DNA of 64,000 nucleotides, taken from Synechococcus sp. A18-25c (GTDB lineage Bacteria; Cyanobacteriota; Cyanobacteriia; PCC-6307; Cyanobiaceae). The notes below the pieces were generated by a model. It worked only from the letters and a program-made list of their open reading frames with translations. It had not been told where the DNA came from and searched no databases. Positions 1 to 64,000 of the stretch are shown piece after piece (position 1 is the first letter of the stretch; the number at the start of each line of letters is the position of its first letter). The stretch is taken from positions 2,418,001 through 2,482,000 of the forward strand of contig NZ_CP047957.1 in NCBI RefSeq assembly GCF_014280035.1, written 5' to 3'. The translations under genes were made by a program, and so were the position numbers.

Positions 1-534
1 GCAATCGCTGAAGCCCTCAACCTGGTGGAACACCACACGGTCAGCGTCAACCTGGCCAGCTGGGGAGGGTCCTCACTCACCGACAACGCGCAAGCTTTGC
101 CAGTTGATGGCGTGCAAGACGGGGTGATCCCCAGCACTTATGTCCCCGGGCGCAATACGGTATTCATCAGCATCGGGCTGAGCCTGGCCGAAGCCCGCGG
201 CGCTGATCGCCTTGTGCTGGGCGTCAATGCCGTGGACTACTCCGGTTACCCCGACTGCCGACCGGACTACTTGGACGCTTTTCAGACCCTGGCGGATCTC
301 AGCAGTAAGGTGGGCCGAGAAGGGCGTGGCCCACGGCTGTGGGCACCACTGGTAGAGTGGAGCAAGCTAAAAATCGTGGAAGAAGCACTACGCCTAGGGG
401 TCCCGATCGAACGCACCTGGAGCTGTTACAGCGGCGGTGATGACCCCTGCGGCGTGTGTGACAGCTGCCGAATCCGCGATGCCGCGCTGCGGGAAGCCGG
501 TCGGCCTGATCTTTGCAGCATCGCCAGGCGATGA
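1..534 (+). CDS. queC: 7-cyano-7-deazaguanine synthase QueC (5' truncated)
   Basis: QueC converts 7-carboxy-7-deazaguanine to preQ0 with ATP and ammonia in the queuosine/deazapurine pathway, in the cytoplasm. The reading frame is open from base 1, so the N-terminus with the SGGxDS ATP loop lies outside the window. Visible family features are the segment [16 protein letters not shown] and the C-terminal zinc cysteines in [15 protein letters not shown]. The stop TGA (532-534) overlaps the ATG of pabB at 531, which suggests translational coupling into a short folate-precursor operon. Identification is firm; only the 5' extent is missing. Confidence 0.95.
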
Positions 535-1844
535 GAGTGCTGCGCAGGCGATTGCCATGGCGTGAACCCGCTGAGGTCGCGGCTGTTCTGGCCCATCTGC
601 ATGGAGAGCAGGGCCTCATCTGGCTGGACGGCGATGGCGGCGAACTGGGAGGGCGCATCACCCTGGCAGCGGATCCTTTGGAACAGCACTGCTGCCGCGG
701 CCTACCTGGCGATCCTGATGCCACCAACCCCTTTTCCAGACTGCGGCAGCTGAGCCCAGGTCACTGGACCGGCTGGCTGAGTTACGACGCCGCGGCCTGG
801 ACCGAACCGACGAACCCCTGGCGTGCCGATGCCATGGCCAGCCTTTGGATTGCGCGTCACGATCCAGTGCTGCGCTTTGACCTGCAGACCAAAGAACTCC
901 ACCTGGAAGGCATCGACCCCACCCGCCATGCTGCGGTGGGGCATCAGCTGGAAACCCATCTGATTGAGGCCATCGCGCCCGAAGTCACCGCGACGCAGCG
1001 GCTCAGTTGCCAATGGCACCGCCACAGCAACCGCGACGCGTTCATGGCTGGGGTAACGCGCATCCGTGAACTGATCGCCAGCGGAGATCTCTTTCAGGCG
1101 AACCTCACCGCCTGTGCGAGCGCAACGCTTCCGCACCACACAAGCAACCTGGCGCTCTATCAACGCCTGCGCCAACGATGCCCCGCCCCCTTCAGCGGTT
1201 TGCTAGTCGGCGGCGGCACCGCCGCAGGCGAAGCCGTGCTGTCTACCTCACCGGAGCGGTTCCTTGAAGTCATGCCAGGTGGAGCCGTGCAGACCCGACC
1301 GATCAAAGGCACCCGTCCACGCCATCCCGATCCGCGCATCGACGATGACCTGGCGGCCGAACTGGTGTGCAGCGCCAAAGACCGAGCCGAGAACGTGATG
1401 ATCGTGGACCTGTTGCGCAATGACCTCGGCCGCGTTTGTGTTCCAGGCTCAGTGCAGGTGCCGGATCTGGTGCGCCTGGAAAGTTATGCACGCGTGCATC
1501 ACCTCACCTCGGTGGTTACCGGCCAGCTGAAAGCGGGCACCACCTGGGTGGATCTGCTGGAAGCGAGCTGGCCGGGCGGCTCCATCACAGGAGCCCCCAA
1601 GCTGCGGGCATGCCAACGCCTGCAGGAGCTGGAACCGCTGGGACGTGGTCCCTATTGCGGATCGATCTTGCACATCGACTGGGATGGCCGCTTCGACAGC
1701 AACATCCTGATTCGCACCCTGCTGCGCAAAGACGCTGCTCTGCGCTTGCATGCCGGCTGCGGCATTGTCGCCGACTCGGATCCCGCCGCTGAGGCCGACG
1801 AATTGGACTGGAAACTGCTGCCGCTGCTGGAGGCGCTCGCATGA
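531..1844 (+). CDS. pabB: aminodeoxychorismate synthase component I (PabB)
   Basis: This chorismate-binding enzyme makes 4-amino-4-deoxychorismate from chorismate and ammonia for p-aminobenzoate and folate. The C-terminal two thirds carry SPERFLEV, then [20 protein letters not shown] and [14 protein letters not shown]. The lysine in PIKGT is the PabB mark; anthranilate synthase TrpE has PIAGT. I chose the ATG at 531 because it overlaps the queC stop (ATGA), giving 437 residues; the frame is also open from a TTG at 513. The stop overlaps the next start (ATGA at 1841). No glutaminase subunit PabA is encoded nearby. Confidence 0.93.
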
Positions 1845-2677
1845 CCTCGTCTGGGCTGGCGTGGCATGACGGCCAATGGGGAGACAGCCACAGCCTCCAT
1901 CTACCGCTCTCCGATCGCGGCCTGCAGCTGGCGGATGGGCTGTTCGAAACCGTGCTGATCCTCAACGGCAAAGCCCAGCTGCTCGAGGCCCACCTGCAGC
2001 GCTGGCATCAGAGCGCACTGCTGCTGGGCATGGCCACGCCGCCAGATCGAGCCGCGCTGGACCACTTGATCGACGAAGCCATCGCGCGAGTCAACCTGAA
2101 TCACAGCGGCAGCGCAGGCGCTTTGAGACTGAACTGGAGCCGTGGCCGCGTCGCCGGTCGTGGCATCGGAGTTCCCCATGAGACGCCGGATGCCACGCAG
2201 CATCGCTTCTGGTTCACCCTGCAGCCCCATCCGCTCTGCTTCGAGCCGACCAAAACCTGGATCTGCACGCAGGAGCAGCGCAACGATTGCAGCTTGCTCA
2301 GCCGTTGCAAGACCTTGGCCTACGGCCAATCGATCCAAGCCCGCCGGGAAGCGCAGCGCCATGGAGCCGAGCTAGCACTGCTGCGCAATACCCGTGGAAA
2401 CCTCTGTTGCGGCGACAGTGCCAACCTGCTGGTGCTCCGTCAGGGCGAATGGATCACGCCACCGCTCAGCAGTGGCTGCCTGCCTGGTGTGATGCGCGCG
2501 CAACTGCTCCAGCGGGGGCTGGCCCGGGAAGCCACGCTGGGCGCTGAGCTGCAATCCGGCGATCAGGCGCTGCTCATCAACAGCCTCGGCTGCAGAGCAC
2601 TGAAGGCAACGAATGACCAGCCGTTGCGCAGTGAACTCCAAGCGGAAACGCTGTGGCGCCAACTGCTCAGCTCCTGA
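1841..2677 (+). CDS. pabC: class IV aminotransferase fold protein, probable aminodeoxychorismate lyase (PabC-like)
   Basis: A 278-residue PLP-dependent fold type IV protein. Recognisable parts are DRGLQLADGLFETV near the N-terminus, the probable PLP-lysine region SRCKTLAYGQSIQARREA, and the C-terminal SGCLPGVMRAQLL. Branched-chain aminotransferase and D-amino-acid transaminase belong to the same family, so the lyase role rests on its position: it is translationally coupled (ATGA) to pabB. Together they would turn chorismate into p-aminobenzoate and pyruvate. Nothing regulatory is visible upstream because the gene begins inside pabB. Confidence 0.85.
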   Translation: MTSSGLAWHDGQWGDSHSLHLPLSDRGLQLADGLFETVLILNGKAQLLEAHLQRWHQSALLLGMATPPDRAALDHLIDEAIARVNLNHSGSAGALRLNWSRGRVAGRGIGVPHETPDATQHRFWFTLQPHPLCFEPTKTWICTQEQRNDCSLLSRCKTLAYGQSIQARREAQRHGAELALLRNTRGNLCCGDSANLLVLRQGEWITPPLSSGCLPGVMRAQLLQRGLAREATLGAELQSGDQALLINSLGCRALKATNDQPLRSELQAETLWRQLLSS

Positions 2678-2775
2678 ACTCAAAGGGTTGCCCCCCTTGT
2701 CTGACCTCCACCTCGATCCATGATCTAGCGAAGGAACCCGTGAGCGGGCTGGAGGGTCAGCTTCCCCCCGTGCTC

Positions 2776-4395
2776 TCACAGACCTGACGCAGCGGCTTGA
2801 TCCAGATCGAGGCCCGGTGCCACCCGTTCCAGCTGCTGGCGGCTGAGGCGGGGCATCACCAGCAACTTCAGGGGATCACGCCCCGCCGCCACCAACGGAT
2901 CAGTCGGAGTCGGCAGCAACGAGGGCATCACCGGCTGCAAGCGCAGGAGTTGGTCAAAGAAACCGCGTGCCATCCCCTTGAGCTGCCTGCGAGCAAGCGG
3001 AAGATCGGGGCCAAGAACCTTAGGCGGAAGATCGGAAGTGCCCTCCAAGAACGACAGATGCGTGCCGTTGCGCTGGAGCACCAGAAGCGAGCCCGGCTGC
3101 TGAATCCAGCTGAAGGGGATCAACTGCTGGGAGATGGAGGGAGCAAAGATGTCGTTGCTGCCCGACACCATCAGGATCGGAACGGCCAGTGCCTGTATCG
3201 AGGTGGCACTGAAAATCGGATTGGTCACAGGGTTAACGGCAACGGCAACCTTCACGCGCGGATCACGAAAGCTCTTGCGTTGCGACACCTGGTCATGCCC
3301 GGAACACTGCCAGACCATGGCGGGATTGAGCACCACGACCTTTGGATCCGACAGCTGGAGGCACTGACGGTCGAGGGCCGCCCAGTCGAGCTCAGCCCCC
3401 GCCAACGCCGTGACGGTGTATCCCCCCAGAGACTGGCCCAGCACGCCCACCCGTTGGGTGTCCACGCGAGCACCCCAACGCTGCTCCACCTGATCAATTA
3501 AGGCACTCACATCCAAGGGCTGAGCGAACCAGGCATTCACCGGTGGAATCAAGGCAGTGCCCTGAATCACAGCTTGAACAGCATCGGCGCTGGTGAATGG
3601 AAAATTCAGCGACGCCACCGCATAGCCATGGCTAGCTAAGTGACGCCCCACATACAGAAGCGCATTCATGTTGGAGTTGAGACCAGGGGCAATCGCCACC
3701 AGTGGAGCTGGGCTAGCGGCAGTCGACGTCTCCGGTAAGTAGGCGATAGCGCTGATGCGCTCGCCATCACGCCCCTGGAATTGAAAAGGGATCTGACGGA
3801 ATGGGATCGAGCCCTCGACCGAAAGGGCGGTGAGCTCGGATCCTGCGACAGGAACCGTCTTGCCGCTGGTCAGGATGTCGAACATCGCCTCCTGTTGAGC
3901 CATGCCCAACGTCAGTGACTGCTCCAGGGACAGCACCGCCGCGACGTTCACAGGAAGCCGTTGCGTGGGATAAGCCTCCAACACGTTGATCAAACGCAGA
4001 CCTCCGGGCTTGGCTGCGCCAAGCACCAGAGCAGACGACAAGGCCGGTTCCGCCACCGAAGCCGGTTGATCCAGCACCTTCACCAGCTGCTGAAGTGAAC
4101 GGCGGCCTAATGGGGTGCTGAGCAGATTGGAGACAGAAACCTCATCCACCGGCAACGGCTGGCTGAGCACTCTGCGTAGTGCAAGTTGCTCCGCAGGTTT
4201 CAACCGCTGCAGGATCGGTTGCAACTCTGGAGCCACGGCTCCGGTCTCACTGAATTGGCGCAGCTCCGGCACAGAGACATCTCTGGCGAGCTCCCCGAAA
4301 CGAAACACAATCCGTTCAGCCGCGACGGTCACTGACCCAGAACTGACAACCAGGCCGGTGATCAGAGAACCGAGCCAAAAACGCAGCCTTCCCAT
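2776..4395 (-). CDS. secreted alpha/beta hydrolase with N-terminal DUF1400
   Basis: About 539 residues from the ATG at 4395, where a signal peptide begins (GRLRFWLGSLITGLVVSSG, likely cleaved after TVAA). This start clears the upstream gpgP stop by 70 bases, whereas the longest frame (to 4551) would overlap it. The first ~130 residues match the cyanobacterial DUF1400 type (helical, RIVFRFGELARDVSV). The rest is an alpha/beta hydrolase with nucleophile elbow GQSLGGY, a likely acid in SGSNDIFAP and a likely histidine in NGTHLSFL. Substrate unknown; the related family includes lipases and dienelactone hydrolases. It may be transcribed with gpgP. Confidence 0.8.
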   Translation of the reverse strand: MGRLRFWLGSLITGLVVSSGSVTVAAERIVFRFGELARDVSVPELRQFSETGAVAPELQPILQRLKPAEQLALRRVLSQPLPVDEVSVSNLLSTPLGRRSLQQLVKVLDQPASVAEPALSSALVLGAAKPGGLRLINVLEAYPTQRLPVNVAAVLSLEQSLTLGMAQQEAMFDILTSGKTVPVAGSELTALSVEGSIPFRQIPFQFQGRDGERISAIAYLPETSTAASPAPLVAIAPGLNSNMNALLYVGRHLASHGYAVASLNFPFTSADAVQAVIQGTALIPPVNAWFAQPLDVSALIDQVEQRWGARVDTQRVGVLGQSLGGYTVTALAGAELDWAALDRQCLQLSDPKVVVLNPAMVWQCSGHDQVSQRKSFRDPRVKVAVAVNPVTNPIFSATSIQALAVPILMVSGSNDIFAPSISQQLIPFSWIQQPGSLLVLQRNGTHLSFLEGTSDLPPKVLGPDLPLARRQLKGMARGFFDQLLRLQPVMPSLLPTPTDPLVAAGRDPLKLLVMPRLSRQQLERVAPGLDLDQAAASGL

Positions 4396-4465
4396 CGTGA
4401 TGCCATCAATACCTGCATGATCGCCCGCATCCACGTGCGTGCCCCAGCAGTGAAGGATGAAGCGC

Positions 4466-5263
4466 CTAGAGCCCAGGGATGAGACGCAGCACAGCGGCCG
4501 ACCAGCCGACCCCGTGAGGGGCTGGTGCCAACTGATAGAGGCCCGCGTCAAGTCCTGGTTTCAACGCAGGGTGCGGTCCATTGGCACCTGGAACCACCAC
4601 CGCACAATCGCTGGCGTCCAGCAACGGCAGATCATTCGGGGAATCGCCGAGTCCAAGCACCTTCACATCCGGACATCCCAAGTGCTGCTTCAGCCGCTGC
4701 AATGCCTTGCCTTTGCTGACATCCAGACCCAACAGGTGCCCGAGACGATTGCCCTGCACCACAGACAGTCGCCGTTGGGCAGCAAGACTCAGAAGCTTGT
4801 CGCGTGACGCAGGATCCGTCGGCGACACAAAGGGAACACTGCATTGACGTCGCTGCGCCTGGCGTAACGCGTCTCCCTGGAGCCCCAGTAAGCGGTGAGC
4901 ATCATCGGCATTCAGATCATCCAGAGCTTGCAGCGGTTGCCCCAAGTCCTGCGCAAGCTGATCCAGCTGCGGTCGCAACTCTTGCCAGCTGGGACCCAAG
5001 GCCAGATGCCAGGGTTTGCCATCGGATGATTCACCGTGAATCGCCCCACCGTTTTCAACAATGAACGGGTCATGCAATCCGATCTGCTCCCGAAAACGCG
5101 ACACCTCTTCGGCGGTCTTGCTGGTGCAAGGAATCACAGGCACACCACAACGCTGCAGTCGCTGAATGGCTGCTTTGGCAGGGGACCAGTCGTAGTGATG
5201 GTCCATCAAGGTGCCGTCCAGATCCGTAACGACCCACCAGAGGGATTGCGGAGTCTTGGTCAT
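4466..5263 (-). CDS. gpgP: glucosyl-3-phosphoglycerate phosphatase (HAD, MPGP-type)
   Basis: This HAD phosphatase of the mannosyl-3-phosphoglycerate phosphatase family has 265 residues. Motifs run in order: DLDGTLMDHHYDW (nucleophile Asp), CTSKTAEEV (motif II), a lysine in VSKGKALQRL and GLGDSPNDLPLL (motif IV). It should remove phosphate from glucosyl-3-phosphoglycerate to give glucosylglycerate, a compatible solute of marine Synechococcus; the partner synthase gpgS starts 1.8 kb away on the other strand. The ATG at 5263 overlaps the stop of the GH13 gene, so I reject the 29-residue upstream extension. Mannosyl-3-phosphoglycerate is the alternative substrate, but gpgS argues for glucosyl. 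Confidence 0.88.
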   Translation of the reverse strand: MTKTPQSLWWVVTDLDGTLMDHHYDWSPAKAAIQRLQRCGVPVIPCTSKTAEEVSRFREQIGLHDPFIVENGGAIHGESSDGKPWHLALGPSWQELRPQLDQLAQDLGQPLQALDDLNADDAHRLLGLQGDALRQAQRRQCSVPFVSPTDPASRDKLLSLAAQRRLSVVQGNRLGHLLGLDVSKGKALQRLKQHLGCPDVKVLGLGDSPNDLPLLDASDCAVVVPGANGPHPALKPGLDAGLYQLAPAPHGVGWSAAVLRLIPGL

Positions 5264-6990
5264 TACTGAACCAACCACAGCACTGCATAAGGCTCCAGGG
5301 CATGCAGCCTGCGTGGGTGGAGCACCTGACCGCTCAAACAATCGGTCCAATCCATTTCCGGATCACCGCCGAGCCGTGCTGGGTCCAAGGTCAGACGGGA
5401 TGCTGTCATGTTGTGCACGGCCACAAGACTCTGACCATCGAGGGTGCGGCGCAACACCACGCGATCCACGCGGTCGGGACTAAGCAGCTCCATGTCGGCA
5501 TCGGGATGGAGCGCTGGCAACTCCGCCCGTCGCGCTAGTGCCTGATTCATCACCGTCAGCACAGCCGTCGCATCACTTTCAGGATCCGCAAGACGGCGTT
5601 CCAGCGTCGAGGCCTTGAACTGAGGCCGATTCAGATCACGGCGATGGCCACTGATGCGAAAGCGGGCCAGATCGTTGGGTGTGGCCAGGATGGCGGGAAG
5701 ATAAAAAGCCGGCACTCCGGGCAGCACCAGCATCAGCAGATGGGTCAGCAGAAACCGTTCCCGCTGAAGGTAAGCGGGGTCGATCCCTCCATCAGCCATC
5801 GCACTCCACCAACTGATGTTGATCTCATAAGGAACCTCCTCTCCAGAGGCCAGGCGACGATGACTCACCAGACCACCACGCTGTTCACAATCGATCAACA
5901 GATTCAACAGTCGCTGCTGAGGCATCAATCCCTCCAAGGGTCTCAATCCCACCCCGTCGTGGCAGGCGGTGAAATTGAGCAATGAAGTGGAGTCCGGCAG
6001 CTCCGGCCAACGGGCCAACCAGCTGTTGAGTAGATCTGCAGAGCCGCTGATCGTTGCTTCAAGCAGCAGGGGTGGCAAGGGAAAGTTGTACGCCAGATGG
6101 GCCTCTCGACCACTGCGCAAATACGACAGATTCTCCTGTTCAGGAACATTGGTCTCGGTCACGACGACACCACCGTCGCCACAGACATGAGACATCAAGT
6201 AGCGCAGCACTTCCACCAGCTGATGGGCCTCAGGGCGGTGGATGCAGTCGGTGTGCGGCTCTTTCCAGACAAAACCCACGGCATCGAGACGAATCCAACG
6301 CACGCCATGGGACAACTTCTGTTTCAGCAAGCGGACGAATCCCAGCAGCACTTCTGGATGCCGCCAGTTCACGTCCACCTGATCCGGGCCAAACGTGGTC
6401 CACACCTGACGATGACCGGATGGGCCTTGCAAGCGCGTGAACAACGCAGAACTGCGGGGACGAACAACTGAATCCCAACAGGGATGCGGCTCAGCCTCCA
6501 GCACACAGAACCGGCCGGGGGCCTCGTCGCGAAGGAACTGACGCACCCACGGGTGAGACGCCGACACATGGTTCAGCACCAGATCCGCCATCAAACGCCG
6601 CCCTTCAGCCAAGGCTGCGAGATCACTCCACTCGCCATGACGGGACTCAAGGCGCTCATGGCTGGCTACAGCAAACCCACCGTCACTCGTGGATTCCAGG
6701 AACGGAAGCACGTGGATCACCGGAGCAAAGAGCCGCAAATGGCGGTTCACAAACCTGCTTAACCCTTGCAGTCCAGGCTTTTGCTCATCGAGGACAGCAT
6801 CGGCATAGGTGATCAGCACCACGTCATTGCCAAACCACGGCTCAACATCGAGGGATGGATCGGCATGAACAGCAGCGTGACCGAGAATTTGCAGCAATTG
6901 CGACGACAACTCTTCGAGATCACCGGAAGAATTGTCCGGGTAGAGATTTCTCAGCAGAGCTCGCAGCGTTTCATCACGCGGAGACTGCAT
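5263..6990 (-). CDS. GH13 sucrose-phosphorylase-like enzyme (possible glucosylglycerate phosphorylase)
   Basis: About 575 residues of a GH13 subfamily 18-type TIM-barrel enzyme. It shows RLMADLVLNHVS, the nucleophile in WIRLDAVGFVWKE, the acid/base region VVVTETNVPEQENLSY and NFTACHDGVG. Members phosphorolyse sucrose, glucosylglycerol or glucosylglycerate. The stop overlaps the gpgP start and gpgS is divergent, so glucosylglycerate turnover is the most economical reading, but this is inference from context. The ATG at 6990 has a weak upstream TGGA; a GTG at 7008 is the alternative. Confidence 0.85.
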   Translation of the reverse strand: MQSPRDETLRALLRNLYPDNSSGDLEELSSQLLQILGHAAVHADPSLDVEPWFGNDVVLITYADAVLDEQKPGLQGLSRFVNRHLRLFAPVIHVLPFLESTSDGGFAVASHERLESRHGEWSDLAALAEGRRLMADLVLNHVSASHPWVRQFLRDEAPGRFCVLEAEPHPCWDSVVRPRSSALFTRLQGPSGHRQVWTTFGPDQVDVNWRHPEVLLGFVRLLKQKLSHGVRWIRLDAVGFVWKEPHTDCIHRPEAHQLVEVLRYLMSHVCGDGGVVVTETNVPEQENLSYLRSGREAHLAYNFPLPPLLLEATISGSADLLNSWLARWPELPDSTSLLNFTACHDGVGLRPLEGLMPQQRLLNLLIDCEQRGGLVSHRRLASGEEVPYEINISWWSAMADGGIDPAYLQRERFLLTHLLMLVLPGVPAFYLPAILATPNDLARFRISGHRRDLNRPQFKASTLERRLADPESDATAVLTVMNQALARRAELPALHPDADMELLSPDRVDRVVLRRTLDGQSLVAVHNMTASRLTLDPARLGGDPEMDWTDCLSGQVLHPRRLHALEPYAVLWLVQ

Positions 6991-7059
6991 CACGTTCCAG
7001 CTGAACACGTGTCAGGTATGGAGCAGGTCTCTCTCCTCTGTTGTCGCATTGGACACCGC

Positions 7060-8361
7060 ATGGATTTTCAGCAGAGTCTGATCACCACGGTTCATGACTA
7101 CAGCCTTGGCAACCTCGATGCCATTGCCTTCAACAAGGAACTCAAGCAGCGACCGACGGCCCTCTTGATTCCTTGCCTGATGGAGGAATTCAGCCGTCCG
7201 GCTCTGACGCTCATCCGCGACACCCTGGCATCACTCACCGAACTGACATCCCTCGTGATCGCACTCTCGGCAGAGAGCGCTGAGGATGTCGCAGAAGCGG
7301 AGCGCTTCTTCGCCGACATGCCATTCCCTGTGCGCGTGCATTGGACCAATGGCCCCGCCGTCGGAGAAGTGCTTTCGTCCATGGCAAGTCTTGGGCTGGA
7401 ATTGACCGGGCCTCCCGGCAAGGGTTGGGCTGTGTGGCAAGGCCTGGGAGTTGCCTGCCAAGACGCGGAGGTGATCGGACTGTTCGACGCTGACATTCGC
7501 ACCTTCGGTTCGGGCTATCCAGAACGGATGCTGCGGCCTTTGTTGGACCCCTCCCACGGCATGGCCTACGTCAAGGCCTTCTACAGCCGCCTCTCTCTGG
7601 AAACACAGGCACTTCAGGGTCGTGCCACACGCTTGTTTGTTGGACCGCTCCTAGCCAGTCTCGAGCAGATCTTTGGGCCCCTCCCTTACCTGCGCTATTT
7701 GCAAACCTTCCGTTATCCCCTTGCAGGTGAGTTCGCGTTTACGCGCGATCTGGCCATGAACCTACGCATCCCCTCCGACTGGGGGCTGGAAATGGGTCTC
7801 CTGTCTGAGGTCTACCGCCATGTGGCACCCAGCCGCATCACTCAAGTGGACCTGGGCCTGTTCGATCACAAACACAAAGACCTCGGACAGAAGCCCAATG
7901 AAGGTCTTCAACGCATGGCTAGCGAAATCTTCTGCACGGTTCTGCGCAGCCTGATGGAACATGAAGGTTGCGTGGTCTCCATGGATCAGCTCCCAACTCT
8001 CGAAGTGCTCTACCGACGAGTCGGAGAAGATCGCGTGCGCCAGTTTGGTCTCGACTCCGCCATTAATCGACTCCCCTATGACCGCCACGGAGAAGAGTTG
8101 GCCGTTCACCGATTCGCCGATCTGCTGCGGCCTGGTCTTGCCTCATTGATGGAATCCCCCATTGCCCATCAGCTGCCGAGTTGGTCGCGCCTGAACAGCT
8201 GCAATCCTTCCTTTGCAGATGACCTTGCGCAGGCAGGACAGGCTGGTCGTTCCTCGACTTACAGCTCCGCCATGATGCGCCGGCCTCGCCGACCGAACTG
8301 CGAAACCGTGAATCCTCGGCTGACCCGCCCCAGCCGACCGTCCACACCCACAGCTGCCTGA
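7060..8361 (+). CDS. gpgS: glucosyl-3-phosphoglycerate synthase
   Basis: This GT81-type glycosyltransferase transfers glucose from an NDP-glucose to 3-phosphoglycerate, the first step of glucosylglycerate synthesis. Family segments include TALLIPCLMEEF, GPPGKGWAVWQGL, the metal-binding DADIRTF, and GEFAFTRDLAMNLRIPSDWG. I start it at the ATG 7060 (MDFQQSLITTVHDYS), which leaves 69 bases to the divergent GH13 gene; the frame is open upstream, but the extra residues do not look like the family. At 433 residues it seems longer than usual: the last ~35 are a Ser/Arg/Pro-rich tail. Confidence 0.9.
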   Translation: MDFQQSLITTVHDYSLGNLDAIAFNKELKQRPTALLIPCLMEEFSRPALTLIRDTLASLTELTSLVIALSAESAEDVAEAERFFADMPFPVRVHWTNGPAVGEVLSSMASLGLELTGPPGKGWAVWQGLGVACQDAEVIGLFDADIRTFGSGYPERMLRPLLDPSHGMAYVKAFYSRLSLETQALQGRATRLFVGPLLASLEQIFGPLPYLRYLQTFRYPLAGEFAFTRDLAMNLRIPSDWGLEMGLLSEVYRHVAPSRITQVDLGLFDHKHKDLGQKPNEGLQRMASEIFCTVLRSLMEHEGCVVSMDQLPTLEVLYRRVGEDRVRQFGLDSAINRLPYDRHGEELAVHRFADLLRPGLASLMESPIAHQLPSWSRLNSCNPSFADDLAQAGQAGRSSTYSSAMMRRPRRPNCETVNPRLTRPSRPSTPTAA

Positions 8362-8524
8362 ATCACTCCCTTCTGCGTTGCCGATGGATGCAGTCATCGC
8401 TACATAAATGGAGCGTTTGGTATCACCACAGAAAATTGGTTCTGAGTCAGTGCTGATTCGGTGACCAATCAGACATTGACCTTGTCGCCGGCTAGCGACA
8501 TTGGGGACCTTGTTTTTACTTCCA

Positions 8525-8764
8525 ATGCTTGAGTGCGTTTATCGCAACGACACCAACCGGATGGTGATCGTGAAGCTGATCGGCGATCAACAGTTTTATC
8601 GAGAAAAGGTCGTCATGCCCATGGAGGTGTTCTGGTTCGAAGCTCCGGAGCAAACGCGACTCGAGATCTGGCAGATGTCACCCCAGGGTCAGATGTTGCA
8701 TGTGCGTGCTGATATCACCGACTATGTGTATGTGGAAGAGGCGGCGGCAGCGAAGAGTGCCTGA
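8525..8764 (+). CDS. DUF1830 small protein
   Basis: A 79-residue protein beginning MLECVYRNDTNRMVIVK and containing EVFWFEAPEQTRLEIW, typical of the cyanobacterial DUF1830 family of unknown function. The ATG at 8525 gives the family N-terminus; a TTG at 8501 would add eight residues. It is a single-gene unit after gpgS; the 163 bases between gpgS and this start hold no other ORF I can support. No membrane segment or catalytic motif is evident. Confidence 0.85.
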   Translation: MLECVYRNDTNRMVIVKLIGDQQFYREKVVMPMEVFWFEAPEQTRLEIWQMSPQGQMLHVRADITDYVYVEEAAAAKSA

Positions 8765-8860
8765 GCCTTCCAAGAACTACCTTGGCTGCTTCAGGAGCTT
8801 TGCCTAGACCGTGCAAACCCTTTGGTGCAACTCGGCCTTGAACACAGCACGAACCCAAGC

Positions 8861-9571
8861 TCAGACGCTGAGAAACTCATCCACCACCGATTGGCTGAGT
8901 TCACTGGTGGGACCACTGGCAACGATTCCACCCCGCTGCATCGCGTAATAACGATCCGCTTGTCGCACGAAATTCAGGTGTTGCTCAACCAGCAGAACAC
9001 CGATCCCCGTTTCAGCGATAATCCGCCGCACCGCCGACTCGATGTCCTGCACGATGTTGGGCTGAATGCCCTCCGTGGGTTCATCAAGTAACAGCAGCTT
9101 TGGCTTGCCGAGCAGGGCTCTGGCGATGGCGAGTTGCTGCTGTTGTCCGCCGCTCAAATCACCTCCCTTTCGCGGGAGGAACTCCTGCAGCACAGGAAAG
9201 AGCTCATAAACGATGGGATCGATCCGACGGCGGCTACTCAGCCCACCGGGCAAAGCTTCCATCCCGAGCAGCAGGTTTTCCTCAACCGTGAGCTGAGGAA
9301 TGATTTCACGGCCCTGGGGGACATACCCCAACCCAGCCCGTGCCCGTTGATGTGGAGCCGCGCGGTCGAGTCCCTTGCCATCGAAGCTGATCTGACCGCT
9401 GCGCGGACGCAACAGACCGATCAAGGACTTCAGCAGGGTGGTCTTGCCGACACCATTGCGCCCAATCAGGCAAACCATCTCTCCAGCCTTCACCGTGAGA
9501 TCCACATCCCGAAGGATGTGACTCTCGCCGTAGAAGGTATTGAGACCTCGAATCTCTAACAGCGTCATCAT
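8861..9571 (-). CDS. urtE: urea ABC transporter ATP-binding protein UrtE
   Basis: An ATPase of the branched-chain-amino-acid/urea (HAAT) transporter class, 236 residues. It has Walker A GRNGVGKTTLLKSL, signature LSGGQQQQLAIARAL, Walker B LLLLDEPTEG and the switch histidine in LLVEQHLNFV. NTFYGESHIL near the N-terminus is characteristic of UrtE. It is the last gene of the leftward urtABCDE operon, and its ATG overlaps the urtD stop (ATGATGA). A second ATG three bases on is an equally possible start. Confidence 0.95.
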   Translation of the reverse strand: MMTLLEIRGLNTFYGESHILRDVDLTVKAGEMVCLIGRNGVGKTTLLKSLIGLLRPRSGQISFDGKGLDRAAPHQRARAGLGYVPQGREIIPQLTVEENLLLGMEALPGGLSSRRRIDPIVYELFPVLQEFLPRKGGDLSGGQQQQLAIARALLGKPKLLLLDEPTEGIQPNIVQDIESAVRRIIAETGIGVLLVEQHLNFVRQADRYYAMQRGGIVASGPTSELSQSVVDEFLSV

Positions 9572-10323
9572 GCGTTCTCCTCCTCAGTGCTGCCGAGATA
9601 CACATCAATCACGCGTTGATCGACCTGAACTTGATCCATGGTTCCCTCACAGAGCACATGGCCCTGATGCAGAACCGTGACCGGACTCTCGAGGCGGCGG
9701 ATGAACTCCATGTCGTGTTCGATCACCAGCACCGTGTGATCACCGGCCAGGGATTTGAGTAGATCCGCGGTGAGGTCAGTCTCCTCATCCGTTAGCCCTG
9801 CAACCGGCTCATCGACCAGCAACAAATCAGGGTCCTGACCGACGAGCATTGCAATCTCTAACCACTGCTTCTGTCCGTGGGACAGGGAACCGGCCTTCCA
9901 GTCGGAACGGTGCTGCAAATTGACGATGCCCATCAAGTGATGCACCCGGTCACGCTGCTCAGCACTTAGGCCTCCGAACAACAACGGCCAGGGTTGCTTG
10001 GGTCGACTCACCGCCAGGGCGAGATTTTCCTTCACCGTGAGCTTTTCAAACACCCGCGGGCTCTGGAACTTGCGACCGATCCCCAAGCGTGCGATGAGGT
10101 GCTCGCTGGTTCCGATCAGCGAACGACCCTTGAACACCACATCCCCTTCTGTGGGGGGCGTTTTACCAGTGATCACATCCAGGAAAGTGGTCTTCCCGGC
10201 TCCATTGGGTCCGATCACAGCCCGCAACTCACCAGGCTGCAAGGAAAGATTGAGATCACGAAGGGCCAGAAACCCATCGAAGCTGACGGTGATCTGACTC
10301 AGTTCCAACAAGGAATGGCTCAT
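9568..10323 (-). CDS. urtD: urea ABC transporter ATP-binding protein UrtD
   Basis: The second ATPase subunit of the urea importer, 251 residues. It has Walker A GPNGAGKTTFLDV, the family segment ARLGIGRKFQSPRVFE, signature LSHGQKQWLEIAM, Walker B LLLVDEPVAGL and VLVIEHDMEFIRR. The LSHGQ variant of the ABC signature is usual for UrtD. The start overlaps the urtC stop and the stop overlaps the urtE start, so the three are co-translated. Confidence 0.95.
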   Translation of the reverse strand: MSHSLLELSQITVSFDGFLALRDLNLSLQPGELRAVIGPNGAGKTTFLDVITGKTPPTEGDVVFKGRSLIGTSEHLIARLGIGRKFQSPRVFEKLTVKENLALAVSRPKQPWPLLFGGLSAEQRDRVHHLMGIVNLQHRSDWKAGSLSHGQKQWLEIAMLVGQDPDLLLVDEPVAGLTDEETDLTADLLKSLAGDHTVLVIEHDMEFIRRLESPVTVLHQGHVLCEGTMDQVQVDQRVIDVYLGSTEEENA

Positions 10324-11582
10324 GGCTGCACCTCCTCCTGACCTTCAAATTCGAGCTGCGGATACGTCCCACTACGACGCACAATCCCCAGGTTGTTGAG
10401 TAACTGACCACATCGAACCAGCCAGATGCCGAGACGGTTCATCGCTGTTGAATCAACACTTTTGTCGATCAGCACATCGCCCCAGGCAATCGCTTGATTG
10501 CCCACTTGGTTAAGCAAGGAACCCAATCGGTTGAACCCGTTGCCAGGGCCTTCGCCACGGAACCAGCCGATCACACCCTCCGGCAGAACCGTCACCACCA
10601 GGATGAACAATCCGCCCTGAATGAACAGCCAGGTCTCCGGAAACACCTCACTCACCAGACTCTGGGCGTAGTTGATCACCACAGCGCCGAGAATCGCTCC
10701 CACCAAGGTGCCGCGTCCCCCGACCGCCACCCAGATCACCATGTCAATCGACATCGGCACCTCCATGAATTGCGGCGAGGCACTACCGGATTGGACGGTG
10801 TAGAGAGCTCCACCGATGCCCGCAAGGGCACCGGCCAAACCGAACACGATGGTCTTAAACAATGTGGGGTTGTATCCGGCAAAACGAAGACGCGGTTCGT
10901 CATCACGAATGGCGATCAACACATCACCAAAGCGACCGCGCACCACCCAACGCAAGAACGCCCAAACCACAATCACCACAACAGCGGTCACCCAGAAAAA
11001 CCACCGCTGCATCAATTCAGAACCGACGAACTGACCAAACAATTTCGTCGCCGGCGTCTGCAATCCGTTGGTGCCGTTGATCAGTTTCTGCTGGCCATTG
11101 AAGAAGTTGTAGAAGACGAGCAGGGCAGCCTGAGTCAGGATCGAGAAATAGACCCCTTTGATCCGGTTGCGGAACACCAGACCACCCAAAACGGCTGCCA
11201 AAAGACCGGGAACCAACCAGATCGCGACCAAAGTGAACCATGGAGATGCAAAGGGATGCCAAAAAAACGGCAGCTCACTGACGCCATAAAGGCTGAAAAA
11301 TTCGGGAATTCCATTGAGGAGATCGCCAGCACTACTGAGTTGCAGATACATGGCAGCGGCATAACCACCCAACGCGAAGAAAATTCCCTGGCCAAGACTG
11401 AGGAGACCGGTGAAGCCCCAGATCAAATCGATGCCGAGAGCCACAATCGCCAAGGCCAGAAAACGACCCAACAGATTGAGCCTGAACTCAGACAGCACCG
11501 CAGGGGCCGCGACGATGGCGGCAAGAATCACCACCCAGAGAAGAAGCTGACGCCAACGAGGCTGTTGAAGGAGCTGCAACAT
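10320..11582 (-). CDS. urtC: urea ABC transporter permease UrtC
   Basis: A permease of the LivM/UrtC type, 420 residues with about ten hydrophobic segments. Family stretches are WGFTGLLSLGQGIFFALGGY, KGVYFSILTQAALLV, AIRDDEPRLRFAGYNP and GGRGTLVGAILGA. Past the last helix (FIQGGLFILVVTVLPEGVIG) there is a soluble tail of roughly 80 residues, longer than I expect for the family, containing LNQVGNQAIAWGDVL. It starts four bases after the urtB stop. Confidence 0.94.
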   Translation of the reverse strand: MLQLLQQPRWRQLLLWVVILAAIVAAPAVLSEFRLNLLGRFLALAIVALGIDLIWGFTGLLSLGQGIFFALGGYAAAMYLQLSSAGDLLNGIPEFFSLYGVSELPFFWHPFASPWFTLVAIWLVPGLLAAVLGGLVFRNRIKGVYFSILTQAALLVFYNFFNGQQKLINGTNGLQTPATKLFGQFVGSELMQRWFFWVTAVVVIVVWAFLRWVVRGRFGDVLIAIRDDEPRLRFAGYNPTLFKTIVFGLAGALAGIGGALYTVQSGSASPQFMEVPMSIDMVIWVAVGGRGTLVGAILGAVVINYAQSLVSEVFPETWLFIQGGLFILVVTVLPEGVIGWFRGEGPGNGFNRLGSLLNQVGNQAIAWGDVLIDKSVDSTAMNRLGIWLVRCGQLLNNLGIVRRSGTYPQLEFEGQEEVQP

Positions 11583-11586
11583 CAGA

Positions 11587-12741
11587 TCAAGCCTCCACCA
11601 TGCGTCCCTTCTGGGGGAACATTCCCGCAGGGCGGAACTGCAAGAACACCACGATCAGAGCGAAGATCATCACTTGGGCCATGCTGGTGGTGGCAAAGAA
11701 GGTCACAGCACCCGCCAACGGGGCAGGCATGTCGGGCCAGAGCGTGAGTAATCGGCCGGCTCCGATCAGATCTGTCAACCAACCGATCGTGAAGGAGGCC
11801 AGCACCGTGCCAAACAAATTGCCAACGCCGCCCAGCACCACGACCATGAAACAGCCCACGATGTAAGAGTTGCCGACATTCGGGCCCACGGAACCCAGCA
11901 GGGAGACGGCCACACCGGCCACACCGGCCAAGCCTGAGCCAATGCCAAACGTCAGAACATCAACCGTGTCGGTCGCGATGCCCAAACAGTCACTCATGGA
12001 TCGGTTCTGGGTCACGGCACGGATACGCATTCCCCAGACACTGCGGTTCAGGAACCAGGTGACCCCAAGCACCGCCACCACGGTGACCACGATGATCACC
12101 AAACGCGGCACCGGAACGGTCAAGCCAAGCAAGTCGATCCCGCCGCGCATCCATTGCGGAGCCGTGACATCCACATTGCGGGCATCCGCCTGAGCCAGTC
12201 GACTGATCTGAGACCCCAGGCCATTCGCCAGAACAACGCCCATGAGGGCTGCGACGCCCCAGCTCCCCGCGCGAACCAGCCGTGAGCGAGAACCATCCAG
12301 CCAACGATCTGGGAGAAACAACGGCAAACCGAAACCCACCACAAGCGCAAGAATCAAGCCCGACGCATTGGCCATCGGGACACTGCGCACGAACTGCTGG
12401 AGGATCAGACTGACTCCCCAGGTCGCCAACAACGTCTCCAAGGGATTGCCGTAAAGACGGCGAATCACCGTGCGTTCCAACAACACACCAACCACGCCGC
12501 TGACGAGAAACGCGATTGGAATCGAAACCAGGACGTAAAGGTCGTAGACGGGGGCCAACGCCGGCAACTTAAAAATCAACTGCACCACGAAAGTGGTGTA
12601 CGCCCCCAGCATGATCAGCTCACCATGGGCGAGGTTGATCACCCCCATCAGGCCAAAAACAATCGCCAATCCAAGGGCGGCCATGAGCAGCACTGAGCCG
12701 ATAGCCACGCCGTTGAACAGGCTTTCAAAAAGCAGTTGCAC
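11587..12741 (-). CDS. urtB: urea ABC transporter permease UrtB
   Basis: A LivH/UrtB-type permease, 384 residues, multi-spanning. It contains FGLMGVINLAHGELIMLGAY, ETLLATWGVSLILQQ, RAVTQNRSMSDCLGI and VVVLGGVGNLFGTVLASF. The gene is separated from urtA by 93 bases that hold a hairpin with a T-run, so its expression probably depends on read-through from the urtA promoter. It forms the membrane channel with UrtC. Confidence 0.94.
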   Translation of the reverse strand: MQLLFESLFNGVAIGSVLLMAALGLAIVFGLMGVINLAHGELIMLGAYTTFVVQLIFKLPALAPVYDLYVLVSIPIAFLVSGVVGVLLERTVIRRLYGNPLETLLATWGVSLILQQFVRSVPMANASGLILALVVGFGLPLFLPDRWLDGSRSRLVRAGSWGVAALMGVVLANGLGSQISRLAQADARNVDVTAPQWMRGGIDLLGLTVPVPRLVIIVVTVVAVLGVTWFLNRSVWGMRIRAVTQNRSMSDCLGIATDTVDVLTFGIGSGLAGVAGVAVSLLGSVGPNVGNSYIVGCFMVVVLGGVGNLFGTVLASFTIGWLTDLIGAGRLLTLWPDMPAPLAGAVTFFATTSMAQVMIFALIVVFLQFRPAGMFPQKGRMVEA

Positions 12742-12780
12742 GACTGTCTGAAACGAAACGTTCAGGAAAACGACGAAAAA

Positions 12781-12802
12781 AGGAGCCCGAAAACGAGCTC
12801 CT
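12781..12802 (-). terminator. intercistronic hairpin between urtA and urtB
   Basis: On the minus strand, AGGAGC pairs with GCTCCT across a 10-base loop and is followed directly by a run of six T. It lies 33 bases after the urtA stop and 39 before urtB. The position fits a leaky terminator that makes more substrate-binding protein than permease, as in other ABC operons. The stem is only six pairs, so strength is uncertain. Confidence 0.55.
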
Positions 12803-12834
12803 CTGCAAGGAAAGATCGAGCTTGAATCAGCCGA

Positions 12835-14145
12835 TCAGAGCTTGTACTTGCCGCCCTTGGAGGCATCGGTCCAGTCGCAGGCAAAGCCGGTGGAATCAGG
12901 GTGGATCTGGTTCCAGGCCTGGGGAGCGATCGGGCCATCGGTCTCCTCGAGGATGGCGAACTGTCCATCCTTGGTGATCTGACCGATGCGCACGGTTTGG
13001 GACAGGTGATGATTCGGCATCACAGTGACCTTGCCCTGAGGCGCATCAAATTCGATGCCGACGAGAGCTTCACGCACCTTGTCGTTCTCGAAGCTGTTGG
13101 CCTTCTCAACGGCAGCTTTCCAGAGATAAACCATGTTGTAGGCAGACTCCTGAGGGTCAGCCACCTGACGGTCTTCGCCGTACTTCGCCTTGAAGTCAGC
13201 CGCGAACTTCTTGGAAGCAGGCGTGTCGATTGACATCATGTAGTTCCAAGCGCCGTAGTGGCCCTCAAGGAACTCAGGTCCAATCGTGCTGATCTCCTCT
13301 TCCGCGATGGAGTAGCTCATCACGTAGTAACCGTTAGCGGGGGTGAGGCCAGCATCCTGAATCTGCTTGAAGAAGGCGACGTTTTGGTCACCATTCAGGG
13401 TGTTGATGATCACACCGCCGTCAGGCAGGGCCTCCTTGATCTTGGCGATGATCGGGGCGACTTCCGTGTTACCCAAGGGCAGGTAGTCCTCGCCGACCAC
13501 CGTGCCGCCCAGCTGCTCCACCTGGGATTTGGTGATGGTGTTGGAGGTGCGGGGGAAGACGTAGTCCGAACCCACGAGGAAGAAGGGCTTGCCAGCGGCA
13601 GGCGACTTCTCATACATGAACTTGGTCGCAGGCTCAGACTGCTGGTTCGGAGTCGCACCGGTGTAGAAGATGTTGTTGGAGCACTCCTGACCCTCGTACT
13701 GGATCGGGTAGTAGAGGAAAGCGTCCTTGGACTCGTAAACCGGGAGCATTTCCTTGCGGCTGGCGGAGGTCCAACCACCAAAGACCACAGGCACATTGTC
13801 CTGGTCGATCAGCTTTTTGGACTTCTCAGCAAAGGTGGGCCAAGAAGAAGCACCGTCTTCAACGATGGTTTCGATCATGTATTTCTTGCCATCCACTTCA
13901 ACGCCGCCGGCGGCGTTGATCTCTTCGATCGCCAACTCTTCGGTATCGACAAGCGTCTTCTCGGAGATCGCCATCGTGCCGGTTAAGGAGTGAAGGATGC
14001 CGACGGTGACAGTGCAGTTTTCGCCATTGGCGTCGCACTTGGCGTTGGTGGCGGCCTTCTCACCACCGCCGCAGGCGGTCACAGCCAGACCCAACGACGT
14101 TGCGGCCAGGCCGGCAAACAAACGCTTTGAGAGAGAGGAGCTCAT
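12835..14145 (-). CDS. urtA: urea ABC transporter substrate-binding lipoprotein UrtA
   Basis: A periplasmic binding protein of the Leu/Ile/Val fold, 436 residues. The N-terminus is a lipoprotein signal, LAVTACGGGEKAATN, with the lipidated Cys at about residue 25. The mature part has VTVGILHSLTGTMAISE, EEINAAGGVEVDGKKY, VVFGGWTSASRKEMLPVYE and FYTGATPNQQSEPA, all standard for UrtA. It delivers urea (and short amides) to UrtBC. It is first in the leftward operon; the 119-base gap upstream contains an NtcA-like half-match (14225-14238). Confidence 0.96.
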   Translation of the reverse strand: MSSSLSKRLFAGLAATSLGLAVTACGGGEKAATNAKCDANGENCTVTVGILHSLTGTMAISEKTLVDTEELAIEEINAAGGVEVDGKKYMIETIVEDGASSWPTFAEKSKKLIDQDNVPVVFGGWTSASRKEMLPVYESKDAFLYYPIQYEGQECSNNIFYTGATPNQQSEPATKFMYEKSPAAGKPFFLVGSDYVFPRTSNTITKSQVEQLGGTVVGEDYLPLGNTEVAPIIAKIKEALPDGGVIINTLNGDQNVAFFKQIQDAGLTPANGYYVMSYSIAEEEISTIGPEFLEGHYGAWNYMMSIDTPASKKFAADFKAKYGEDRQVADPQESAYNMVYLWKAAVEKANSFENDKVREALVGIEFDAPQGKVTVMPNHHLSQTVRIGQITKDGQFAILEETDGPIAPQAWNQIHPDSTGFACDWTDASKGGKYKL

Positions 14146-14224
14146 GAAATGTGCAATACGGTGATGGACGGACGTCTGACGACGACCGAACCCTGACCAT
14201 GGCCCTCACACTCACTACAAGAAC

Positions 14225-14238
14225 GTATCAAGAGGAAC
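14225..14238 (-). promoter_or_regulatory. NtcA-like box (one mismatch) upstream of urtA
   Basis: Read on the minus strand this is GTT-N8-TAC, one base off the NtcA consensus GTA-N8-TAC, 80 bases before the urtA start. On the plus strand it is GTATCAAGAGGAAC and shares GTA-N-CAA with the perfect boxes elsewhere in the window. No clear TANNNT -10 sits at the usual distance. NtcA control of urt genes is well known in cyanobacteria, hence the proposal. Confidence 0.4.
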
Positions 14239-14264
14239 ATTTTTGCCCCCCAAGCGGGCGGCAA

Positions 14265-14870
14265 TCAAAGATTAGGTAGCTGTCGATACACAAACTCAAT
14301 GATGCGTTCGAGCCCCTCTCCGCTGTGGAGATTGGTGAAGCACCAAGGACGCTCCCCGCGCATCGCGAGCGTGTCGCGCTCCATCACCGCCAGATCGGCT
14401 CCAACCAATGGGGCCAGATCAATCTTGTTGATCACCAGCAGATCCGACCGCGTAATACCGGGCCCGCCTTTGCGCGGAATCTTGTCGCCAGCCGCCACAT
14501 CGATCACATAAATGCAAAGGTCAACCAGCTCTGGACTGAAGCTGGCCGCGAGATTGTCACCACCGCTTTCCACCAGCACCAGATCCAGACCAGGGAACTG
14601 GTCCTCCAACTCAGCAACAGCCGCCCGATTAATCGAGCAGTCCTCACGAATCGCCGTGTGGGGGCAGCCACCGGTCTCCACTCCACGAATCCGCTCCGGC
14701 TCCAGAGCTCCAACACGCGTCAGGAATTGGGCATCCTCATGCGTATAAATATCGTTGGTTACCACAGCCAGCTGCAGTTGATCACGGAGGCGACGACAGA
14801 GCGCTTCCACCAGGGCCGTTTTCCCTGAACCCACCGGACCAGCCACCCCAAGACGCAGCTTGCTGCTCAT
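14265..14870 (-). CDS. ureG: urease accessory GTPase UreG
   Basis: A 201-residue SIMIBI-class GTPase that drives nickel delivery to apo-urease. The P-loop is [48 protein letters not shown] (metal-binding Cys-Pro-His) and [17 protein letters not shown] are family hallmarks. The start overlaps the ureF stop by one base (TGATG). It is the last gene of the leftward ureEFG unit, 119 bases before urtA, so it may read through into the urt operon. Confidence 0.96.
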
Positions 14871-15538
14871 CAGCTTCGAAACAGGCGGGAATACAACTCA
14901 GCATGGGCGAGCTGTGCCATCCCCGCACCCACGCCACCATTCCAGAGCGTTCGAGACCCACAGGCCAGCAATTGTTCCGCTTCACGCCTAATCAAGGGCT
15001 GCAAGCGGTGCTGCAGCACCTGAGCACGCGTCGGCCCCAGCGGCAGCAGCCGAACGGCAGCACTGAGCTGATTGGCAACCCAGCCGTAGAGATAACCCTC
15101 CACCATCTCCTCCTTGGAAACCTCTAACGCCGATGCCGCAGCGGCCCAGGCGCTTGGCCAGCTCAATGGCACCGCGTCGGGGAGCGGCCGGCCCATGTCA
15201 GCCAACAACTGAACCAAAGACAATCCCATCTGACGCAGTTGCGCACGGACCTCAGAAGCTTCACGGGTGGCCAGAAGCCATCCATCCAAATCGATCAAGC
15301 GCTGCTTTGCCGCAGCATCACCCCCGCACCAGGCTGCAACCTCCCGCGCTAATGAGGGAAGCGCGGAAGCCTCCAAGCGCAAGGCACCACGGCACAGCTC
15401 AGCCTCCAACCAACCCTGCAACTGAAAGTCATCCGCAATCGCCCCCGACTGAATCAGCACTTCCAGCCCCTCGGAATAACTGAAAGCGCCCACCGGAAGG
15501 GCAGGACTCACCAGCTGGAGCAAAGACAGCGACGTCAT
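14870..15538 (-). CDS. ureF: urease accessory protein UreF
   Basis: An all-helical protein of 222 residues that bridges UreD-urease and UreG during nickel insertion. It begins [20 protein letters not shown], the classical UreF start, and has SALPS..AREVAAW and [12 protein letters not shown]. The ATG overlaps the ureE stop (ATGA). Divergence in the middle is normal for this fast-evolving family. Confidence 0.93.
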
Positions 15539-16032
15539 CCGTGGGAATGCTCCGCATAGGCCCCACGTTCAGGAGCGAAGGGCTGACAGCAGCGGCTCAC
15601 CCGCAGCCCCAGGGTCTGCAACATGTCAGCCAGCACAGGATCGTCAGGCAACAGCAGCTGTTGCTCATGCAGCTCAAGAGCCACATGGCGATTACCCAGG
15701 TGATAAGCCGCTTTGAGCAATGCCAGAGCAGACCCCGCTTGCACTCGCAGCAAGGCTTCCGGTGCAGCGGTGACCTCCACCCGCACGGAACAGGCTTGAT
15801 CCGTGAGGCAATCCCCGGGCTTCAAAGCACCATGCCTCGGCAGTTGGAGCAAAACCTGGCAACCGCAAGCCGTCTGACGCCTTCCTCGCAGCACAGTGCG
15901 CTCAGTCGCGGTCAGCGGCAGCTGCAAACCGACCATCGCACCGTCTGGCTCACAACGCTTCTCCAACACGATCACCGTGTCACTCACGAGCAACCCTCTT
16001 GCTGCTTGAAGACTGCCCAGCAACGTCCCCAA
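15535..16032 (-). CDS. ureE: urease accessory nickel chaperone UreE
   Basis: 165 residues with the UreE N-terminal peptide-binding-like domain (TATERTVLRGRRQTACG) and the metal-binding core AYHLGNRHVALEL. The tail AYAEHSHG has only two His, unlike the His-rich tails of some UreE proteins, so nickel storage is probably limited. It is first in the leftward ureEFG unit and divergent from ureD; 54 bases separate the starts. Confidence 0.93.
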   Translation of the reverse strand: MGTLLGSLQAARGLLVSDTVIVLEKRCEPDGAMVGLQLPLTATERTVLRGRRQTACGCQVLLQLPRHGALKPGDCLTDQACSVRVEVTAAPEALLRVQAGSALALLKAAYHLGNRHVALELHEQQLLLPDDPVLADMLQTLGLRVSRCCQPFAPERGAYAEHSHG

Positions 16033-16037
16033 ATTTG

Positions 16038-16051
16038 GTGTGCACTGCTAC
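16038..16051 (+). promoter_or_regulatory. NtcA-like box (GTG-N8-TAC) between ureE and ureD
   Basis: GTGTGCACTGCTAC differs from GTA-N8-TAC at one base. It lies in the 54-base divergent gap, six bases before the ureE start and 35 before ureD. The spacing is very short for an activator of ureD, so this may be coincidental. Confidence 0.3.
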
Positions 16052-16086
16052 AAAACAATCGGTCCTTGCCATCCGAGCCTTCTCGA

Positions 16087-17025
16087 ATGAGAGGTCTTGA
16101 GCCCTGGCACGGCCGTTGCCAGCTGCAATTCCACATGGATCAGCACGGCCGCACACGCCATCAAGGGGGCTGCAGTGCGCCCTTCAAACTGATGCGAGGC
16201 GAAATCGGCGGCGATGGCCGCTGCGATATCCCCCTGCTGCACACAGCGGGAGGGCTGGTGGGGGGTGACCGCCTCAGCATCGATCTGAACCTTTTAGATC
16301 ACAGTCGCAGCCTGGTAACCAGTGTGGCCGCGCAGAAGGTGTATGGATCGATCGGCCTTAGCCGCATCCAGCCCCAAGGCTCTTGGGCACAGCAAACCGT
16401 GAAGGCACATCTCAGTGACCATGGGGATCTGGAGTGGCTCCCCCAGGAACTGGTGCTGTATGCCAACGCGCTCTATGAGCAGAACCTGAACGTGACCCTG
16501 CCTGACAACGCGTCGTTCCTCAGTGCCGAGATTGTGCGACTAGGACGGACCGCTGCGGGCGAACAGCTCGATCAGGGTCGATGGCGCTCCAGCTTGGAGA
16601 TTCAACGTTGTGGCCCTGAAGGACGTCGCTGGGAACTCGTGGACCGAATCGAACTGGGGGGCGACAGCCTGAGTGACAACCACGGCATGGGCGGAGCCCC
16701 GGTGTTTGGATCCCTCGCATGGGCCGCCCCTCGCAAGCTGCAACCATCGGAAATCCAAGAGCTGCTGGACGGAGCACGGGCGGATCGTGAAGGCCTGGAG
16801 GGCACGATGCGCTGCAGTGCGCTGGCGCAAGGACTGGTGGCTCGCTATCTGGGCCACTCCAGCCGCGACGCTCGCTTCTGGTTCAGCCGTATCTGGGCCC
16901 GCACCCGCCACTTGAGGAACCTCAGTCAGCCCGAGATCCCACGGGTTTGGCCCTTACAGGAACAGCCCTTACAGCGATCAAAGTCCACACTGAACACTGC
17001 GCCGGCGCCGGCAGAGACACACTGA
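16087..17025 (+). CDS. ureD: urease accessory protein UreD/UreH
   Basis: A 312-residue scaffold that binds apo-urease and accepts UreFG. Family stretches: GGCSAPFKLMRGEIG, LLHTAGGLVGGDRLSID, TSVAAQKVYGS and EWLPQELVLYANA. The ATG at 16087 gives the usual UreD N-terminus; the frame is open far upstream, but that part is antisense to ureE. It heads the rightward ureDABC unit, with ureA 18 bases after its stop. Confidence 0.94.
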   Translation: MRGLEPWHGRCQLQFHMDQHGRTRHQGGCSAPFKLMRGEIGGDGRCDIPLLHTAGGLVGGDRLSIDLNLLDHSRSLVTSVAAQKVYGSIGLSRIQPQGSWAQQTVKAHLSDHGDLEWLPQELVLYANALYEQNLNVTLPDNASFLSAEIVRLGRTAAGEQLDQGRWRSSLEIQRCGPEGRRWELVDRIELGGDSLSDNHGMGGAPVFGSLAWAAPRKLQPSEIQELLDGARADREGLEGTMRCSALAQGLVARYLGHSSRDARFWFSRIWARTRHLRNLSQPEIPRVWPLQEQPLQRSKSTLNTAPAPAETH

Positions 17026-17043
17026 ACAAGACCGAGCTTCGCC

Positions 17044-17346
17044 ATGCATCTCAGTCCCCAGGAAAAGGACAAGCTCCTAATCGTGACCGCAGCACTGCTG
17101 GCTGAGCGGCGCTTGAACCGTGGTCTGAAACTCAACCACCCCGAAGCGGTGGCCTGGCTCAGTTTTCTGGTGCTGGAAGGCGCCCGCGACGGCAAGAGCG
17201 TGGCGGAGCTGATGCAGGACGGCACCACCTGGCTGCGTCAAGACCAGGTGATGGAGGGAGTGCCCGAGCTCGTCCATGAGGTGCAGATCGAAGCGGTCTT
17301 TCCCGATGGCACCAAGCTCGTCACCCTGCACGACCCGATTCGCTGA
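17044..17346 (+). CDS. ureA: urease subunit gamma
   Basis: 100 residues, the normal length. Conserved parts include [35 protein letters not shown] and [18 protein letters not shown]. It forms the (UreABC)3 apoenzyme with the two following genes and hydrolyses urea to ammonia and carbamate in the cytoplasm. Confidence 0.97.
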
Positions 17347-17356
17347 GGCAGAACCC

Positions 17357-17677
17357 ATGGCACCTCTCATACCAGGCGAACTGCTCCCCGAACCGGGAGA
17401 ACTCGAGCTGAATGCAGGCCGCCCCGTCACCACGCTGAGCGTCTCCAACAGCGGCGACCGGCCGGTGCAGGTGGGCTCCCATTTCCATTTCGCCGAAGCC
17501 AACGCCGCCCTGCAGTTCGACCGTGCCGCGGCCCGCGGTCAACGGCTCGACATCCCCGCTGGCACCGCCATCCGCTTCGAACCCGGCGACAGCCGCGACG
17601 TGCACCTGATTCCCTTCGCCGGTGCGCGACGCGTCATCGGCTTCAACGGCCAGATCAACGGACCCCTCGACGCCTGA
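17357..17677 (+). CDS. ureB: urease subunit beta
   Basis: 106 residues starting at the ATG 17357 ([18 protein letters not shown]). Family features are [17 protein letters not shown], then [14 protein letters not shown] and [12 protein letters not shown]. It lies 10 bases after ureA and 3 before ureC. Confidence 0.97.
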
Positions 17678-17680
17678 CCC

Positions 17681-19386
<1,706 letters not shown>

Positions 19387-19390
<4 letters not shown>

Positions 19391-20157
19391 GCCCCACGCT
19401 GTTGGTGGTCCAACACGTGGACCACGAAGGGCCTGATTTGATCGGCCGTTTGGCAACCCAACAAGACCTCACCATCCGAATCCTGCGTCCCGACCTGGGT
19501 GATGCGCTACCCGCTCCGGGCGACTGCCCTAACTGCCTGGCTTTGGTGCTGGGGGGACCGATGGGCGTGAACGATCGACACAGCCCAGGACTGAACTGGC
19601 TCCAAGCAGAACTCGATTGGCTAACTGCCTGGCACCAGGCTGAAAAGCCGGTCATCGGCATCTGCCTGGGGGCACAGCTTCTGGCTGTTGCCGCAGGCGG
19701 TTCAGTGGAACCACTGCATGTAGGGGAACCACCTCAGCCCCTAAAAGAAGTCGGGCTTGGGGCGATTCACTGGCTGATCGGAGCCGATACCGAACCGTTG
19801 CTGGAGAACCTGGGCACAAGCACCACGGTGCTGCATTGGCACGGCGACCGGATTCATCTCCCAAAGCAGGCGACGCTGCTGGGCTCCTCACTGCACTGTG
19901 CAGAACAGGTGTTTCGAGTCGGTCGCCACGCTCTTGGCCTGCAATGCCACCTCGAAGTGAGCACGGCATCACTCCAGCAATGGATCGTGCAAGACGAGGC
20001 CTATGTGGTGAGCGCCATGGGCGCGGAAGGCCCTGCGCAGATCATGCGGATGTGGCATCGCGTGGGAGACGACTTGCAAACCCAAGGCTCACGTTTCTTC
20101 GAAGCCGCCCTGCGGCAGTTGCTGCCGCTCACGACCGGAAGCAGCGCAGGCAAATAA
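19387..20157 (+). CDS. class I glutamine amidotransferase-like protein
   Basis: 256 residues with a class I GATase triad: nucleophile Cys in [16 protein letters not shown], and His/Glu in [20 protein letters not shown] and [11 protein letters not shown] are typical of the stand-alone GMP-synthase-like amidotransferases. The likely start is a TTG at 19387 overlapping the ureC stop (TTGA), so it is probably co-expressed with urease. The ammonia acceptor is unknown, and a deglycase-like or gamma-glutamyl hydrolase activity cannot be excluded. Confidence 0.8.
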
Positions 20158-20249
20158 GGTTTCGCCAAGCAAAAATCAAACGCAAAAGTTTTCTAAAACT
20201 GTATCCATCTGAACAACCAAAGAAGAAACCCACAGCGGACAATCATTTA

Positions 20250-20263
20250 GTAGCAACTGCTAC
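20250..20263 (+). promoter_or_regulatory. perfect NtcA-type box GTA-N8-TAC
   Basis: GTAGCAACTGCTAC matches the NtcA consensus exactly. It lies in the 188-base gap between the amidotransferase and the 55-residue DUF4278 gene, 83 bases before that start. A weak -10 candidate (TACGCG) begins 18 bases downstream, closer than the usual 22. The rest of the gap is A+T-rich with no other supported feature. Confidence 0.55.
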
Positions 20264-20345
20264 AAAGCGTTCACCACGCAATACGCGTGGCGCAGTACGA
20301 CTCAGGCCATGGAACGGGGACCTGAGCTTGCTTCGTTGAACAACC

Positions 20346-20513
20346 ATGACCACACTCCTCTATCGCGGAAACACCTACAGCCCCAACCACGGCGCCGCAC
20401 AAAAGCCCGTGATTCAGCTGACGTACCGCCGCAATGTGTACCAGTCCCGCCAGACCACTCCTCAAAGGGTCCCCGTGGAGTTGATTTATCGCGGCGTTCA
20501 GTACACACGCTGA
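20346..20513 (+). CDS. DUF4278 small protein
   Basis: A 55-residue protein with two copies of the family's short motif: LLYRGNTYSP at the start and LIYRGVQYTR at the end, with LTYRRNVYQS between. This is the cyanobacterial DUF4278 type, function unknown. The ATG at 20346 and TGA at 20511-20513 are unambiguous. A perfect NtcA-type box stands 83 bases upstream, suggesting nitrogen-dependent expression. Confidence 0.8.
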   Translation: MTTLLYRGNTYSPNHGAAQKPVIQLTYRRNVYQSRQTTPQRVPVELIYRGVQYTR

Positions 20514-20594
20514 GGAATTCGCAACTCGGTATCAAGAAAAACAACTGAGGCCAGGGCCTTGAGGAGTTAATGGACCCAGCGATGCATTGGGTGC

Positions 20595-20813
20595 GTGGAT
20601 CTGATTGCACAACCTCACGACTCCGAGCTGGTGCTGCTTCAACCAGCGAGCATCCACGGAGTGTTCTGGCTCCAATGCCACTTTCCCGAAAGTGAGTGGG
20701 ATGCTCTGCTGTCAGGGCAGGCCGTGTTCGAAGTGAGTTGCATGAAGCAACTTGCTCAAGATGCTCGCCAAGCCGGCGTCAGCCTGGATTGGGCAACGTC
20801 CGTGGCCTCCTGA
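20595..20813 (+). CDS. hypothetical small protein
   Basis: A 72-residue frame starting at GTG 20595 and ending three bases before the stop of the convergent DUF1028 gene. The protein (LVLLQPASIHGVFWLQCHFP, EWDALLSGQAVFEVSC) looks globular and coding-like, with no known domain. There is no good ribosome-binding site at the GTG; a strong AGGAG at 20562-20566 instead precedes an ATG in another frame that stops after 36 codons. That makes the start, or a frameshift, uncertain. Confidence 0.55.
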   Translation: MDLIAQPHDSELVLLQPASIHGVFWLQCHFPESEWDALLSGQAVFEVSCMKQLAQDARQAGVSLDWATSVAS

Positions 20814-20816
20814 GAG

Positions 20817-21494
20817 TCAGCCCGCTATCAGACGGTTTAAGCGTGGCAATTCGGCAAACGAATCGCGCCACTCTTGAGCCCAGAGCTCCTGACTGCGTTC
20901 ATATACACGCATCAACTCTTCAACAGCAGAATCACGAAAGTCGACGCGCAAATCCAAAAGTGGAAAAGCGGCTTCCCCACTCACTTGAAGCGCAGCAGAT
21001 GTTGATGTGTCAGAGCGTTGGTCGCCGCCTGCTGCTTCACCTGCCTGAAGAGCCAACATCAATCGACGGCCTAATTTCCACGTCGGGTCGCTGCAGAGGA
21101 AAGATTCTTCGATTGCTGCAAGTACTGCATTACTAGCCAAATAATTTCCCGCCACTGAAAGATTCGCGTGATGGCGGTGGCCTGCCCAGCCTCCACAAGA
21201 CTGGCCAGTCCAACAGGCTGTACGACCAGTGGAATCAATGAGATGAAACTGGCGTTGATCACGGTGAGGGTCATCGGCGAGCAGGCTGCTCAAGACCTCA
21301 TCGGCATCCGCACTTTGTTCAAGCCGTTCCAGCCCACAGATGCCGAGATAAGGATTGGTGTGTGCTTGCGTAGCCACAGCACCAACCCCCGCACGAATGT
21401 GAGGGACGGTGGATCCCACCGCCAAATGGCAAGTTGCCACGGCGACCCCAAACCGGCCGTTGCTTGGATCTCGCGCAACGATCGAAAAGGTCAT
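20817..21494 (-). CDS. DUF1028 family protein (Ntn-hydrolase-like)
   Basis: 225 residues. The N-terminus TFSIVARDPSNGRFGVAVAT is the DUF1028 signature, followed by GVGAVATQAHTNPYLG and SVAGNYLAS. The family has an Ntn-hydrolase-like fold but no firmly known reaction. The ATG overlaps the stop of the upstream N-carbamoyl amidohydrolase-like gene (ATGA), so the two are coupled and probably work on the same substrate class, for example cyclic or N-acylated amides. The substrate is inference only. Confidence 0.85.
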   Translation of the reverse strand: MTFSIVARDPSNGRFGVAVATCHLAVGSTVPHIRAGVGAVATQAHTNPYLGICGLERLEQSADADEVLSSLLADDPHRDQRQFHLIDSTGRTACWTGQSCGGWAGHRHHANLSVAGNYLASNAVLAAIEESFLCSDPTWKLGRRLMLALQAGEAAGGDQRSDTSTSAALQVSGEAAFPLLDLRVDFRDSAVEELMRVYERSQELWAQEWRDSFAELPRLNRLIAG

Positions 21495-22780
21495 GTGAGG
21501 GCACTGTCAAGCCGCTGAATGGTTTCCAGCAAAACAGCAGTGCCATCCACACACTGGCGGTCAGTGGTGAATTCGGCCGCTGAATGGCTGAGACCATCGC
21601 GGCTGGGAACAAAAATCATGCCCATCGGCCAGCGACGGCCAATCTCTTGGGCATCGTGACTGGCACGACTCGGCAGCCCACTCCAGCGGAGGCCGAGATC
21701 CGTGGCCACTGACGCAATGGTCGACATCACCATGGCATCAGCTGGGGTCGGCTCCACCTGAAACTGAGGCTCCAAACGAATGGGGCATCCCGTCGCAGTG
21801 GAAATCCGCTCGAGCTCCATCTCCAGGTTGGAGACCAATTGATCCAAGACAGCGGGGCTAAGATCCCGAATATCCACCGTCATCGAAACGGAGCCGGGCA
21901 CCACGTTGGCGGCATTGGGCCAAACCTCCAGCCGACCCACCGTCGCCACAGGATCCCCTGGGTGAAGTTGGGCGATGGACTCGACCGCGAGCACCACTCT
22001 GGAGGCTGCAGCCAACGCGTCCTTGCGCAACGTCATCGGCGTCGTACCGGCATGGTTGGGCTGACCCTCCACCTGAATGGAAAACCGACGCTGGCCAACG
22101 ATGCCTTCAACAACACCGATGGCATCACCGCGATGCTCCAGCACAGCACCCTGCTCAACGTGCAATTCCAGAAATGCTGCAATCGCCTGATCAGCACGAC
22201 GGGCAGACGCCAAGGACGGCCAGTGCCCCCCGATGCGCTTCAGGTTGACGTCAATCGGCTCACCGTTGCTGGTGGCATAAGCCGTTGGCTCAGCAGAGGC
22301 AGTCCCAGCCATGCCCTTGCAACCGACCATCGTTGACTCTTCGTCAGCGAAGGCCACCACTTCAAAGGAATGACGTAATTCAAGGCCTGCATCCATAAGA
22401 GCACGAGCTGCCTCAAGGCCGGCCAACACGCCGAGAACGCCATCAAAACGGCCGCCGGTTGGCACCGTATCTAAGTGAGAGCCCGTCATCAGCACGGGCA
22501 AAGTGGGATCCTGCCCTTCCAAGCGGCCAATCAGATTGCCAGCCGTATCGACACGAACTTTCAAGCCGGACGCTTTCATCCAGGCCGCCAGCTGATCACG
22601 ACCCTGCACATCAGTCGCACTGAAGCCGCGCCGACACACACTGCCATCGGCCTGCAGACCGATGGAGGCCATCTGATCAAGCGATTGAATGAGGCGAGCA
22701 CGGTTGGGGGTTACCGCTGTTTTCCGAACCGTTGCCTCCACTGGAGTGGCTTGTGGACGATTGGAAAGCAGTTGTGGCAA
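21491..22780 (-). CDS. M20-family N-carbamoyl-L-amino-acid hydrolase / allantoate amidohydrolase-like
   Basis: A 429-residue zinc amidohydrolase of the HyuC/AllC branch. Metal-binding regions appear in order: GSHLDTVPTGGRFDGVLG, FADEESTMVGCKG, LELHVEQGAVLE and, near the C-terminus, SRASHDAQEIG and HSAAEFTT. The product cleaves an N-carbamoyl or ureido group to ammonia, carbon dioxide and an amino acid. Neighbours (urease, asparagine synthetase, a carbamoyltransferase-like gene) point to scavenging of nitrogen from carbamoylated compounds. No hydantoinase or allantoinase is in the window, so the natural substrate is open. Confidence 0.85.
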   Translation of the reverse strand: MPQLLSNRPQATPVEATVRKTAVTPNRARLIQSLDQMASIGLQADGSVCRRGFSATDVQGRDQLAAWMKASGLKVRVDTAGNLIGRLEGQDPTLPVLMTGSHLDTVPTGGRFDGVLGVLAGLEAARALMDAGLELRHSFEVVAFADEESTMVGCKGMAGTASAEPTAYATSNGEPIDVNLKRIGGHWPSLASARRADQAIAAFLELHVEQGAVLEHRGDAIGVVEGIVGQRRFSIQVEGQPNHAGTTPMTLRKDALAAASRVVLAVESIAQLHPGDPVATVGRLEVWPNAANVVPGSVSMTVDIRDLSPAVLDQLVSNLEMELERISTATGCPIRLEPQFQVEPTPADAMVMSTIASVATDLGLRWSGLPSRASHDAQEIGRRWPMGMIFVPSRDGLSHSAAEFTTDRQCVDGTAVLLETIQRLDSALT

Positions 22781-22875
22781 TGGTCGTGACCCTTAGTTCA
22801 AACCAACGGTCACTTTCGCCTGGGTTTTCGAAACTTCCTGTCGTCAATGCAACTGTTTAACCCTGATCAAAGAAT

Positions 22876-24900
22876 TCAAACGGGCATCAAGACACGCCAT
22901 CCCAACCGCTCCGCCTCCTCTCGTGCCAAAGCGGGAACATCAGCAGCCACGAACATGCGGTGCAACATCTGCACTCCCAGCAGGTGGTTGATCACAGCGT
23001 CCATCTGAACGCGCTCGGAATCCGTGGTCTGCGGGTGGTCATGGCGATCAAAGAGAGCCCGTACGCCGTCTTTGCTCAACAGTCCAGCGGCATCAATCGC
23101 TTCATCACTGAGATAGTCATCCGCCAACTGTTTCATCTGCGCCCACTTCTCCGGCTCCGTGTGGGCAGGGGGCGCCATGAAGGCAAACTTCTCACGCTTG
23201 TAGAGCACCTCGGGTAGCAGCCCAGCCATCGCTTCCCGCAACACGTATTTCTCCGTTTTGCCTTTGATCCGCAATTCCGGCGGAACCCGCACCGCGGCGG
23301 CGGCGAGGTGGTGGTCCAAAAAAGCCGGACGGGCTTCCATCGAATTCGCCATATCGACACGATCACCACCCCAGGTCAAGATCTGACCCTCAAGCATGGT
23401 TTTGATCCAGACGTACTGGGCCTTGTCCAAGGCATGGCGACCCTCAAGTTGATCGGGATCGAGCTGATCGGCGATCGCCTGGCCAGGCGAGTACCCCTCG
23501 ACCGCCTGGCGATGAGAGTCCGCCAGCAATGCCGGCACGAGAGGGGCACAGGCAAGCCAGGGTTGCAGGCAACTCGGTGTGAAACCCACCACATCCTCCA
23601 AAGCAGGATCATCCACTTGATCGGCGGCCAACATCGCCCCCTGAACCAGAGCATTCGACTGCTGCAACAGCGACTCCCAGCTGCTGCGTTCCTCCTCCGG
23701 CAGATCATCAAGACCGTGCAGGAACATGTCGCGGCGGAACGCGGGGTAGCCACCGAACAACTCGTCGGAGCCTTCACCCGTCATCACCACCTTGTAGTCA
23801 ACGTTGTTGACGTGGCGACTCATCAGATATTTGGCCACCGCCAGGGTGTTGTAAATCGTGCGCTCCGCATGCCAAAGGGTGCGCTCCATGAATCCATAGA
23901 GCTCACGTCCTGACAGGCGCATCACATCCTGCTCCGCTCCCGTGGCTTCCGCCATTTCCTGAGCGATCGGTGATTCGTCATATCGGGCATCATCAAAGCC
24001 GATGGTGAAGGCCCGCACTGGGGACTGACTCACTGCAGAAGCCAGACCAAGAATCGAACAACTGTCGATCCCGCCGGAGAGGTAACAACCGACCGGCACA
24101 TCAGCAACCATGCGCAGTTCGACGGCCTCCAGCAGCGCTGCGCGCACGGCCGCAACATGATCAGCCTCGCTCAGGCTTTGATCGCGCTCATCCTTGCGCG
24201 GAAAGTTCAGATCCCAATACGACCACTCGGACACCTCGAGCTGACCCTGGGCACGCTGCACCTTCAGCACGTGCCCAGGCTTCACCTGGTGAACCCCTGC
24301 AAAGGCAGTGGTGCCCGGCACCATCGTTTGCATCAGCTGATGGAACAAGCCTTCCGAGGTGAAACGTCGCTCCACCGCAGGATGGGCGAACAACACCTTG
24401 AGCTCCGACCCGAACACCAATCCCTCGGATGTCATGGCCCAGTACTGGGGTTTGATCCCAAAACGATCCCGCACTAGATAGAGGCAATCCTCCTCGCGAT
24501 CAAACAGAGCGAAAGCGAATTCCCCTCGTAGCAAGGGCAAGGTCGCGTTCAAGCCCTGGCGCTGATAGAGCCGCAGCAGAATCTCGGAATCGCTCTTGCT
24601 GCTGAAACGAACTCCCTGAGCGGTGAGATCGGCGCGAATGCGCTGAAAGTCATAGAACTCACCGTTGTGGGCCATCAACACCTCACCGTCATCGGTAAGA
24701 AACGGCTGCCGCGCTCTTGACTCATTGAGATCAATGATCGACAGCCGGGCATGGCAGAAACCAACCCCTGCCTGATCGAGACACTCCACCCCGAAGCCAT
24801 CCGGCCCGCGATGGGCTTGGATCGCTGCCATATTGACCAGCAACTGCCGATCGACCGTCTGGTCACGATCAGCGTTAAACACACCTCCGATACCGCACAT
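22876..24900 (-). CDS. asnB: asparagine synthetase (glutamine-hydrolysing)
   Basis: 674 residues. The N-terminal Ntn glutaminase domain begins MCGIGG, with Cys2 as nucleophile, and has NGEFYDFQRIRADL. The C-terminal synthetase has the ATP-pyrophosphatase loop YLSGGIDSCSILGLA and MTGEGSDELFGGYPA. It makes asparagine, or another amidated acid, from the carboxylic acid, glutamine and ATP. It follows a carbamoyltransferase-like gene by 9 bases on the same strand. The clustered partner leaves room for a non-asparagine substrate. Confidence 0.9.
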   Translation of the reverse strand: MCGIGGVFNADRDQTVDRQLLVNMAAIQAHRGPDGFGVECLDQAGVGFCHARLSIIDLNESRARQPFLTDDGEVLMAHNGEFYDFQRIRADLTAQGVRFSSKSDSEILLRLYQRQGLNATLPLLRGEFAFALFDREEDCLYLVRDRFGIKPQYWAMTSEGLVFGSELKVLFAHPAVERRFTSEGLFHQLMQTMVPGTTAFAGVHQVKPGHVLKVQRAQGQLEVSEWSYWDLNFPRKDERDQSLSEADHVAAVRAALLEAVELRMVADVPVGCYLSGGIDSCSILGLASAVSQSPVRAFTIGFDDARYDESPIAQEMAEATGAEQDVMRLSGRELYGFMERTLWHAERTIYNTLAVAKYLMSRHVNNVDYKVVMTGEGSDELFGGYPAFRRDMFLHGLDDLPEEERSSWESLLQQSNALVQGAMLAADQVDDPALEDVVGFTPSCLQPWLACAPLVPALLADSHRQAVEGYSPGQAIADQLDPDQLEGRHALDKAQYVWIKTMLEGQILTWGGDRVDMANSMEARPAFLDHHLAAAAVRVPPELRIKGKTEKYVLREAMAGLLPEVLYKREKFAFMAPPAHTEPEKWAQMKQLADDYLSDEAIDAAGLLSKDGVRALFDRHDHPQTTDSERVQMDAVINHLLGVQMLHRMFVAADVPALAREEAERLGWRVLMPV

Positions 24901-24909
24901 AACCCTGAT

Positions 24910-26025
24910 TCAGACGACGTCCATGACCCGGTCAGCCCGGTTCACCATGCAGGTGAGGAGAGCCATACGCAGAAACACCGCACCTCGGGCCTGGCTGAAA
25001 TACCAGTTGTGAGGTGTCTCATCCACGCAGGTGCTCAGTTCGGCTCCCCGAGCCAGCGGATGCAAAACAATGGAGCCGTCTTTGTAGGGGAGATCCTTGG
25101 TCAACCGGAACTGCGATCCATGCACCTCAAAACTGTCGCCCACCCAGGCGATGGCATTGATGTAGGTGACATCCAAATGTGGCAATTCCGTGAGTAAGTC
25201 TGTGCTGCAACGCAAGTTGAGACCAGCCTCCTGGAGCTCCTCACACTGACCGGCATCAAACAACGTGTCTTCAGGATCCGCCTCAGCGTGATGAATCACC
25301 ACGACCTCCTCAACGATCTGAGGGAACTTGGCCAGAATCCTGAGTAGCGAACGCACCGTGCGCATCCTGGACGGCACACCGATCACGCCGATCCTGATTC
25401 TCTGGTCCGCTGAAACAATGGGCTGGGCCAGGCTCGGACGCCACTTGAAAATCGTGAAGAGATCCGCCATCGCCTGCGTCGGGTGCTCATCCAGGCCATT
25501 CCCGGCATTGATGATTGGAATGCGCAGGGTTTGCGACATGGCGTAAACCGCTCCGGGATCGCTGTCCCGCAACACCACGCAGTCGCCGTAGTTGTTGAAC
25601 ATGTGCGCCACATCCTCAAGCGATTCGCCTTTAGCAATCCCCGTGGTGGAGCGATCCGTGATGTTGATGGAGCTGCCACCGAGCCGATGCCAAGCACTGT
25701 CGAACGACAACCGAGTGCGCGTGCTGGGCTCATAGAAGGCGTTGATCAAGATCTTGCCCTGCAGCGGCATGTTGTGCGTGATGTAGCGCTCGGGATTGCT
25801 CTCGTACTTCGCCGCCAATCGAAACAACTGCAGCAGCGTTTGCGGACGAAACGACTGGATCGAGACCACGTGCTGATCCACGAGGTCGAGCAGGGGTTCC
25901 GCCTCCTCCTCAATGCAGGTCAGCAGCGACTGGGGGTGCGTACGGCCGTAGACGTCTGGGCCAAGGGGCGCGAATCGCATGGGCGCCTCCTCAACCTCCA
26001 GGGCAACTTGCTTGGTATTCAACAT
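24910..26025 (-). CDS. aspartate/ornithine carbamoyltransferase family protein, atypical
   Basis: 371 residues. Carbamoyl-phosphate site motifs are intact: FYEPSTRTRLSFDSAWHRLG, STTGIAKGESLEDVA, DEHPTQAMADL and MRTVRSLLRIL. The segment where catalytic ATCase has TRVQKER, whose Arg and Gln bind aspartate, reads NAIAWVGDSFEV here, so the second substrate may not be aspartate. The ATG at 26025 has AGGAG five bases upstream; the first ~60 residues extend beyond the usual catalytic chain. It is in operon with asnB. Whether it is anabolic or degradative is not shown. Confidence 0.8.
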   Translation of the reverse strand: MLNTKQVALEVEEAPMRFAPLGPDVYGRTHPQSLLTCIEEEAEPLLDLVDQHVVSIQSFRPQTLLQLFRLAAKYESNPERYITHNMPLQGKILINAFYEPSTRTRLSFDSAWHRLGGSSINITDRSTTGIAKGESLEDVAHMFNNYGDCVVLRDSDPGAVYAMSQTLRIPIINAGNGLDEHPTQAMADLFTIFKWRPSLAQPIVSADQRIRIGVIGVPSRMRTVRSLLRILAKFPQIVEEVVVIHHAEADPEDTLFDAGQCEELQEAGLNLRCSTDLLTELPHLDVTYINAIAWVGDSFEVHGSQFRLTKDLPYKDGSIVLHPLARGAELSTCVDETPHNWYFSQARGAVFLRMALLTCMVNRADRVMDVV

Positions 26026-26168
26026 CGAGGCTCCTAGGCGCAATCCCGATGAAACGGAACTTGAGCAGCGCCATCCATGTGATTCAAATCACCCTCTAGC
26101 AACAGGGGGCGCCGAAGCCAGTAAATCTGGGAGATCTTTGGAACTGATTCAGAATTCAGTCTTAATAA

Positions 26169-26312
26169 CTACCAAACTCGTCCGTTTCGATACTCAAGCC
26201 ACCAGATCAGCAGCAAGACCACCACTGACAGCACCAGCGCCAGCTGGCTACCCAGTAACACCAACTCAAACCCCTTCAGGCCAAGCACCACCGAAAACAA
26301 GGAAGTGATCAT
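26169..26312 (-). CDS. tiny membrane protein overlapping the symporter stop
   Basis: A 47-residue frame whose ATG overlaps the stop of the upstream sodium/solute symporter (ATGA), the standard coupling in this genome. It has one long hydrophobic segment (SQLALVLSVVVLLLIWW) followed by a short basic tail EYRNGRVW. I do not recognise a family. The location suggests an accessory subunit of the symporter. The 143 bases between its stop and the next gene hold the carbamoyltransferase promoter region. Confidence 0.6.
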   Translation of the reverse strand: MITSLFSVVLGLKGFELVLLGSQLALVLSVVVLLLIWWLEYRNGRVW

Positions 26313-27736
26313 GGGTCCTCCTTCAAGAGTGCGAAATCAAACCGTTCCGGCCAAAGGTGGCTGCCCACCAGCATCACGAGAGCAGAAATGGCAGCTGAGA
26401 ACACCGCAGCGCAGTAGGGCTCAATCAACACATAAGCGGCCAGGCCCACCAGGCTTCCGCTGAGCATCGCCAAGATGGCAGCGCCACGGCTAGCAGAGCG
26501 CCAGTACAAACCACAGGCCACAGGCCAGACGGTGGACGCCACCAAGGACCCCGTGAACAACAACACGGAGGCCAATGAATCGAGCTGAGGCCAAGACAAG
26601 GCCAGGGTCACCACAGCCAGTCCCACCACCATCATCCGTGCCGCTTGTTTGAGCTGTGCATCACTGGCCTGGGGCTGCAGCAGGCGGAAATAGACATCTT
26701 CTGCCAAAAGATCAGCTGTGGAGGCGAGCAGCGAATCCAAGGTGGAGGTGAGCGAGGCAAACACGACCACAAACACCAGCGCTGCACCACCGGCACCCAG
26801 AAGATCAGCGGCCATCACAGGAAACACCATGTTCACCTGCTGCAGAGGCAGATCACGGGCTAGGGCCACAAGGCCAATGGAACCGGTCACCAAGGGAACG
26901 CTCATCCAGGCGAGGCCCCCCAGAACGAACGACGTCATCACCACGCTTCGGCGACTGGCAAACACCCGAGACCACCAGATGTTGTTATGAAACACCTCCC
27001 CCATCGAGAACAAAGCTGAATTCCAGGCGAGCAGCAGGCCCGCAGGCAGCAGCAGATCCAGACGATCTGGGTGCTGGTTCACCAGAGCTGCATGCACCTC
27101 CGGCATCGGCGACTGGCGAAACGCCAGCACAGCCACCACCGCCAACAACACCATGATCAGCAACGACTGAATGAAGTCCGTGCCGATCACCGCACGCATG
27201 CCGCCATAGAGGGTGTAAAGGGTCGCGACGCCAATCACAACCACCATGCCGACGTGGTAGTCAAACCCTGAAAGTGCCTGCAACAACAGACCAGCACCCA
27301 TCGCCTGGGTCATCAGAAAACCCAGGGTGTAGATGGCCGTGATCACCATGAACACCCACCAGGCCAACCGGCCATAGCGCAAGCGAATGAAGTCTCCACT
27401 GGTGCGGCCATGGGGCATGAGCTGCTTGATCCGCAGCGCCAATGGCGCAAACAAAATCAATCCCAATCCGGCCAAGCCGTAGCTGAACATGCCCCAGAGG
27501 CCCGTTCTGTAGCCAAATTCCGGGGCCAGAAGGGTGGTGTTGCCGGTCACCCAGGAGGCCATCAACGTGGCCGTGCTCAAGGCCAGACCGATGTTGCGGC
27601 CGGCCAGCATGTAATCGTCAGCATCACCCTTGCCACGTCGCCCCCAGGCCACACCCAGGGCGACCCAGAGCACAGAAAACAGAACCACCAAAGCCCAGGC
27701 GATTCCAGGGGCCAAGAACGGAGTGGTGCCAGCCAT
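26309..27736 (-). CDS. sodium:solute symporter (SSS family)
   Basis: 475 residues with about 13 hydrophobic segments. SSS features: DDYMLAGRNIGLALSTATLMAS near the N-terminus, WVTGNTTLLAPEFGY, LYTLYGGMRAVIGTDFIQSL and FASLTSTLDSLLASTADLL. The GRTSGDFIRLRYG stretch resembles DUR3-like urea and related solute carriers, and the nitrogen-rich setting fits, but the substrate is inference. Its start is overlapped by a 38-residue ORF and its stop by a 47-residue ORF, both with a single membrane span. Confidence 0.88.
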   Translation of the reverse strand: MAGTTPFLAPGIAWALVVLFSVLWVALGVAWGRRGKGDADDYMLAGRNIGLALSTATLMASWVTGNTTLLAPEFGYRTGLWGMFSYGLAGLGLILFAPLALRIKQLMPHGRTSGDFIRLRYGRLAWWVFMVITAIYTLGFLMTQAMGAGLLLQALSGFDYHVGMVVVIGVATLYTLYGGMRAVIGTDFIQSLLIMVLLAVVAVLAFRQSPMPEVHAALVNQHPDRLDLLLPAGLLLAWNSALFSMGEVFHNNIWWSRVFASRRSVVMTSFVLGGLAWMSVPLVTGSIGLVALARDLPLQQVNMVFPVMAADLLGAGGAALVFVVVFASLTSTLDSLLASTADLLAEDVYFRLLQPQASDAQLKQAARMMVVGLAVVTLALSWPQLDSLASVLLFTGSLVASTVWPVACGLYWRSASRGAAILAMLSGSLVGLAAYVLIEPYCAAVFSAAISALVMLVGSHLWPERFDFALLKEDP

Positions 27737-27852
27737 CAGTCAGCCCCCCGATCACGCCAATCCAGGTGGCCGCGCACGATCATCACCACAGTTGAACCTG
27801 TGACCAGTGCGCCAAGGGCGAAGATCAAGCGCGCCCAGAGCAGTTCATCCAA
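27736..27852 (-). CDS. tiny membrane protein overlapping the symporter start
   Basis: A 38-residue frame from a TTG at 27852, ending in a TGA that shares one base with the symporter ATG (TGATG). It encodes one transmembrane segment (ARLIFALGALVTGSTVVMIV) and a charged tail RGHLDWRDRGAD. No family recognised and the start is a rare codon, so it is a candidate only. The tight coupling and the matching small ORF at the other end of the symporter are the arguments for it. Confidence 0.5.
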   Translation of the reverse strand: MDELLWARLIFALGALVTGSTVVMIVRGHLDWRDRGAD

Positions 27853-27989
27853 GACGAGAGATGGTGTTGGCTTCGCCCATCAGATAAGCAAACACCGCAC
27901 GCGAGACCTAGGACTTCAAGCGATTCCGGTGCTCGGGACTACGCAAAACACCAAGCCCCCACGCATTCCCGAGTCAAATTGCGGAATGT

Positions 27990-28003
27990 GTAGCAACCAC
28001 AAC
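27990..28003 (+). promoter_or_regulatory. NtcA-like box (GTA-N8-AAC) in divergent gap
   Basis: GTAGCAACCACAAC has one mismatch to GTA-N8-TAC and shares the GTA-N-CAA pattern with the perfect boxes. It lies in the 178-base gap between the symporter unit and the ATP-grasp gene. Neither direction shows a convincing -10 at the usual spacing, and for the ATP-grasp gene it would fit only the later ATG at 28055. The gap holds nothing else I can support. Confidence 0.25.
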
Positions 28004-28030
28004 CAGACAGGTGACAGGCCGAGGTTTTGG

Positions 28031-29530
28031 ATGCCATTACACCATGGTTTCGGGATGTTCACCGACTACAAACCCTCAGTCGGCTACGACGAATATTTTT
28101 GCAGCATTACGGAATCGCCTAGGGACGACCTCGCCCCTCTGCTCACATCTCTTGGCCAGATGGGATTGCAGGAACTGAACCGCAACCATGCCTCTGCGAG
28201 CAATCTTCTGCGTCGACTGGGAGCCACCTTCCGGCTGAATGATTCCGGACTCAACGGCAGTGAACGCATCCTTCCCTTCGATCCACTGCCACGATTGATC
28301 AGCCGCGGCCAGTGGCAGCGCCTGGAGCAAGGGCTGCTGCAGCGGCTGGAAGCGATTGATTGCTTTCTGGCCGACATCTATGGCCCCCAGACCATCCTCA
28401 ACGACAAGGTGATTCCCAGGGAAGACGTGGAAAGCTCCTCGGGATGGAGACCACAAATGCAAGGAATCAACCTGCCGCTGAATCGTTGGTGCCATATCTC
28501 CGGACTGGATTTAATCCGTGATGGGCAGGGCACCTGGCGCGTTTTGGAAGACAACCTGCGTTGTCCCTCCGGCGTGGCCTACTTCTTGGAGAACCGGCGG
28601 GTGATGAAACGGTTGTTCCCCAGTTTGTTTGCGGGACGCACCGTCCAACCGATCGATGATTATCCCTCCCATCTGCTGCGCACGCTGCAGGATCTGGCGC
28701 CATGGAGTGATGCACCACGGGTCGTGATCCTGACGCCAGGGGTGTTCAACAGCGCTTATTTCGAACACAGCTACTTGGCGCAACAGATGGGCATTCCCCT
28801 GGTGGAAGGCCGGGATCTGATCTGTGTGGACGGCCGCACCTGGATGCAAAGCACCAATGGACGCACTCCTGTGGATGTGATCTACCGGCGCATCGACGAT
28901 GACTTCCTCGACCCGACCGTGTTTCGCAGCGACTCGATGCTCGGCGTTCCTGGCCTCATCGATGTGCTTCGTCGGGGACGCGTCGCCATTGCCAATGCTC
29001 CTGGAACCGGCATCGCGGACGACAAATTGATCTACGCCCACGTGCCGACGATGATCCGCTACTACCTCAGTGAAGAACCGATCATCGAGAACGTTCCCAC
29101 CTACCTCTGTGCTCGGCCCGACGACCGCGCCTATGTGCTGGAGAACCTTGAACAGCTGGTGGTGAAGTCAGTTGCTGAAGCAGGAGGCTACGGAATGCTG
29201 ATCGGACCTCAGGCCAGCCGCACGGAGATCGCCGACTTCGACTCCAGGATTCGTGCCAATCCGCGCAACTTCATCGCCCAGCCGACCCTTCAGCTTTCCA
29301 CTGTTCCTGCCCTCAGTGACGGGGAGCTTTACCCCTGCCATGTGGACCTGAGGCCCTACGTACTCCGAGGCAAAAGCAGCTGGGTTAGCCCCGGCGGCCT
29401 GACCAGGGTCGCTCTCAAACGCGGCTCACTCGTGGTGAACTCCTCTCAAGGTGGGGGCTGCAAAGACACCTGGATTGTCGATGAACAACAGGTGAGCGCA
29501 ACGCAACCGATGGAGGCCGTGCCGTGCTGA
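28031..29530 (+). CDS. circularly permuted type 2 ATP-grasp protein
   Basis: About 499 residues of the DUF404/DUF407 ATP-grasp family. Recognisable parts: YDEYFCSITESPRDD, RWCHISGLDLIRDGQGTWRVLEDN, IANAPGTGIADDKLIYA and VVKSVAEAGGYGML (nucleotide-binding glycine loop). These enzymes form amide or peptide bonds using ATP. I use the ATG at 28031 because GAGG stands six bases upstream; ATG 28055 (MFTDYKPSVG) is also reasonable. The last codons overlap the alpha-E gene. The frame is open to 27410, but that part is antisense to the symporter. Confidence 0.88.
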   Translation: MPLHHGFGMFTDYKPSVGYDEYFCSITESPRDDLAPLLTSLGQMGLQELNRNHASASNLLRRLGATFRLNDSGLNGSERILPFDPLPRLISRGQWQRLEQGLLQRLEAIDCFLADIYGPQTILNDKVIPREDVESSSGWRPQMQGINLPLNRWCHISGLDLIRDGQGTWRVLEDNLRCPSGVAYFLENRRVMKRLFPSLFAGRTVQPIDDYPSHLLRTLQDLAPWSDAPRVVILTPGVFNSAYFEHSYLAQQMGIPLVEGRDLICVDGRTWMQSTNGRTPVDVIYRRIDDDFLDPTVFRSDSMLGVPGLIDVLRRGRVAIANAPGTGIADDKLIYAHVPTMIRYYLSEEPIIENVPTYLCARPDDRAYVLENLEQLVVKSVAEAGGYGMLIGPQASRTEIADFDSRIRANPRNFIAQPTLQLSTVPALSDGELYPCHVDLRPYVLRGKSSWVSPGGLTRVALKRGSLVVNSSQGGGCKDTWIVDEQQVSATQPMEAVPC

Positions 29531-30519
29531 GCCGGGTCGCCGACTCCCTCTACTGGATCAACCGCTATCTCGAACGTGCCGAAAATATTTCCCGCTTCCT
29601 GGAGGTGAGTGAGGCGATGGCCTTGGATTGCCCGCCGGGGAGCGCTGAGCCCTGGCTACCACTCGTGGATGCGACTGGTGACCGCCACAGCTTCGATCAA
29701 AACTATCCGGCTGGACAACCGCGCGATGTGAGCCGCTTCCTGCTCTTGGATCGCGAGAACCCCAACAGCATCGTGAGCTGCATCAGCATGGCTCGCGAAA
29801 ACGCTCGGCAGATCCGGGACGTGATCACAACAGAGATGTGGGAACAGATCAATGATCTGCACTGGAGCCTTCAAGACGGGGAAGCGATCTGGCAGGAACC
29901 CACACAGGAGCGACTGCGCATCATCCGACGTGAATGTCAAATCTTTTACGGCATTACTGACACCACACTCAGCCGTGATCTGAGCTGGCTGTTCAGCCAA
30001 CTGGGCCGCCTGATCGAACGGGCGGACAAAACCTCACGAATCCTGGATGTGAAGTACTACCTGCTGCTTCCAGCACCGGAAGAGGTGGGCGGGGTGCTCG
30101 ATGAACTGCAGTGGATCGCTTTGTTGCGAACAGCCGGTGCTTACCAGATGTATCGGCAGAGCATGCAGCAGGCCATCAATCCCGTCTCCGTTGCAGGATT
30201 TCTCTTGCTCGATCCCATCTTTCCACGCTCCGTGCGTTACTGCCTGCAGGGGATCAATGACACCCTGAAGCAGATCCAGACCCAGCCCGTTCAGGCAGCA
30301 CCCGATGACCTCGACTGCCTGCGCGGTCAGCTACTGGCGCGATGGAGCTACGTGCGCATCGACAGCTTGATTGAGGGCGGTCTTCATGAAGCGATCGATG
30401 GACTGCAACAGGATCTCAATCGTTTGCACAATCTGATTCAGAGCCGCTATTTCACCAGCACTGAGCTGCATTCCACCCCAACCGAAGTTCTATGCGCGCC
30501 CGAATCCTTCACCGCCTGA
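29524..30519 (+). CDS. alpha-E (DUF403) domain protein
   Basis: 331 residues, all-helical, opening MLSRVADSLYWINRYLERAEN, the family signature. ENARQIRDVITTEMWEQIN is also typical. It uses a GTG start that overlaps the ATP-grasp stop and itself overlaps the transglutaminase-like gene by 28 bases. ATP-grasp/alpha-E/transglutaminase trios are conserved in many bacteria and are thought to build and cleave an unknown peptide or amide conjugate (inference from comparative genomics). Confidence 0.9.
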   Translation: MLSRVADSLYWINRYLERAENISRFLEVSEAMALDCPPGSAEPWLPLVDATGDRHSFDQNYPAGQPRDVSRFLLLDRENPNSIVSCISMARENARQIRDVITTEMWEQINDLHWSLQDGEAIWQEPTQERLRIIRRECQIFYGITDTTLSRDLSWLFSQLGRLIERADKTSRILDVKYYLLLPAPEEVGGVLDELQWIALLRTAGAYQMYRQSMQQAINPVSVAGFLLLDPIFPRSVRYCLQGINDTLKQIQTQPVQAAPDDLDCLRGQLLARWSYVRIDSLIEGGLHEAIDGLQQDLNRLHNLIQSRYFTSTELHSTPTEVLCAPESFTA

Positions 30520-31385
30520 CCTATCAATACGCGGCAGCGGTGAGCCTTGGGGAACACCGCCTCTGCCTCAAACCACGGGCCCAGGGCTTTCAGACCCTGA
30601 TCGAGCATCAGCTCAGCGTGACACCAGAGCCCCATCAACGGCGAGAACTGCTGGCCGCCAGTGGTGATGAAATTCAGCGACTGATCTTTCTCGGTTGCAC
30701 CGATCAGCTCTGCTTTGAAGCTTGCAGCCTGGTGGAAACGCGCCCTGCACCAGCTCTGGAAACCTGCTTTAACGGGCTGGAAGTTCCCTTGCCTTACCCG
30801 CGCGGCCAACTGAACGTTGACCTTCAAGGAGCACTGGAAAGCTGGCTGCCGAATGGACAACACGAACCTTCGGTGATCGATCTCACCCAAGAAGCACTCA
30901 TGGGGAGCAACCAACACACGCTGGCATTTCTCAAGCAGCTCATGGCCTTGATTCAGGAGCGGGTCAAATACACCCAACGCCATGTGGGGCCGGCCTGGCC
31001 AGCGGGCCGCACCCTGCGAGAACGGATCGGATCCTGCCGTGACCTGGCCATGCTGATGGTGGCTTGTTGTCGCGTGGTGGGCTTGCCGGCCCGATTCGTC
31101 AGCGGCTATCAGCTACTGGAACCAGCACCCGATCAGTACGACCTGCACGCCTGGGCCGAGGTCTACCTCCCTGGCGCCGGCTGGCGAGGCTTTGATCCCA
31201 GCGCGGGCGGAGAAGTGACACAGCGCTACGTGGTTCTGGCCACATCATCCAAACCCGAACTCACTGCAGCAGTGAGCGGCAGTTTCAGTGGCCCACCTGA
31301 TACACCCAGTGAACTCAGTTGGTCGATCACTGTCGAAGAAAACGAGCTCAGCGATTGTGCACCGGCCGTCGTTCATGCCGCTTGA
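30492..31385 (+). CDS. transglutaminase-like cysteine protease family protein
   Basis: 297 residues. An N-terminal beta domain (RILHRLTYQYAAAVSLGEHR) precedes the transglutaminase-like core with Cys in GSCRDLAMLMVACCR, His in YDLHAWAEVYLPG and Asp in GFDPSAGG. It probably hydrolyses or transfers amide bonds made by the ATP-grasp partner. No signal peptide is visible, so it is likely cytoplasmic. Its 3' end overlaps the convergent cupin gene by 13 bases. Confidence 0.9.
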   Translation: MRARILHRLTYQYAAAVSLGEHRLCLKPRAQGFQTLIEHQLSVTPEPHQRRELLAASGDEIQRLIFLGCTDQLCFEACSLVETRPAPALETCFNGLEVPLPYPRGQLNVDLQGALESWLPNGQHEPSVIDLTQEALMGSNQHTLAFLKQLMALIQERVKYTQRHVGPAWPAGRTLRERIGSCRDLAMLMVACCRVVGLPARFVSGYQLLEPAPDQYDLHAWAEVYLPGAGWRGFDPSAGGEVTQRYVVLATSSKPELTAAVSGSFSGPPDTPSELSWSITVEENELSDCAPAVVHAA

Positions 31386-31867
31386 AGCAATGGTTCAACA
31401 CCATGGAGCCGCGGCTTCATCGCCGTGCTGACCGTGGCGGCCATCAGAGCAGGAATGCGAGCGCTGTTGTACACGCGGAATTCACGCAACAAAGACACTC
31501 CTGATTCGCGCACGGCTTGATTCAGAACCACTGATCCATCGGGATCAGAAATCGAACGATGGAACGTGCCCGGTGGAATGCGGAGGATGTCTCCACCGCT
31601 TTCCAGCCGCACGATATGGAAAGGCTGTTCCCAAGCCAGGTTGACCAAATAAAAGGTGCGGCCTCCGCTAGCGGCAAGGAGATTGTCTTCTTGATGGGGA
31701 TGCAAGTAAAACTGCCACGCACCGGAATCAGGATCGTTCGGAGGACTCACGGCCGGGCCGGAGTGAATGACCAGATCACGAGCGTTCGATGTATCAACCG
31801 TCACATCGAAAAACCGAACTGATGGCGTGTCGCGAAAGCGCTCGTATGACAACAGTTCGAACATCAC
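31373..31867 (-). CDS. cupin-domain protein
   Basis: 164 residues with a single cupin barrel. Possible metal ligands are in FYLHPHQEDNLLAASGG and the second motif around ILRIPPGTFHRSIS. Nothing indicates the substrate. Two ATGs in a row (31867, 31864) are possible starts. The gene converges on the transglutaminase-like gene, and its promoter must lie in the 78 bases before the moaA fragment, where GGGCCG/CGGCCC can pair (no T-run). Confidence 0.75.
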   Translation of the reverse strand: MMFELLSYERFRDTPSVRFFDVTVDTSNARDLVIHSGPAVSPPNDPDSGAWQFYLHPHQEDNLLAASGGRTFYLVNLAWEQPFHIVRLESGGDILRIPPGTFHRSISDPDGSVVLNQAVRESGVSLLREFRVYNSARIPALMAATVSTAMKPRLHGVEPLLQAA

Positions 31868-31945
31868 CGATGGGCCGAAGGACGGCCCGAACTCTCAGAC
31901 GTTTGTACCGAGCTTTTCGCTTAGAAACGGTGATATCGACGACGG

Positions 31946-32536
31946 TTCAACCACCCAGATAAGCCATTTCTGCTCGAGGGAGAGAATCAGCCGTGCAATG
32001 GCGCTCCTCGCTGTAGCGATCAGATCGTTTCTGCCAGAGAGAACGAATGGCATGCTCCAACTCCTGATCGGACCCCATGGCAGGGGTCAAATCAGTTCCT
32101 TGGGCAGCGAACAAACAAGTAAAAGCCTGACCATCGGCCGTAATGCGTAGACGGTTGCAATCACCGCAGAACGGCTCACTGATGGAAGCAACCACACCAA
32201 CGTCACTCACTTCATCGTGATAACGCCAACGCCGAGCAGTGCCTCCAGGGGTCCGACCCAGTGATCTGAGGGGCCAATGCTCAGCAATGCGCTGCACCAT
32301 CACCTCAGCCGGCAGCACCTGATCCATTCGCCAGCCATTGCGATTGCCCACATCCATGTATTCGATCAGGCGCAATTCCATCCTCTGACTGCGCGCCAGC
32401 TCCGCCAGGGGGATCAACTGATCGTCGTTCACACCCCGTTGAATCACCGCATTGAGCTTGAGGTCACCTGCAGCTGGATCGAACCCAGCAGCTCGTGCAG
32501 CGACCAGACCAGCCAGCACTTGCTGCACCAATCCAT
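31946..32536. repeat. 591-bp direct repeat, copy 1 (3' part of moaA)
   Basis: This stretch is repeated at 33485-34075 in the same orientation. By eye the two copies differ at only three positions (near 31953, 31962 and 32237). It covers roughly the last 195 codons of moaA and ends abruptly within a codon. Between the copies are 948 bases containing one unrelated gene. Confidence 0.95.
31947..32536 (-). pseudogene. moaA: truncated duplicate of moaA (C-terminal part)
   Basis: It encodes the same protein as the C-terminal ~195 residues of the intact MoaA at 33486-34535, apart from one Ala/Ser change in GGT(A/S)RRWRYH. It retains the C-terminal [4Fe-4S] cysteines (CGDCNRLRI...CLFA) and the terminal Gly-Gly, but has no radical-SAM CxxxCxxC domain, so it cannot work alone. 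The longest start in the fragment is a GTG at 32531. Near-identity means recent duplication or ongoing gene conversion. Confidence 0.9.
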
Positions 32537-32635
32537 GTTCAAACCGATCTGCAAACGCTGAAACGCAACTCGAAGCCGCCCAACACGTGACAACCAGTTG
32601 TGAGGCAGTAAATTTAAACCAGATTTGTTCTCCCG

Positions 32636-33475
32636 ATGCTTACAACACAACAGCAACTGTTGGAAAGTGCTTATGCAAACCAGACACAAAGAGTTCGTGA
32701 AATCTATCCATTGACATACAGTCCAAAAATATTCTCCTTAAGCTTCCAAAACAAGCTCCCACCAGTACAACGCTCCCTAATTCCCAACCACACAAGAGAC
32801 AATGATGTAACGCTCCAATCGATAGCCCAAGACGTAACATTCACTTATACACCCGAAGAATTTTTTCCAGGTTTCCCAAGGCCAGGTACCATGGAATTTG
32901 GGGAAGCCATTGTAAGCCTCGGATTAGACGAAAGCGGTAAAGTACTTTCATTCATCTGCCCTCAAGCCGAGCAAAATTTTACTCAGAATCTTGCTATTGG
33001 CTTAGTAGAACTTTCTGGAAAAGTAGAGGCTGAAATAGGCATGATCGGTGGCAGTGTCGATCCCATAACTGGTATTGGTACCGTTTATCTCGATGATGTG
33101 CAATTGTTGTTTTGGGGTGAAATCACAATCGATCCACTGTTGGGTCGGACTACCAGTTTTTATCTCGACAAAGACGAAGCCGCATTCATCCCGCTCACCA
33201 ATCTGCAGGGAGGCAGTGAACTGGTAGTGGACAGCTCAGGTGCTCCCAATGACAATACCTTCGCAAGACTCGAAATTTCGGCATTACAAGGCGTCAATCA
33301 AGGAGTTCAAGACGGCTTGTTACAGGAACTAATTATTGAAGGCATTAACCTTGAATTGCCAGGATTCGCAATCAAAGGGACCAGCCTTGAATGGACCGTC
33401 AATCTGCAAGATCCCCAGCCTATCTCTGGTGAGGCCTACGCGGAACAAGCTAACGACTTACACATGGGACATTGA
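32636..33475 (+). CDS. protein of unknown function between moaA repeats
   Basis: 279 residues, A+T-richer than everything around it. I recognise no family. The sequence is rich in beta-strand-like hydrophobic stretches: GTMEFGEAIVSLGLDESGKV, VELSGKVEAEIGMIGGSV, YLDDVQLLFWGEITIDPLLG and ELIIEGINLELPGFAIKG. There are no membrane spans and no clear signal peptide, so a cytoplasmic or non-classically exported beta protein is plausible. The ATG at 32636 follows A+T-rich DNA that could hold its own promoter. Composition and the flanking repeats suggest acquisition by transfer. Confidence 0.75.
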   Translation: MLTTQQQLLESAYANQTQRVREIYPLTYSPKIFSLSFQNKLPPVQRSLIPNHTRDNDVTLQSIAQDVTFTYTPEEFFPGFPRPGTMEFGEAIVSLGLDESGKVLSFICPQAEQNFTQNLAIGLVELSGKVEAEIGMIGGSVDPITGIGTVYLDDVQLLFWGEITIDPLLGRTTSFYLDKDEAAFIPLTNLQGGSELVVDSSGAPNDNTFARLEISALQGVNQGVQDGLLQELIIEGINLELPGFAIKGTSLEWTVNLQDPQPISGEAYAEQANDLHMGH

Positions 33476-33484
33476 TTCAATTAA

Positions 33485-34075
33485 TTCAACCGCCCAGATA
33501 GGCCATTTCTGCTCGAGGGAGAGAATCAGCCGTGCAATGGCGCTCCTCGCTGTAGCGATCAGATCGTTTCTGCCAGAGAGAACGAATGGCATGCTCCAAC
33601 TCCTGATCGGACCCCATGGCAGGGGTCAAATCAGTTCCTTGGGCAGCGAACAAACAAGTAAAAGCCTGACCATCGGCCGTAATGCGTAGACGGTTGCAAT
33701 CACCGCAGAACGGCTCACTGATGGAAGCAACCACACCAACGTCACTCACTTCATCGTGATAACGCCAACGCCGAGAAGTGCCTCCAGGGGTCCGACCCAG
33801 TGATCTGAGGGGCCAATGCTCAGCAATGCGCTGCACCATCACCTCAGCCGGCAGCACCTGATCCATTCGCCAGCCATTGCGATTGCCCACATCCATGTAT
33901 TCGATCAGGCGCAATTCCATCCTCTGACTGCGCGCCAGCTCCGCCAGGGGGATCAACTGATCGTCGTTCACACCCCGTTGAATCACCGCATTGAGCTTGA
34001 GGTCACCTGCAGCTGGATCGAACCCAGCAGCTCGTGCAGCGACCAGACCAGCCAGCACTTGCTGCACCAATCCAT
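33485..34075. repeat. 591-bp direct repeat, copy 2 (within intact moaA)
   Basis: This is the second copy of the repeat described at 31946-32536, offset by 1539 bases. Here it is continuous with the upstream part of moaA, so this is the functional copy. Recombination between the copies would delete the intervening gene and restore a single moaA. Confidence 0.95.
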
Positions 34076-34535
34076 CACCGGCACTCCGTCCGCCACGCAG
34101 TCCGGCCATCGTTGCTGCCACGGCGCCGTCAACAGCATCCAAGCTCACGGTGATGCGATCCAGGCCTGTGTTCTTCAAAGCCCTGGCGCGCCCCTCGGAC
34201 AGCAACACCCCATTGGTGGTGAGCGCCACGTCACGCAAACCAACCAGAGGATCGCCAGGGGTGCATCTGCCGTCGGCAACCCCGGCCAACAATGGCATCA
34301 ACCGATCACTAAGCAGGGGTTCACCACCGGTGAGGCGGAGGGTGCGCACACCGAGGCGAGCCGCAACGCGGATCAAACGCAACTGCTGATCCAGCGTCAA
34401 CGTTCCCGGAGGATCGGCGGAATCCGGACAGCAATAGGGACACGCCAAATTGCAACGGGCGGTCAGTGAGAGCCTCAGCACCCCCAGCGGCCTGGTCCAT
34501 TGATCAAGCGTCGACACTGGAGATGCGCAAGTCAT
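33486..34535 (-). CDS. moaA: GTP 3',8-cyclase MoaA
   Basis: This radical SAM enzyme performs the first step of molybdenum-cofactor synthesis from GTP. It has 349 residues, full length. N-terminal cluster motif CNLACPYC (CxxxCxxC), then LRLTGGEPLL, ERIMEYMDV-like LRLIEYMDVGN and the second cluster CGDCNRLRI. It ends in Gly-Gly as the family does. The ATG overlaps the mobA stop (ATGA). Its 3' half is duplicated beside the unknown gene. Confidence 0.96.
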   Translation of the reverse strand: MTCASPVSTLDQWTRPLGVLRLSLTARCNLACPYCCPDSADPPGTLTLDQQLRLIRVAARLGVRTLRLTGGEPLLSDRLMPLLAGVADGRCTPGDPLVGLRDVALTTNGVLLSEGRARALKNTGLDRITVSLDAVDGAVAATMAGLRGGRSAGDGLVQQVLAGLVAARAAGFDPAAGDLKLNAVIQRGVNDDQLIPLAELARSQRMELRLIEYMDVGNRNGWRMDQVLPAEVMVQRIAEHWPLRSLGRTPGGTSRRWRYHDEVSDVGVVASISEPFCGDCNRLRITADGQAFTCLFAAQGTDLTPAMGSDQELEHAIRSLWQKRSDRYSEERHCTADSLPRAEMAYLGG

Positions 34536-35119
34536 CCAACCAACGCTGCCAGATCGGTTGGATCATTCACATTGCTGAGCTGCTGCGCAGGCAGTTGCAG
34601 GCTGTCGTAATCAATCCGCTGCAGCCAGCCAAGCCATCGCGCCTGTCCATCACACAATTCAGCATCCAGCGCCGCGCGATTGATGGCACTACACGGGTAG
34701 ATGCCCAGCAAAGGCTGAAGACGTTGACCATCGTCGGCCACCAGCGCTCGCGATTCATTCCGACGCCAAGCGTCCAAAAGCGCTTGCAACGCCTCAATCT
34801 GCAACGCAGGCATGTCCACCGGCGAGGTCAGCAGAGCCTGGGTCTCATCGGCATTCAGCAGGCAACTGAGCGCACGAAGAGGCCCGGCGGGGCTCCATGG
34901 TTCGGCATGCACCGTGACCCCGAGCCAACCGGACAGACAGCGTCGATGGTTGGCATGAGCACTCATGACACACACCTCAAGCCCGAGGGAACGCAACAGC
35001 CGCACCTGCCGCTCCAACCAGGTGGATCCGTCCGCAGTGGTGATCAATGCTTTGTCGGTTCCCATCCGACGACTAGCACCGCCGGCAAACACCACTGCTC
35101 TGAGCGATCGCGAGCTCAC
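34532..35119 (-). CDS. mobA: molybdenum cofactor guanylyltransferase MobA
   Basis: A nucleotidyltransferase that attaches GMP to molybdopterin to give the guanine dinucleotide form, here presumably for NarB. 195 residues from a GTG at 35119, which has GAGG five bases upstream; the frame extends to 35179, but those residues do not fit. The signature VVFAGGASRRMGTDKAL is intact, and LTSPVDMPAL is the metal site. It leads moaA on the same strand and is divergent from nrtP, with a perfect NtcA-type box between. Confidence 0.92.
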   Translation of the reverse strand: MSSRSLRAVVFAGGASRRMGTDKALITTADGSTWLERQVRLLRSLGLEVCVMSAHANHRRCLSGWLGVTVHAEPWSPAGPLRALSCLLNADETQALLTSPVDMPALQIEALQALLDAWRRNESRALVADDGQRLQPLLGIYPCSAINRAALDAELCDGQARWLGWLQRIDYDSLQLPAQQLSNVNDPTDLAALVG

Positions 35120-35162
35120 AGGACCCTCAGAACGCCAGCTAATTAAAGACCGGCCGATACAC

Positions 35163-35176
35163 GTAACAACCGCTAC
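35163..35176. promoter_or_regulatory. perfect NtcA-type box between mobA and nrtP
   Basis: GTAACAACCGCTAC is an exact GTA-N8-TAC. Leftward, an A+T-rich -10 candidate (TAATTA) starts 18 bases beyond the box, close to the usual NtcA-promoter spacing, so it may activate mobA-moaA. Rightward it is 192 bases from nrtP with no clear -10 at the expected distance. Confidence 0.6.
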
Positions 35177-35235
35177 CAATCAATGCGTAGCAATGCTGAA
35201 CTTTCAGCCCCCAGACCCCCGAGTGGGGGATTTCG

Positions 35236-35249
35236 GTAGCCAATGCAAC
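35236..35249 (+). promoter_or_regulatory. NtcA-like box (GTA-N8-AAC) upstream of nrtP
   Basis: GTAGCCAATGCAAC has one mismatch to the consensus. Exactly 22 bases after it is TGCAATTAT, a plausible -10, and the nrtP start is 119 bases downstream. It could be the nrtP activator site, with the perfect box upstream serving mobA. Spacing is the main support. Confidence 0.4.
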
Positions 35250-35368
35250 GAATCACGTGCCCACCGAATGGTGCAATTATCCGGCGGTCTGCATGAGCGC
35301 CGCATTTTGAAATCCTGGGCGCCTTCGTTTCGACGCCGGGGTTTGACTCTCCATCCCAAACAAACCCC

Positions 35369-36934
35369 ATGCTTGGCGAACTCTGGTCGTTCCAGGGGAG
35401 ATACCGAACTCTTCATCTCACCTGGATCGCCTTTTTCCTGACCTTCGTGGTCTGGTTCAATCTGGCTCCTCTGGCCACCACCGTGAAAGCAGACCTTGAC
35501 CTGACGGTGGGTCAAATCCGCACGGTGGCCATCTGCAACGTGGCTCTCACCATTCCCGCACGCGTGCTGATCGGCATGCTGCTCGACAAATTTGGGCCAA
35601 GAATTGGGCCAAGAATTACGTATTCCTCGATTCTGGTCTTCTCAGCCATTCCCTGTTTGCTGTTTGCCGCAGCCCAGGATTTCAATTCCCTGGTGGTGGC
35701 TCGTCTGCTCCTCTCCATCGTTGGTGCGGGCTTCGTGATCGGCATCCGCATGGTGGCTGAGTGGTTCCCGCCCAAGGAAATCGGCCTGGCTGAAGGCATC
35801 TACGGCGGCTGGGGCAACTTCGGCTCTGCCTTCTCTGCCCTCACCATGGTGGCCATCGCTGGCTTCCTGTCCTTCTCCGGCGGTTTCGAACTGCCCACCG
35901 GCGCGATTCTCAATTGGCGTGGTGCCATCGCCCTGAGCGGCATTATTTCCGCAATTTACGGAGTCTTTTACTTCTTCAGCGTCACCGACACTCCTCCTGG
36001 AAAGGTGTACCAGCGCCCCGAGAGGACAGCTGGTCTGGAAGTCACCTCCATGCGTGACTTCTGGGGACTGCTGGGAATGAACGTTCCTTTCGCAGCCATC
36101 CTGGCTGTGCTCTGCTGGCGCCTGCAAAAGGTTGGTTTCCTGACTGCCAGCACCTACCCGTTGGCTCTCGGAGCTGTTGCCCTTTGGTTCATCTTCCAAA
36201 CCTGGGGAATCATCCGCACCAACCGAGAATTGATCCTCGGCAACAAGGTGTACCCCAAGGAAGATCGCTATGAATTCCGCCAGGTGGCCATTCTTGAGCT
36301 CACCTACATCGTGAACTTCGGCTCCGAGCTTGCTGTGGTGTCGATGCTTCCCACCTTCTTCGAAACCACCTTCGATTTACCGAAGGCAACCGCGGGCATC
36401 CTCGCTTCCTGTTTCGCGTTCGTGAATCTGGTGGCTCGTCCCGCCGGCGGATTGATCTCCGACAAGGTCGGCAGCCGCAAAAACACCATGGCCTTCCTCA
36501 CCGCTGGCCTTGGAATCGGCTATTTGGTGATGAGCATGATCAAACCCGGCACGTTCTCCGGCACATCTGGAATCTTCGTGGCTGTGGTGATCACCATGCT
36601 CGCCTCTTTCTTCGTGCAATCCGGCGAGGGTGCAACCTTCGCTTTGGTGCCTCTGGTGAAGCGCCGCGTCACCGGACAGGTGGCAGGTCTCGTCGGTGCC
36701 TACGGCAACGTTGGTGCCGTGACTTACCTCACCATCTTCAGCCTCCTGCCCATGTGGATGGGTGGTGGTGCCGAGCCCGATCCGACGGTGATCGCCAACT
36801 CCAACAGCCGCTTCTTCCAGATTCTTGGAATCGCTGGCCTGATCGTTGCTTTCTTCTGCTACTTCTTCCTCAAGGAACCCAAAGGTTCCTTTGCGGATCT
36901 GCATGAAGGCGAAACGGCAGAAGCGGTCGCCTAA
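35369..36934 (+). CDS. nrtP: nitrate/nitrite permease NrtP (NNP family, MFS)
   Basis: 521 residues, 12 predicted spans. Nitrate-signature regions are present: GAGFVIGIRMVAEWFPPKE, AEGIYGGWGNFGSAFSAL and, in the second half, FVNLVARPAGGLISDKVGSR. It is the marine-type high-affinity nitrate/nitrite importer used in place of the NrtABCD ABC system. A 12-base tandem duplication gives GPRIGPRI in the cytoplasmic loop after the second span. A strong terminator follows, separating it from narB. Confidence 0.95.
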   Translation: MLGELWSFQGRYRTLHLTWIAFFLTFVVWFNLAPLATTVKADLDLTVGQIRTVAICNVALTIPARVLIGMLLDKFGPRIGPRITYSSILVFSAIPCLLFAAAQDFNSLVVARLLLSIVGAGFVIGIRMVAEWFPPKEIGLAEGIYGGWGNFGSAFSALTMVAIAGFLSFSGGFELPTGAILNWRGAIALSGIISAIYGVFYFFSVTDTPPGKVYQRPERTAGLEVTSMRDFWGLLGMNVPFAAILAVLCWRLQKVGFLTASTYPLALGAVALWFIFQTWGIIRTNRELILGNKVYPKEDRYEFRQVAILELTYIVNFGSELAVVSMLPTFFETTFDLPKATAGILASCFAFVNLVARPAGGLISDKVGSRKNTMAFLTAGLGIGYLVMSMIKPGTFSGTSGIFVAVVITMLASFFVQSGEGATFALVPLVKRRVTGQVAGLVGAYGNVGAVTYLTIFSLLPMWMGGGAEPDPTVIANSNSRFFQILGIAGLIVAFFCYFFLKEPKGSFADLHEGETAEAVA

Positions 36935-36986
36935 GGATCAAAATCCACTTCTGATCGGAGTTTGCAGTTCGACTGCCATCCGAATG

Positions 36987-37011
36987 CCCGGGGGACTTCC
37001 CCCGGGTTTTT
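36987..37011 (+). terminator. rho-independent terminator after nrtP
   Basis: CCCGGGGG pairs with CCCCCGGG over a four-base loop (ACTT), followed by TTTTT. It stands 52 bases past the nrtP stop and 20 before the narB start, so narB is expressed either by read-through or from a promoter inside the nrtP 3' region. Confidence 0.85.
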
Positions 37012-37031
37012 GAATTTCTGCCTCTCCGGAT

Positions 37032-39260
37032 GTGACTGATTCCAGAGCTAACCCCACAAGCCAATGTCCTTACTGCGGCGTGGGCTGCGGCCTGGAACTG
37101 CTGCCTCCGGGCGAGGCAGGCAAATCCGTGAAGCGCGATGCTGAAGGCAATCCCATGTGGGCCGCACGCGGCGACCGCCAACACCCTTCCAGTCTCGGAC
37201 AGGTCTGCATCAAAGGCGCCACGGTGGGTGAAACCCTGGCCCGCGGACGTTTAAATCGACCGCTGTACCGCCCCACACTCAACGACGACTTTCAACCGAT
37301 TAGCTGGGACAGCGCTTTTGATCTACTGACCGGACGCATCCGCAGCACTCTGGCCAGCAAAGGACCCAACGCCATCGCCATGTATGGGTCAGGCCAGTTT
37401 CATACCGAGGATTACTACCTGGCTCAGAAACTCCTGAAAGGAGCGCTGGGAACCAACAATTTCGATGCCAACTCGCGGCTGTGTATGAGCTCCGCGGTGG
37501 CTGGATACACACGAAGCCTGGGATCGGATGGTCCTCCCTGTTGCTACGAAGATTTGGACCATTGCTCGGTGGCCTTCCTCATCGGCACCAACACGGCCGA
37601 GTGCCACCCTGTGTTGTTCCAGCGACTGCTGAAGCGGAAAAAACGTGACCCAAAAGGGCTCACCATCGTGGTGGTGGACCCGCGCAAGACCGACACCACC
37701 AAAATTGCTGACCACCATCTAGCGATCGCTCCAGGCACAGACCTCGCGCTCCTTCACGGCCTGGCACGACTGGTCATCCAAGACAACGGCTTTGATAGCG
37801 ATTTCATCGATGCAGCCACCGAAGGCTTCGCGTCGTACACCCAGACCATCAATGCCTGGACCCCCGGCAAAACCGCCAAGTTCTGCGGAATCACTGAACA
37901 GGATCTGCGCGCCGTCGGCCGACTATGGAGTCGCAAAGAAGGTGTGCTCAGTCTCTGGTCGATGGGGGTCAACCAGCGCCGAGAAGGAACGGCAGTGGTC
38001 AGTGGACTGATCAATCTGCACCTGCTCACCGGAGAAATCGGCAAGCCAGGCGCCGGGCCCTTCTCGCTCACCGGTCAACCCAATGCCATGGGCGGCCGTG
38101 AAGCCGGAGGACTGGCACATCTGCTACCTGGATACAGGGTGGTGACCAACCCGGACCACAGGGCAGAGGTGGAGCAAGCCTGGGGGTTCGCCAAAGACTC
38201 CATTGCGGCAGCCCCAGGACTGAACGCCTGGCAGCAGGTGGAGGCAATGGAGCAGGGCGAGCTCGATCTGTGGTGGGTGGCAGCCACCAATCCATTGGTG
38301 AGCATGCCCGACCTGGAGAGAGTGAAAAGCGCCATGCAGCGTTGTCCGCTCGTGGTTGTCAGTGAGGCTTACGCCGACACGGAAACCTCCCACTACGCCC
38401 ATCTGCTGCTGCCCGCATCGCAGTGGAGCGAAAAATCGGGAGCGATGACCAATTCAGAACGACGTGTCACCTACTGCCCGTCATTTCGACCACGCCACGG
38501 CGAAAGCCGTCCTGATTGGGAGGTGTTCGCTGAACTTGGACGTCGGCTGGGATTCGCCGAGCAGTTCACGTATGCGTCCTCAGCGGAGGTTTACGCAGAA
38601 TTCGCAACTCTCACCGAAGGCCGCGTCTGTGATGTCTCCGGCCTCAGCCATGGCCTGCTTCACTCCCACGGGTCGCAGCAATGGCCCTTCCCCAAAGGAC
38701 ATGAGCCAACCCGCACCTCCAAGCGGCTTTACGTCGGCAAACGATTCCCAACAGCCAGTGGTCGTGCCCGGTTCCAATCAGAGGCTCCGCTCGGCCTAGC
38801 CGAACCACCCTGTGATGTTTACCCACTGGTACTCACCGTGGGCCGTTACCTCGGCCAATGGCACACCATGACCCGCACAGGCATGGTGCAACGACTCAAC
38901 GACATGCATCCGCAACCACGCCTGGAAATGCATCCCGAGGATGCCAAGGTCTACGGCGTCGAAGACAACGGACTGGCCGCGATCACATCCCGGCGCGGAA
39001 CCCTGACCTCCCGCGTCACGCTGACGGATCGAATTCGCCGCGGCTCTGTGTTTCTGCCAATGCACTGGGGCTTTACACAGGCCGAAGCCTGTGAAGCCAA
39101 CACCCTGATGCATGAGGAATCCTGCCCGATCTCAAAACAGCCGGAACTCAAAGCCTCCGCCGTCGTGGTCGCCCCCGCGGTATCGGTGAGGAAACCCACT
39201 GAACAGCAAACCGGACGGCTGGAAAGCCTGCGCCGACTGCTTATCCCAGCACTTCGGTAA
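37032..39260 (+). CDS. narB: ferredoxin-nitrate reductase NarB
   Basis: 742 residues of the Mo-bis-MGD oxidoreductase family; it reduces nitrate to nitrite with reduced ferredoxin in the cytoplasm. The N-terminal [4Fe-4S] cysteines are in CPYCGVGCGLELL and VCIKG. Pterin-binding segments include ANSRLCMSSAVAGYTRS-type DANSRLCMSS, GTNTAECHPVLF and VVDPRKTDT; the C-terminus has the MGD domain (TVGRYLGQWHTMTRTG). Start is GTG 37032, after a terminator. The 3' end overlaps the convergent NRAP gene by 20 bases. Confidence 0.96.
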   Translation: MTDSRANPTSQCPYCGVGCGLELLPPGEAGKSVKRDAEGNPMWAARGDRQHPSSLGQVCIKGATVGETLARGRLNRPLYRPTLNDDFQPISWDSAFDLLTGRIRSTLASKGPNAIAMYGSGQFHTEDYYLAQKLLKGALGTNNFDANSRLCMSSAVAGYTRSLGSDGPPCCYEDLDHCSVAFLIGTNTAECHPVLFQRLLKRKKRDPKGLTIVVVDPRKTDTTKIADHHLAIAPGTDLALLHGLARLVIQDNGFDSDFIDAATEGFASYTQTINAWTPGKTAKFCGITEQDLRAVGRLWSRKEGVLSLWSMGVNQRREGTAVVSGLINLHLLTGEIGKPGAGPFSLTGQPNAMGGREAGGLAHLLPGYRVVTNPDHRAEVEQAWGFAKDSIAAAPGLNAWQQVEAMEQGELDLWWVAATNPLVSMPDLERVKSAMQRCPLVVVSEAYADTETSHYAHLLLPASQWSEKSGAMTNSERRVTYCPSFRPRHGESRPDWEVFAELGRRLGFAEQFTYASSAEVYAEFATLTEGRVCDVSGLSHGLLHSHGSQQWPFPKGHEPTRTSKRLYVGKRFPTASGRARFQSEAPLGLAEPPCDVYPLVLTVGRYLGQWHTMTRTGMVQRLNDMHPQPRLEMHPEDAKVYGVEDNGLAAITSRRGTLTSRVTLTDRIRRGSVFLPMHWGFTQAEACEANTLMHEESCPISKQPELKASAVVVAPAVSVRKPTEQQTGRLESLRRLLIPALR

Positions 39261-39708
39261 AAGCCGCCTCAAGATTGTGATGATCGTGGCCAGGTCTGGC
39301 CAGCTTGCACAGGGCGAAGCGATCGAGCTCCCGCATCGCCTGCCAGGCCTGCAGTGTGAGCTGCACACCACGCGCCCGCGCTGCGTCTGAAAGATGATCC
39401 GGCAGATGATTCGGTTGCTGCCAGGGCTCATCCACCGCGTGGGGCAACTCTTTCACCACGCCATCCGCCATGGTCGCGGTTTTGACACGCAAATGCTCGC
39501 GCATCTGGTTGAGGTGTTCGGGTGAATCTCCCCAATCCACTAGCTGCTGACGCTGCTCCTGGGTCATCGCCAGCCAATGACTCAACTTCAGCTTGACACC
39601 AGCCAAATCCAACTTGCGGCGAACGCAGAGAGGAATGCATCGCCAAGATCCGATGAAGTCCTGCTCAAAGGCAAAACAATGTCGCGCCTGATCCAGCTGC
39701 GAATTCAT
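39241..39708 (-). CDS. nitrate reductase associated protein (NRAP)
   Basis: 155 residues from ATG 39708 (MNSQLDQARHCFAFEQDF), matching the nitrate-reductase-associated family: FAFEQDFIGSWRCIPLCVRRKL, then LSHWLAMTQEQRQQLVDW. The function is unknown, but it is found with narB in cyanobacteria. The frame runs upstream to 39816, but those residues are unlike the family. It converges on narB. Confidence 0.85.
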   Translation of the reverse strand: MNSQLDQARHCFAFEQDFIGSWRCIPLCVRRKLDLAGVKLKLSHWLAMTQEQRQQLVDWGDSPEHLNQMREHLRVKTATMADGVVKELPHAVDEPWQQPNHLPDHLSDAARARGVQLTLQAWQAMRELDRFALCKLARPGHDHHNLEAAFTEVLG

Positions 39709-39814
39709 TGGTAGCCAAAGCGACGATTTTTTTATCTCTAGCTGGAAACGGTGACAATAACGACCATCAGTTGCACCACGAACAAAGAGGCTCGTAGCAA
39801 CTTTGGACGCGTTC

Positions 39815-39979
39815 ATGCGCTTTGCTCTGACCTTGGGGTTGCTATTGGGATCCGCTCACGGATGGTTGGCATCCCAAGGATTAGCGACGGGTCTACTCGT
39901 TCTCAATCACCAGAGCAGCGCGTCAAATCTGCAGCATTTCAGTGCTTTTGGTAGCAACGAGTACATTTCATATCCATAG
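39815..39979 (+). CDS. possible small secreted or membrane protein
   Basis: A 54-residue frame beginning RFALTLGLLLGSAHGWLASQ, which resembles a signal peptide, then a short polar part ending SNEYISYP. It lies in the 295-base gap between NRAP and the next small gene. The NtcA-type box at 39951 falls inside its last codons, which argues against it or suggests a chance ORF. No family known. Confidence 0.3.
   Translation: MRFALTLGLLLGSAHGWLASQGLATGLLVLNHQSSASNLQHFSAFGSNEYISYP
39951..39964 (+). promoter_or_regulatory. perfect NtcA-type box upstream of the moaC-moeA unit
   Basis: GTAGCAACGAGTAC fits GTA-N8-TAC exactly and stands 39 bases before the ATG of the 71-residue membrane protein that precedes moaC. 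TATCCATAGT downstream is A+T-rich but closer than the usual -10 spacing. It would place the molybdopterin genes under nitrogen control with narB. Confidence 0.5.
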
Positions 39980-40003
39980 TGAGTGTCGTCAGACATTCGT
40001 TCA

Positions 40004-40219
40004 ATGACCTTCAGCACCACCACAAGCCAGGTCCAGCGCAGCCCCCTGACCGTCGCCGCTGGCTTCGTTGGCGCCTTTATTGTGGCCTCCCTCGCCGTGC
40101 AGATGGTGTTGAGCCAAAAGGCAGCCAACACGTCATCCACCGCAGCAACGGCAACCCAGCAAGTGGAACCAGTGGTGACCTCTCAAGCGGCGATGTGGTC
40201 CGTGCTCGGCCAGCGCTGA
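40004..40219 (+). CDS. small single-span membrane protein
   Basis: 71 residues starting MTFSTTTSQVQRSPLTV, with one transmembrane segment (AAGFVGAFIVASLAVQMVL) and a Thr/Ala-rich tail ending AAMWSVLGQR. No recognised domain. It lies 33 bases before moaC on the same strand and just after a perfect NtcA-type box, so it is probably nitrogen-regulated and possibly tied to nitrate reduction. The ATG at 40004 is preferred over a GTG at 39980. Confidence 0.65.
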   Translation: MTFSTTTSQVQRSPLTVAAGFVGAFIVASLAVQMVLSQKAANTSSTAATATQQVEPVVTSQAAMWSVLGQR

Positions 40220-40252
40220 TCAACACTGGAGCGGTCAACAACCCGTTCACGC

Positions 40253-40729
40253 ATGGCTGAAGAGCTCTCGCACCTCACCGGTCAAGGTGAGGTGCACATG
40301 GTGGAGGTTGGCGATCGCGCGATCACCAAACGTGAAGCAACGGCTGCCGGAATGCTGGTGATGCAGCCGTCCACGCTCAACATTGTGCTGAGTGGAGACA
40401 CACCCAAAGGTGACCTGCTGGCCGTCGCGCGAATCGCTGCCATCCAAGCGGCGAAGCGCACATCCGAACTGATTCCCCTCTGTCACCCGCTGCCGATCAG
40501 CGGGATGGACATCAGCATCGAGCCCGATCCCTCTCTGCCAGGACTCAAGGTGCAGGCAAGCTGCCGCACCACAGGTCAAACCGGAGTCGAAATGGAAGCG
40601 ATCACGGCGGTCTCTATCGGCCTGGTCACGCTCTACGACATGTTGAAATCCATAGAGCCCGGCATGACCATCAACGGCATCCAGCTGCTGCACAAGGACG
40701 GAGGTCGCCATGGCAGCTGGAGCTGCTGA
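40253..40729 (+). CDS. moaC: cyclic pyranopterin monophosphate synthase MoaC
   Basis: 158 residues; with MoaA it converts GTP to cyclic pyranopterin. Hallmarks: [44 protein letters not shown]-type [15 protein letters not shown] and LLHKDGG. The last 20 bases overlap the moeA start, so the two genes are coupled. Confidence 0.97.
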
Positions 40730-41963
40730 GCCCTATGGCCGCGAGGGTCTCCCGCTCGATGAAGCGCGACGACGTGTTTTGTCAGCCATCACGCCGCTCA
40801 ATCAGAGCGTCACCGTGCCCCTCAACGAGGCCTTGGGTCGTGTGAGTGCCGAAGCCGTGTTGGCCACAGATCCAGTCCCTGGGTTCCGCGCCTCGATCAT
40901 GGACGGTTACGCGCTGGGGCAAACCCATCCACCGACCATGGGCGATCGGTGGATGCTGAAGGGACGCGCTTCCGCAGGTCGGCCATTCAACGGCAAGCTC
41001 TCAGCCGGTGAGTGCATTCGAATTCTGACGGGGGCACCGCTTCCAGAGGGCGCTGGTTGGATCCTTCCTCAGGAACTCATCTCCGTTAACAACAACCAGA
41101 TCCAACTCAACCAGGAGGCCTCTGACCGGCCCTGGATCCGCGCGGCAGATGAGGAATGTCAGCCTGGTGATCCACTGATGGTCACCGGACAGCGGCTGGG
41201 TCCCGCAGACCTGGCCCGGCTCGCCAGCTGTGGCGTGGCCCAGCTGACCGTGCGGAGAAAGCCGCGGATTGGCCTTTTGATCAGTGGCGATGAACTGGTG
41301 CCACCTGGGGCGCCGAGGCCGCCCGGCACCATCTGGGAAAGCAACGGCACATTGCTGGAGACGATGCTTCAGACCCTTGGACAAGAGGTCCATGAGCGCC
41401 GTGTGGTGGCCGATCAACCTGACGCTTTACGCGTGACCCTTAGTGACCTCGCCGACTGCTGCGATGTGGTGGTCAGCACCGGGGGCGTCTCGGCGGGCGA
41501 CAGCGACTGGATTCGTCCGCTCGTGGCTGAACTGGGCTCGGTGAACTTCTGGAAACTGTTCCTACGGCCAGGGCGCCCCTTCGCCTTTGGTGCTCTCCGC
41601 GATGGCGTGCCCTTCTTCGGCTTACCGGGGAATCCTGTGGCAGCCGCAGTGACAGGATTGCAACTGCTTTGGCCAGCACTTCAAGTGCTAGAAGGCCAAA
41701 GCGAACCGGAACAATTCCCTCGGATTCAGGTCGAACTTGCCGATCCGTTAGCTCGACGGCCAGGGCGACCGGAACTGGCTCGCGCACGATTAGAAACCAG
41801 CCGTGACGGTGCCCTGGCAGCCCGCGTGGATGGCTCCCAGGCGTCATCACGCATCGGCTCCCTGCAAGGAGCCGATTTGCTCTTGGAACTGCCGGCGGAT
41901 GCAGGCGATCTCAAGCCCGGCGACCGTGTTTGGGCCCAACTCATCCGCGGACGCCTGTTTTGA
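40710..41963 (+). CDS. moeA: molybdopterin molybdenumtransferase MoeA
   Basis: 417 residues; inserts molybdate into adenylated molybdopterin. Features: [42 protein letters not shown] and [17 protein letters not shown]. The ATG lies inside the moaC 3' end. The C-terminal domain IV is present ([20 protein letters not shown]). Confidence 0.96.
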
Positions 41964-41972
41964 GCCGCCCCC

Positions 41973-42773
41973 TCAACTGACAGAAGCTGGTTGAAAGCTT
42001 GAACGGTCCCATCGCAGAAGCCGTCCATCGGCATCAAAACGGATGCTGACGTGCTGAAACCGATCAGCACCAAGCCGTGCACCAATCTCCAACGTGAAGG
42101 CTGCGTCGGGTAGACACTCAGGCACTGAAAACACCAAACCGTCTGGCATCACTGCACTGCAGTCATGGCGGAGCAGCTGGTCTGGTTCAAACACCACAGA
42201 CTGTGGATCACTGGCTCGTGCCATCACGCCCGGCTGTGGCCGAAGTGATTCGGCATAGCCCGACCAGCCCCGCAAAGGTTCCAGCAACGCCTCGGGTGTC
42301 CCGCACGTGGGACGCTCAGGTTCGAGATCTGCAGCATCGCGACAGCGAAAGGCCACCGCTCCCACAGCCTGCAAACGCCAAGCGTCGTCATGCGGCTCCC
42401 AGAGCAGCACCAACATCGAACGGGAGCGGCCTCTGAAGAGATTGATCTCGTGCCCGAAGCGACCGCGAGCCAAATCAAGCCGCAGGCTGGATTGACCGCC
42501 GGCGCCCTCAAACTGCCAGCATCCGCCGCCAGCGTTGTAACAGCTCCGGCTGATGTCATAGGTGGCTTGCCCACCCGGAGCGAAGGCCAGGCCAGAACCG
42601 TCCCAAACGCCATGATCAGCGTCACTGAATCGAATGACGTAGGTCGTGGGATCAATGACCCGTTGAGGCGAGGTCAAATCCAACCGATCCGAGCCATCAC
42701 GCCCAAACCAAATGCCAGGTCCCTGCCAACAACCGGCGAAATTGCTTCGATTCAACATCCACTGATCCGTCAT
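41973..42773 (-). CDS. DUF3598 family protein
   Basis: About 266 residues. WFGRDG, VIRFSDADHGVWDGSGLAFA and YDISRSCYNAGGGCWQFEG are the type found in cyanobacterial DUF3598 proteins, which have a lipocalin-like beta-barrel related to phycobilin lyases. No direct evidence for chromophore binding is visible. ATG 42773 (MTDQWMLNRSNF) is preferred; 42782 is the alternative. It sits alone, converging on moeA. Confidence 0.75.
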   Translation of the reverse strand: MTDQWMLNRSNFAGCWQGPGIWFGRDGSDRLDLTSPQRVIDPTTYVIRFSDADHGVWDGSGLAFAPGGQATYDISRSCYNAGGGCWQFEGAGGQSSLRLDLARGRFGHEINLFRGRSRSMLVLLWEPHDDAWRLQAVGAVAFRCRDAADLEPERPTCGTPEALLEPLRGWSGYAESLRPQPGVMARASDPQSVVFEPDQLLRHDCSAVMPDGLVFSVPECLPDAAFTLEIGARLGADRFQHVSIRFDADGRLLRWDRSSFQPASVS

Positions 42774-42832
42774 CGAAGTCACCGTGAAAACAAGCGAAGG
42801 TCTTTAAGGTCGAGCCATTGCTCACACCAGTG

Positions 42833-43696
42833 ATGGGACTGACAATCATTGGTTGTGGCTATGTGGGTGAGACCCTGGCGCGGCGGCTGCAGCCACGCCG
42901 ACCGTCGCTGGACTTGACCCTGACCACCACACGGCAAGAGCGGCAGGTCGCGCTGAGTCATCTGGCTGATGAGGTGATGATCTGCGATGCCACCGATCCT
43001 GAGCAATTGCTGAAGAGCCTGCAAAAGACGCACACCGCTGTGTTCTGCCTTGGTCCAAAAGGGAATCAACAGGTGGATGAAGAGGGCTACCGGCACACCT
43101 TCGTCGACAGCTTCCGCTGCCTGAGGTCGCTGTTGCCACAACTACCGCAACTGCGTCAGATCCTCTACACAGGCAGCTGCTCGGTGTATGGCGATGCCAA
43201 CGGCAATTGGGTGGATGAGACCACACCCGCATGCCCGGGCCCTGGGCATGGCTCCGTGCTCCTCGAGAGTGAACAGCTGCTGGGCGCCATCAACGACAGG
43301 ACGGTCTGCATCCTGCGCTTGGGAGCCCTACATGGACCTGGACGTGATCTCAACAAGCGTCTCAAAAATTTGGCGGGCCAAGAACGACAAGGTGAAGGCA
43401 ACACCTTCACCAACTGGGTGCATGTGGACGATGCCGCCGGTGCACTGGAGGCTGCTGTCGATGGGCAGTGGAGTGGTGTGGTGAATGTGGTCAATGACAA
43501 GCCCATCCGAGTACGGGAGCTCGTGGAACAGAGCCTGGCGCGTCAGGGGCTTTCACCCGTGCAATGGACAGGAGGGCTTGAACCGCAATCCAGTGGACGG
43601 CGCATCCGCAACCACCGGTTAAAGCAGCTGGGCTATCGATTGCTCCACCCCAACGTCCATCAGAGCGGCGTGTTCTCCACCAACCAGGTGCCCTGA
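42833..43696 (+). CDS. NAD-dependent epimerase/dehydratase family protein
   Basis: 287 residues of an extended SDR fold. Rossmann start LTIIGCGYVGETLARRL, then YTGSCSVYGDANGNWVDE and ILRLGALHGPGRDLN. The active-site YxxxK is not obvious: the region around SVLLESEQLL replaces the tyrosine, so it may bind NAD without classical epimerase chemistry, like YeeZ-type proteins. ATG 42833 gives the usual start. It overlaps convergent moaE by 37 bases. Confidence 0.8.
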   Translation: MGLTIIGCGYVGETLARRLQPRRPSLDLTLTTTRQERQVALSHLADEVMICDATDPEQLLKSLQKTHTAVFCLGPKGNQQVDEEGYRHTFVDSFRCLRSLLPQLPQLRQILYTGSCSVYGDANGNWVDETTPACPGPGHGSVLLESEQLLGAINDRTVCILRLGALHGPGRDLNKRLKNLAGQERQGEGNTFTNWVHVDDAAGALEAAVDGQWSGVVNVVNDKPIRVRELVEQSLARQGLSPVQWTGGLEPQSSGRRIRNHRLKQLGYRLLHPNVHQSGVFSTNQVP

Positions 43697-44088
43697 TCAC
43701 TGCACCACTCCCGCTTCCAGAACGGCGCGTGATGTTTGAGCTCCTCCAAAAGCTCCGCAGAACAGCGCTGGGCTGCCCCCCGACGATCCGCCTCAACGGC
43801 CACCAACACGATGGGCTCACCCGGATGCAACAGCCCCACCCGATGCAGGACCAGCATCGCGCCTGCCTTGTGACGCTGCTGCAGCCGCTCTGCCATGGCG
43901 GTGAGCCGGCGCTCGCACAAACCGGGGTAGTGCTCCAACTCCAACGCTTGAAGAACCTGGCCATGAAGTGCGATCGGGCGCACGCGGCCGACAAATACCG
44001 CCACCGCTGCAGGATCGCCGCCCCATCGCATCAGCTCCTGCCAAGGATCAAAAGATGTCGAACGAATTTCAACCTGAATGCCATTCAT
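43660..44088 (-). CDS. moaE: molybdopterin synthase catalytic subunit MoaE
   Basis: 142 residues; transfers sulfur from MoaD thiocarboxylate to precursor Z. It has AVAVFVGRVRP, LELEHYPGLCERRL, LHRVGLLHPGEPIVLVAV and APFWKRE with the conserved lysine. It starts three bases after the moaD stop, forming a two-gene leftward unit. Confidence 0.95.
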   Translation of the reverse strand: MNGIQVEIRSTSFDPWQELMRWGGDPAAVAVFVGRVRPIALHGQVLQALELEHYPGLCERRLTAMAERLQQRHKAGAMLVLHRVGLLHPGEPIVLVAVEADRRGAAQRCSAELLEELKHHAPFWKREWCSDQGTWLVENTPL

Positions 44089-44091
44089 CCC

Positions 44092-44322
44092 TCAACCTCC
44101 AGTGAACGGAGGCAGAAATGCCAACTCATCACCGGACTTCAGAGGCTGATCCAGCTCGACCAACTCCTGGTTAACGGCAACAGTGATGCCCTGCAGTGAG
44201 CCGAGATCCAACTGGTGCCAGACCTCACGGGCTGTGGTCACCTCTGACGACAGCGGGAGTGAGCGCTCAGCCCAACCGGCGCGTTCGCGCAGGGAAGCGA
44301 AAAGCAACACGTGCAGCACCAC
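44092..44322 (-). CDS. moaD: molybdopterin synthase sulfur carrier subunit MoaD
   Basis: 76 residues with a ubiquitin-like fold, ending LAFLPPFTGG; the terminal Gly-Gly carries the thiocarboxylate. LLFASLRERAGW and VAVNQELVELDQPLKSGDEL are typical. Two adjacent GTG codons (44322, 44319) are the only sensible starts near the family N-terminus, although the frame runs upstream to 44793, antisense to moaB. Confidence 0.9.
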   Translation of the reverse strand: MVLHVLLFASLRERAGWAERSLPLSSEVTTAREVWHQLDLGSLQGITVAVNQELVELDQPLKSGDELAFLPPFTGG

Positions 44323-44373
44323 GGCCGTTGCAGCTGAAGAGGTTCTAGCGTCCGAGGTCACCGCCACTGTTCC

Positions 44374-44871
44374 GTGGGCCTCGCGATTGCCTTGCTCACC
44401 ATTTCCGACACACGCACTCTCGACGAGGACAGCAGCGGCGATCAGCTGCAACGCAGCATCGCAGACGCTGGCCATCAACTCCATGAGCGTGCACTCTGTG
44501 CGGACGATCGCTATCAAATCAGGGCGGAACTCAGCCGATGGATCGCTGACCCAACCGTTGACGTGGTGATCACCAGCGGCGGGACAGGCCTGACCGGTCG
44601 AGATGGGACACCAGAAGCCATTGAACCTCTGCTGGACAAAACCATCGACGGATTTGGTGAGCTGTTCCGTGTGATCTCCTTTGACAGCATCGGCACCAGC
44701 ACCTTGCAAAGCCGTTGTCTGGCAGGCGTGGCCAATCGCACTTTTATCTTTGTGCTGCCGGGGTCCCTGGATGCCGTCACCACAGCTTGGCAACGGTTGA
44801 TCCGAGCACAGCTTGATCCTGAAACTCGACCCTGCAACCTGGCGCAGCTACGGGCACGACTCAAGGAGTAA
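44374..44871 (+). CDS. moaB: molybdopterin adenylyltransferase family protein MoaB
   Basis: 165 residues of the MoaB/Mog fold: IALLTISDTRTLDEDSSG, ITSGGTGLTGRDGTPEAIEP, ELFRVISFDSIGTSTLQSR and FVLPGSLDAVTTAW. It activates molybdopterin by adenylation before MoeA acts. GTG 44374 is the probable start, 51 bases from the divergent moaD start. Confidence 0.93.
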   Translation: MGLAIALLTISDTRTLDEDSSGDQLQRSIADAGHQLHERALCADDRYQIRAELSRWIADPTVDVVITSGGTGLTGRDGTPEAIEPLLDKTIDGFGELFRVISFDSIGTSTLQSRCLAGVANRTFIFVLPGSLDAVTTAWQRLIRAQLDPETRPCNLAQLRARLKE

Positions 44872-44879
44872 GGCTGCGA

Positions 44880-45668
44880 TCAAAATGGAATCGGCATGGT
44901 GACCGCAGCAGGCGATGGCTTGCAGGCTTCAACCTGATGATCGATCACGTCACCGACGACAACGATGGACGGTGACTTGAACTCCTGAGCTCTGGTCTGA
45001 TCAGCAACATCCGCAAGGGTGGCTTTCAGACAACGCTGGCCCGCCACCGTTCCCTGCTGAATCACAGCAACGGGGGTCTCCGGAACGAGCCCACCCGCCA
45101 TCAGCTCTTCCGCAATGCGCGGCAGATTGTGCAGACCCATGTAGATCACCAGTCCATCACTAGCAGCAGCGAGGGAGCGCCAGTTCACAGAAGGGCGCCG
45201 CTTGTCGATTTCCTCGTGACCGGTCACGAAGGTGACGGAGGAACCAGCACGACGGTGGGTGACCGGGATGCCGGCATAGGCCGGTGCAGCAATTCCTGCG
45301 GTCACTCCAGGAACCACCTGCACAGGGATCTGCCGTTGCGCCAAATAAGCCGCTTCCTCGCCACCCCGACCGAACAGAAAAGGATCCCCACCCTTAAGCC
45401 GAACCACGGTTTCATGCTTCTCGGCCATCTCCACCAACACCGCATTGGTGCTGGGCTGGGGAACGGAATGATGACCCCGACGTTTCCCCACAAACCGGCG
45501 CTCACAGCTTTCCGGCACCAGGTCCAGTACCTCTTCGGGCACGAGTGAGTCGTAAACAAGCGCATCACAACTGCGCAACAGGCGATGCGCCTTCACCGTG
45601 AGCAGTTCAGGATCACCCGGCCCAGCTCCCACCAGATAAACAGTTCCAGGTTGTTGAACAGTGGTCAC
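44880..45668 (-). CDS. cobA: uroporphyrinogen-III C-methyltransferase (SUMT)
   Basis: 262 residues; makes precorrin-2, the branch to siroheme and cobalamin. Signature regions: VYLVGAGPGDPELLTVKAHR, VRLKGGDPFLFGRGGEE, VPGVTAGIAAPAYAGIPVTHR and YMGLHNLPRI. It is a stand-alone SUMT without CysG-type oxidase domains. The ATG overlaps the stop of a chelatase-like gene, and nirA, which needs siroheme, is 1.2 kb away. Confidence 0.95.
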   Translation of the reverse strand: MTTVQQPGTVYLVGAGPGDPELLTVKAHRLLRSCDALVYDSLVPEEVLDLVPESCERRFVGKRRGHHSVPQPSTNAVLVEMAEKHETVVRLKGGDPFLFGRGGEEAAYLAQRQIPVQVVPGVTAGIAAPAYAGIPVTHRRAGSSVTFVTGHEEIDKRRPSVNWRSLAAASDGLVIYMGLHNLPRIAEELMAGGLVPETPVAVIQQGTVAGQRCLKATLADVADQTRAQEFKSPSIVVVGDVIDHQVEACKPSPAAVTMPIPF

Positions 45669-46324
45669 GGCAGAGCGATCAGCAAATCAATCAGGCCCTG
45701 ACGAATCAGGGAATGGTGCAGAAGCGGTTGCAAACCTCCAGTCTCGCTAAGCGTCTCCGTCATGCGATTGGGAGCAAGAGCGAGGGGGAGTGCCTGGGCT
45801 TGAGGGTGATGGAGGCGGTACTCCGCCCACCGGTCAGACGCGACCAAAGGAACAGAAAGACGCCGGCTCAATTGATGGAGAAAACGGTCAGCAACTCCAG
45901 GTCGGAGGGGATGGTGAAGGAGCACGACTTCACCTGTCAGCAAGGGATCGAGAGCCTCTACCACCAACGACCACCACCAAGACCAGGCCCCTAGAAACGG
46001 AAGGAGTGTGACATCAGCACCTTCTGAACGCATGCGCCGCCGAATGGCAGGCACATCATCACGAGCATGGGCTCCTGGCCATAACAGCAACGGCACCAAC
46101 CAGCTCGGCGCGTCAGGGCAAGGTGGAGGAGAATCGGCCGTGAGCACCTCGAGCTGAACCGGAGCCGAACGATGCTGCTGGAGCTCCTGCCTCAGAGCCA
46201 TCAGCGCCTTGGGCACCTCACCCCCCGAGCGACCATGCACCACCAAACGGATGGCCCGCTCGGACCGCAAGTTTCGATTCCGTAGCAATGGCCACGGATC
46301 GATGGCCGAACCGACTGCTGACAT
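45665..46324 (-). CDS. CbiX/SirB-like sirohydrochlorin chelatase family protein
   Basis: About 219 residues starting at ATG 46324. Two features recall CbiX-type chelatases: the N-terminal LVVHGRSGGEVPKALMALR (metal-binding His) and LLLWPGAHARDDVPAIRRRM. It is coupled (ATGA) to cobA, so insertion of iron into sirohydrochlorin for the nitrite reductase is the likely role; cobalt is the alternative. The two halves look diverged and the family match is moderate. Confidence 0.7.
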   Translation of the reverse strand: MSAVGSAIDPWPLLRNRNLRSERAIRLVVHGRSGGEVPKALMALRQELQQHRSAPVQLEVLTADSPPPCPDAPSWLVPLLLWPGAHARDDVPAIRRRMRSEGADVTLLPFLGAWSWWWSLVVEALDPLLTGEVVLLHHPLRPGVADRFLHQLSRRLSVPLVASDRWAEYRLHHPQAQALPLALAPNRMTETLSETGGLQPLLHHSLIRQGLIDLLIALP

Positions 46325-46351
46325 CACCTCATCCTGAAGGTTTTTCGTTTC

Positions 46352-46600
46352 ATGTCCCGACGTCAATACTCCGAACGCGCGGCTTTGGAGGGACGATCCC
46401 GCAGAGAAGTCACCGATCAACGCTACCGGTCGAGACGTTTTGACGACCGCGGAAGATACGCCAGCAGAGAACCGAAACGTGCCGACAGCACTCGGTTCCA
46501 GAGCGAGCTTGAACGGGATTTCGCGGCGATGCAGCGCGTTTGGCAAATGCTCCGTCATGGAGCCGTACGCATGCTTGGCGAAGTTGGACGCCAATACTGA
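46352..46600 (+). CDS. small arginine-rich protein of unknown function
   Basis: 82 residues, strongly basic in the first half (SRRQYSERAALEGRSRREV, then RYRSRRFDDRGRYASREPKR), with a helical C-terminal part (LERDFAAMQRVWQMLRHGAV). Its composition suggests nucleic-acid or membrane-surface binding. No family recognised. It is divergent from the chelatase-like gene with only 27 bases between starts. Confidence 0.6.
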   Translation: MSRRQYSERAALEGRSRREVTDQRYRSRRFDDRGRYASREPKRADSTRFQSELERDFAAMQRVWQMLRHGAVRMLGEVGRQY

Positions 46601-46703
46601 AGCCGCGGAAGGCAGCCTTCTACGGCTCAGCCAGGCACAACAGATGTAGCCACGGCGACAGTTTGCTCCATTCGACAGCCGTGAAGGATCAACAGACAAA
46701 ACG

Positions 46704-46717
46704 GTTTGAACCACTAC
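46704..46717 (+). promoter_or_regulatory. NtcA-like box (GTT-N8-TAC) upstream of nirA
   Basis: GTTTGAACCACTAC differs by one base from the consensus. It lies in the 251-base gap before nirA, 135 bases from the start. nirA is a classical NtcA target in cyanobacteria. The -10 (possibly CATACT) is farther away than usual. Confidence 0.4.
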
Positions 46718-46754
46718 CGACAGGCGCACAACCGACCTGTTGTCATACTCACCA

Positions 46755-46779
46755 AGCGCTCCCTTCATTCTGAAGCGCT
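46755..46779 (+). terminator. hairpin with T-run in the nirA leader
   Basis: AGCGCT repeats as an inverted pair around CCCTTCATTCTGA, inside which CTTCA/TGAAG can also pair; GGTTTT follows. It may end the upstream small gene, or act as a leader structure for nirA, whose start is 73 bases downstream. The T-run is short. Confidence 0.35.
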
Positions 46780-46851
46780 GGTTTTAAAAAACCCTTTTGA
46801 TTGATCCTCGCAGGTTTTGAACGATCAATCCGTTCTATCCGTATCAAGATC

Positions 46852-48393
46852 ATGACTCTCAGCTCTCCCTCCAGGCCTTATCTGGATGGCAAGAAGCTCA
46901 ACAAGATCGAGCAAAACAAAGCAGACAAAGACGGTCTGCTTGTGGGCAGCGAGATTGAAAAATTTGCAGAAATGGGCTGGGAGCAGGTCGACGAAACGGA
47001 CCTCCAGCTTCGCCTGAAGTGGTATGGCATGTTTTGGCGCCCGAAAACTCCGGGCAAATTCATGCTGCGTTTGAGAGTTCCAAATGGTGTGCTGTCCGCC
47101 GATCAACTCCGCGTGGTCGCCTCAATTGTTGAGCGATACGGCGAAGAAGGAAGTTGCGACATCACAACCCGCCAGAACCTGCAGTTACGAGGCGTGCTGC
47201 TTGGAGATTTGCCTGAAATCCTCCGTCGGCTTGAGGAGGCCGGTCTGAGCACCATCCAATCCGGCTTCGACAACCCTCGAAACGTTACCGGCAACCCCAT
47301 TGCTGGCATCGATCCCCAAGAGATTGTCGACACCCGTCCTTACACGACAGAACTCCAGAACTTCCTGACCAACAACTGCAAGGGAAATCCTGAATATTCC
47401 AACCTGCCCAGAAAATGGAACACTGCTGTTGCAGGAGCCAAAGACAATTTCTTACTGCACAACGACATCGTCTTCCACCCTGTGGAAAACAACGGTGTGA
47501 TGGGATTCGGCGTCTGGATCGGCGGGGTGCTCTCCTCACAAATGAATGCCTATGCCATCCCGCTGAATGCCTGGGTGAAGCCTGATGAAATCTGCAAGAT
47601 GACCGATGCCGTGATCCGGCTCTGGCGCGACAACGGAGAACGGGACAAGCGTCCAAAGGGACGCTTCCGCCTCTACCTGGATCAGGTGGGCTTCGACACG
47701 TTCCGCACTCAGGTTGAAGAGCTGTTCGGACCGCTCACTCCTGATCCCGGGTCTGTTTTCGATACAACCCCTCGCTCTCACTACGGTATCCATCCGCAAA
47801 AGCAAGACGGCTTGTCGTACGCGGGACTTCATGTGCCTGTCGGACGGCTTAAAGCGCAAGATCTCCAAGATTTTGCCACCGCAAGCCTCAATTACGGCGC
47901 CGGCGAGGTGCGTTTGACAGAAGATCAGAATGTGATTCTGGTTGGACTCCCAGCGGACAAATTGGAAGCGTTCAAAGCCGATGAGCTGCTTGGACGGTTT
48001 CCTCTCGAACCCGGCCACATCGCCGCGGGAACCGTCTCCTGCACAGGGAACACTTACTGCGGATTTGCACTCACCAATACCAAGGATCAAGCGCTCCAAG
48101 CCGCGCAGGAACTGGATCAAGAATTAACGCTCCCAGATGAGCTGAAAATCCACTGGACCGGATGTCCAAACACCTGTGGCCAGGCCTACATGGGTGCCAT
48201 TGGACTGACCGGAACGAAAGCGAAAAACAGTGAAGGCGTGATGGGTGAGGGCTACACCATGACCCTTGGAGGCTCACAGGGCCCGAACCCCTCCCTTGGT
48301 GAAGTGCATCGCAAAGCTATCCCGGCGGATGAAATCAAATCCGCCTTACGCGAAGTGCTGATCGAACGTTTTGGCGCCACACCCCGCGCCTAA
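46852..48393 (+). CDS. nirA: ferredoxin-nitrite reductase
   Basis: 513 residues; reduces nitrite to ammonium with six electrons from ferredoxin, using siroheme and a [4Fe-4S] cluster. Cluster cysteines are in CTGNTYCGFAL and TGCPNTCGQAY. Also visible are GSCDITTRQNLQLRGV, VTGNPIAGIDP and NLPRKWNTAVAGAKDN. ATG 46852 (MTLSSPSRPYLDGKKLNKIE) is the natural start; the frame extends 17 codons upstream. The 8- to 27-kb-wide neighbourhood supplies nitrite, siroheme and transport. Confidence 0.96.
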   Translation: MTLSSPSRPYLDGKKLNKIEQNKADKDGLLVGSEIEKFAEMGWEQVDETDLQLRLKWYGMFWRPKTPGKFMLRLRVPNGVLSADQLRVVASIVERYGEEGSCDITTRQNLQLRGVLLGDLPEILRRLEEAGLSTIQSGFDNPRNVTGNPIAGIDPQEIVDTRPYTTELQNFLTNNCKGNPEYSNLPRKWNTAVAGAKDNFLLHNDIVFHPVENNGVMGFGVWIGGVLSSQMNAYAIPLNAWVKPDEICKMTDAVIRLWRDNGERDKRPKGRFRLYLDQVGFDTFRTQVEELFGPLTPDPGSVFDTTPRSHYGIHPQKQDGLSYAGLHVPVGRLKAQDLQDFATASLNYGAGEVRLTEDQNVILVGLPADKLEAFKADELLGRFPLEPGHIAAGTVSCTGNTYCGFALTNTKDQALQAAQELDQELTLPDELKIHWTGCPNTCGQAYMGAIGLTGTKAKNSEGVMGEGYTMTLGGSQGPNPSLGEVHRKAIPADEIKSALREVLIERFGATPRA

Positions 48394-48486
48394 ATGTTTG
48401 ACATGAGGTTCAAATCAACTCAGAGCTGGTGCACACCTTTTGAGACCAATTCTGATTGCTCGACGACACTTCCCCTACCACCCTCC

Positions 48487-48621
48487 ATGGCTAACAGCAA
48501 CGACTATTTTTCCCGTCTGGTCAACTGGATCACCTCAGTTGGCCAAGACAAACAACCCATCAGCCGCAATTCAGATCAACAAGATCTGTTTTCCAAGCTG
48601 ATGAACAAAATCAGCGGTTGA
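48487..48621 (+). CDS. small protein between nirA and the nitrite channel
   Basis: 44 residues, MANSNDYFSRLVNWITSVGQ to LFSKLMNKISG. Two short amphipathic helices flank a polar linker. The frame is open from ATG 48394, directly after the nirA stop, which would give 75 residues, but the later ATG is better shaped. Unknown family; co-transcription with nirA and the next gene is likely. Confidence 0.5.
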   Translation: MANSNDYFSRLVNWITSVGQDKQPISRNSDQQDLFSKLMNKISG

Positions 48622-48670
48622 ATCGCGTCGAATTCAACCCTCACCAACCTTTCATCCCACCACGAAAACC

Positions 48671-49582
48671 ATGAGTGCGTCGGCTTCACAAATGGACTAC
48701 GTCCTACCCAACGAACTTGTCGACGGCATGATTGCCGCAGGCGGCAAAAAGGCAACCGTCAGCGTCAAAAACCTACTTTTGCGTGGTTTTTACTCCGGCG
48801 CGATTCTCGGCCTCGCTGTCATCCTGGCTTTGACCATCGGACTCAAGAGCGGTCAACCCTGGTTGGGCTCGTTGTTGTTCCCGTTTGGCTTCGCCAGCAT
48901 CGTGCTCTTTGGCATGGAGTTGGTCACTGGCAACTTCGCCCTGCTGCCCATGGCAACTTGGGCGGGCAAAAGCTCCTGGAAGGCAACCTTCCGCAACTGG
49001 GCTTGGGTTTGGTTCGGTAACTGGATTGGAACAGCTGTTGTCGCCGTTCTGATGGCCATCAGCCTCACCAGTGGCGGCACCGTGGATCCTGCCTCTGCTG
49101 CCGATGGCGGTGGCATGTGGCAACAAGTTGCAGCCAAGATCATTGCCCTTAATAAGACCAATGTGGTCACTAAGTATGAGAACCTCGAGACCCTTGGGTT
49201 CTTCCTGGCCATCCTGCGCGGTCTGATTGCCAACTGGCTGGTGTGCCTCGGCGTGACGATGGCTTTGGTGAGCAAAAGTGTTCCCGGCAAGATCCTGGCC
49301 TGCTGGCTCCCAATTACCGCGTTCCAATCGATGGGCATGGAGCACATCGTGGTGAACCAGTTCCTGCACACCGCAGGCCCCATCCTGGGATCCGGCGTCA
49401 ACTTCGGTCAGGTGATCTTCTGGAACTGGCTGCCAGTCACCATCGGCAACATCATCGGTGGCATGGTCTTCATCGGCATGCTCTTCTACAGCACCCACCG
49501 CACCAAGGTTGAGAATGTCCTGCCCTCCGAGCATGACGACAAACTGGAGCGTGAACTGGCCGCTGAACTCGGCGCCCGCTGA
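48671..49582 (+). CDS. formate/nitrite transporter (FNT) family channel
   Basis: 303 residues with six spans. FNT features: GFYSGAILGLAVILAL, FASIVLFGMELVTGNFALLP, NWIGTAVVAV, LVCLGVTMALVSKSVPGK and FQSMGMEHIVVNQF. In this setting it should carry nitrite (NirC-like), but FocA-type formate transport cannot be excluded from sequence alone. The charged tail (DDKLERELAAEL) is cytoplasmic. It lies between nirA and a HEAT-repeat gene. Confidence 0.9.
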   Translation: MSASASQMDYVLPNELVDGMIAAGGKKATVSVKNLLLRGFYSGAILGLAVILALTIGLKSGQPWLGSLLFPFGFASIVLFGMELVTGNFALLPMATWAGKSSWKATFRNWAWVWFGNWIGTAVVAVLMAISLTSGGTVDPASAADGGGMWQQVAAKIIALNKTNVVTKYENLETLGFFLAILRGLIANWLVCLGVTMALVSKSVPGKILACWLPITAFQSMGMEHIVVNQFLHTAGPILGSGVNFGQVIFWNWLPVTIGNIIGGMVFIGMLFYSTHRTKVENVLPSEHDDKLERELAAELGAR

Positions 49583-49591
49583 TCAACTCCT

Positions 49592-50323
49592 GTGTCACAT
49601 CCTGTGAATGAAGCCGCTCTTTGGGAGCGGCTTTCCCAATCACGACGGGCTCCACTGGAGCCCCATTGGCTGGGGGAGGTCTACTCTCCCAGCCTTTCTA
49701 TTGATCTCCGTCGAGCCCTCAGCGAAAAGCTCGGCATGCTGGCCGATCGGGGTTGGCCAGAGATTCAGAGCCTGATCAATCAGCACGGAGCGCTTCCTGA
49801 TCTCGTACTGGCAGCAGGCCTCTGCCATCAGAAAGACGCCAGAAACTGGTTGCTGGATCAACTCACCAGCCGTTCACAACTGGATGACATCAACCTCTGC
49901 ATTGTTCAGGCCCTCTCCTGCTGGGGTGCGGATGTGCCCGAGACCGTCATGACTGAAAGCCTGCGCCATCCAGGTCAGCAGCATCGCCTCGCGGGCTTGC
50001 AGTTGCTGAGTTTCCGGGCTCACACCCTGAGTGATGAAGAGCTGCTGAGGTATTGCTCAGGATTGCTCCATGACTTCAGAGACCCTGTCGTCATCGCAGC
50101 AATCCGTGTTCTACAGCGACGGGATGGATCCAGCATCAGCAACAGGCTGGCGCAGCTCTGCATCGACGGATCTGATGAGGTCGCTGCGGCAGCGTTGCGA
50201 GCCCTTGGATGCATCGCCACTCCTAGCAGCCAGAGCTCTTTATTGGAACTCAGTAAAACTCTGAGCGATGCCTCCCGGCAACAACTCGCCCAACAACAAC
50301 TGGAACAACAATTTCGTTCCTAA
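49592..50323 (+). CDS. HEAT-repeat-like protein in the nitrite cluster
   Basis: 243 residues, nearly all helical, with repeats in the second half (DPVVIAAIRVLQRRDG, DGSDEVAAAALRALGCIATP) like HEAT or PBS-lyase-type repeats. It starts at GTG 49592, nine bases after the FNT stop, so it is probably in the nirA-FNT operon. A role as an assembly factor or scaffold for nitrite uptake or reduction is inference from position. It has no phycobilin lyase catalytic features I can see. Confidence 0.65.
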   Translation: MSHPVNEAALWERLSQSRRAPLEPHWLGEVYSPSLSIDLRRALSEKLGMLADRGWPEIQSLINQHGALPDLVLAAGLCHQKDARNWLLDQLTSRSQLDDINLCIVQALSCWGADVPETVMTESLRHPGQQHRLAGLQLLSFRAHTLSDEELLRYCSGLLHDFRDPVVIAAIRVLQRRDGSSISNRLAQLCIDGSDEVAAAALRALGCIATPSSQSSLLELSKTLSDASRQQLAQQQLEQQFRS

Positions 50324-50333
50324 CCATCAAAAA

Positions 50334-50351
50334 GCCCGGCATTCGCCGGGC
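50334..50351 (-). terminator. terminator after cynS (possibly bidirectional)
   Basis: GCCCGGC and GCCGGGC pair over the loop ATTC. On the minus strand the stem is followed by TTTTT, so it ends cynS 56 bases past its stop. On the plus strand only GCTTGTG follows, a weaker signal for the HEAT-repeat gene 11 bases upstream. Confidence 0.75.
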
Positions 50352-50406
50352 GCTTGTGTACTGATTCTCGAATTCGAATCAGGGATGCAAGAGGATCCCT
50401 AATCGC

Positions 50407-50889
50407 TCACCACTTTTTGTAAGGAAGGAACTTGCCACACATCGTGATCTTCACACGATCACCCTTGGGATCCTCAACTTTGTCGACATCGAGAGTGAAA
50501 TCAATGGCGCTCATGATTCCATCGCCGAATTTCTCTTGGATCACATCCTTCAGAGGCATGCCATACACCTGCATGATCTCGTAGAAACGGTAGATCAGAG
50601 GATCAGTGGGGATAACAGGCTCAAGGCTGCCCTTGGTGGGAAACTCCTGAATGGCAGCAGTGATAGCAGGATCCAAAGACAGAAGCGAAGCCAGCTTTTC
50701 TGCCTCTTCGCTTGACGCTGTGGCCTGGCCATAAAACAGAGAAGCGATCCACACTTCATCCAAGCCAAGAGCCGCTTCAAGATCAGCAAAACTCATTCCT
50801 TTGGCTTTCTTCGCAGCCATCAGGGATGCGGTCACAGTGCTCTGTGATGGTGCTGACAGCGAAGGAGATGAGGTGGAGGTCAAAGTCAT
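50407..50889 (-). CDS. cynS: cyanate hydratase (cyanase)
   Basis: 160 residues; converts cyanate and bicarbonate to ammonia and carbon dioxide. The catalytic Arg and Glu lie in [11 protein letters not shown] and the Ser in [10 protein letters not shown]. The N-terminal helical domain is present ([22 protein letters not shown]), and the C-terminus [15 protein letters not shown] is standard. No cynABD cyanate transporter is in the window, so cyanate would come from metabolism or from another importer. Confidence 0.96.
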
Positions 50890-51040
50890 GGCGTTTATTG
50901 CCGATTACCCATAAAGACTCTCGCTCTTACCACCCAAGAAAAGCAGCAATCAACACAAAACCGAAAACCCATTTCAGACGCATTGATCACAACACAACAC
51001 CTCCAAAGCTGCTCTACTAATCGCATTAGACGTTGCGATT

Positions 51041-51205
51041 ATGAGCAACCTGTTCCGATCTCTCACATCTTTGCTGAGTAGTCAGCAGCTCGAGTCCAGT
51101 GGAACCACCAGCCTTGTGCTTGAGCGCCTCTATTACGCGGATGGACGGCAAAATCCAAGCCATCCCCGCCACGGCAGCTTTGAAGGTCTGTCTCTGCTCG
51201 ACTGA
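51041..51205 (+). CDS. small hypothetical protein upstream of NtcA box
   Basis: A 54-residue frame from ATG 51041 to TGA 51205 (SNLFRSLTSLLSSQQLES, then TSLVLERLYYADGRQNPSHP). Composition is coding-like and it fills the gap between cynS and the TrpD2-like gene, being divergent from cynS. No family recognised. The perfect NtcA-type box begins nine bases after its stop. Confidence 0.5.
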   Translation: MSNLFRSLTSLLSSQQLESSGTTSLVLERLYYADGRQNPSHPRHGSFEGLSLLD

Positions 51206-51213
51206 ACAACTCT

Positions 51214-51227
51214 GTATCAAGCGCTAC
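51214..51227 (+). promoter_or_regulatory. perfect NtcA-type box upstream of the TrpD2-like gene
   Basis: GTATCAAGCGCTAC is an exact GTA-N8-TAC, 51 bases before the GTG start of the TrpD2-like gene. TACAGA, a possible -10, lies 18 bases after it. It suggests nitrogen control of a gene not obviously part of nitrate use. Confidence 0.55.
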
Positions 51228-51278
51228 CAACAAAGGTAGCCTTGCTACAGAAAACTACTGGTAGCGACGACATGATGC

Positions 51279-52349
51279 GTGGCGAGCTCTGTTCTCAGCG
51301 GTCGTGAACGCTTCAAGCAGCACCTGCGAAAAGTTGGTAGTGGAGAGCACACCAGCAAGGGGATGAGTCGGCAAGAGGCGGCGGACGCCATGGCTCTCAT
51401 GCTCGATCAGGAGGCGACCCCAGCTCAGATCGGCGCTTTTATGATCGCCCATCGCATCCGCCGTCCGGAACCGCAGGAGCTGACCGGAATGCTGGACACC
51501 TACCGATCCAGAGGGCCGGTGGTGCAGAGCTCGGCAGGTCAACGGGCACCTCTCTGTTTCGGTATGCCTTTCGACGGGCGTACACGCACCGCACCCATCT
51601 ATCCACTAACGACGCTGGTTCTCCTAGCCAGCGAGCAACCGGTGGTGCTGCAGGGCGGCGAACGCATGCCGATCAAGTACGGCATCACAGCGATGGACCT
51701 TTTCCGTCTGCTGGACCTTGATTTGACAGGTCTTTGCCTCAGTCAAGTGCAGGCAGGCTTTGAAACCCATGGTTTTGCACTGATTCACCAACCGGATCAT
51801 TTCTCAATCGCAGACTCGCTGATCGAATACCGCGAAGACCTCGGCAAACGCCCACCGGTAGCCAGCCTGGAACTTCTCTGGACAGCCCATGCAGGTGCGC
51901 ATCTGTTGGTCAGCGGCTTCGTGCACCCTCCCACCGAAAGCCGGGCCTGGGAAGCACTCAGGCTCGCCGGCGAGACCGATGTGCTCACCGTGAAAGGGCT
52001 TGAGGGAGGAACCGATCTGCCGATCGGTCGGGCCTGCATCACAGCCCGTGTCCGCCATGGCGAGGCCGAAAGGCAGATCCTGCATCCCAGGGACCATGGC
52101 TGCCATGACGCCGACGTGGAGTGGTCCAAGGACCAGGACTGGAAGGATCAAGCCCTTCAAGCCCTGTCGAATCGAGGCCCTCTCAGTGACGCCCTTCGCT
52201 GGAATGCGGGGGCTTATCTGTGGTTTGCCGGTCTCACCGACACTCTTGAAGCTGGGATCCAAAACGCTGTAGCCGTGCTGGAAAGCGGCAAAGCCTTGGC
52301 GCAACTGGATCAACTGCGCGTGTGGCGCAACAGCCTCTCCATCCGATAA
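51279..52349 (+). CDS. TrpD2-like glycosyltransferase family 3 protein
   Basis: 356 residues related to anthranilate phosphoribosyltransferase. The N-terminal helical domain is clear (GMSRQEAADAMALMLDQEATPAQIGAFMIAHRIR in two parts), but the PRPP loop KHGNR of true TrpD is not seen, and CFGMPFDGRTRTAPIYP replaces it, as in TrpD2 proteins, some of which bind nucleic acid. It therefore should not be called trpD. GTG 51279 is the start. The 3' end overlaps the convergent GNAT gene by 40 bases. Confidence 0.8.
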   Translation: MASSVLSGRERFKQHLRKVGSGEHTSKGMSRQEAADAMALMLDQEATPAQIGAFMIAHRIRRPEPQELTGMLDTYRSRGPVVQSSAGQRAPLCFGMPFDGRTRTAPIYPLTTLVLLASEQPVVLQGGERMPIKYGITAMDLFRLLDLDLTGLCLSQVQAGFETHGFALIHQPDHFSIADSLIEYREDLGKRPPVASLELLWTAHAGAHLLVSGFVHPPTESRAWEALRLAGETDVLTVKGLEGGTDLPIGRACITARVRHGEAERQILHPRDHGCHDADVEWSKDQDWKDQALQALSNRGPLSDALRWNAGAYLWFAGLTDTLEAGIQNAVAVLESGKALAQLDQLRVWRNSLSIR

Positions 52350-52777
52350 CGCTCAAACATCACTCCAGCGATAGCAATCGTTTCGGGGGCCACCACAGAC
52401 CAACCACGTCTCTCCAGCAGCGAGCGGCTGCACTGACTGGCCTCTGTGCGCAGACAGGTCACACCCTCATCGGCCGCGTCCGCTTCAATTCTGTCCAGCA
52501 GAGCTCCAGCATGACCCTGTCGTGCCGAGCGTCCTCGGCAGTACAGCAAGGCAAGCCGGTCCCGTGGATCACGGATCGCAAACGCAGCATCGCCTCCACT
52601 GATCCAGCCGCACCCGGTGCGAAGGGTCCGATCCAGAACACCAGGCAGCCAGGCTAAAGCCGACCATGCCCTCACTTGCTCGTCTGTATAAAGCGCCGGG
52701 GCCTGGGTTTCGATGGCATCGGCATAGATCTCCCGCAAAAGACCCTCATCAGTTGGAACGATCGGTCGAAGCGCCAT
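52310..52777 (-). CDS. GNAT-family N-acetyltransferase
   Basis: 155 residues. The acetyl-CoA loop is SARQGHAGALLDRIEADA, with RPIVPTDEGLLREIY at the N-terminus and FERYRMER near the end, as in ElaA/YhhY-like GNATs. The acceptor is unknown. Its ATG (52777-52775) shares two bases with the ATG of the divergent MFS gene inside CCATGG, leaving no intergenic space. Confidence 0.85.
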   Translation of the reverse strand: MALRPIVPTDEGLLREIYADAIETQAPALYTDEQVRAWSALAWLPGVLDRTLRTGCGWISGGDAAFAIRDPRDRLALLYCRGRSARQGHAGALLDRIEADAADEGVTCLRTEASQCSRSLLERRGWSVVAPETIAIAGVMFERYRMERLLRHTRS

Positions 52778-54077
52778 GGCGAGTGCCCCTTATGGGAGTG
52801 TGAGTCTTCTGTGCACGCAGGCGGCTTTGCAGCGTCCTCGCATTCCCACTCTGCTCAGCGCCTTTCTGACGCTGCTCAATGACCGCCTTAGCGAGAGCAT
52901 CTTTCTGCCTCTGCTGCCCTTCCTACTGGAAGACTTCAGCAGCAACGGCAGCACGGTAGGTCTGCTCTCAGGCACGTACGCCCTCTCCCAGTTCGCAGTG
53001 GCGCCACTTATTGGCGCACTGAGTGACCGCTTCGGACGAAAACCCATCATCAGCCTCTGCGTCTTTGGCTCTGTGATTGGCATGGGTCTCTTTGCCACCA
53101 CCTTGACCGTGCCATGGCAACCAATCTGGCCAGAGGCGGCAGCAGCAGGTCTGCCCCTCGCCCTGTTGTTTCTGGCGCGAGTCATCGATGGGGCAAGCGG
53201 GGGCACTGCCGCCACAGCCACAGCTGTCTTAGCCGACATCACCACACCAGAAAACAGGGCCAAAGCCTTCGGCCTCATTGGCGTGGCCTTTGGCCTGGGG
53301 TTTGTCCTTGGTCCTGGTCTTGGTGGACTGCTGGGTGATGTCAACCGCATTCTTCCTGCCTGGGCTGCAACAGCCTTCGCCGTCGCGAACTTAATCGTGG
53401 TACTTGGACTCCTCCCAGAAACGCATCCCATCAATGCCAGAAAGCAACTGCCGCGAAGGCGCGAGCTCAATCCAGTCACGCTCTTGGCACGCGTGTTTGC
53501 CAAACCAGAGGTGCGTCGCCTCTCGATCGCCTTTTTTGGCTTCTTTATGGCCTTCAACGGTTTCACCACCGTTTTAGTGCTGTACCTATGCAACAGTTTC
53601 AACTGGACTGAAGGCATGGCTGGAGCCGCTTTCGCCCTGGTTGGAGTCATCGCAATGGTGGTCCAGGGAGGCTTAATCGGACCGCTGGTGAAGCGTTTCG
53701 GTGAACTCCGTTTGACCCTCGTTGGTCTTGGTCTTCTGACCTCCGGATGCCTGTTGGTGCCCATGGCGACACCGAATAACTCCATTCCAGTGGTGTACAC
53801 CGCCGTGTCTTTGCTGGCACTCGGCACGGGTCTTGTGACCCCCTGCTTGCGTGCTCTGGTCTCGCGTCGTCTTGGCAGCGATGGCCAAGGATCAGCACTG
53901 GGCGGTCTGCAGGGTCTGCAAAGCCTCGGCACATTTCTTGGCGCCTCCGCCGCTGGCTTCAGCTACGACCGGATTGGCGTCACCAGTCCGTTCTGGTTCG
54001 GAAGCATGATGCTGATCGGAGTTGCCCTCTTGGTGGCTGGCAGCATCCGGAATCGGCCAGAAACCATTCAAGACTGA
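52776..54077 (+). CDS. MFS transporter (drug/metabolite type)
   Basis: 433 residues, 12 spans. The motif A loop GALSDRFGRKPIISL after span 2 and the second-half VLGPGLGGLLGD (motif C, antiporter type) suggest proton-coupled efflux. Substrate unknown. ATG 52776 is the longest start; TTG 52827, just before RPRIPTLLSAF, would leave room for a promoter and is a good alternative. Confidence 0.85.
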   Translation: MASAPYGSVSLLCTQAALQRPRIPTLLSAFLTLLNDRLSESIFLPLLPFLLEDFSSNGSTVGLLSGTYALSQFAVAPLIGALSDRFGRKPIISLCVFGSVIGMGLFATTLTVPWQPIWPEAAAAGLPLALLFLARVIDGASGGTAATATAVLADITTPENRAKAFGLIGVAFGLGFVLGPGLGGLLGDVNRILPAWAATAFAVANLIVVLGLLPETHPINARKQLPRRRELNPVTLLARVFAKPEVRRLSIAFFGFFMAFNGFTTVLVLYLCNSFNWTEGMAGAAFALVGVIAMVVQGGLIGPLVKRFGELRLTLVGLGLLTSGCLLVPMATPNNSIPVVYTAVSLLALGTGLVTPCLRALVSRRLGSDGQGSALGGLQGLQSLGTFLGASAAGFSYDRIGVTSPFWFGSMMLIGVALLVAGSIRNRPETIQD

Positions 54078-54157
54078 CAAGTCTCCTGGACCACTTGCCG
54101 TCAAAACTCGATTGCTAGCTTTCGACCAAGAGCCTTTGCACCCGATTTTCTTCCGTG

Positions 54158-56293
54158 ATGGCAAAGCAAGCCCTCGATCCTGATCTCTACATCAATCGGG
54201 AGCTCAGCTGGATTGCCTTCAATGAAAGGGTTCTGATCCAGGCACTGGACGAACGCACCCCACTCCTAGAGCAAGCGAAATTCAGCGCCATTTTCAGCAA
54301 CAACCTCGATGAGTTCTTCATGGTGCGGGTCGCATCACTGAAGGCCCAGGTTGAAGCGGGGATCAACAAACGCAGCGAAGACGGACTCACACCCATCGAA
54401 CAGCTGCAGGCCATTCGTGAGAATCTCGCACCACTGCTGCGTCGTCAGCAGGATCACTACCGCACACGACTCAAGCAACAACTGCACGACCAGGGTGCTC
54501 ATCTACTCGACTATGCGCAGCTCAATCAACGTCAACAACTCTGGATCGACAACTACTTCCAAACGGCGATCTTTCCTGTACTCACACCCTTGGCGGTGGA
54601 TCCAGCACACCCATTTCCCTTCGTCAGCAACCTGAGCCTGAATGTGGCGGCACTGATTCGAGATCCGGAAACCGGACAGAGCCTGCTGGCCAGGGTGAAA
54701 GTGCCCCAAACAATCCTTCCCCGGTTCGTTGCCATCCCAACGGATCTGGCCGATTCCAAGGACAGGCCAGTCCACACCGCTGTGCCGTTGGAACAGGTTG
54801 TGGCCTTCAACCTGGAGCTGCTGTTCCCCGGCATGAGCATCGAGGGGCATTACTTCTTCCGAGTCACCAGGGATGCCGACTTGGAACTGCGTGATCTTGA
54901 GGCCGACGACTTGATGATCGCGATTGAACAAGGTCTGCGGAAGCGACGCATGGGCGGTGAAGTCGTGCGCTTAGAAGTCGCTGATGAAATGCCGCAAGAC
55001 ATGGTCGAAATGCTTCTGGATGGAATGTCAGTGGAAGAAAACGATCTCTACCGCGTTGACGGACCCCTTGGGCTCGACGATCTCTTTGGGCTGATGGCAA
55101 TTCCCCTGGCCAAACTCAAAGACGAATCGCACTCAGGAATGACACCGGCTGTTCTTGGCCGAGCCCAGCGGAGCATGCTCGAAGACGGCTCCATCAAGGA
55201 AGAGGAGTTCGAGAGCATCTTCTCCGTGGTGCGTCGGCGTGACGTGCTTCTACATCACCCCTACGACCTGTTTTCGACCTCCGTTGAGGAGTTCATCAAC
55301 CAGGCTGCGGACGATCCTCTGGTCATGGGGATCAAGATGACCCTCTATCGCACCTCGAAGGATTCACCGATCATCGCCGCCTTGATCCGCGCCGCTGAGA
55401 ATGGCAAACAGGTGATGGCACTCGTGGAACTGAAGGCACGCTTCGACGAAGACAACAACATTCAGTGGGCGAAGCAGCTGGAAAGCTCAGGTGTGCACGT
55501 TGTCTATGGCGTTCTTGGCCTGAAGACACACACCAAGATCGTGCTGGTCGTCCGCAAAGAGAAAGAACGGCTGCGCAGTTACGTGCACATCGGAACCGGA
55601 AATTACAACTCAAAAACCTCTCGCCTCTACACCGACCTCGGGCTGCTCTCCGCTCGTCCAGAGCTTGGTCAAGATCTGGTGGAACTGTTCAACTACCTCA
55701 CAGGCTTCTCCAAGCAGCAGGAATTCCGAAAACTACTGGTTGCTCCAGTGTCACTGCGCAAGGGCATGGAAAATCTCATCCGACGCGAAATCGAACATGC
55801 CCGGGAGGGGGGGGGCGGCCACATCAAGGCCAAGATGAATTCTTTGGTGGATCCTGAGATCATTGCTCTTCTCTACGAGGCATCACAGGCTGGCGTCATC
55901 ATCGAACTGATCATTCGTGGCATGTGTTGTCTTTACCCGGGGCGTGAAGGTGTCAGCGACAACATCAGCGTGATCAGCATCATTGGACGGTTCCTCGAAC
56001 ATTCCCGCGTCTTTTGGTTTGCCAATGGAGGCGAACCGGAGGTGTACATCGGCAGCGCTGATTGGATGCCACGCAACCTCGATCGGCGGGTGGAAGCCGT
56101 CACATCGATCGACGAACCAGCGCTCAGGCAACAATTAGAACGCTTGTTGCAACTTTACTTAGACGACAACCGCGGCTCCTTCGACATGCAGGAAGACGGC
56201 AGCTTTCGCCAACGCCATCCCGAAGATGTTGTCTGCAATTCTCAACTGCATTTGATTGAACACTGGAAAAAAGGGCTACAAACCCACGCATAA
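54158..56293 (+). CDS. ppk1: polyphosphate kinase 1
   Basis: 711 residues; makes polyphosphate from ATP reversibly. The N-terminus has YINRELSWIAFNERVL and FSNNLDEFFMVRVA. The phosphorylated His is in GLKTHTKIVLVVR, with YVHIGTGNYNSKTSR after it, and the second site lies around IELIIRGMCCLYPG. An extra GTG codon precedes the ATG. A run of nine G at 55807-55815 encodes REGGGGH in a conserved helix region. Confidence 0.96.
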   Translation: MAKQALDPDLYINRELSWIAFNERVLIQALDERTPLLEQAKFSAIFSNNLDEFFMVRVASLKAQVEAGINKRSEDGLTPIEQLQAIRENLAPLLRRQQDHYRTRLKQQLHDQGAHLLDYAQLNQRQQLWIDNYFQTAIFPVLTPLAVDPAHPFPFVSNLSLNVAALIRDPETGQSLLARVKVPQTILPRFVAIPTDLADSKDRPVHTAVPLEQVVAFNLELLFPGMSIEGHYFFRVTRDADLELRDLEADDLMIAIEQGLRKRRMGGEVVRLEVADEMPQDMVEMLLDGMSVEENDLYRVDGPLGLDDLFGLMAIPLAKLKDESHSGMTPAVLGRAQRSMLEDGSIKEEEFESIFSVVRRRDVLLHHPYDLFSTSVEEFINQAADDPLVMGIKMTLYRTSKDSPIIAALIRAAENGKQVMALVELKARFDEDNNIQWAKQLESSGVHVVYGVLGLKTHTKIVLVVRKEKERLRSYVHIGTGNYNSKTSRLYTDLGLLSARPELGQDLVELFNYLTGFSKQQEFRKLLVAPVSLRKGMENLIRREIEHAREGGGGHIKAKMNSLVDPEIIALLYEASQAGVIIELIIRGMCCLYPGREGVSDNISVISIIGRFLEHSRVFWFANGGEPEVYIGSADWMPRNLDRRVEAVTSIDEPALRQQLERLLQLYLDDNRGSFDMQEDGSFRQRHPEDVVCNSQLHLIEHWKKGLQTHA

Positions 56294-56470
56294 AAACTGC
56301 AGCTGTGTATTGATGGATACAGCCATAGGGCTCGTTTCAACCTCTTCATTTCACATTTGACTCATACGACTTAACGACAATTTGCAGATTCGGAAAAACT
56401 TTCGATTCTTTCAGGTCAGATTTAGGGACGGATGCTAAATTTTGCCCAAATCTAATTTCAGGAGGCCAGG

Positions 56471-57493
56471 GTGATGGGGATCCCTCTGGAATCTGAAGAA
56501 CTGACTCAAAAAGTCTCTTCTTCTGACCCTGTATTGCCGACCACAGGTCGACGAAACAGTGCTGCGCGTTCAAGAACTAGCTCCAGCCGCTCGTCAAAGC
56601 AGAGTGGTCGATTAGCCACCGATTCGATCGGCTACTACCTGAGCAGCATCGGACGCGTACCACTGCTAACGGCAGCCGAAGAGATCGAGCTGGCGCATCA
56701 CGTGCAGGCCATGAAGGAACTTCTCGAGATACCCGAAGATGAGCGCACTCCGCGGCAGTGTCACCGCATCCGCATGGGCAAGCGTGCACGCGATCGAATG
56801 ATGGCCGCCAATCTCCGCTTGGTCGTCAGTGTGGCAAAGAAATATCAGAACCAAGGCCTCGAACTGCTGGATCTGGTGCAAGAAGGTGCCATTGGTCTTG
56901 AGCGTGCGGTCGACAAATTCGACCCCGCCATGGGCTACAAGTTTTCCACCTACGCCTATTGGTGGATTCGCCAAGGGATGACCAGGGCCATCGACAACAG
57001 CGCCCGCACCATTCGTCTCCCGATTCACATCAGTGAAAAACTGTCGAAGATGCGGCGCATCACCCGTGAGCTGTCGCATCGATTCGGTCGGCAACCCAAT
57101 CGCTTGGAGTTGGCGAGCGCCATGGGGATCGAGCCCCGCGACCTTGAGGATCTGATTGCCCAGAGTGCGCCCTGCGCCTCACTTGATGCCCACGCGCGTG
57201 GCGAAGAAGATCGCAGCACCCTTGGCGAATTGATTCCAGACCCCAACGGGGCGGAACCGATGGAAGGGATGGATCGGAGCATCCAGAAAGAACACCTGGG
57301 AGGCTGGCTTTCGCAACTCAACGAGCGAGAGCAAAAAATCCTCAAACTGCGTTTCGGCCTGGATGGTGCTGAGCCTTTGACCTTGGCCGAAATCGGTCGT
57401 CAAATCAATGTGTCGCGTGAGAGGGTCCGTCAGCTCGAGGCCAAGGCCATTCTGAAGCTGCGTGTGATGACCAATCACCAGAAGGCAGCCTGA
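56471..57493 (+). CDS. RNA polymerase sigma factor, group 2 (sigma-70 family)
   Basis: 340 residues: Ser/Arg-rich N-terminus, region 1.2 (DSIGYYLSSIGRVPLL), region 2 (NLRLVVSVAKKYQNQGLELL, YWWIRQGMTRAI), region 3 and region 4 (TLAEIGRQINVSRERVRQLE). It lacks the long acidic region 1.1 of the primary sigma, so it is a group 2 factor (SigB/C/D/E type). GGAGG sits five bases before GTG 56471 and eight before ATG 56474. The 177-base A+T-rich gap before it should carry its promoter; TTGACT at 56356 is a possible -35. Confidence 0.92.
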   Translation: MMGIPLESEELTQKVSSSDPVLPTTGRRNSAARSRTSSSRSSKQSGRLATDSIGYYLSSIGRVPLLTAAEEIELAHHVQAMKELLEIPEDERTPRQCHRIRMGKRARDRMMAANLRLVVSVAKKYQNQGLELLDLVQEGAIGLERAVDKFDPAMGYKFSTYAYWWIRQGMTRAIDNSARTIRLPIHISEKLSKMRRITRELSHRFGRQPNRLELASAMGIEPRDLEDLIAQSAPCASLDAHARGEEDRSTLGELIPDPNGAEPMEGMDRSIQKEHLGGWLSQLNEREQKILKLRFGLDGAEPLTLAEIGRQINVSRERVRQLEAKAILKLRVMTNHQKAA

Positions 57494-57497
57494 GACC

Positions 57498-58142
57498 TTG
57501 CTTCTATCTCTGCTGATCATCAGCACCTGGATGCTCCTGGTGCTGTCAACAGCAGTGATCTGCAAACGACAGTGGCCTCAGCGCCGAGAACTCAGCCGCA
57601 AGATTGTCCACATCGGCACAGGTCCGGTGATCGCTTTGGCCTGGTGGCTTGAGATTCCTCAATCGATCGCGTTGACCGTGGCGGTAGCAGTCACCTTGAT
57701 CACTGCAATCAACCACCGCTGGAAACTGCTCCCCGCCGTTGAGGATGTTGATCGCCAGAGCTACGGAACTGTGGCGTATGGGCTTGCAATTACGCTTCTG
57801 CTGGCCTTGTTTTGGCCTGATCAAGCGATTGCCGCCTGTGCCGGTGTGCTTGTGATGGCCTTCGCCGATGGCTTAGCAGGCTTGGTGGGTCGGGGGATCG
57901 AGTCAGCGAGCTGGACGTTTTGGCAACAACACAAGTCCGTTGCTGGAACATTGACGATGGCTGTGGTCACTGCCTTGGTGTTGACAGGACTGGCACTGGT
58001 GAGCCAAAGCCCTTTGCATCCCCTACGACTGTCTGCGGTCTGTGCCATGGCAGTGGGCCTAGAGCAACTAAGCCGCTGGGGAATCGACAACCTCAGCGTG
58101 CCATTGGCCGTGGGTTTGTGCTGGTCCTGGATGGTGATCTAA
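57498..58142 (+). CDS. phytol/dolichol kinase-like membrane protein
   Basis: 214 residues, six or more spans, of the CTP-dependent polyprenol kinase / phosphatidate cytidylyltransferase superfamily. SRKIVHIGTGPVIALAWW, then MAFADGLAGLVGR and HKSVAGTLTMAVVTA are typical of VTE5-like phytol kinases, which salvage phytol from chlorophyll for tocopherol. Start is TTG 57498, four bases after the sigma factor stop. It overlaps the next convergent gene by four bases. Confidence 0.82.
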   Translation: MLLSLLIISTWMLLVLSTAVICKRQWPQRRELSRKIVHIGTGPVIALAWWLEIPQSIALTVAVAVTLITAINHRWKLLPAVEDVDRQSYGTVAYGLAITLLLALFWPDQAIAACAGVLVMAFADGLAGLVGRGIESASWTFWQQHKSVAGTLTMAVVTALVLTGLALVSQSPLHPLRLSAVCAMAVGLEQLSRWGIDNLSVPLAVGLCWSWMVI

Positions 58143-58459
58143 GCGCGAAGCAGACGCTCCATGTGCCGACACCAGTCACCCCTGCTACCCAAAGCTGCCA
58201 CAAGCGTCTGATCATCGGGCAGGTCATGCAATCGCATCTGCCAGAGCTGAATCTGTGCAGCCTGACCCACCCAGAAATGCATCACCTGCTGGTGCAGGGC
58301 ATCAACATCCCAATGCTGCTGATGGGCTACGCCCTGTGACCAACCCAGCAGATCGTCCAACTGAAGCGGTCGAAATCCTCGCACCCACAATCCACTGTCG
58401 CGATCCAGTTCATACAAACGAAGTGGATCGCCAAAACCAAAGATATGCAACCCGATCAT
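58139..58459 (-). CDS. conserved hypothetical protein
   Basis: 106 residues from ATG 58459 (MIGLHIFGFGDPLRLYELDR), an intact soluble protein with QLDDLLGWSQGVAHQQHW and a helical, tryptophan-rich C-terminal half (MHFWVGQAAQIQLWQMRL). No domain recognised. The frame extends to 58513, but the inner ATG gives a better N-terminus. It overlaps the phytol-kinase-like gene end. Confidence 0.6.
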   Translation of the reverse strand: MIGLHIFGFGDPLRLYELDRDSGLWVRGFRPLQLDDLLGWSQGVAHQQHWDVDALHQQVMHFWVGQAAQIQLWQMRLHDLPDDQTLVAALGSRGDWCRHMERLLRA

Positions 58460-58563
58460 TGAGCCAACCTCCAAGAGGATTGAGCCCAAAATAAACACAT
58501 CAAATTTAAGCAAAGTTCAATTTGAACAGATGACTTAAAAGGCCAAAAACGTCCGACTGAGTT

Positions 58564-59643
58564 TCAAGAAACTGGCACTCCTATCGAGCGAGTGCCAACT
58601 TTTTTCACCGCATTGGCCAGTTCGTCCAGCAAATCAGCCGTTGTTTCAAGGCTGATGCAAGCATCGGTGACGCTTTGGCCGTAAGTCAGAGCGGAGCGAT
58701 CAGAACTGATCTTCTGATTCCCTTCCACGAGATGACTTTCCAGCATCACGCCCATGACGTGGGTTGAACCCTGCTCGACCTGAGACGCCACCGCCCTAAG
58801 AACGTCACCTTGACGGCGGTAATCCTTGTTCGAATTGCCATGACTGCAATCCACCATCAACCGATCGGGCAGACCTGCAGCATCCAGTTCAGCCGCCGCG
58901 TCCTGAATCGCTTCAAGGTGATAGTTGGTGCCTCGATTGCCGCCCCGGAGCACTAAGTGACCATCCGGATTGCCGGTGGTGCTCACGATGGAGGCGTGAC
59001 CCTCACGATTGATTCCCAGGAAATGATGCGGCTTTGAAGCTGCCTGCATCGCATTGATCGCAATGGCGGCACTTCCATCGGTGCTGTTTTTGTAGCCGAT
59101 CGGCATCGACAATCCTGAGGCCATCTCACGGTGGGTCTGACTTTCAGTGGTTCGGGCACCAATGGCCGTCCAACCAATGAGATCAGCAATGTATTGAGGC
59201 ACCACAGGGTCGAGCAGTTCCGTGGCTGCGGGCATGCCATCTCTGGCCAGATCCAGCAGCAAGGCACGGGCCATGCGCAAGCCGGTGTTGATGTCGTAGG
59301 AACCGTCGAGATGAGGGTCGTTAATCAGCCCCTTCCAACCGACTGTGGTCCGAGGTTTCTCGAAATAAACCCGCATCACCACTTCCAGTTCCGCAGCGTG
59401 GCGTTCCCTTAAGGACGCCAATCTCCGTGCGTAATCGCGGGCGGCACCGACGTCGTGTACGGAGCACGGTCCAACGATCACAAGCAGACGATGATCCAAA
59501 CCACGAAGGATGGCCTGAATGCGACCTCGTGCCGTAGCCACTGTTTCCGTCGCCTTGGCATCGATGGGTAAATCGCGATGCAGCAATGCCGGAGGCACCA
59601 ATGGCCGAGTGTCCACCACATGCAGATCGTGAGTGGTGGTCAT
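58564..59643 (-). CDS. aroF: 3-deoxy-7-phosphoheptulonate (DAHP) synthase, type I
   Basis: 359 residues; first step of the shikimate pathway, joining phosphoenolpyruvate and erythrose 4-phosphate. Hallmarks: [57 protein letters not shown] and [11 protein letters not shown]. It is the AroFGH-like class, probably feedback-regulated; which isozyme (Phe, Tyr or Trp) is not readable. ATG 59643 is used; 11 extra upstream residues are unlikely. It is divergent from acnB. Confidence 0.93.
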
Positions 59644-59757
59644 GCTCCAAACCAGGAATTCACTCAGACTACGCAAGGTGCATGCATCTGCTTAACAGCG
59701 GTTCGGAACGGTGACGCAGGACAATGGAATCGCTTTGACGTTCCTGCACCGAATCCG

Positions 59758-62358
59758 ATGCTGAGCACTTACCGCGAGAACGCCGCCCAACGCCTGTCCC
59801 AAGGCATCCCGGCACTGCCTCTGAATGCCTCCCAGACCCAGGCGCTCACGGAGCTGCTGCAGAACCCTCCCGCTGGAGAAGAGGACGAACTGCTGCATCT
59901 GCTCAGCGAACGAATTCCGCCTGGAGTGGATGAAGCGGCCTACGTCAAAGCCACTTGGCTCAGCGCCGTGGCCCAGGGTGAAGCCGAGAGCCCACTGGTC
60001 TCTGCCTTGGACGCCACCCGACTGCTGGGAACCATGGTTGGTGGTTACAACGTTGCAGCACTGATTGAACTGCTCAAGCACGACGAGGAAGCTCTGGCCT
60101 TGTGCGCTGCGGAAGGTCTCAGTCGCACCCTGCTGGTATACGACGCCTACAACGAAGTGATGGAGCTGGCGTCCACCAACCGCTTTGCCAAACAAGTGGT
60201 CGACAGTTGGGCTGCAGGGGAATGGTTCACATGCAAACCAGAATTGGCCAGCGAAATCACTGTCACCGTGTTCAAGGTTGACGGGGAAACCAACACGGAT
60301 GACCTGTCACCAGCCACCCATGCCACCACCCGGCCGGACATCCCGCTCCATGCCCTAGCCATGCTGGAAACACGGGATCCTGATGGCCTGAACACCATCA
60401 AGACGCTCAAGCAAAAAGGCCATCCCGTGGCCTACGTGGGTGATGTGGTGGGCACCGGCAGCTCCCGCAAGAGCGCCATCAATTCGGTGCTGTGGCACAC
60501 GGGGAACGCCATTCCTTATGTGCCGAACAAAAAAGCCGGCGGCGTGATTCTCGGGGGCAAGATTGCGCCGATCTTTTTCAACACAGCGGAAGACTCCGGC
60601 GCGCTGCCGATTGAATGTGACGTCACCACCCTCAAAAGCGGTGATGTGATCACCATCCGGCCCCATGCCGGAACGATCGAGCGAGCTGCCGGTGAAACCA
60701 ATGCCGGTGAAATCATTGCCCGCTTCGAGCTCAAGCCGAGCACCATCAGCGATGAGGTGCGCGCTGGCGGCCGCATCCCTCTGATGATCGGCCGTGCCCT
60801 CACCGACAAGGTGCGCAACCAGCTAGGTCTTCCCTCCTCCGACCTGTTCATCCGTCCTTCGGCCCCAGCGGACACCGGCAAGGGCTTCACGCTGGCCCAG
60901 AAGATGGTGGGCAAAGCCTGTGGACTCCAGGGTGTACGCCCGGGAACCAGCTGCGAACCACTGATGACGACCGTCGGGTCCCAGGACACCACCGGTCCGA
61001 TGACCCGGGACGAGATGAAGGAACTGGCCTGCCTGGGCTTCTCCTCGGATCTGGTGATGCAGAGCTTCTGCCACACCGCCGCCTATCCCAAGCCCGTCGA
61101 CCTGCAAACCCAGAAAGAACTGCCGGATTTCTTCGCCCAGCGAGGCGGTGTCGCCCTGCGACCAGGCGACGGCATCATCCACAGCTGGCTGAACCGCATG
61201 CTCCTACCCGACACCGTGGGCACGGGCGGTGACAGCCACACCCGCTTCCCACTGGGGATCTCCTTCCCGGGTGGCTCAGGGGTGGTGGCCTTCGCAGCCG
61301 CGATCGGTGCCATGCCGCTCGACATGCCCGAGTCAGTGCTGGTGCGCTTCCGTGGCTCGCTACAACCAGGCGTCACTCTGCGCGATGTGGTGAATGCCAT
61401 TCCCTGGGTGGCGATTCAGAGAGGCCTGCTCACCGTTGAAAAAGCCAACAAGAAGAACCTGTTCAATGGCCGGATCATGGAGATTGAAGGTCTCCCTGAC
61501 CTGAAGCTGGAACAGGCTTTCGAACTCACCGACGCCAGCGCCGAGCGCTCCTGCGCCGGCTGCACCATCAAGCTTTCCGAAGCCACGGTGAGCGAGTACC
61601 TGCGCAGCAATGTGGCGCTCCTCAAAAACATGATTGCCCGGGGCTACAGCGATGCCCGGACCCTGGCGCGGCGCATCAAGGCCATGGAGACCTGGCTGGA
61701 GAACCCCCAGCTGATGAGTGCTGACACAGACGCAGAGTACGCAGAGGTGCTGGAGATCAACCTCGACGAGCTCACGGAACCGGTGGTGGCCTGCCCCAAC
61801 GACCCCGACAACGTGAAGCTGCTCAGCGAGGTGGCTGGTGATCCCGTGCAGGAGGTGTTCATCGGCTCCTGCATGACCAACATCGGCCACTACCGTGCCG
61901 CGGCCAAGGTGCTTGAAGGCGCCGGCCAAAACTCGGCACGCCTCTGGGTCTGCCCGCCCACCCGCATGGATGAGGAGACGCTGAAGGCCGAGGGCTACTA
62001 CGCCACCTTTGAGGCGGCCGGCTCCAGGATGGAGATGCCCGGCTGCTCCCTGTGCATGGGCAACCAGGCCCGCGTCGAAGACGACACCACGGTCTTCTCC
62101 ACGAGCACCCGCAACTTCAACAACCGCCTGGGCAAAGGGGCCCAGGTGTATCTCGGGAGCGCCGAACTGGCGGCGGTCTGCGCACAGCTAGGTCGGATCC
62201 CCACCCCCGATGAGTACCGAAGCATCGCAGCGGAGAAAATCGATCCCCTCTCCGATGAGCTGTACCGCTATCTGAACTTCGATCAGATCTCAGGTTTCGA
62301 AGACGAAGGTCGGATTGTGAGTGTTGATGAGGAGGCTCAGATGCTGGCTGGGGCCTGA
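59758..62358 (+). CDS. acnB: bifunctional aconitate hydratase 2 / 2-methylisocitrate dehydratase
   Basis: 866 residues, the AcnB type. It begins [20 protein letters not shown] (HEAT-like domain), then the swivel domain ([37 protein letters not shown]), with [4Fe-4S] cysteines in [13 protein letters not shown] and [14 protein letters not shown], and [13 protein letters not shown] in the active site. It interconverts citrate and isocitrate, feeding 2-oxoglutarate, the nitrogen-status signal read by NtcA/PII. The start is ATG 59758, although the frame opens earlier. Confidence 0.97.
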
Positions 62359-62376
62359 ACCCAGACCAGCAACGAC

Positions 62377-63861
62377 ATGGCAGTTCTGAGTGACCTGAAA
62401 CAACGCCGGCATCAGCGCGGATCCAGCCGCAGCATCCGCCGCCTGCTGGAACGCCGTTGGTGGGTGGTGGTGCTGGCGTTGATGCTCACTGGCTTGGGTG
62501 CAGCCCTCACAGGCGTGCTGTTCAAGGCCGGTCTCAAACTGCTAGGTGGTTGGCGACTGGAGCTGCTGGCCGAGTACCCCGCCTGGATGGTGCTGCCCTG
62601 TCTGGGGGGCTTGGGCGGTCTGGTTTCCGGCCTGCTGGTGTCACGGCTGGCACCGGCGGCCGGTGGTTCAGGCATCACCCACATCATGGGATTTTTAAAA
62701 CACCGGGCTGTGCCCATGGGCCTTCAGGTGGGCCTGGTGAAACTGGTGGGTGGCATCGTGGCCATTGGCAGTGGTTTCCCGCTCGGTCCTGAAGGCCCTG
62801 CCGTGCAGATGGGTGGTTCCGTGGCCTGGCAGATGGCCCGCTGGCTGAAGGCACCGGTGGCCTTTCGCCGTGTGATCGTTGCTGCAGGGGGCGGCGCCGG
62901 CATCGCAGCGGTGTTCAGCGCGCCGATCGGAGGATTTGTCTATGCCGTGGAGGAACTACTCCACTCCGCCAGGCCAGTAGTCCTGCTGCTAGTGATCGTC
63001 ACCACCTTCTGGGCCGATGCCTGGGCCGATGTGCTGGGACTGCTAGGCATTAGTCCCGCCACCGGTGGCCTGGATGCCACCCAAGGGTTCCTCCTGGAAC
63101 GGGAATACACACCCACGGTGAGCTTTTTGCCCATCGATCTGGGCTATCTGATCGGACTTGGCGTGGTGGTGGGCGTGCTGGCAGAGATCTACTGCCGCTA
63201 CGTGCTGGCCATGCAACGCAAGGGAAATGCCTGGTTCGGTGATCGTCTGGTGCTGCGAATGGTGATCAGCGGATGTGTGCTTGGCAGCGTGTATGCATTC
63301 CTGCCCGAAGCCTTCCGGGATCTGGAAGGACTTCAGCATCTGATCGGCGCTGGCGAAGCCGACATCCCGATGGCTCTAGGCACGTTCACTGTGCTCTTCT
63401 TCAGCACCGGTCTTGCGGCGGCGTCCGGCGCCCCAGGCGGTCTGTTCTTTCCGATGCTCACCCTGGGAGGCGCCATCGGCCTGGCCTGCGGCATCTGGGT
63501 TGAAGCGCTCACCGGTCACGTCCCCAGCACCTATGTGTTCGCGGGCATGGGTGCCTTCGTGGCCGGCTGCTCACGCACACCGATCACGGCCATGTTTCTG
63601 GCCTTCGCCCTTACCAAGGATCTGCTGATTCTCAAACCGATCTTGGTGGCCTGTCTGGCCAGCTTCTTGGTGGCACGTCTCTTTGATGACCGCTCCATCT
63701 ATGAACGCCAGCTGGGCAAGGAACTGCTGGAAGAGGATCACCTGGAAGCACGCCGTGAGCGACGTGGCGGCATTCACCACGCCTGGGAGGGATCAATCCG
63801 CAGGCGCGCCTTCACCGCCCCGCCTCCACCGACCCCTCCCGACCCACCGAACGAGTCCTGA
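62377..63861 (+). CDS. ClC-family chloride channel/transporter
   Basis: 494 residues with about ten helices and a cytoplasmic N-terminal Arg-rich part. Anion-path motifs are GGSGITHIMG (usually GSGIP), GSGFPLGPEGPAVQMGG, with the gating Glu, and GLAAASGAPGGLFFPML. The gating glutamate suggests a proton/chloride antiporter. The C-terminus ends in a proline-rich stretch (FTAPPPPTPPDPP) and has no CBS domains. It follows acnB by 18 bases. Confidence 0.92.
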   Translation: MAVLSDLKQRRHQRGSSRSIRRLLERRWWVVVLALMLTGLGAALTGVLFKAGLKLLGGWRLELLAEYPAWMVLPCLGGLGGLVSGLLVSRLAPAAGGSGITHIMGFLKHRAVPMGLQVGLVKLVGGIVAIGSGFPLGPEGPAVQMGGSVAWQMARWLKAPVAFRRVIVAAGGGAGIAAVFSAPIGGFVYAVEELLHSARPVVLLLVIVTTFWADAWADVLGLLGISPATGGLDATQGFLLEREYTPTVSFLPIDLGYLIGLGVVVGVLAEIYCRYVLAMQRKGNAWFGDRLVLRMVISGCVLGSVYAFLPEAFRDLEGLQHLIGAGEADIPMALGTFTVLFFSTGLAAASGAPGGLFFPMLTLGGAIGLACGIWVEALTGHVPSTYVFAGMGAFVAGCSRTPITAMFLAFALTKDLLILKPILVACLASFLVARLFDDRSIYERQLGKELLEEDHLEARRERRGGIHHAWEGSIRRRAFTAPPPPTPPDPPNES

Positions 63862-63890
63862 ACAAGGAAACCCTGCTGTTTGATCCGGCT

Positions 63891-64000
63891 GTGCCGGAAC
63901 CGGGCGCCCTGCGCACGGTGCTGGCTTTTCCCAGCACCTACACCGTCGGCATCACCAGCCTCGGCTACCAGATCGTGTGGGCCACCCTGGCCATGCGGTC
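63891..64000 (+). CDS. radical SAM family protein, N-terminus only (3' truncated by window)
   Basis: The open frame beyond the ClC stop encodes VPEPGALRTVLAFPSTYTVG and ITSLGYQIVWATLAMR, which looks like the N-terminus of a B12-binding-type radical SAM protein of the TIGR03960-like kind. GTG 63891 is the first ordinary start; the homologous-looking stretch LNKETLLFDPA just upstream, from a CTG at 63858, suggests the true start may be earlier or non-canonical. The body of the protein lies outside the window. Confidence 0.55.
   Translation, partial: MPEPGALRTVLAFPSTYTVGITSLGYQIVWATLAMR

Follow-up and report, generated by a model that had tools for sequence, protein, structure and literature searches.

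A recurrent insertion-duplication at the 3' end of moaA in Synechococcus sp. A18-25c and related genomes

Known routes of gene entry and the repeat pair of A18-25c

Islands inserted at the 3' ends of tRNA genes or of guaA leave the target gene whole, with a 3' fragment of it at the far edge, and come with an integrase and a short core. Integration through one crossover leaves direct repeats of the homologous stretch. According to passages of PMC3240628, regions of homology allow foreign DNA into a genome by two routes that need no integrase: a circle integrates through one crossover, and a linear piece is joined by homology at one end and illegitimately at the other. Duplications also arise in transformation-generated merodiploids, upon uptake of DNA that is partly repeated in the chromosome (passages of PMC3784515). 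Tycheposons, which were first described in marine Prochlorococcus, are cargo-carrying elements of 4-200 kb with a border tRNA and a tyrosine recombinase (passages of PMC10872708). As for moaA itself, the passages of Berube et al. 2019 considered here (PMC6370341) report a general agreement of the MoaA and NarB trees with the core phylogeny at the clade level, and a role of homologous recombination in shaping the nitrate cluster of Prochlorococcus. The corresponding part of PMC10119275 names moaA once, in a gene list, and the moaA passages considered from these two open-access papers hold no description of a partial moaA or of the insertion site presented here.

The window, i.e. the whole stretch of 64,000 nucleotides that was analysed, comes from a genome assembled as a single contig of 2,511,360 bases (G000), in which it is found at one place. 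A preliminary description of this DNA reported direct repeats of 591 bp with about three differences, and the base-by-base alignment agrees with it: R1 (31946-32536) and R2 (33485-34075), both on the minus strand, are 591 bases long and differ by 3 mismatches without gaps (ungapped comparison, offset 1539), located at 31953/33492 (A/G), 31962/33501 (A/G) and 32237/33776 (C/A). Both edges of the similarity are sharp: one is located 1 base beyond the moaA stop codon and the other at moaA nucleotide ~461 (~codon 154). R2 is the 3' part of an intact moaA (33486-34535, minus strand), which codes for a GTP 3',8-cyclase of 349 aa with radical-SAM (PF04055) and Mob_synth_C (PF06463) domains both above the cut-off, and with a score against TIGR02666 (273.5 bits) slightly below the cut-off of 284.05. 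R1 is, as had been described, a headless copy: its frame is open and matches the C-terminal domain (Mob_synth_C), with no radical-SAM domain. The spacer (32537-33484) has the 948 bases and the one A+T-richer gene reported earlier. It consists of an inner junction J (32537-32635), which is not moaA-like and shows no similarity to the 5' part of moaA, and of gene X (32636-33475, plus strand, 279 aa), which is convergent with moaA with 10 bases between the two stop codons. The GC content is 45.3% for the spacer and 45.2% for gene X, compared with 56.9/57.0% for the repeats and 58.7% for the window.

R1 is joined to the native region upstream of the next gene (31868-31945, minus strand), which is conserved between species. 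This next gene is a cupin-like gene (31373-31867, minus strand, 164 aa), a weak assignment (PF03079, E 0.12, below the cut-off), which marks the conserved junction. On the other side, a mobA-like gene (34532-35179, minus strand, start uncertain) lies upstream of moaA in a context that is conserved according to tblastn synteny. The names cupin-like, mobA, nrtP, narB, transglutaminase, alpha-E and purT are putative, being suggested by the sequences and by the order of the genes. An imperfect 26-nt inverted pair (77%) was also observed, one arm of which (32535-32560) is exactly at the edge between R1 and the junction, its partner (34541-34566) being near the moaA start, beyond R2; it is possibly due to chance. 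Further along the window, narB (37032-39260) codes for a protein whose identity to its relatives falls into two groups (~72-76% and 81-97%), the neighbouring transporter being at 82-97%; judging by these identities, the narB allele may have been replaced.

R1/R2 is the sole direct repeat reported in the 64-kb window (minimum length 80 bp, seed 14). A 452-kb sample (~18% of the same genome) has 18 direct-repeat pairs of at least 80 bp whose starts are no more than 15 kb apart, and no pair but this one is above 85% identity. Identities of 67-84% were obtained for the remaining 17, of which 9 overlap or are at most 60 bases apart (internal or tandem repeats). The moaA repeat pair is beyond chance.

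The moaA junction and gene X in relatives

The MoaA search within 31 genomes of the genus gave a long moaA match in 25, and weak matches only (E 1e-4 to 9e-4), taken as other radical-SAM genes, in the remaining 6. Four of the 25 (G000, G216, G206 and G220) have an occupied junction, in which an additional piece of moaA, from its C-terminal part, separates moaA from the cupin-like gene, and moaA is intact in all four. The junction is empty in the other 21, as well as in the 5 genomes checked in the neighbouring genus, with a gap of 61-110 bp between moaA and the cupin-like gene. The latter follows moaA, directly or past the insert, in 30 of the 30 loci compared (G000 included). The locus is thus a real, natural and recurrent insertion-duplication at the moaA 3' end. 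The earlier reading of the arrangement, as inserted DNA which duplicated the moaA end and kept the gene whole, is in accordance with these empty sites and with X being A+T-rich and sporadic.

G216 has the same headless copy, inner junction and gene X, the latter in the same place and orientation (90% protein and 93.1% DNA identity). When the junction (32537-32700) was used as a query for the 31 genus genomes, it found, besides itself, the same place in G216 (75%, E 1.3e-24), the next best match being 22 bases long in G075 (E 0.005). Since the two genomes have the inner junction J in common, the insertion is common to both. X is absent from G206 and G220. Their cargo consists of a DUF5672 protein (93% identical between the two, present in 2 of the 31 genus genomes) and a 585-aa group-1 glycosyltransferase, which is intact in G206 and broken in G220 (L042:6879-8020), so that the cargo of the site is decaying in G220. 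More distant relatives of the glycosyltransferase are found elsewhere in G220 (47%) and in G215 (39%).

Besides their cargo, G206 and G220 have a central deletion of R1 in common. The 3' edge of the duplication is at the stop codon in G000/G216 and at the start codon of the next gene, ~85 bases further, in G206/G220. The junction is empty in the lines of G221 and of G208/G211/G212/G217, and in the two flank trees these empty genomes form a clade with G206 and G220 that does not include G000/G216; the trees, one of which lacks G211, differ in other branches. From this we infer two separate insertions, one in G000/G216 and one in G206/G220, as the simpler reading. One old insertion followed by cargo replacement and clean losses is a possible alternative, which breakpoints near codons 154-158 would suit. 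The duplication starts at ~codon 154 in G000/G216 and the similarity in G220 starts at ~codon 158, the likeness of R1 to moaA not being traceable upstream of these positions (G000 and G220, respectively). A common 5' breakpoint might point to one event or to a fixed site, but what similarity G220 has further upstream is ambiguous (its score is reached by 109 of 1000 shuffles), and the 5' edges are blurred in G206/G220.

In a wider draw of 400 genomes of the family, at least 35 had two or more MoaA matches, and 34 were re-searched with the C-terminal half (G156 was left out, its extra matches being N-terminal and on other contigs). Among the matches listed, a partial copy adjoining moaA is found only in the same four genomes, and a rare case outside the genus is possible. 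Other genomes with several matches have second whole moaA copies, not partial ones (such as G318, G342, G343, G268 and G374), and moaA fragments on broken assemblies (such as G080, G084, G176, G275, G310 and G319) were unplaceable and excluded from the count. The two moaA copies of G374 (G374:C1:1079231 and 1302569) have identical match scores and are 223 kb apart in a 1.8-Mb genome; this pair may be the known duplicate nitrate cluster of Prochlorococcus MIT0604.

Gene X has no match in Pfam, PHROG or NCBIfam. It occurs in 2 of the 31 genus genomes (G000 and G216), and homologues were found in 7 of 201 sampled family genomes, the window's included, the one in G071 being in two pieces with stops. 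The named genome collection has 6 homologous loci, all titled Synechococcus, Prochlorococcus or Prochlorococcaceae, some of which are the same records as family-sample genomes. No match to X was found in viral contigs, phages or plasmids, the viral scans reaching close relatives only. The homologues are located at several unrelated loci: next to a purT-like gene, at a Prochlorococcus site, at another Synechococcus site (L083) and in a transposase region of G134. The purT-like neighbour, observed in two genomes (G061 and MED650; L052:10336-11424 and L081:5650-6693), marks a second locus for the family, and a contig of CPC35 (L086) has the same upstream neighbours and ends in X. Weak EF-hand matches, below the cut-off, were obtained for three longer homologues (in the N-terminal part of the L052 copy) and none for X itself. 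A structure of X predicted by AlphaFold2 from 6 sequences was unusable (mean pLDDT 39.4), and a sequence search against solved structures gave chance-level matches only (best E 0.26).

In G134 (L053:6956-11078), the X homologue is enclosed by direct repeats (602 bp at 98% and 337 bp at 87.5%). They span the 3' part and the downstream region of a 497-aa recombinase-like gene, which is the same layout as at moaA. The assignment of this gene is weak: it has no Pfam match and matches the PHROG 216 integrase at E 0.013-0.086, and one of the PF00589 hits of G000 is similar to it at E 7e-7. This shows that mobile regions can harbour X; the case is a single one, from a region rich in repeats, and could be a coincidence. 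No repeat pair was found at L052, L054, L055, L081 or L083, and the one 68-bp pair of L086 is away from X.

Age and origin of the two copies

The near-identity of R1 and R2 had been taken to mean either a recent event or gene conversion. The second part of this claim is well supported, as the two copies cluster by genome and those of G216 form a patchwork, and the first is not supported, the insertion being common to G216, with 86% nucleotide identity between the two species in the 5' part of moaA. Over the common span, R1 and R2 of G000 are 99.1% identical (341/344), compared with 88.7% between the R2 copies of G000 and G216 and 85.2% between their R1 copies. The tree built from the 344-column alignment pairs the copies by genome (splits of 94 and 87); with the 261 columns of the shortest common region, the G000 pair holds (100) and the G216 pair is no longer monophyletic (61). 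Between R1 and R2 of G216 the differences are distributed unevenly: the first 200 columns have 23 of them, the 143 that follow have 1 and the final 6 have 2. Of the three mismatches in G000, two are within 17 bases of a repeat edge, as expected where a conversion tract ends. With an insertion that the two genomes share, copies that had escaped conversion should differ within G000 as much as between the species. That the near-identity reflects gene conversion, and not recency, is therefore well supported by these alignments, and conversion within each genome would account for the 99.5% identity of the two copies in the window. The split from the sister species probably came after the insertion. 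The truncated copy at the cupin-moaA junction is a diverged feature in relatives, a result which the preliminary description had itself set against recency. X, with its 93.1% identity between G000 and G216, is slightly above the five flanking stretches compared (86.3-92.3%), and a recent transfer of the whole locus between these species is a possible alternative that also fits.

Our favoured explanation, which we hold to be fairly probable, is an old insertion-duplication by homologous recombination without an integrase, followed by gene conversion. DNA from a related strain, in which an allelic moaA 3' stretch was joined to gene X, would have recombined into the resident moaA, either as a circle integrated through one crossover, or as a fragment held by homology to moaA at one end only and joined illegitimately at the other. 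In the product, moaA would be whole and end in R2, the new gene would follow, and the resident 3' end of moaA would remain as R1 next to its original neighbour; R1 and R2 would later have exchanged sequence by gene conversion within each genome. A similar event would have put the glycosyltransferase cargo at the same junction in the sister lineage. That a repeat structure is to be expected at moaA from the routes given in passages of PMC3240628 is our own inference. All four occupied genomes encode a ComEC-family protein (PF03772), which allows DNA uptake and is no proof of competence. The 5' starts of the duplication are close together (~codons 154-158), which chance breakpoints would not predict, and this counts against the explanation that we favour. 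A further idea, which we regard as rather doubtful, is that the moaA 3' end serves as a recombinase-free docking site, the duplicated ends being reusable as homologous attachment sites and kept matched by conversion, and the cargo being swapped or looped out by RecA recombination, which would leave scarless empty sites in sister strains.

It is unlikely, in our estimation, that a small site-specific integrative element entered at the moaA 3' end, carrying a replacement end, and then lost its integrase. Such an element would keep moaA whole, and the occupation of the same site with two kinds of cargo speaks for it, as does the X homologue of G134 (L053), found amid transposase genes and between two recombinase-like 3' copies. 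However, no integrase domain was found in X or in the G206 cargo, and the distance to the nearest PF00589 hit is 0.41 Mb for G000, 0.40 Mb for G216 and 0.28 Mb for G206 (single-contig chromosomes being treated as circles), the hits of G220 being on contigs other than that of moaA; PF00589 can miss divergent recombinases. No tRNA was found in the window or in the loci L040, L041 and L042. The repeats are hundreds of bases long instead of a short core, and the 3' edge differs by ~85 bases between G000/G216 and G206/G220. The likeness to mobile elements at tRNA or guaA ends, which had been suggested for this locus, is not upheld by these results. Viral contigs and phage records gave no close carrier of the moaA end, within scans that reach close relatives only. 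The 17 phage records with a MoaA-like stretch were rejected as donors, as all are below 60% identity and none is named as a cyanophage.

The substitutions between the two copies bear on another possibility, namely that X adjoined moaA first and that a later local tandem duplication copied the moaA 3' half to its far side, the copy then decaying. In G216, ~17.5 silent and ~6.5 non-silent changes separate R1 from R2 (pS 0.212, pN 0.025), with a pN/pS of 0.12, no higher than in five orthologous moaA pairs (pN/pS 0.15-0.25), whereas decay of R1 would predict 65-76% non-silent changes (P 4e-4 at omega 0.6 and 2e-6 at omega 1, i.e. neutral). The G220 copies are intermediate (pN/pS 0.26; P 0.011 and 1e-4 at omega 0.6 and 1, respectively). 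Those of G206 (pN/pS 0.39) fit decay at omega 0.6 (P 0.17) and are mildly against the neutral case (P 0.012), and in G000, with 3 differences left, the allelic pattern is erased. The G216 copies would thus differ like two working alleles and not like a decaying duplicate, a pattern which fits an insert bringing its own moaA end from a related strain, the headless copy decaying later. The mostly silent changes would also fit R1 having been a working gene under selection in G216, or a later import of a moaA allele. A tandem duplication has the advantage of needing no foreign moaA, and it agrees with the G206 values and with the state of R1 in G206, where a conserved cysteine is lost, and in G220, where R1 is frameshifted with stops. 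It is nevertheless at odds with the G216 pattern, and with R1 being on the cupin side of X, so that the loss of a second X would also be required; we judge it improbable.

R1 could also have been retained for a role, as promoter of the next gene or as a MoaA C-terminal peptide, to which we give little credence. The conserved upstream region of the next gene is attached to R1 in all four occupied genomes, and R1 is open in G000 (open frame of 230 codons) and has an ATG start in G216. Window positions 31868-31950 and 17 orthologous regions (18 genomes) share the invariant columns TGAA.CGT (at the moaA stop), ACC.TTT and TA.AA. A hairpin before the cupin-like gene, plausible by eye, was rejected as RNAalifold predicted no pair, and Rfam gave no match over 31300-34600. 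Since the upstream region of the cupin-like gene stays with R1, R1 may persist as the holder of a control region. Against a role, R1 is broken in G220 and lacks the conserved cysteine in G206, its first in-frame ATG/GTG/TTG in G000 is a TTG at codon ~156, and a promoter scan of 31860-33520 gave 2 sites, neither on the R1 strand, compared with 1.8 in shuffles. Moreover, a role would explain the retention of R1, not its origin. An assembly artefact, for which near-identical repeats are a classic source, is negligible here, the same arrangement with diverged copies in the independent genomes G216, G206 and G220 making misassembly unlikely.

The locus suggests a way for single accessory genes to be gained by picocyanobacteria, at a core locus of nitrate assimilation and without the machinery of mobile elements. 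It also suggests that near-identical flanking repeats do not date such insertions, because gene conversion resets their identity, which is then no clock. Should cargo indeed loop out cleanly between the repeats, a sister strain with an empty site could still have carried the gene in the past.

Comparison with known systems

A transposon or insertion sequence is characterised by a transposase and terminal inverted repeats: X has no match to a transposase, and none of the 5 inverted pairs bounds the insert. As in the islands at tRNA genes and guaA, a whole target gene is accompanied by a 3' fragment at moaA, so that the target is restored; the integrase inside the element and the short core of those islands are not seen. 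Tycheposons, as set out in passages of PMC10872708, are likewise carriers of cargo; the moaA insert differs from them in having neither their size nor the tRNA boundary and tyrosine recombinase. The merodiploids of PMC3784515, in the passages concerned, are tandem duplications of ~100-900 kb, compared with ~0.6 kb around a foreign gene at moaA. In Prochlorococcus MIT0604, whole nitrate clusters are duplicated in separate genomic islands (passages of PMC6370341), whereas the present case is a partial moaA around one gene. The long homologous direct repeats around non-homologous DNA, at a site which is empty in relatives, are those of an insertion-duplication. Single crossover and homology-facilitated illegitimate recombination, in the passages of PMC3240628, come from laboratory work with E. 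coli; the moaA case is read from natural genomes, and no donor was found in viral contigs or phages. An event of this kind is thus known in principle, and the new part is, with no integrase found, its recurrence at moaA with different cargo.
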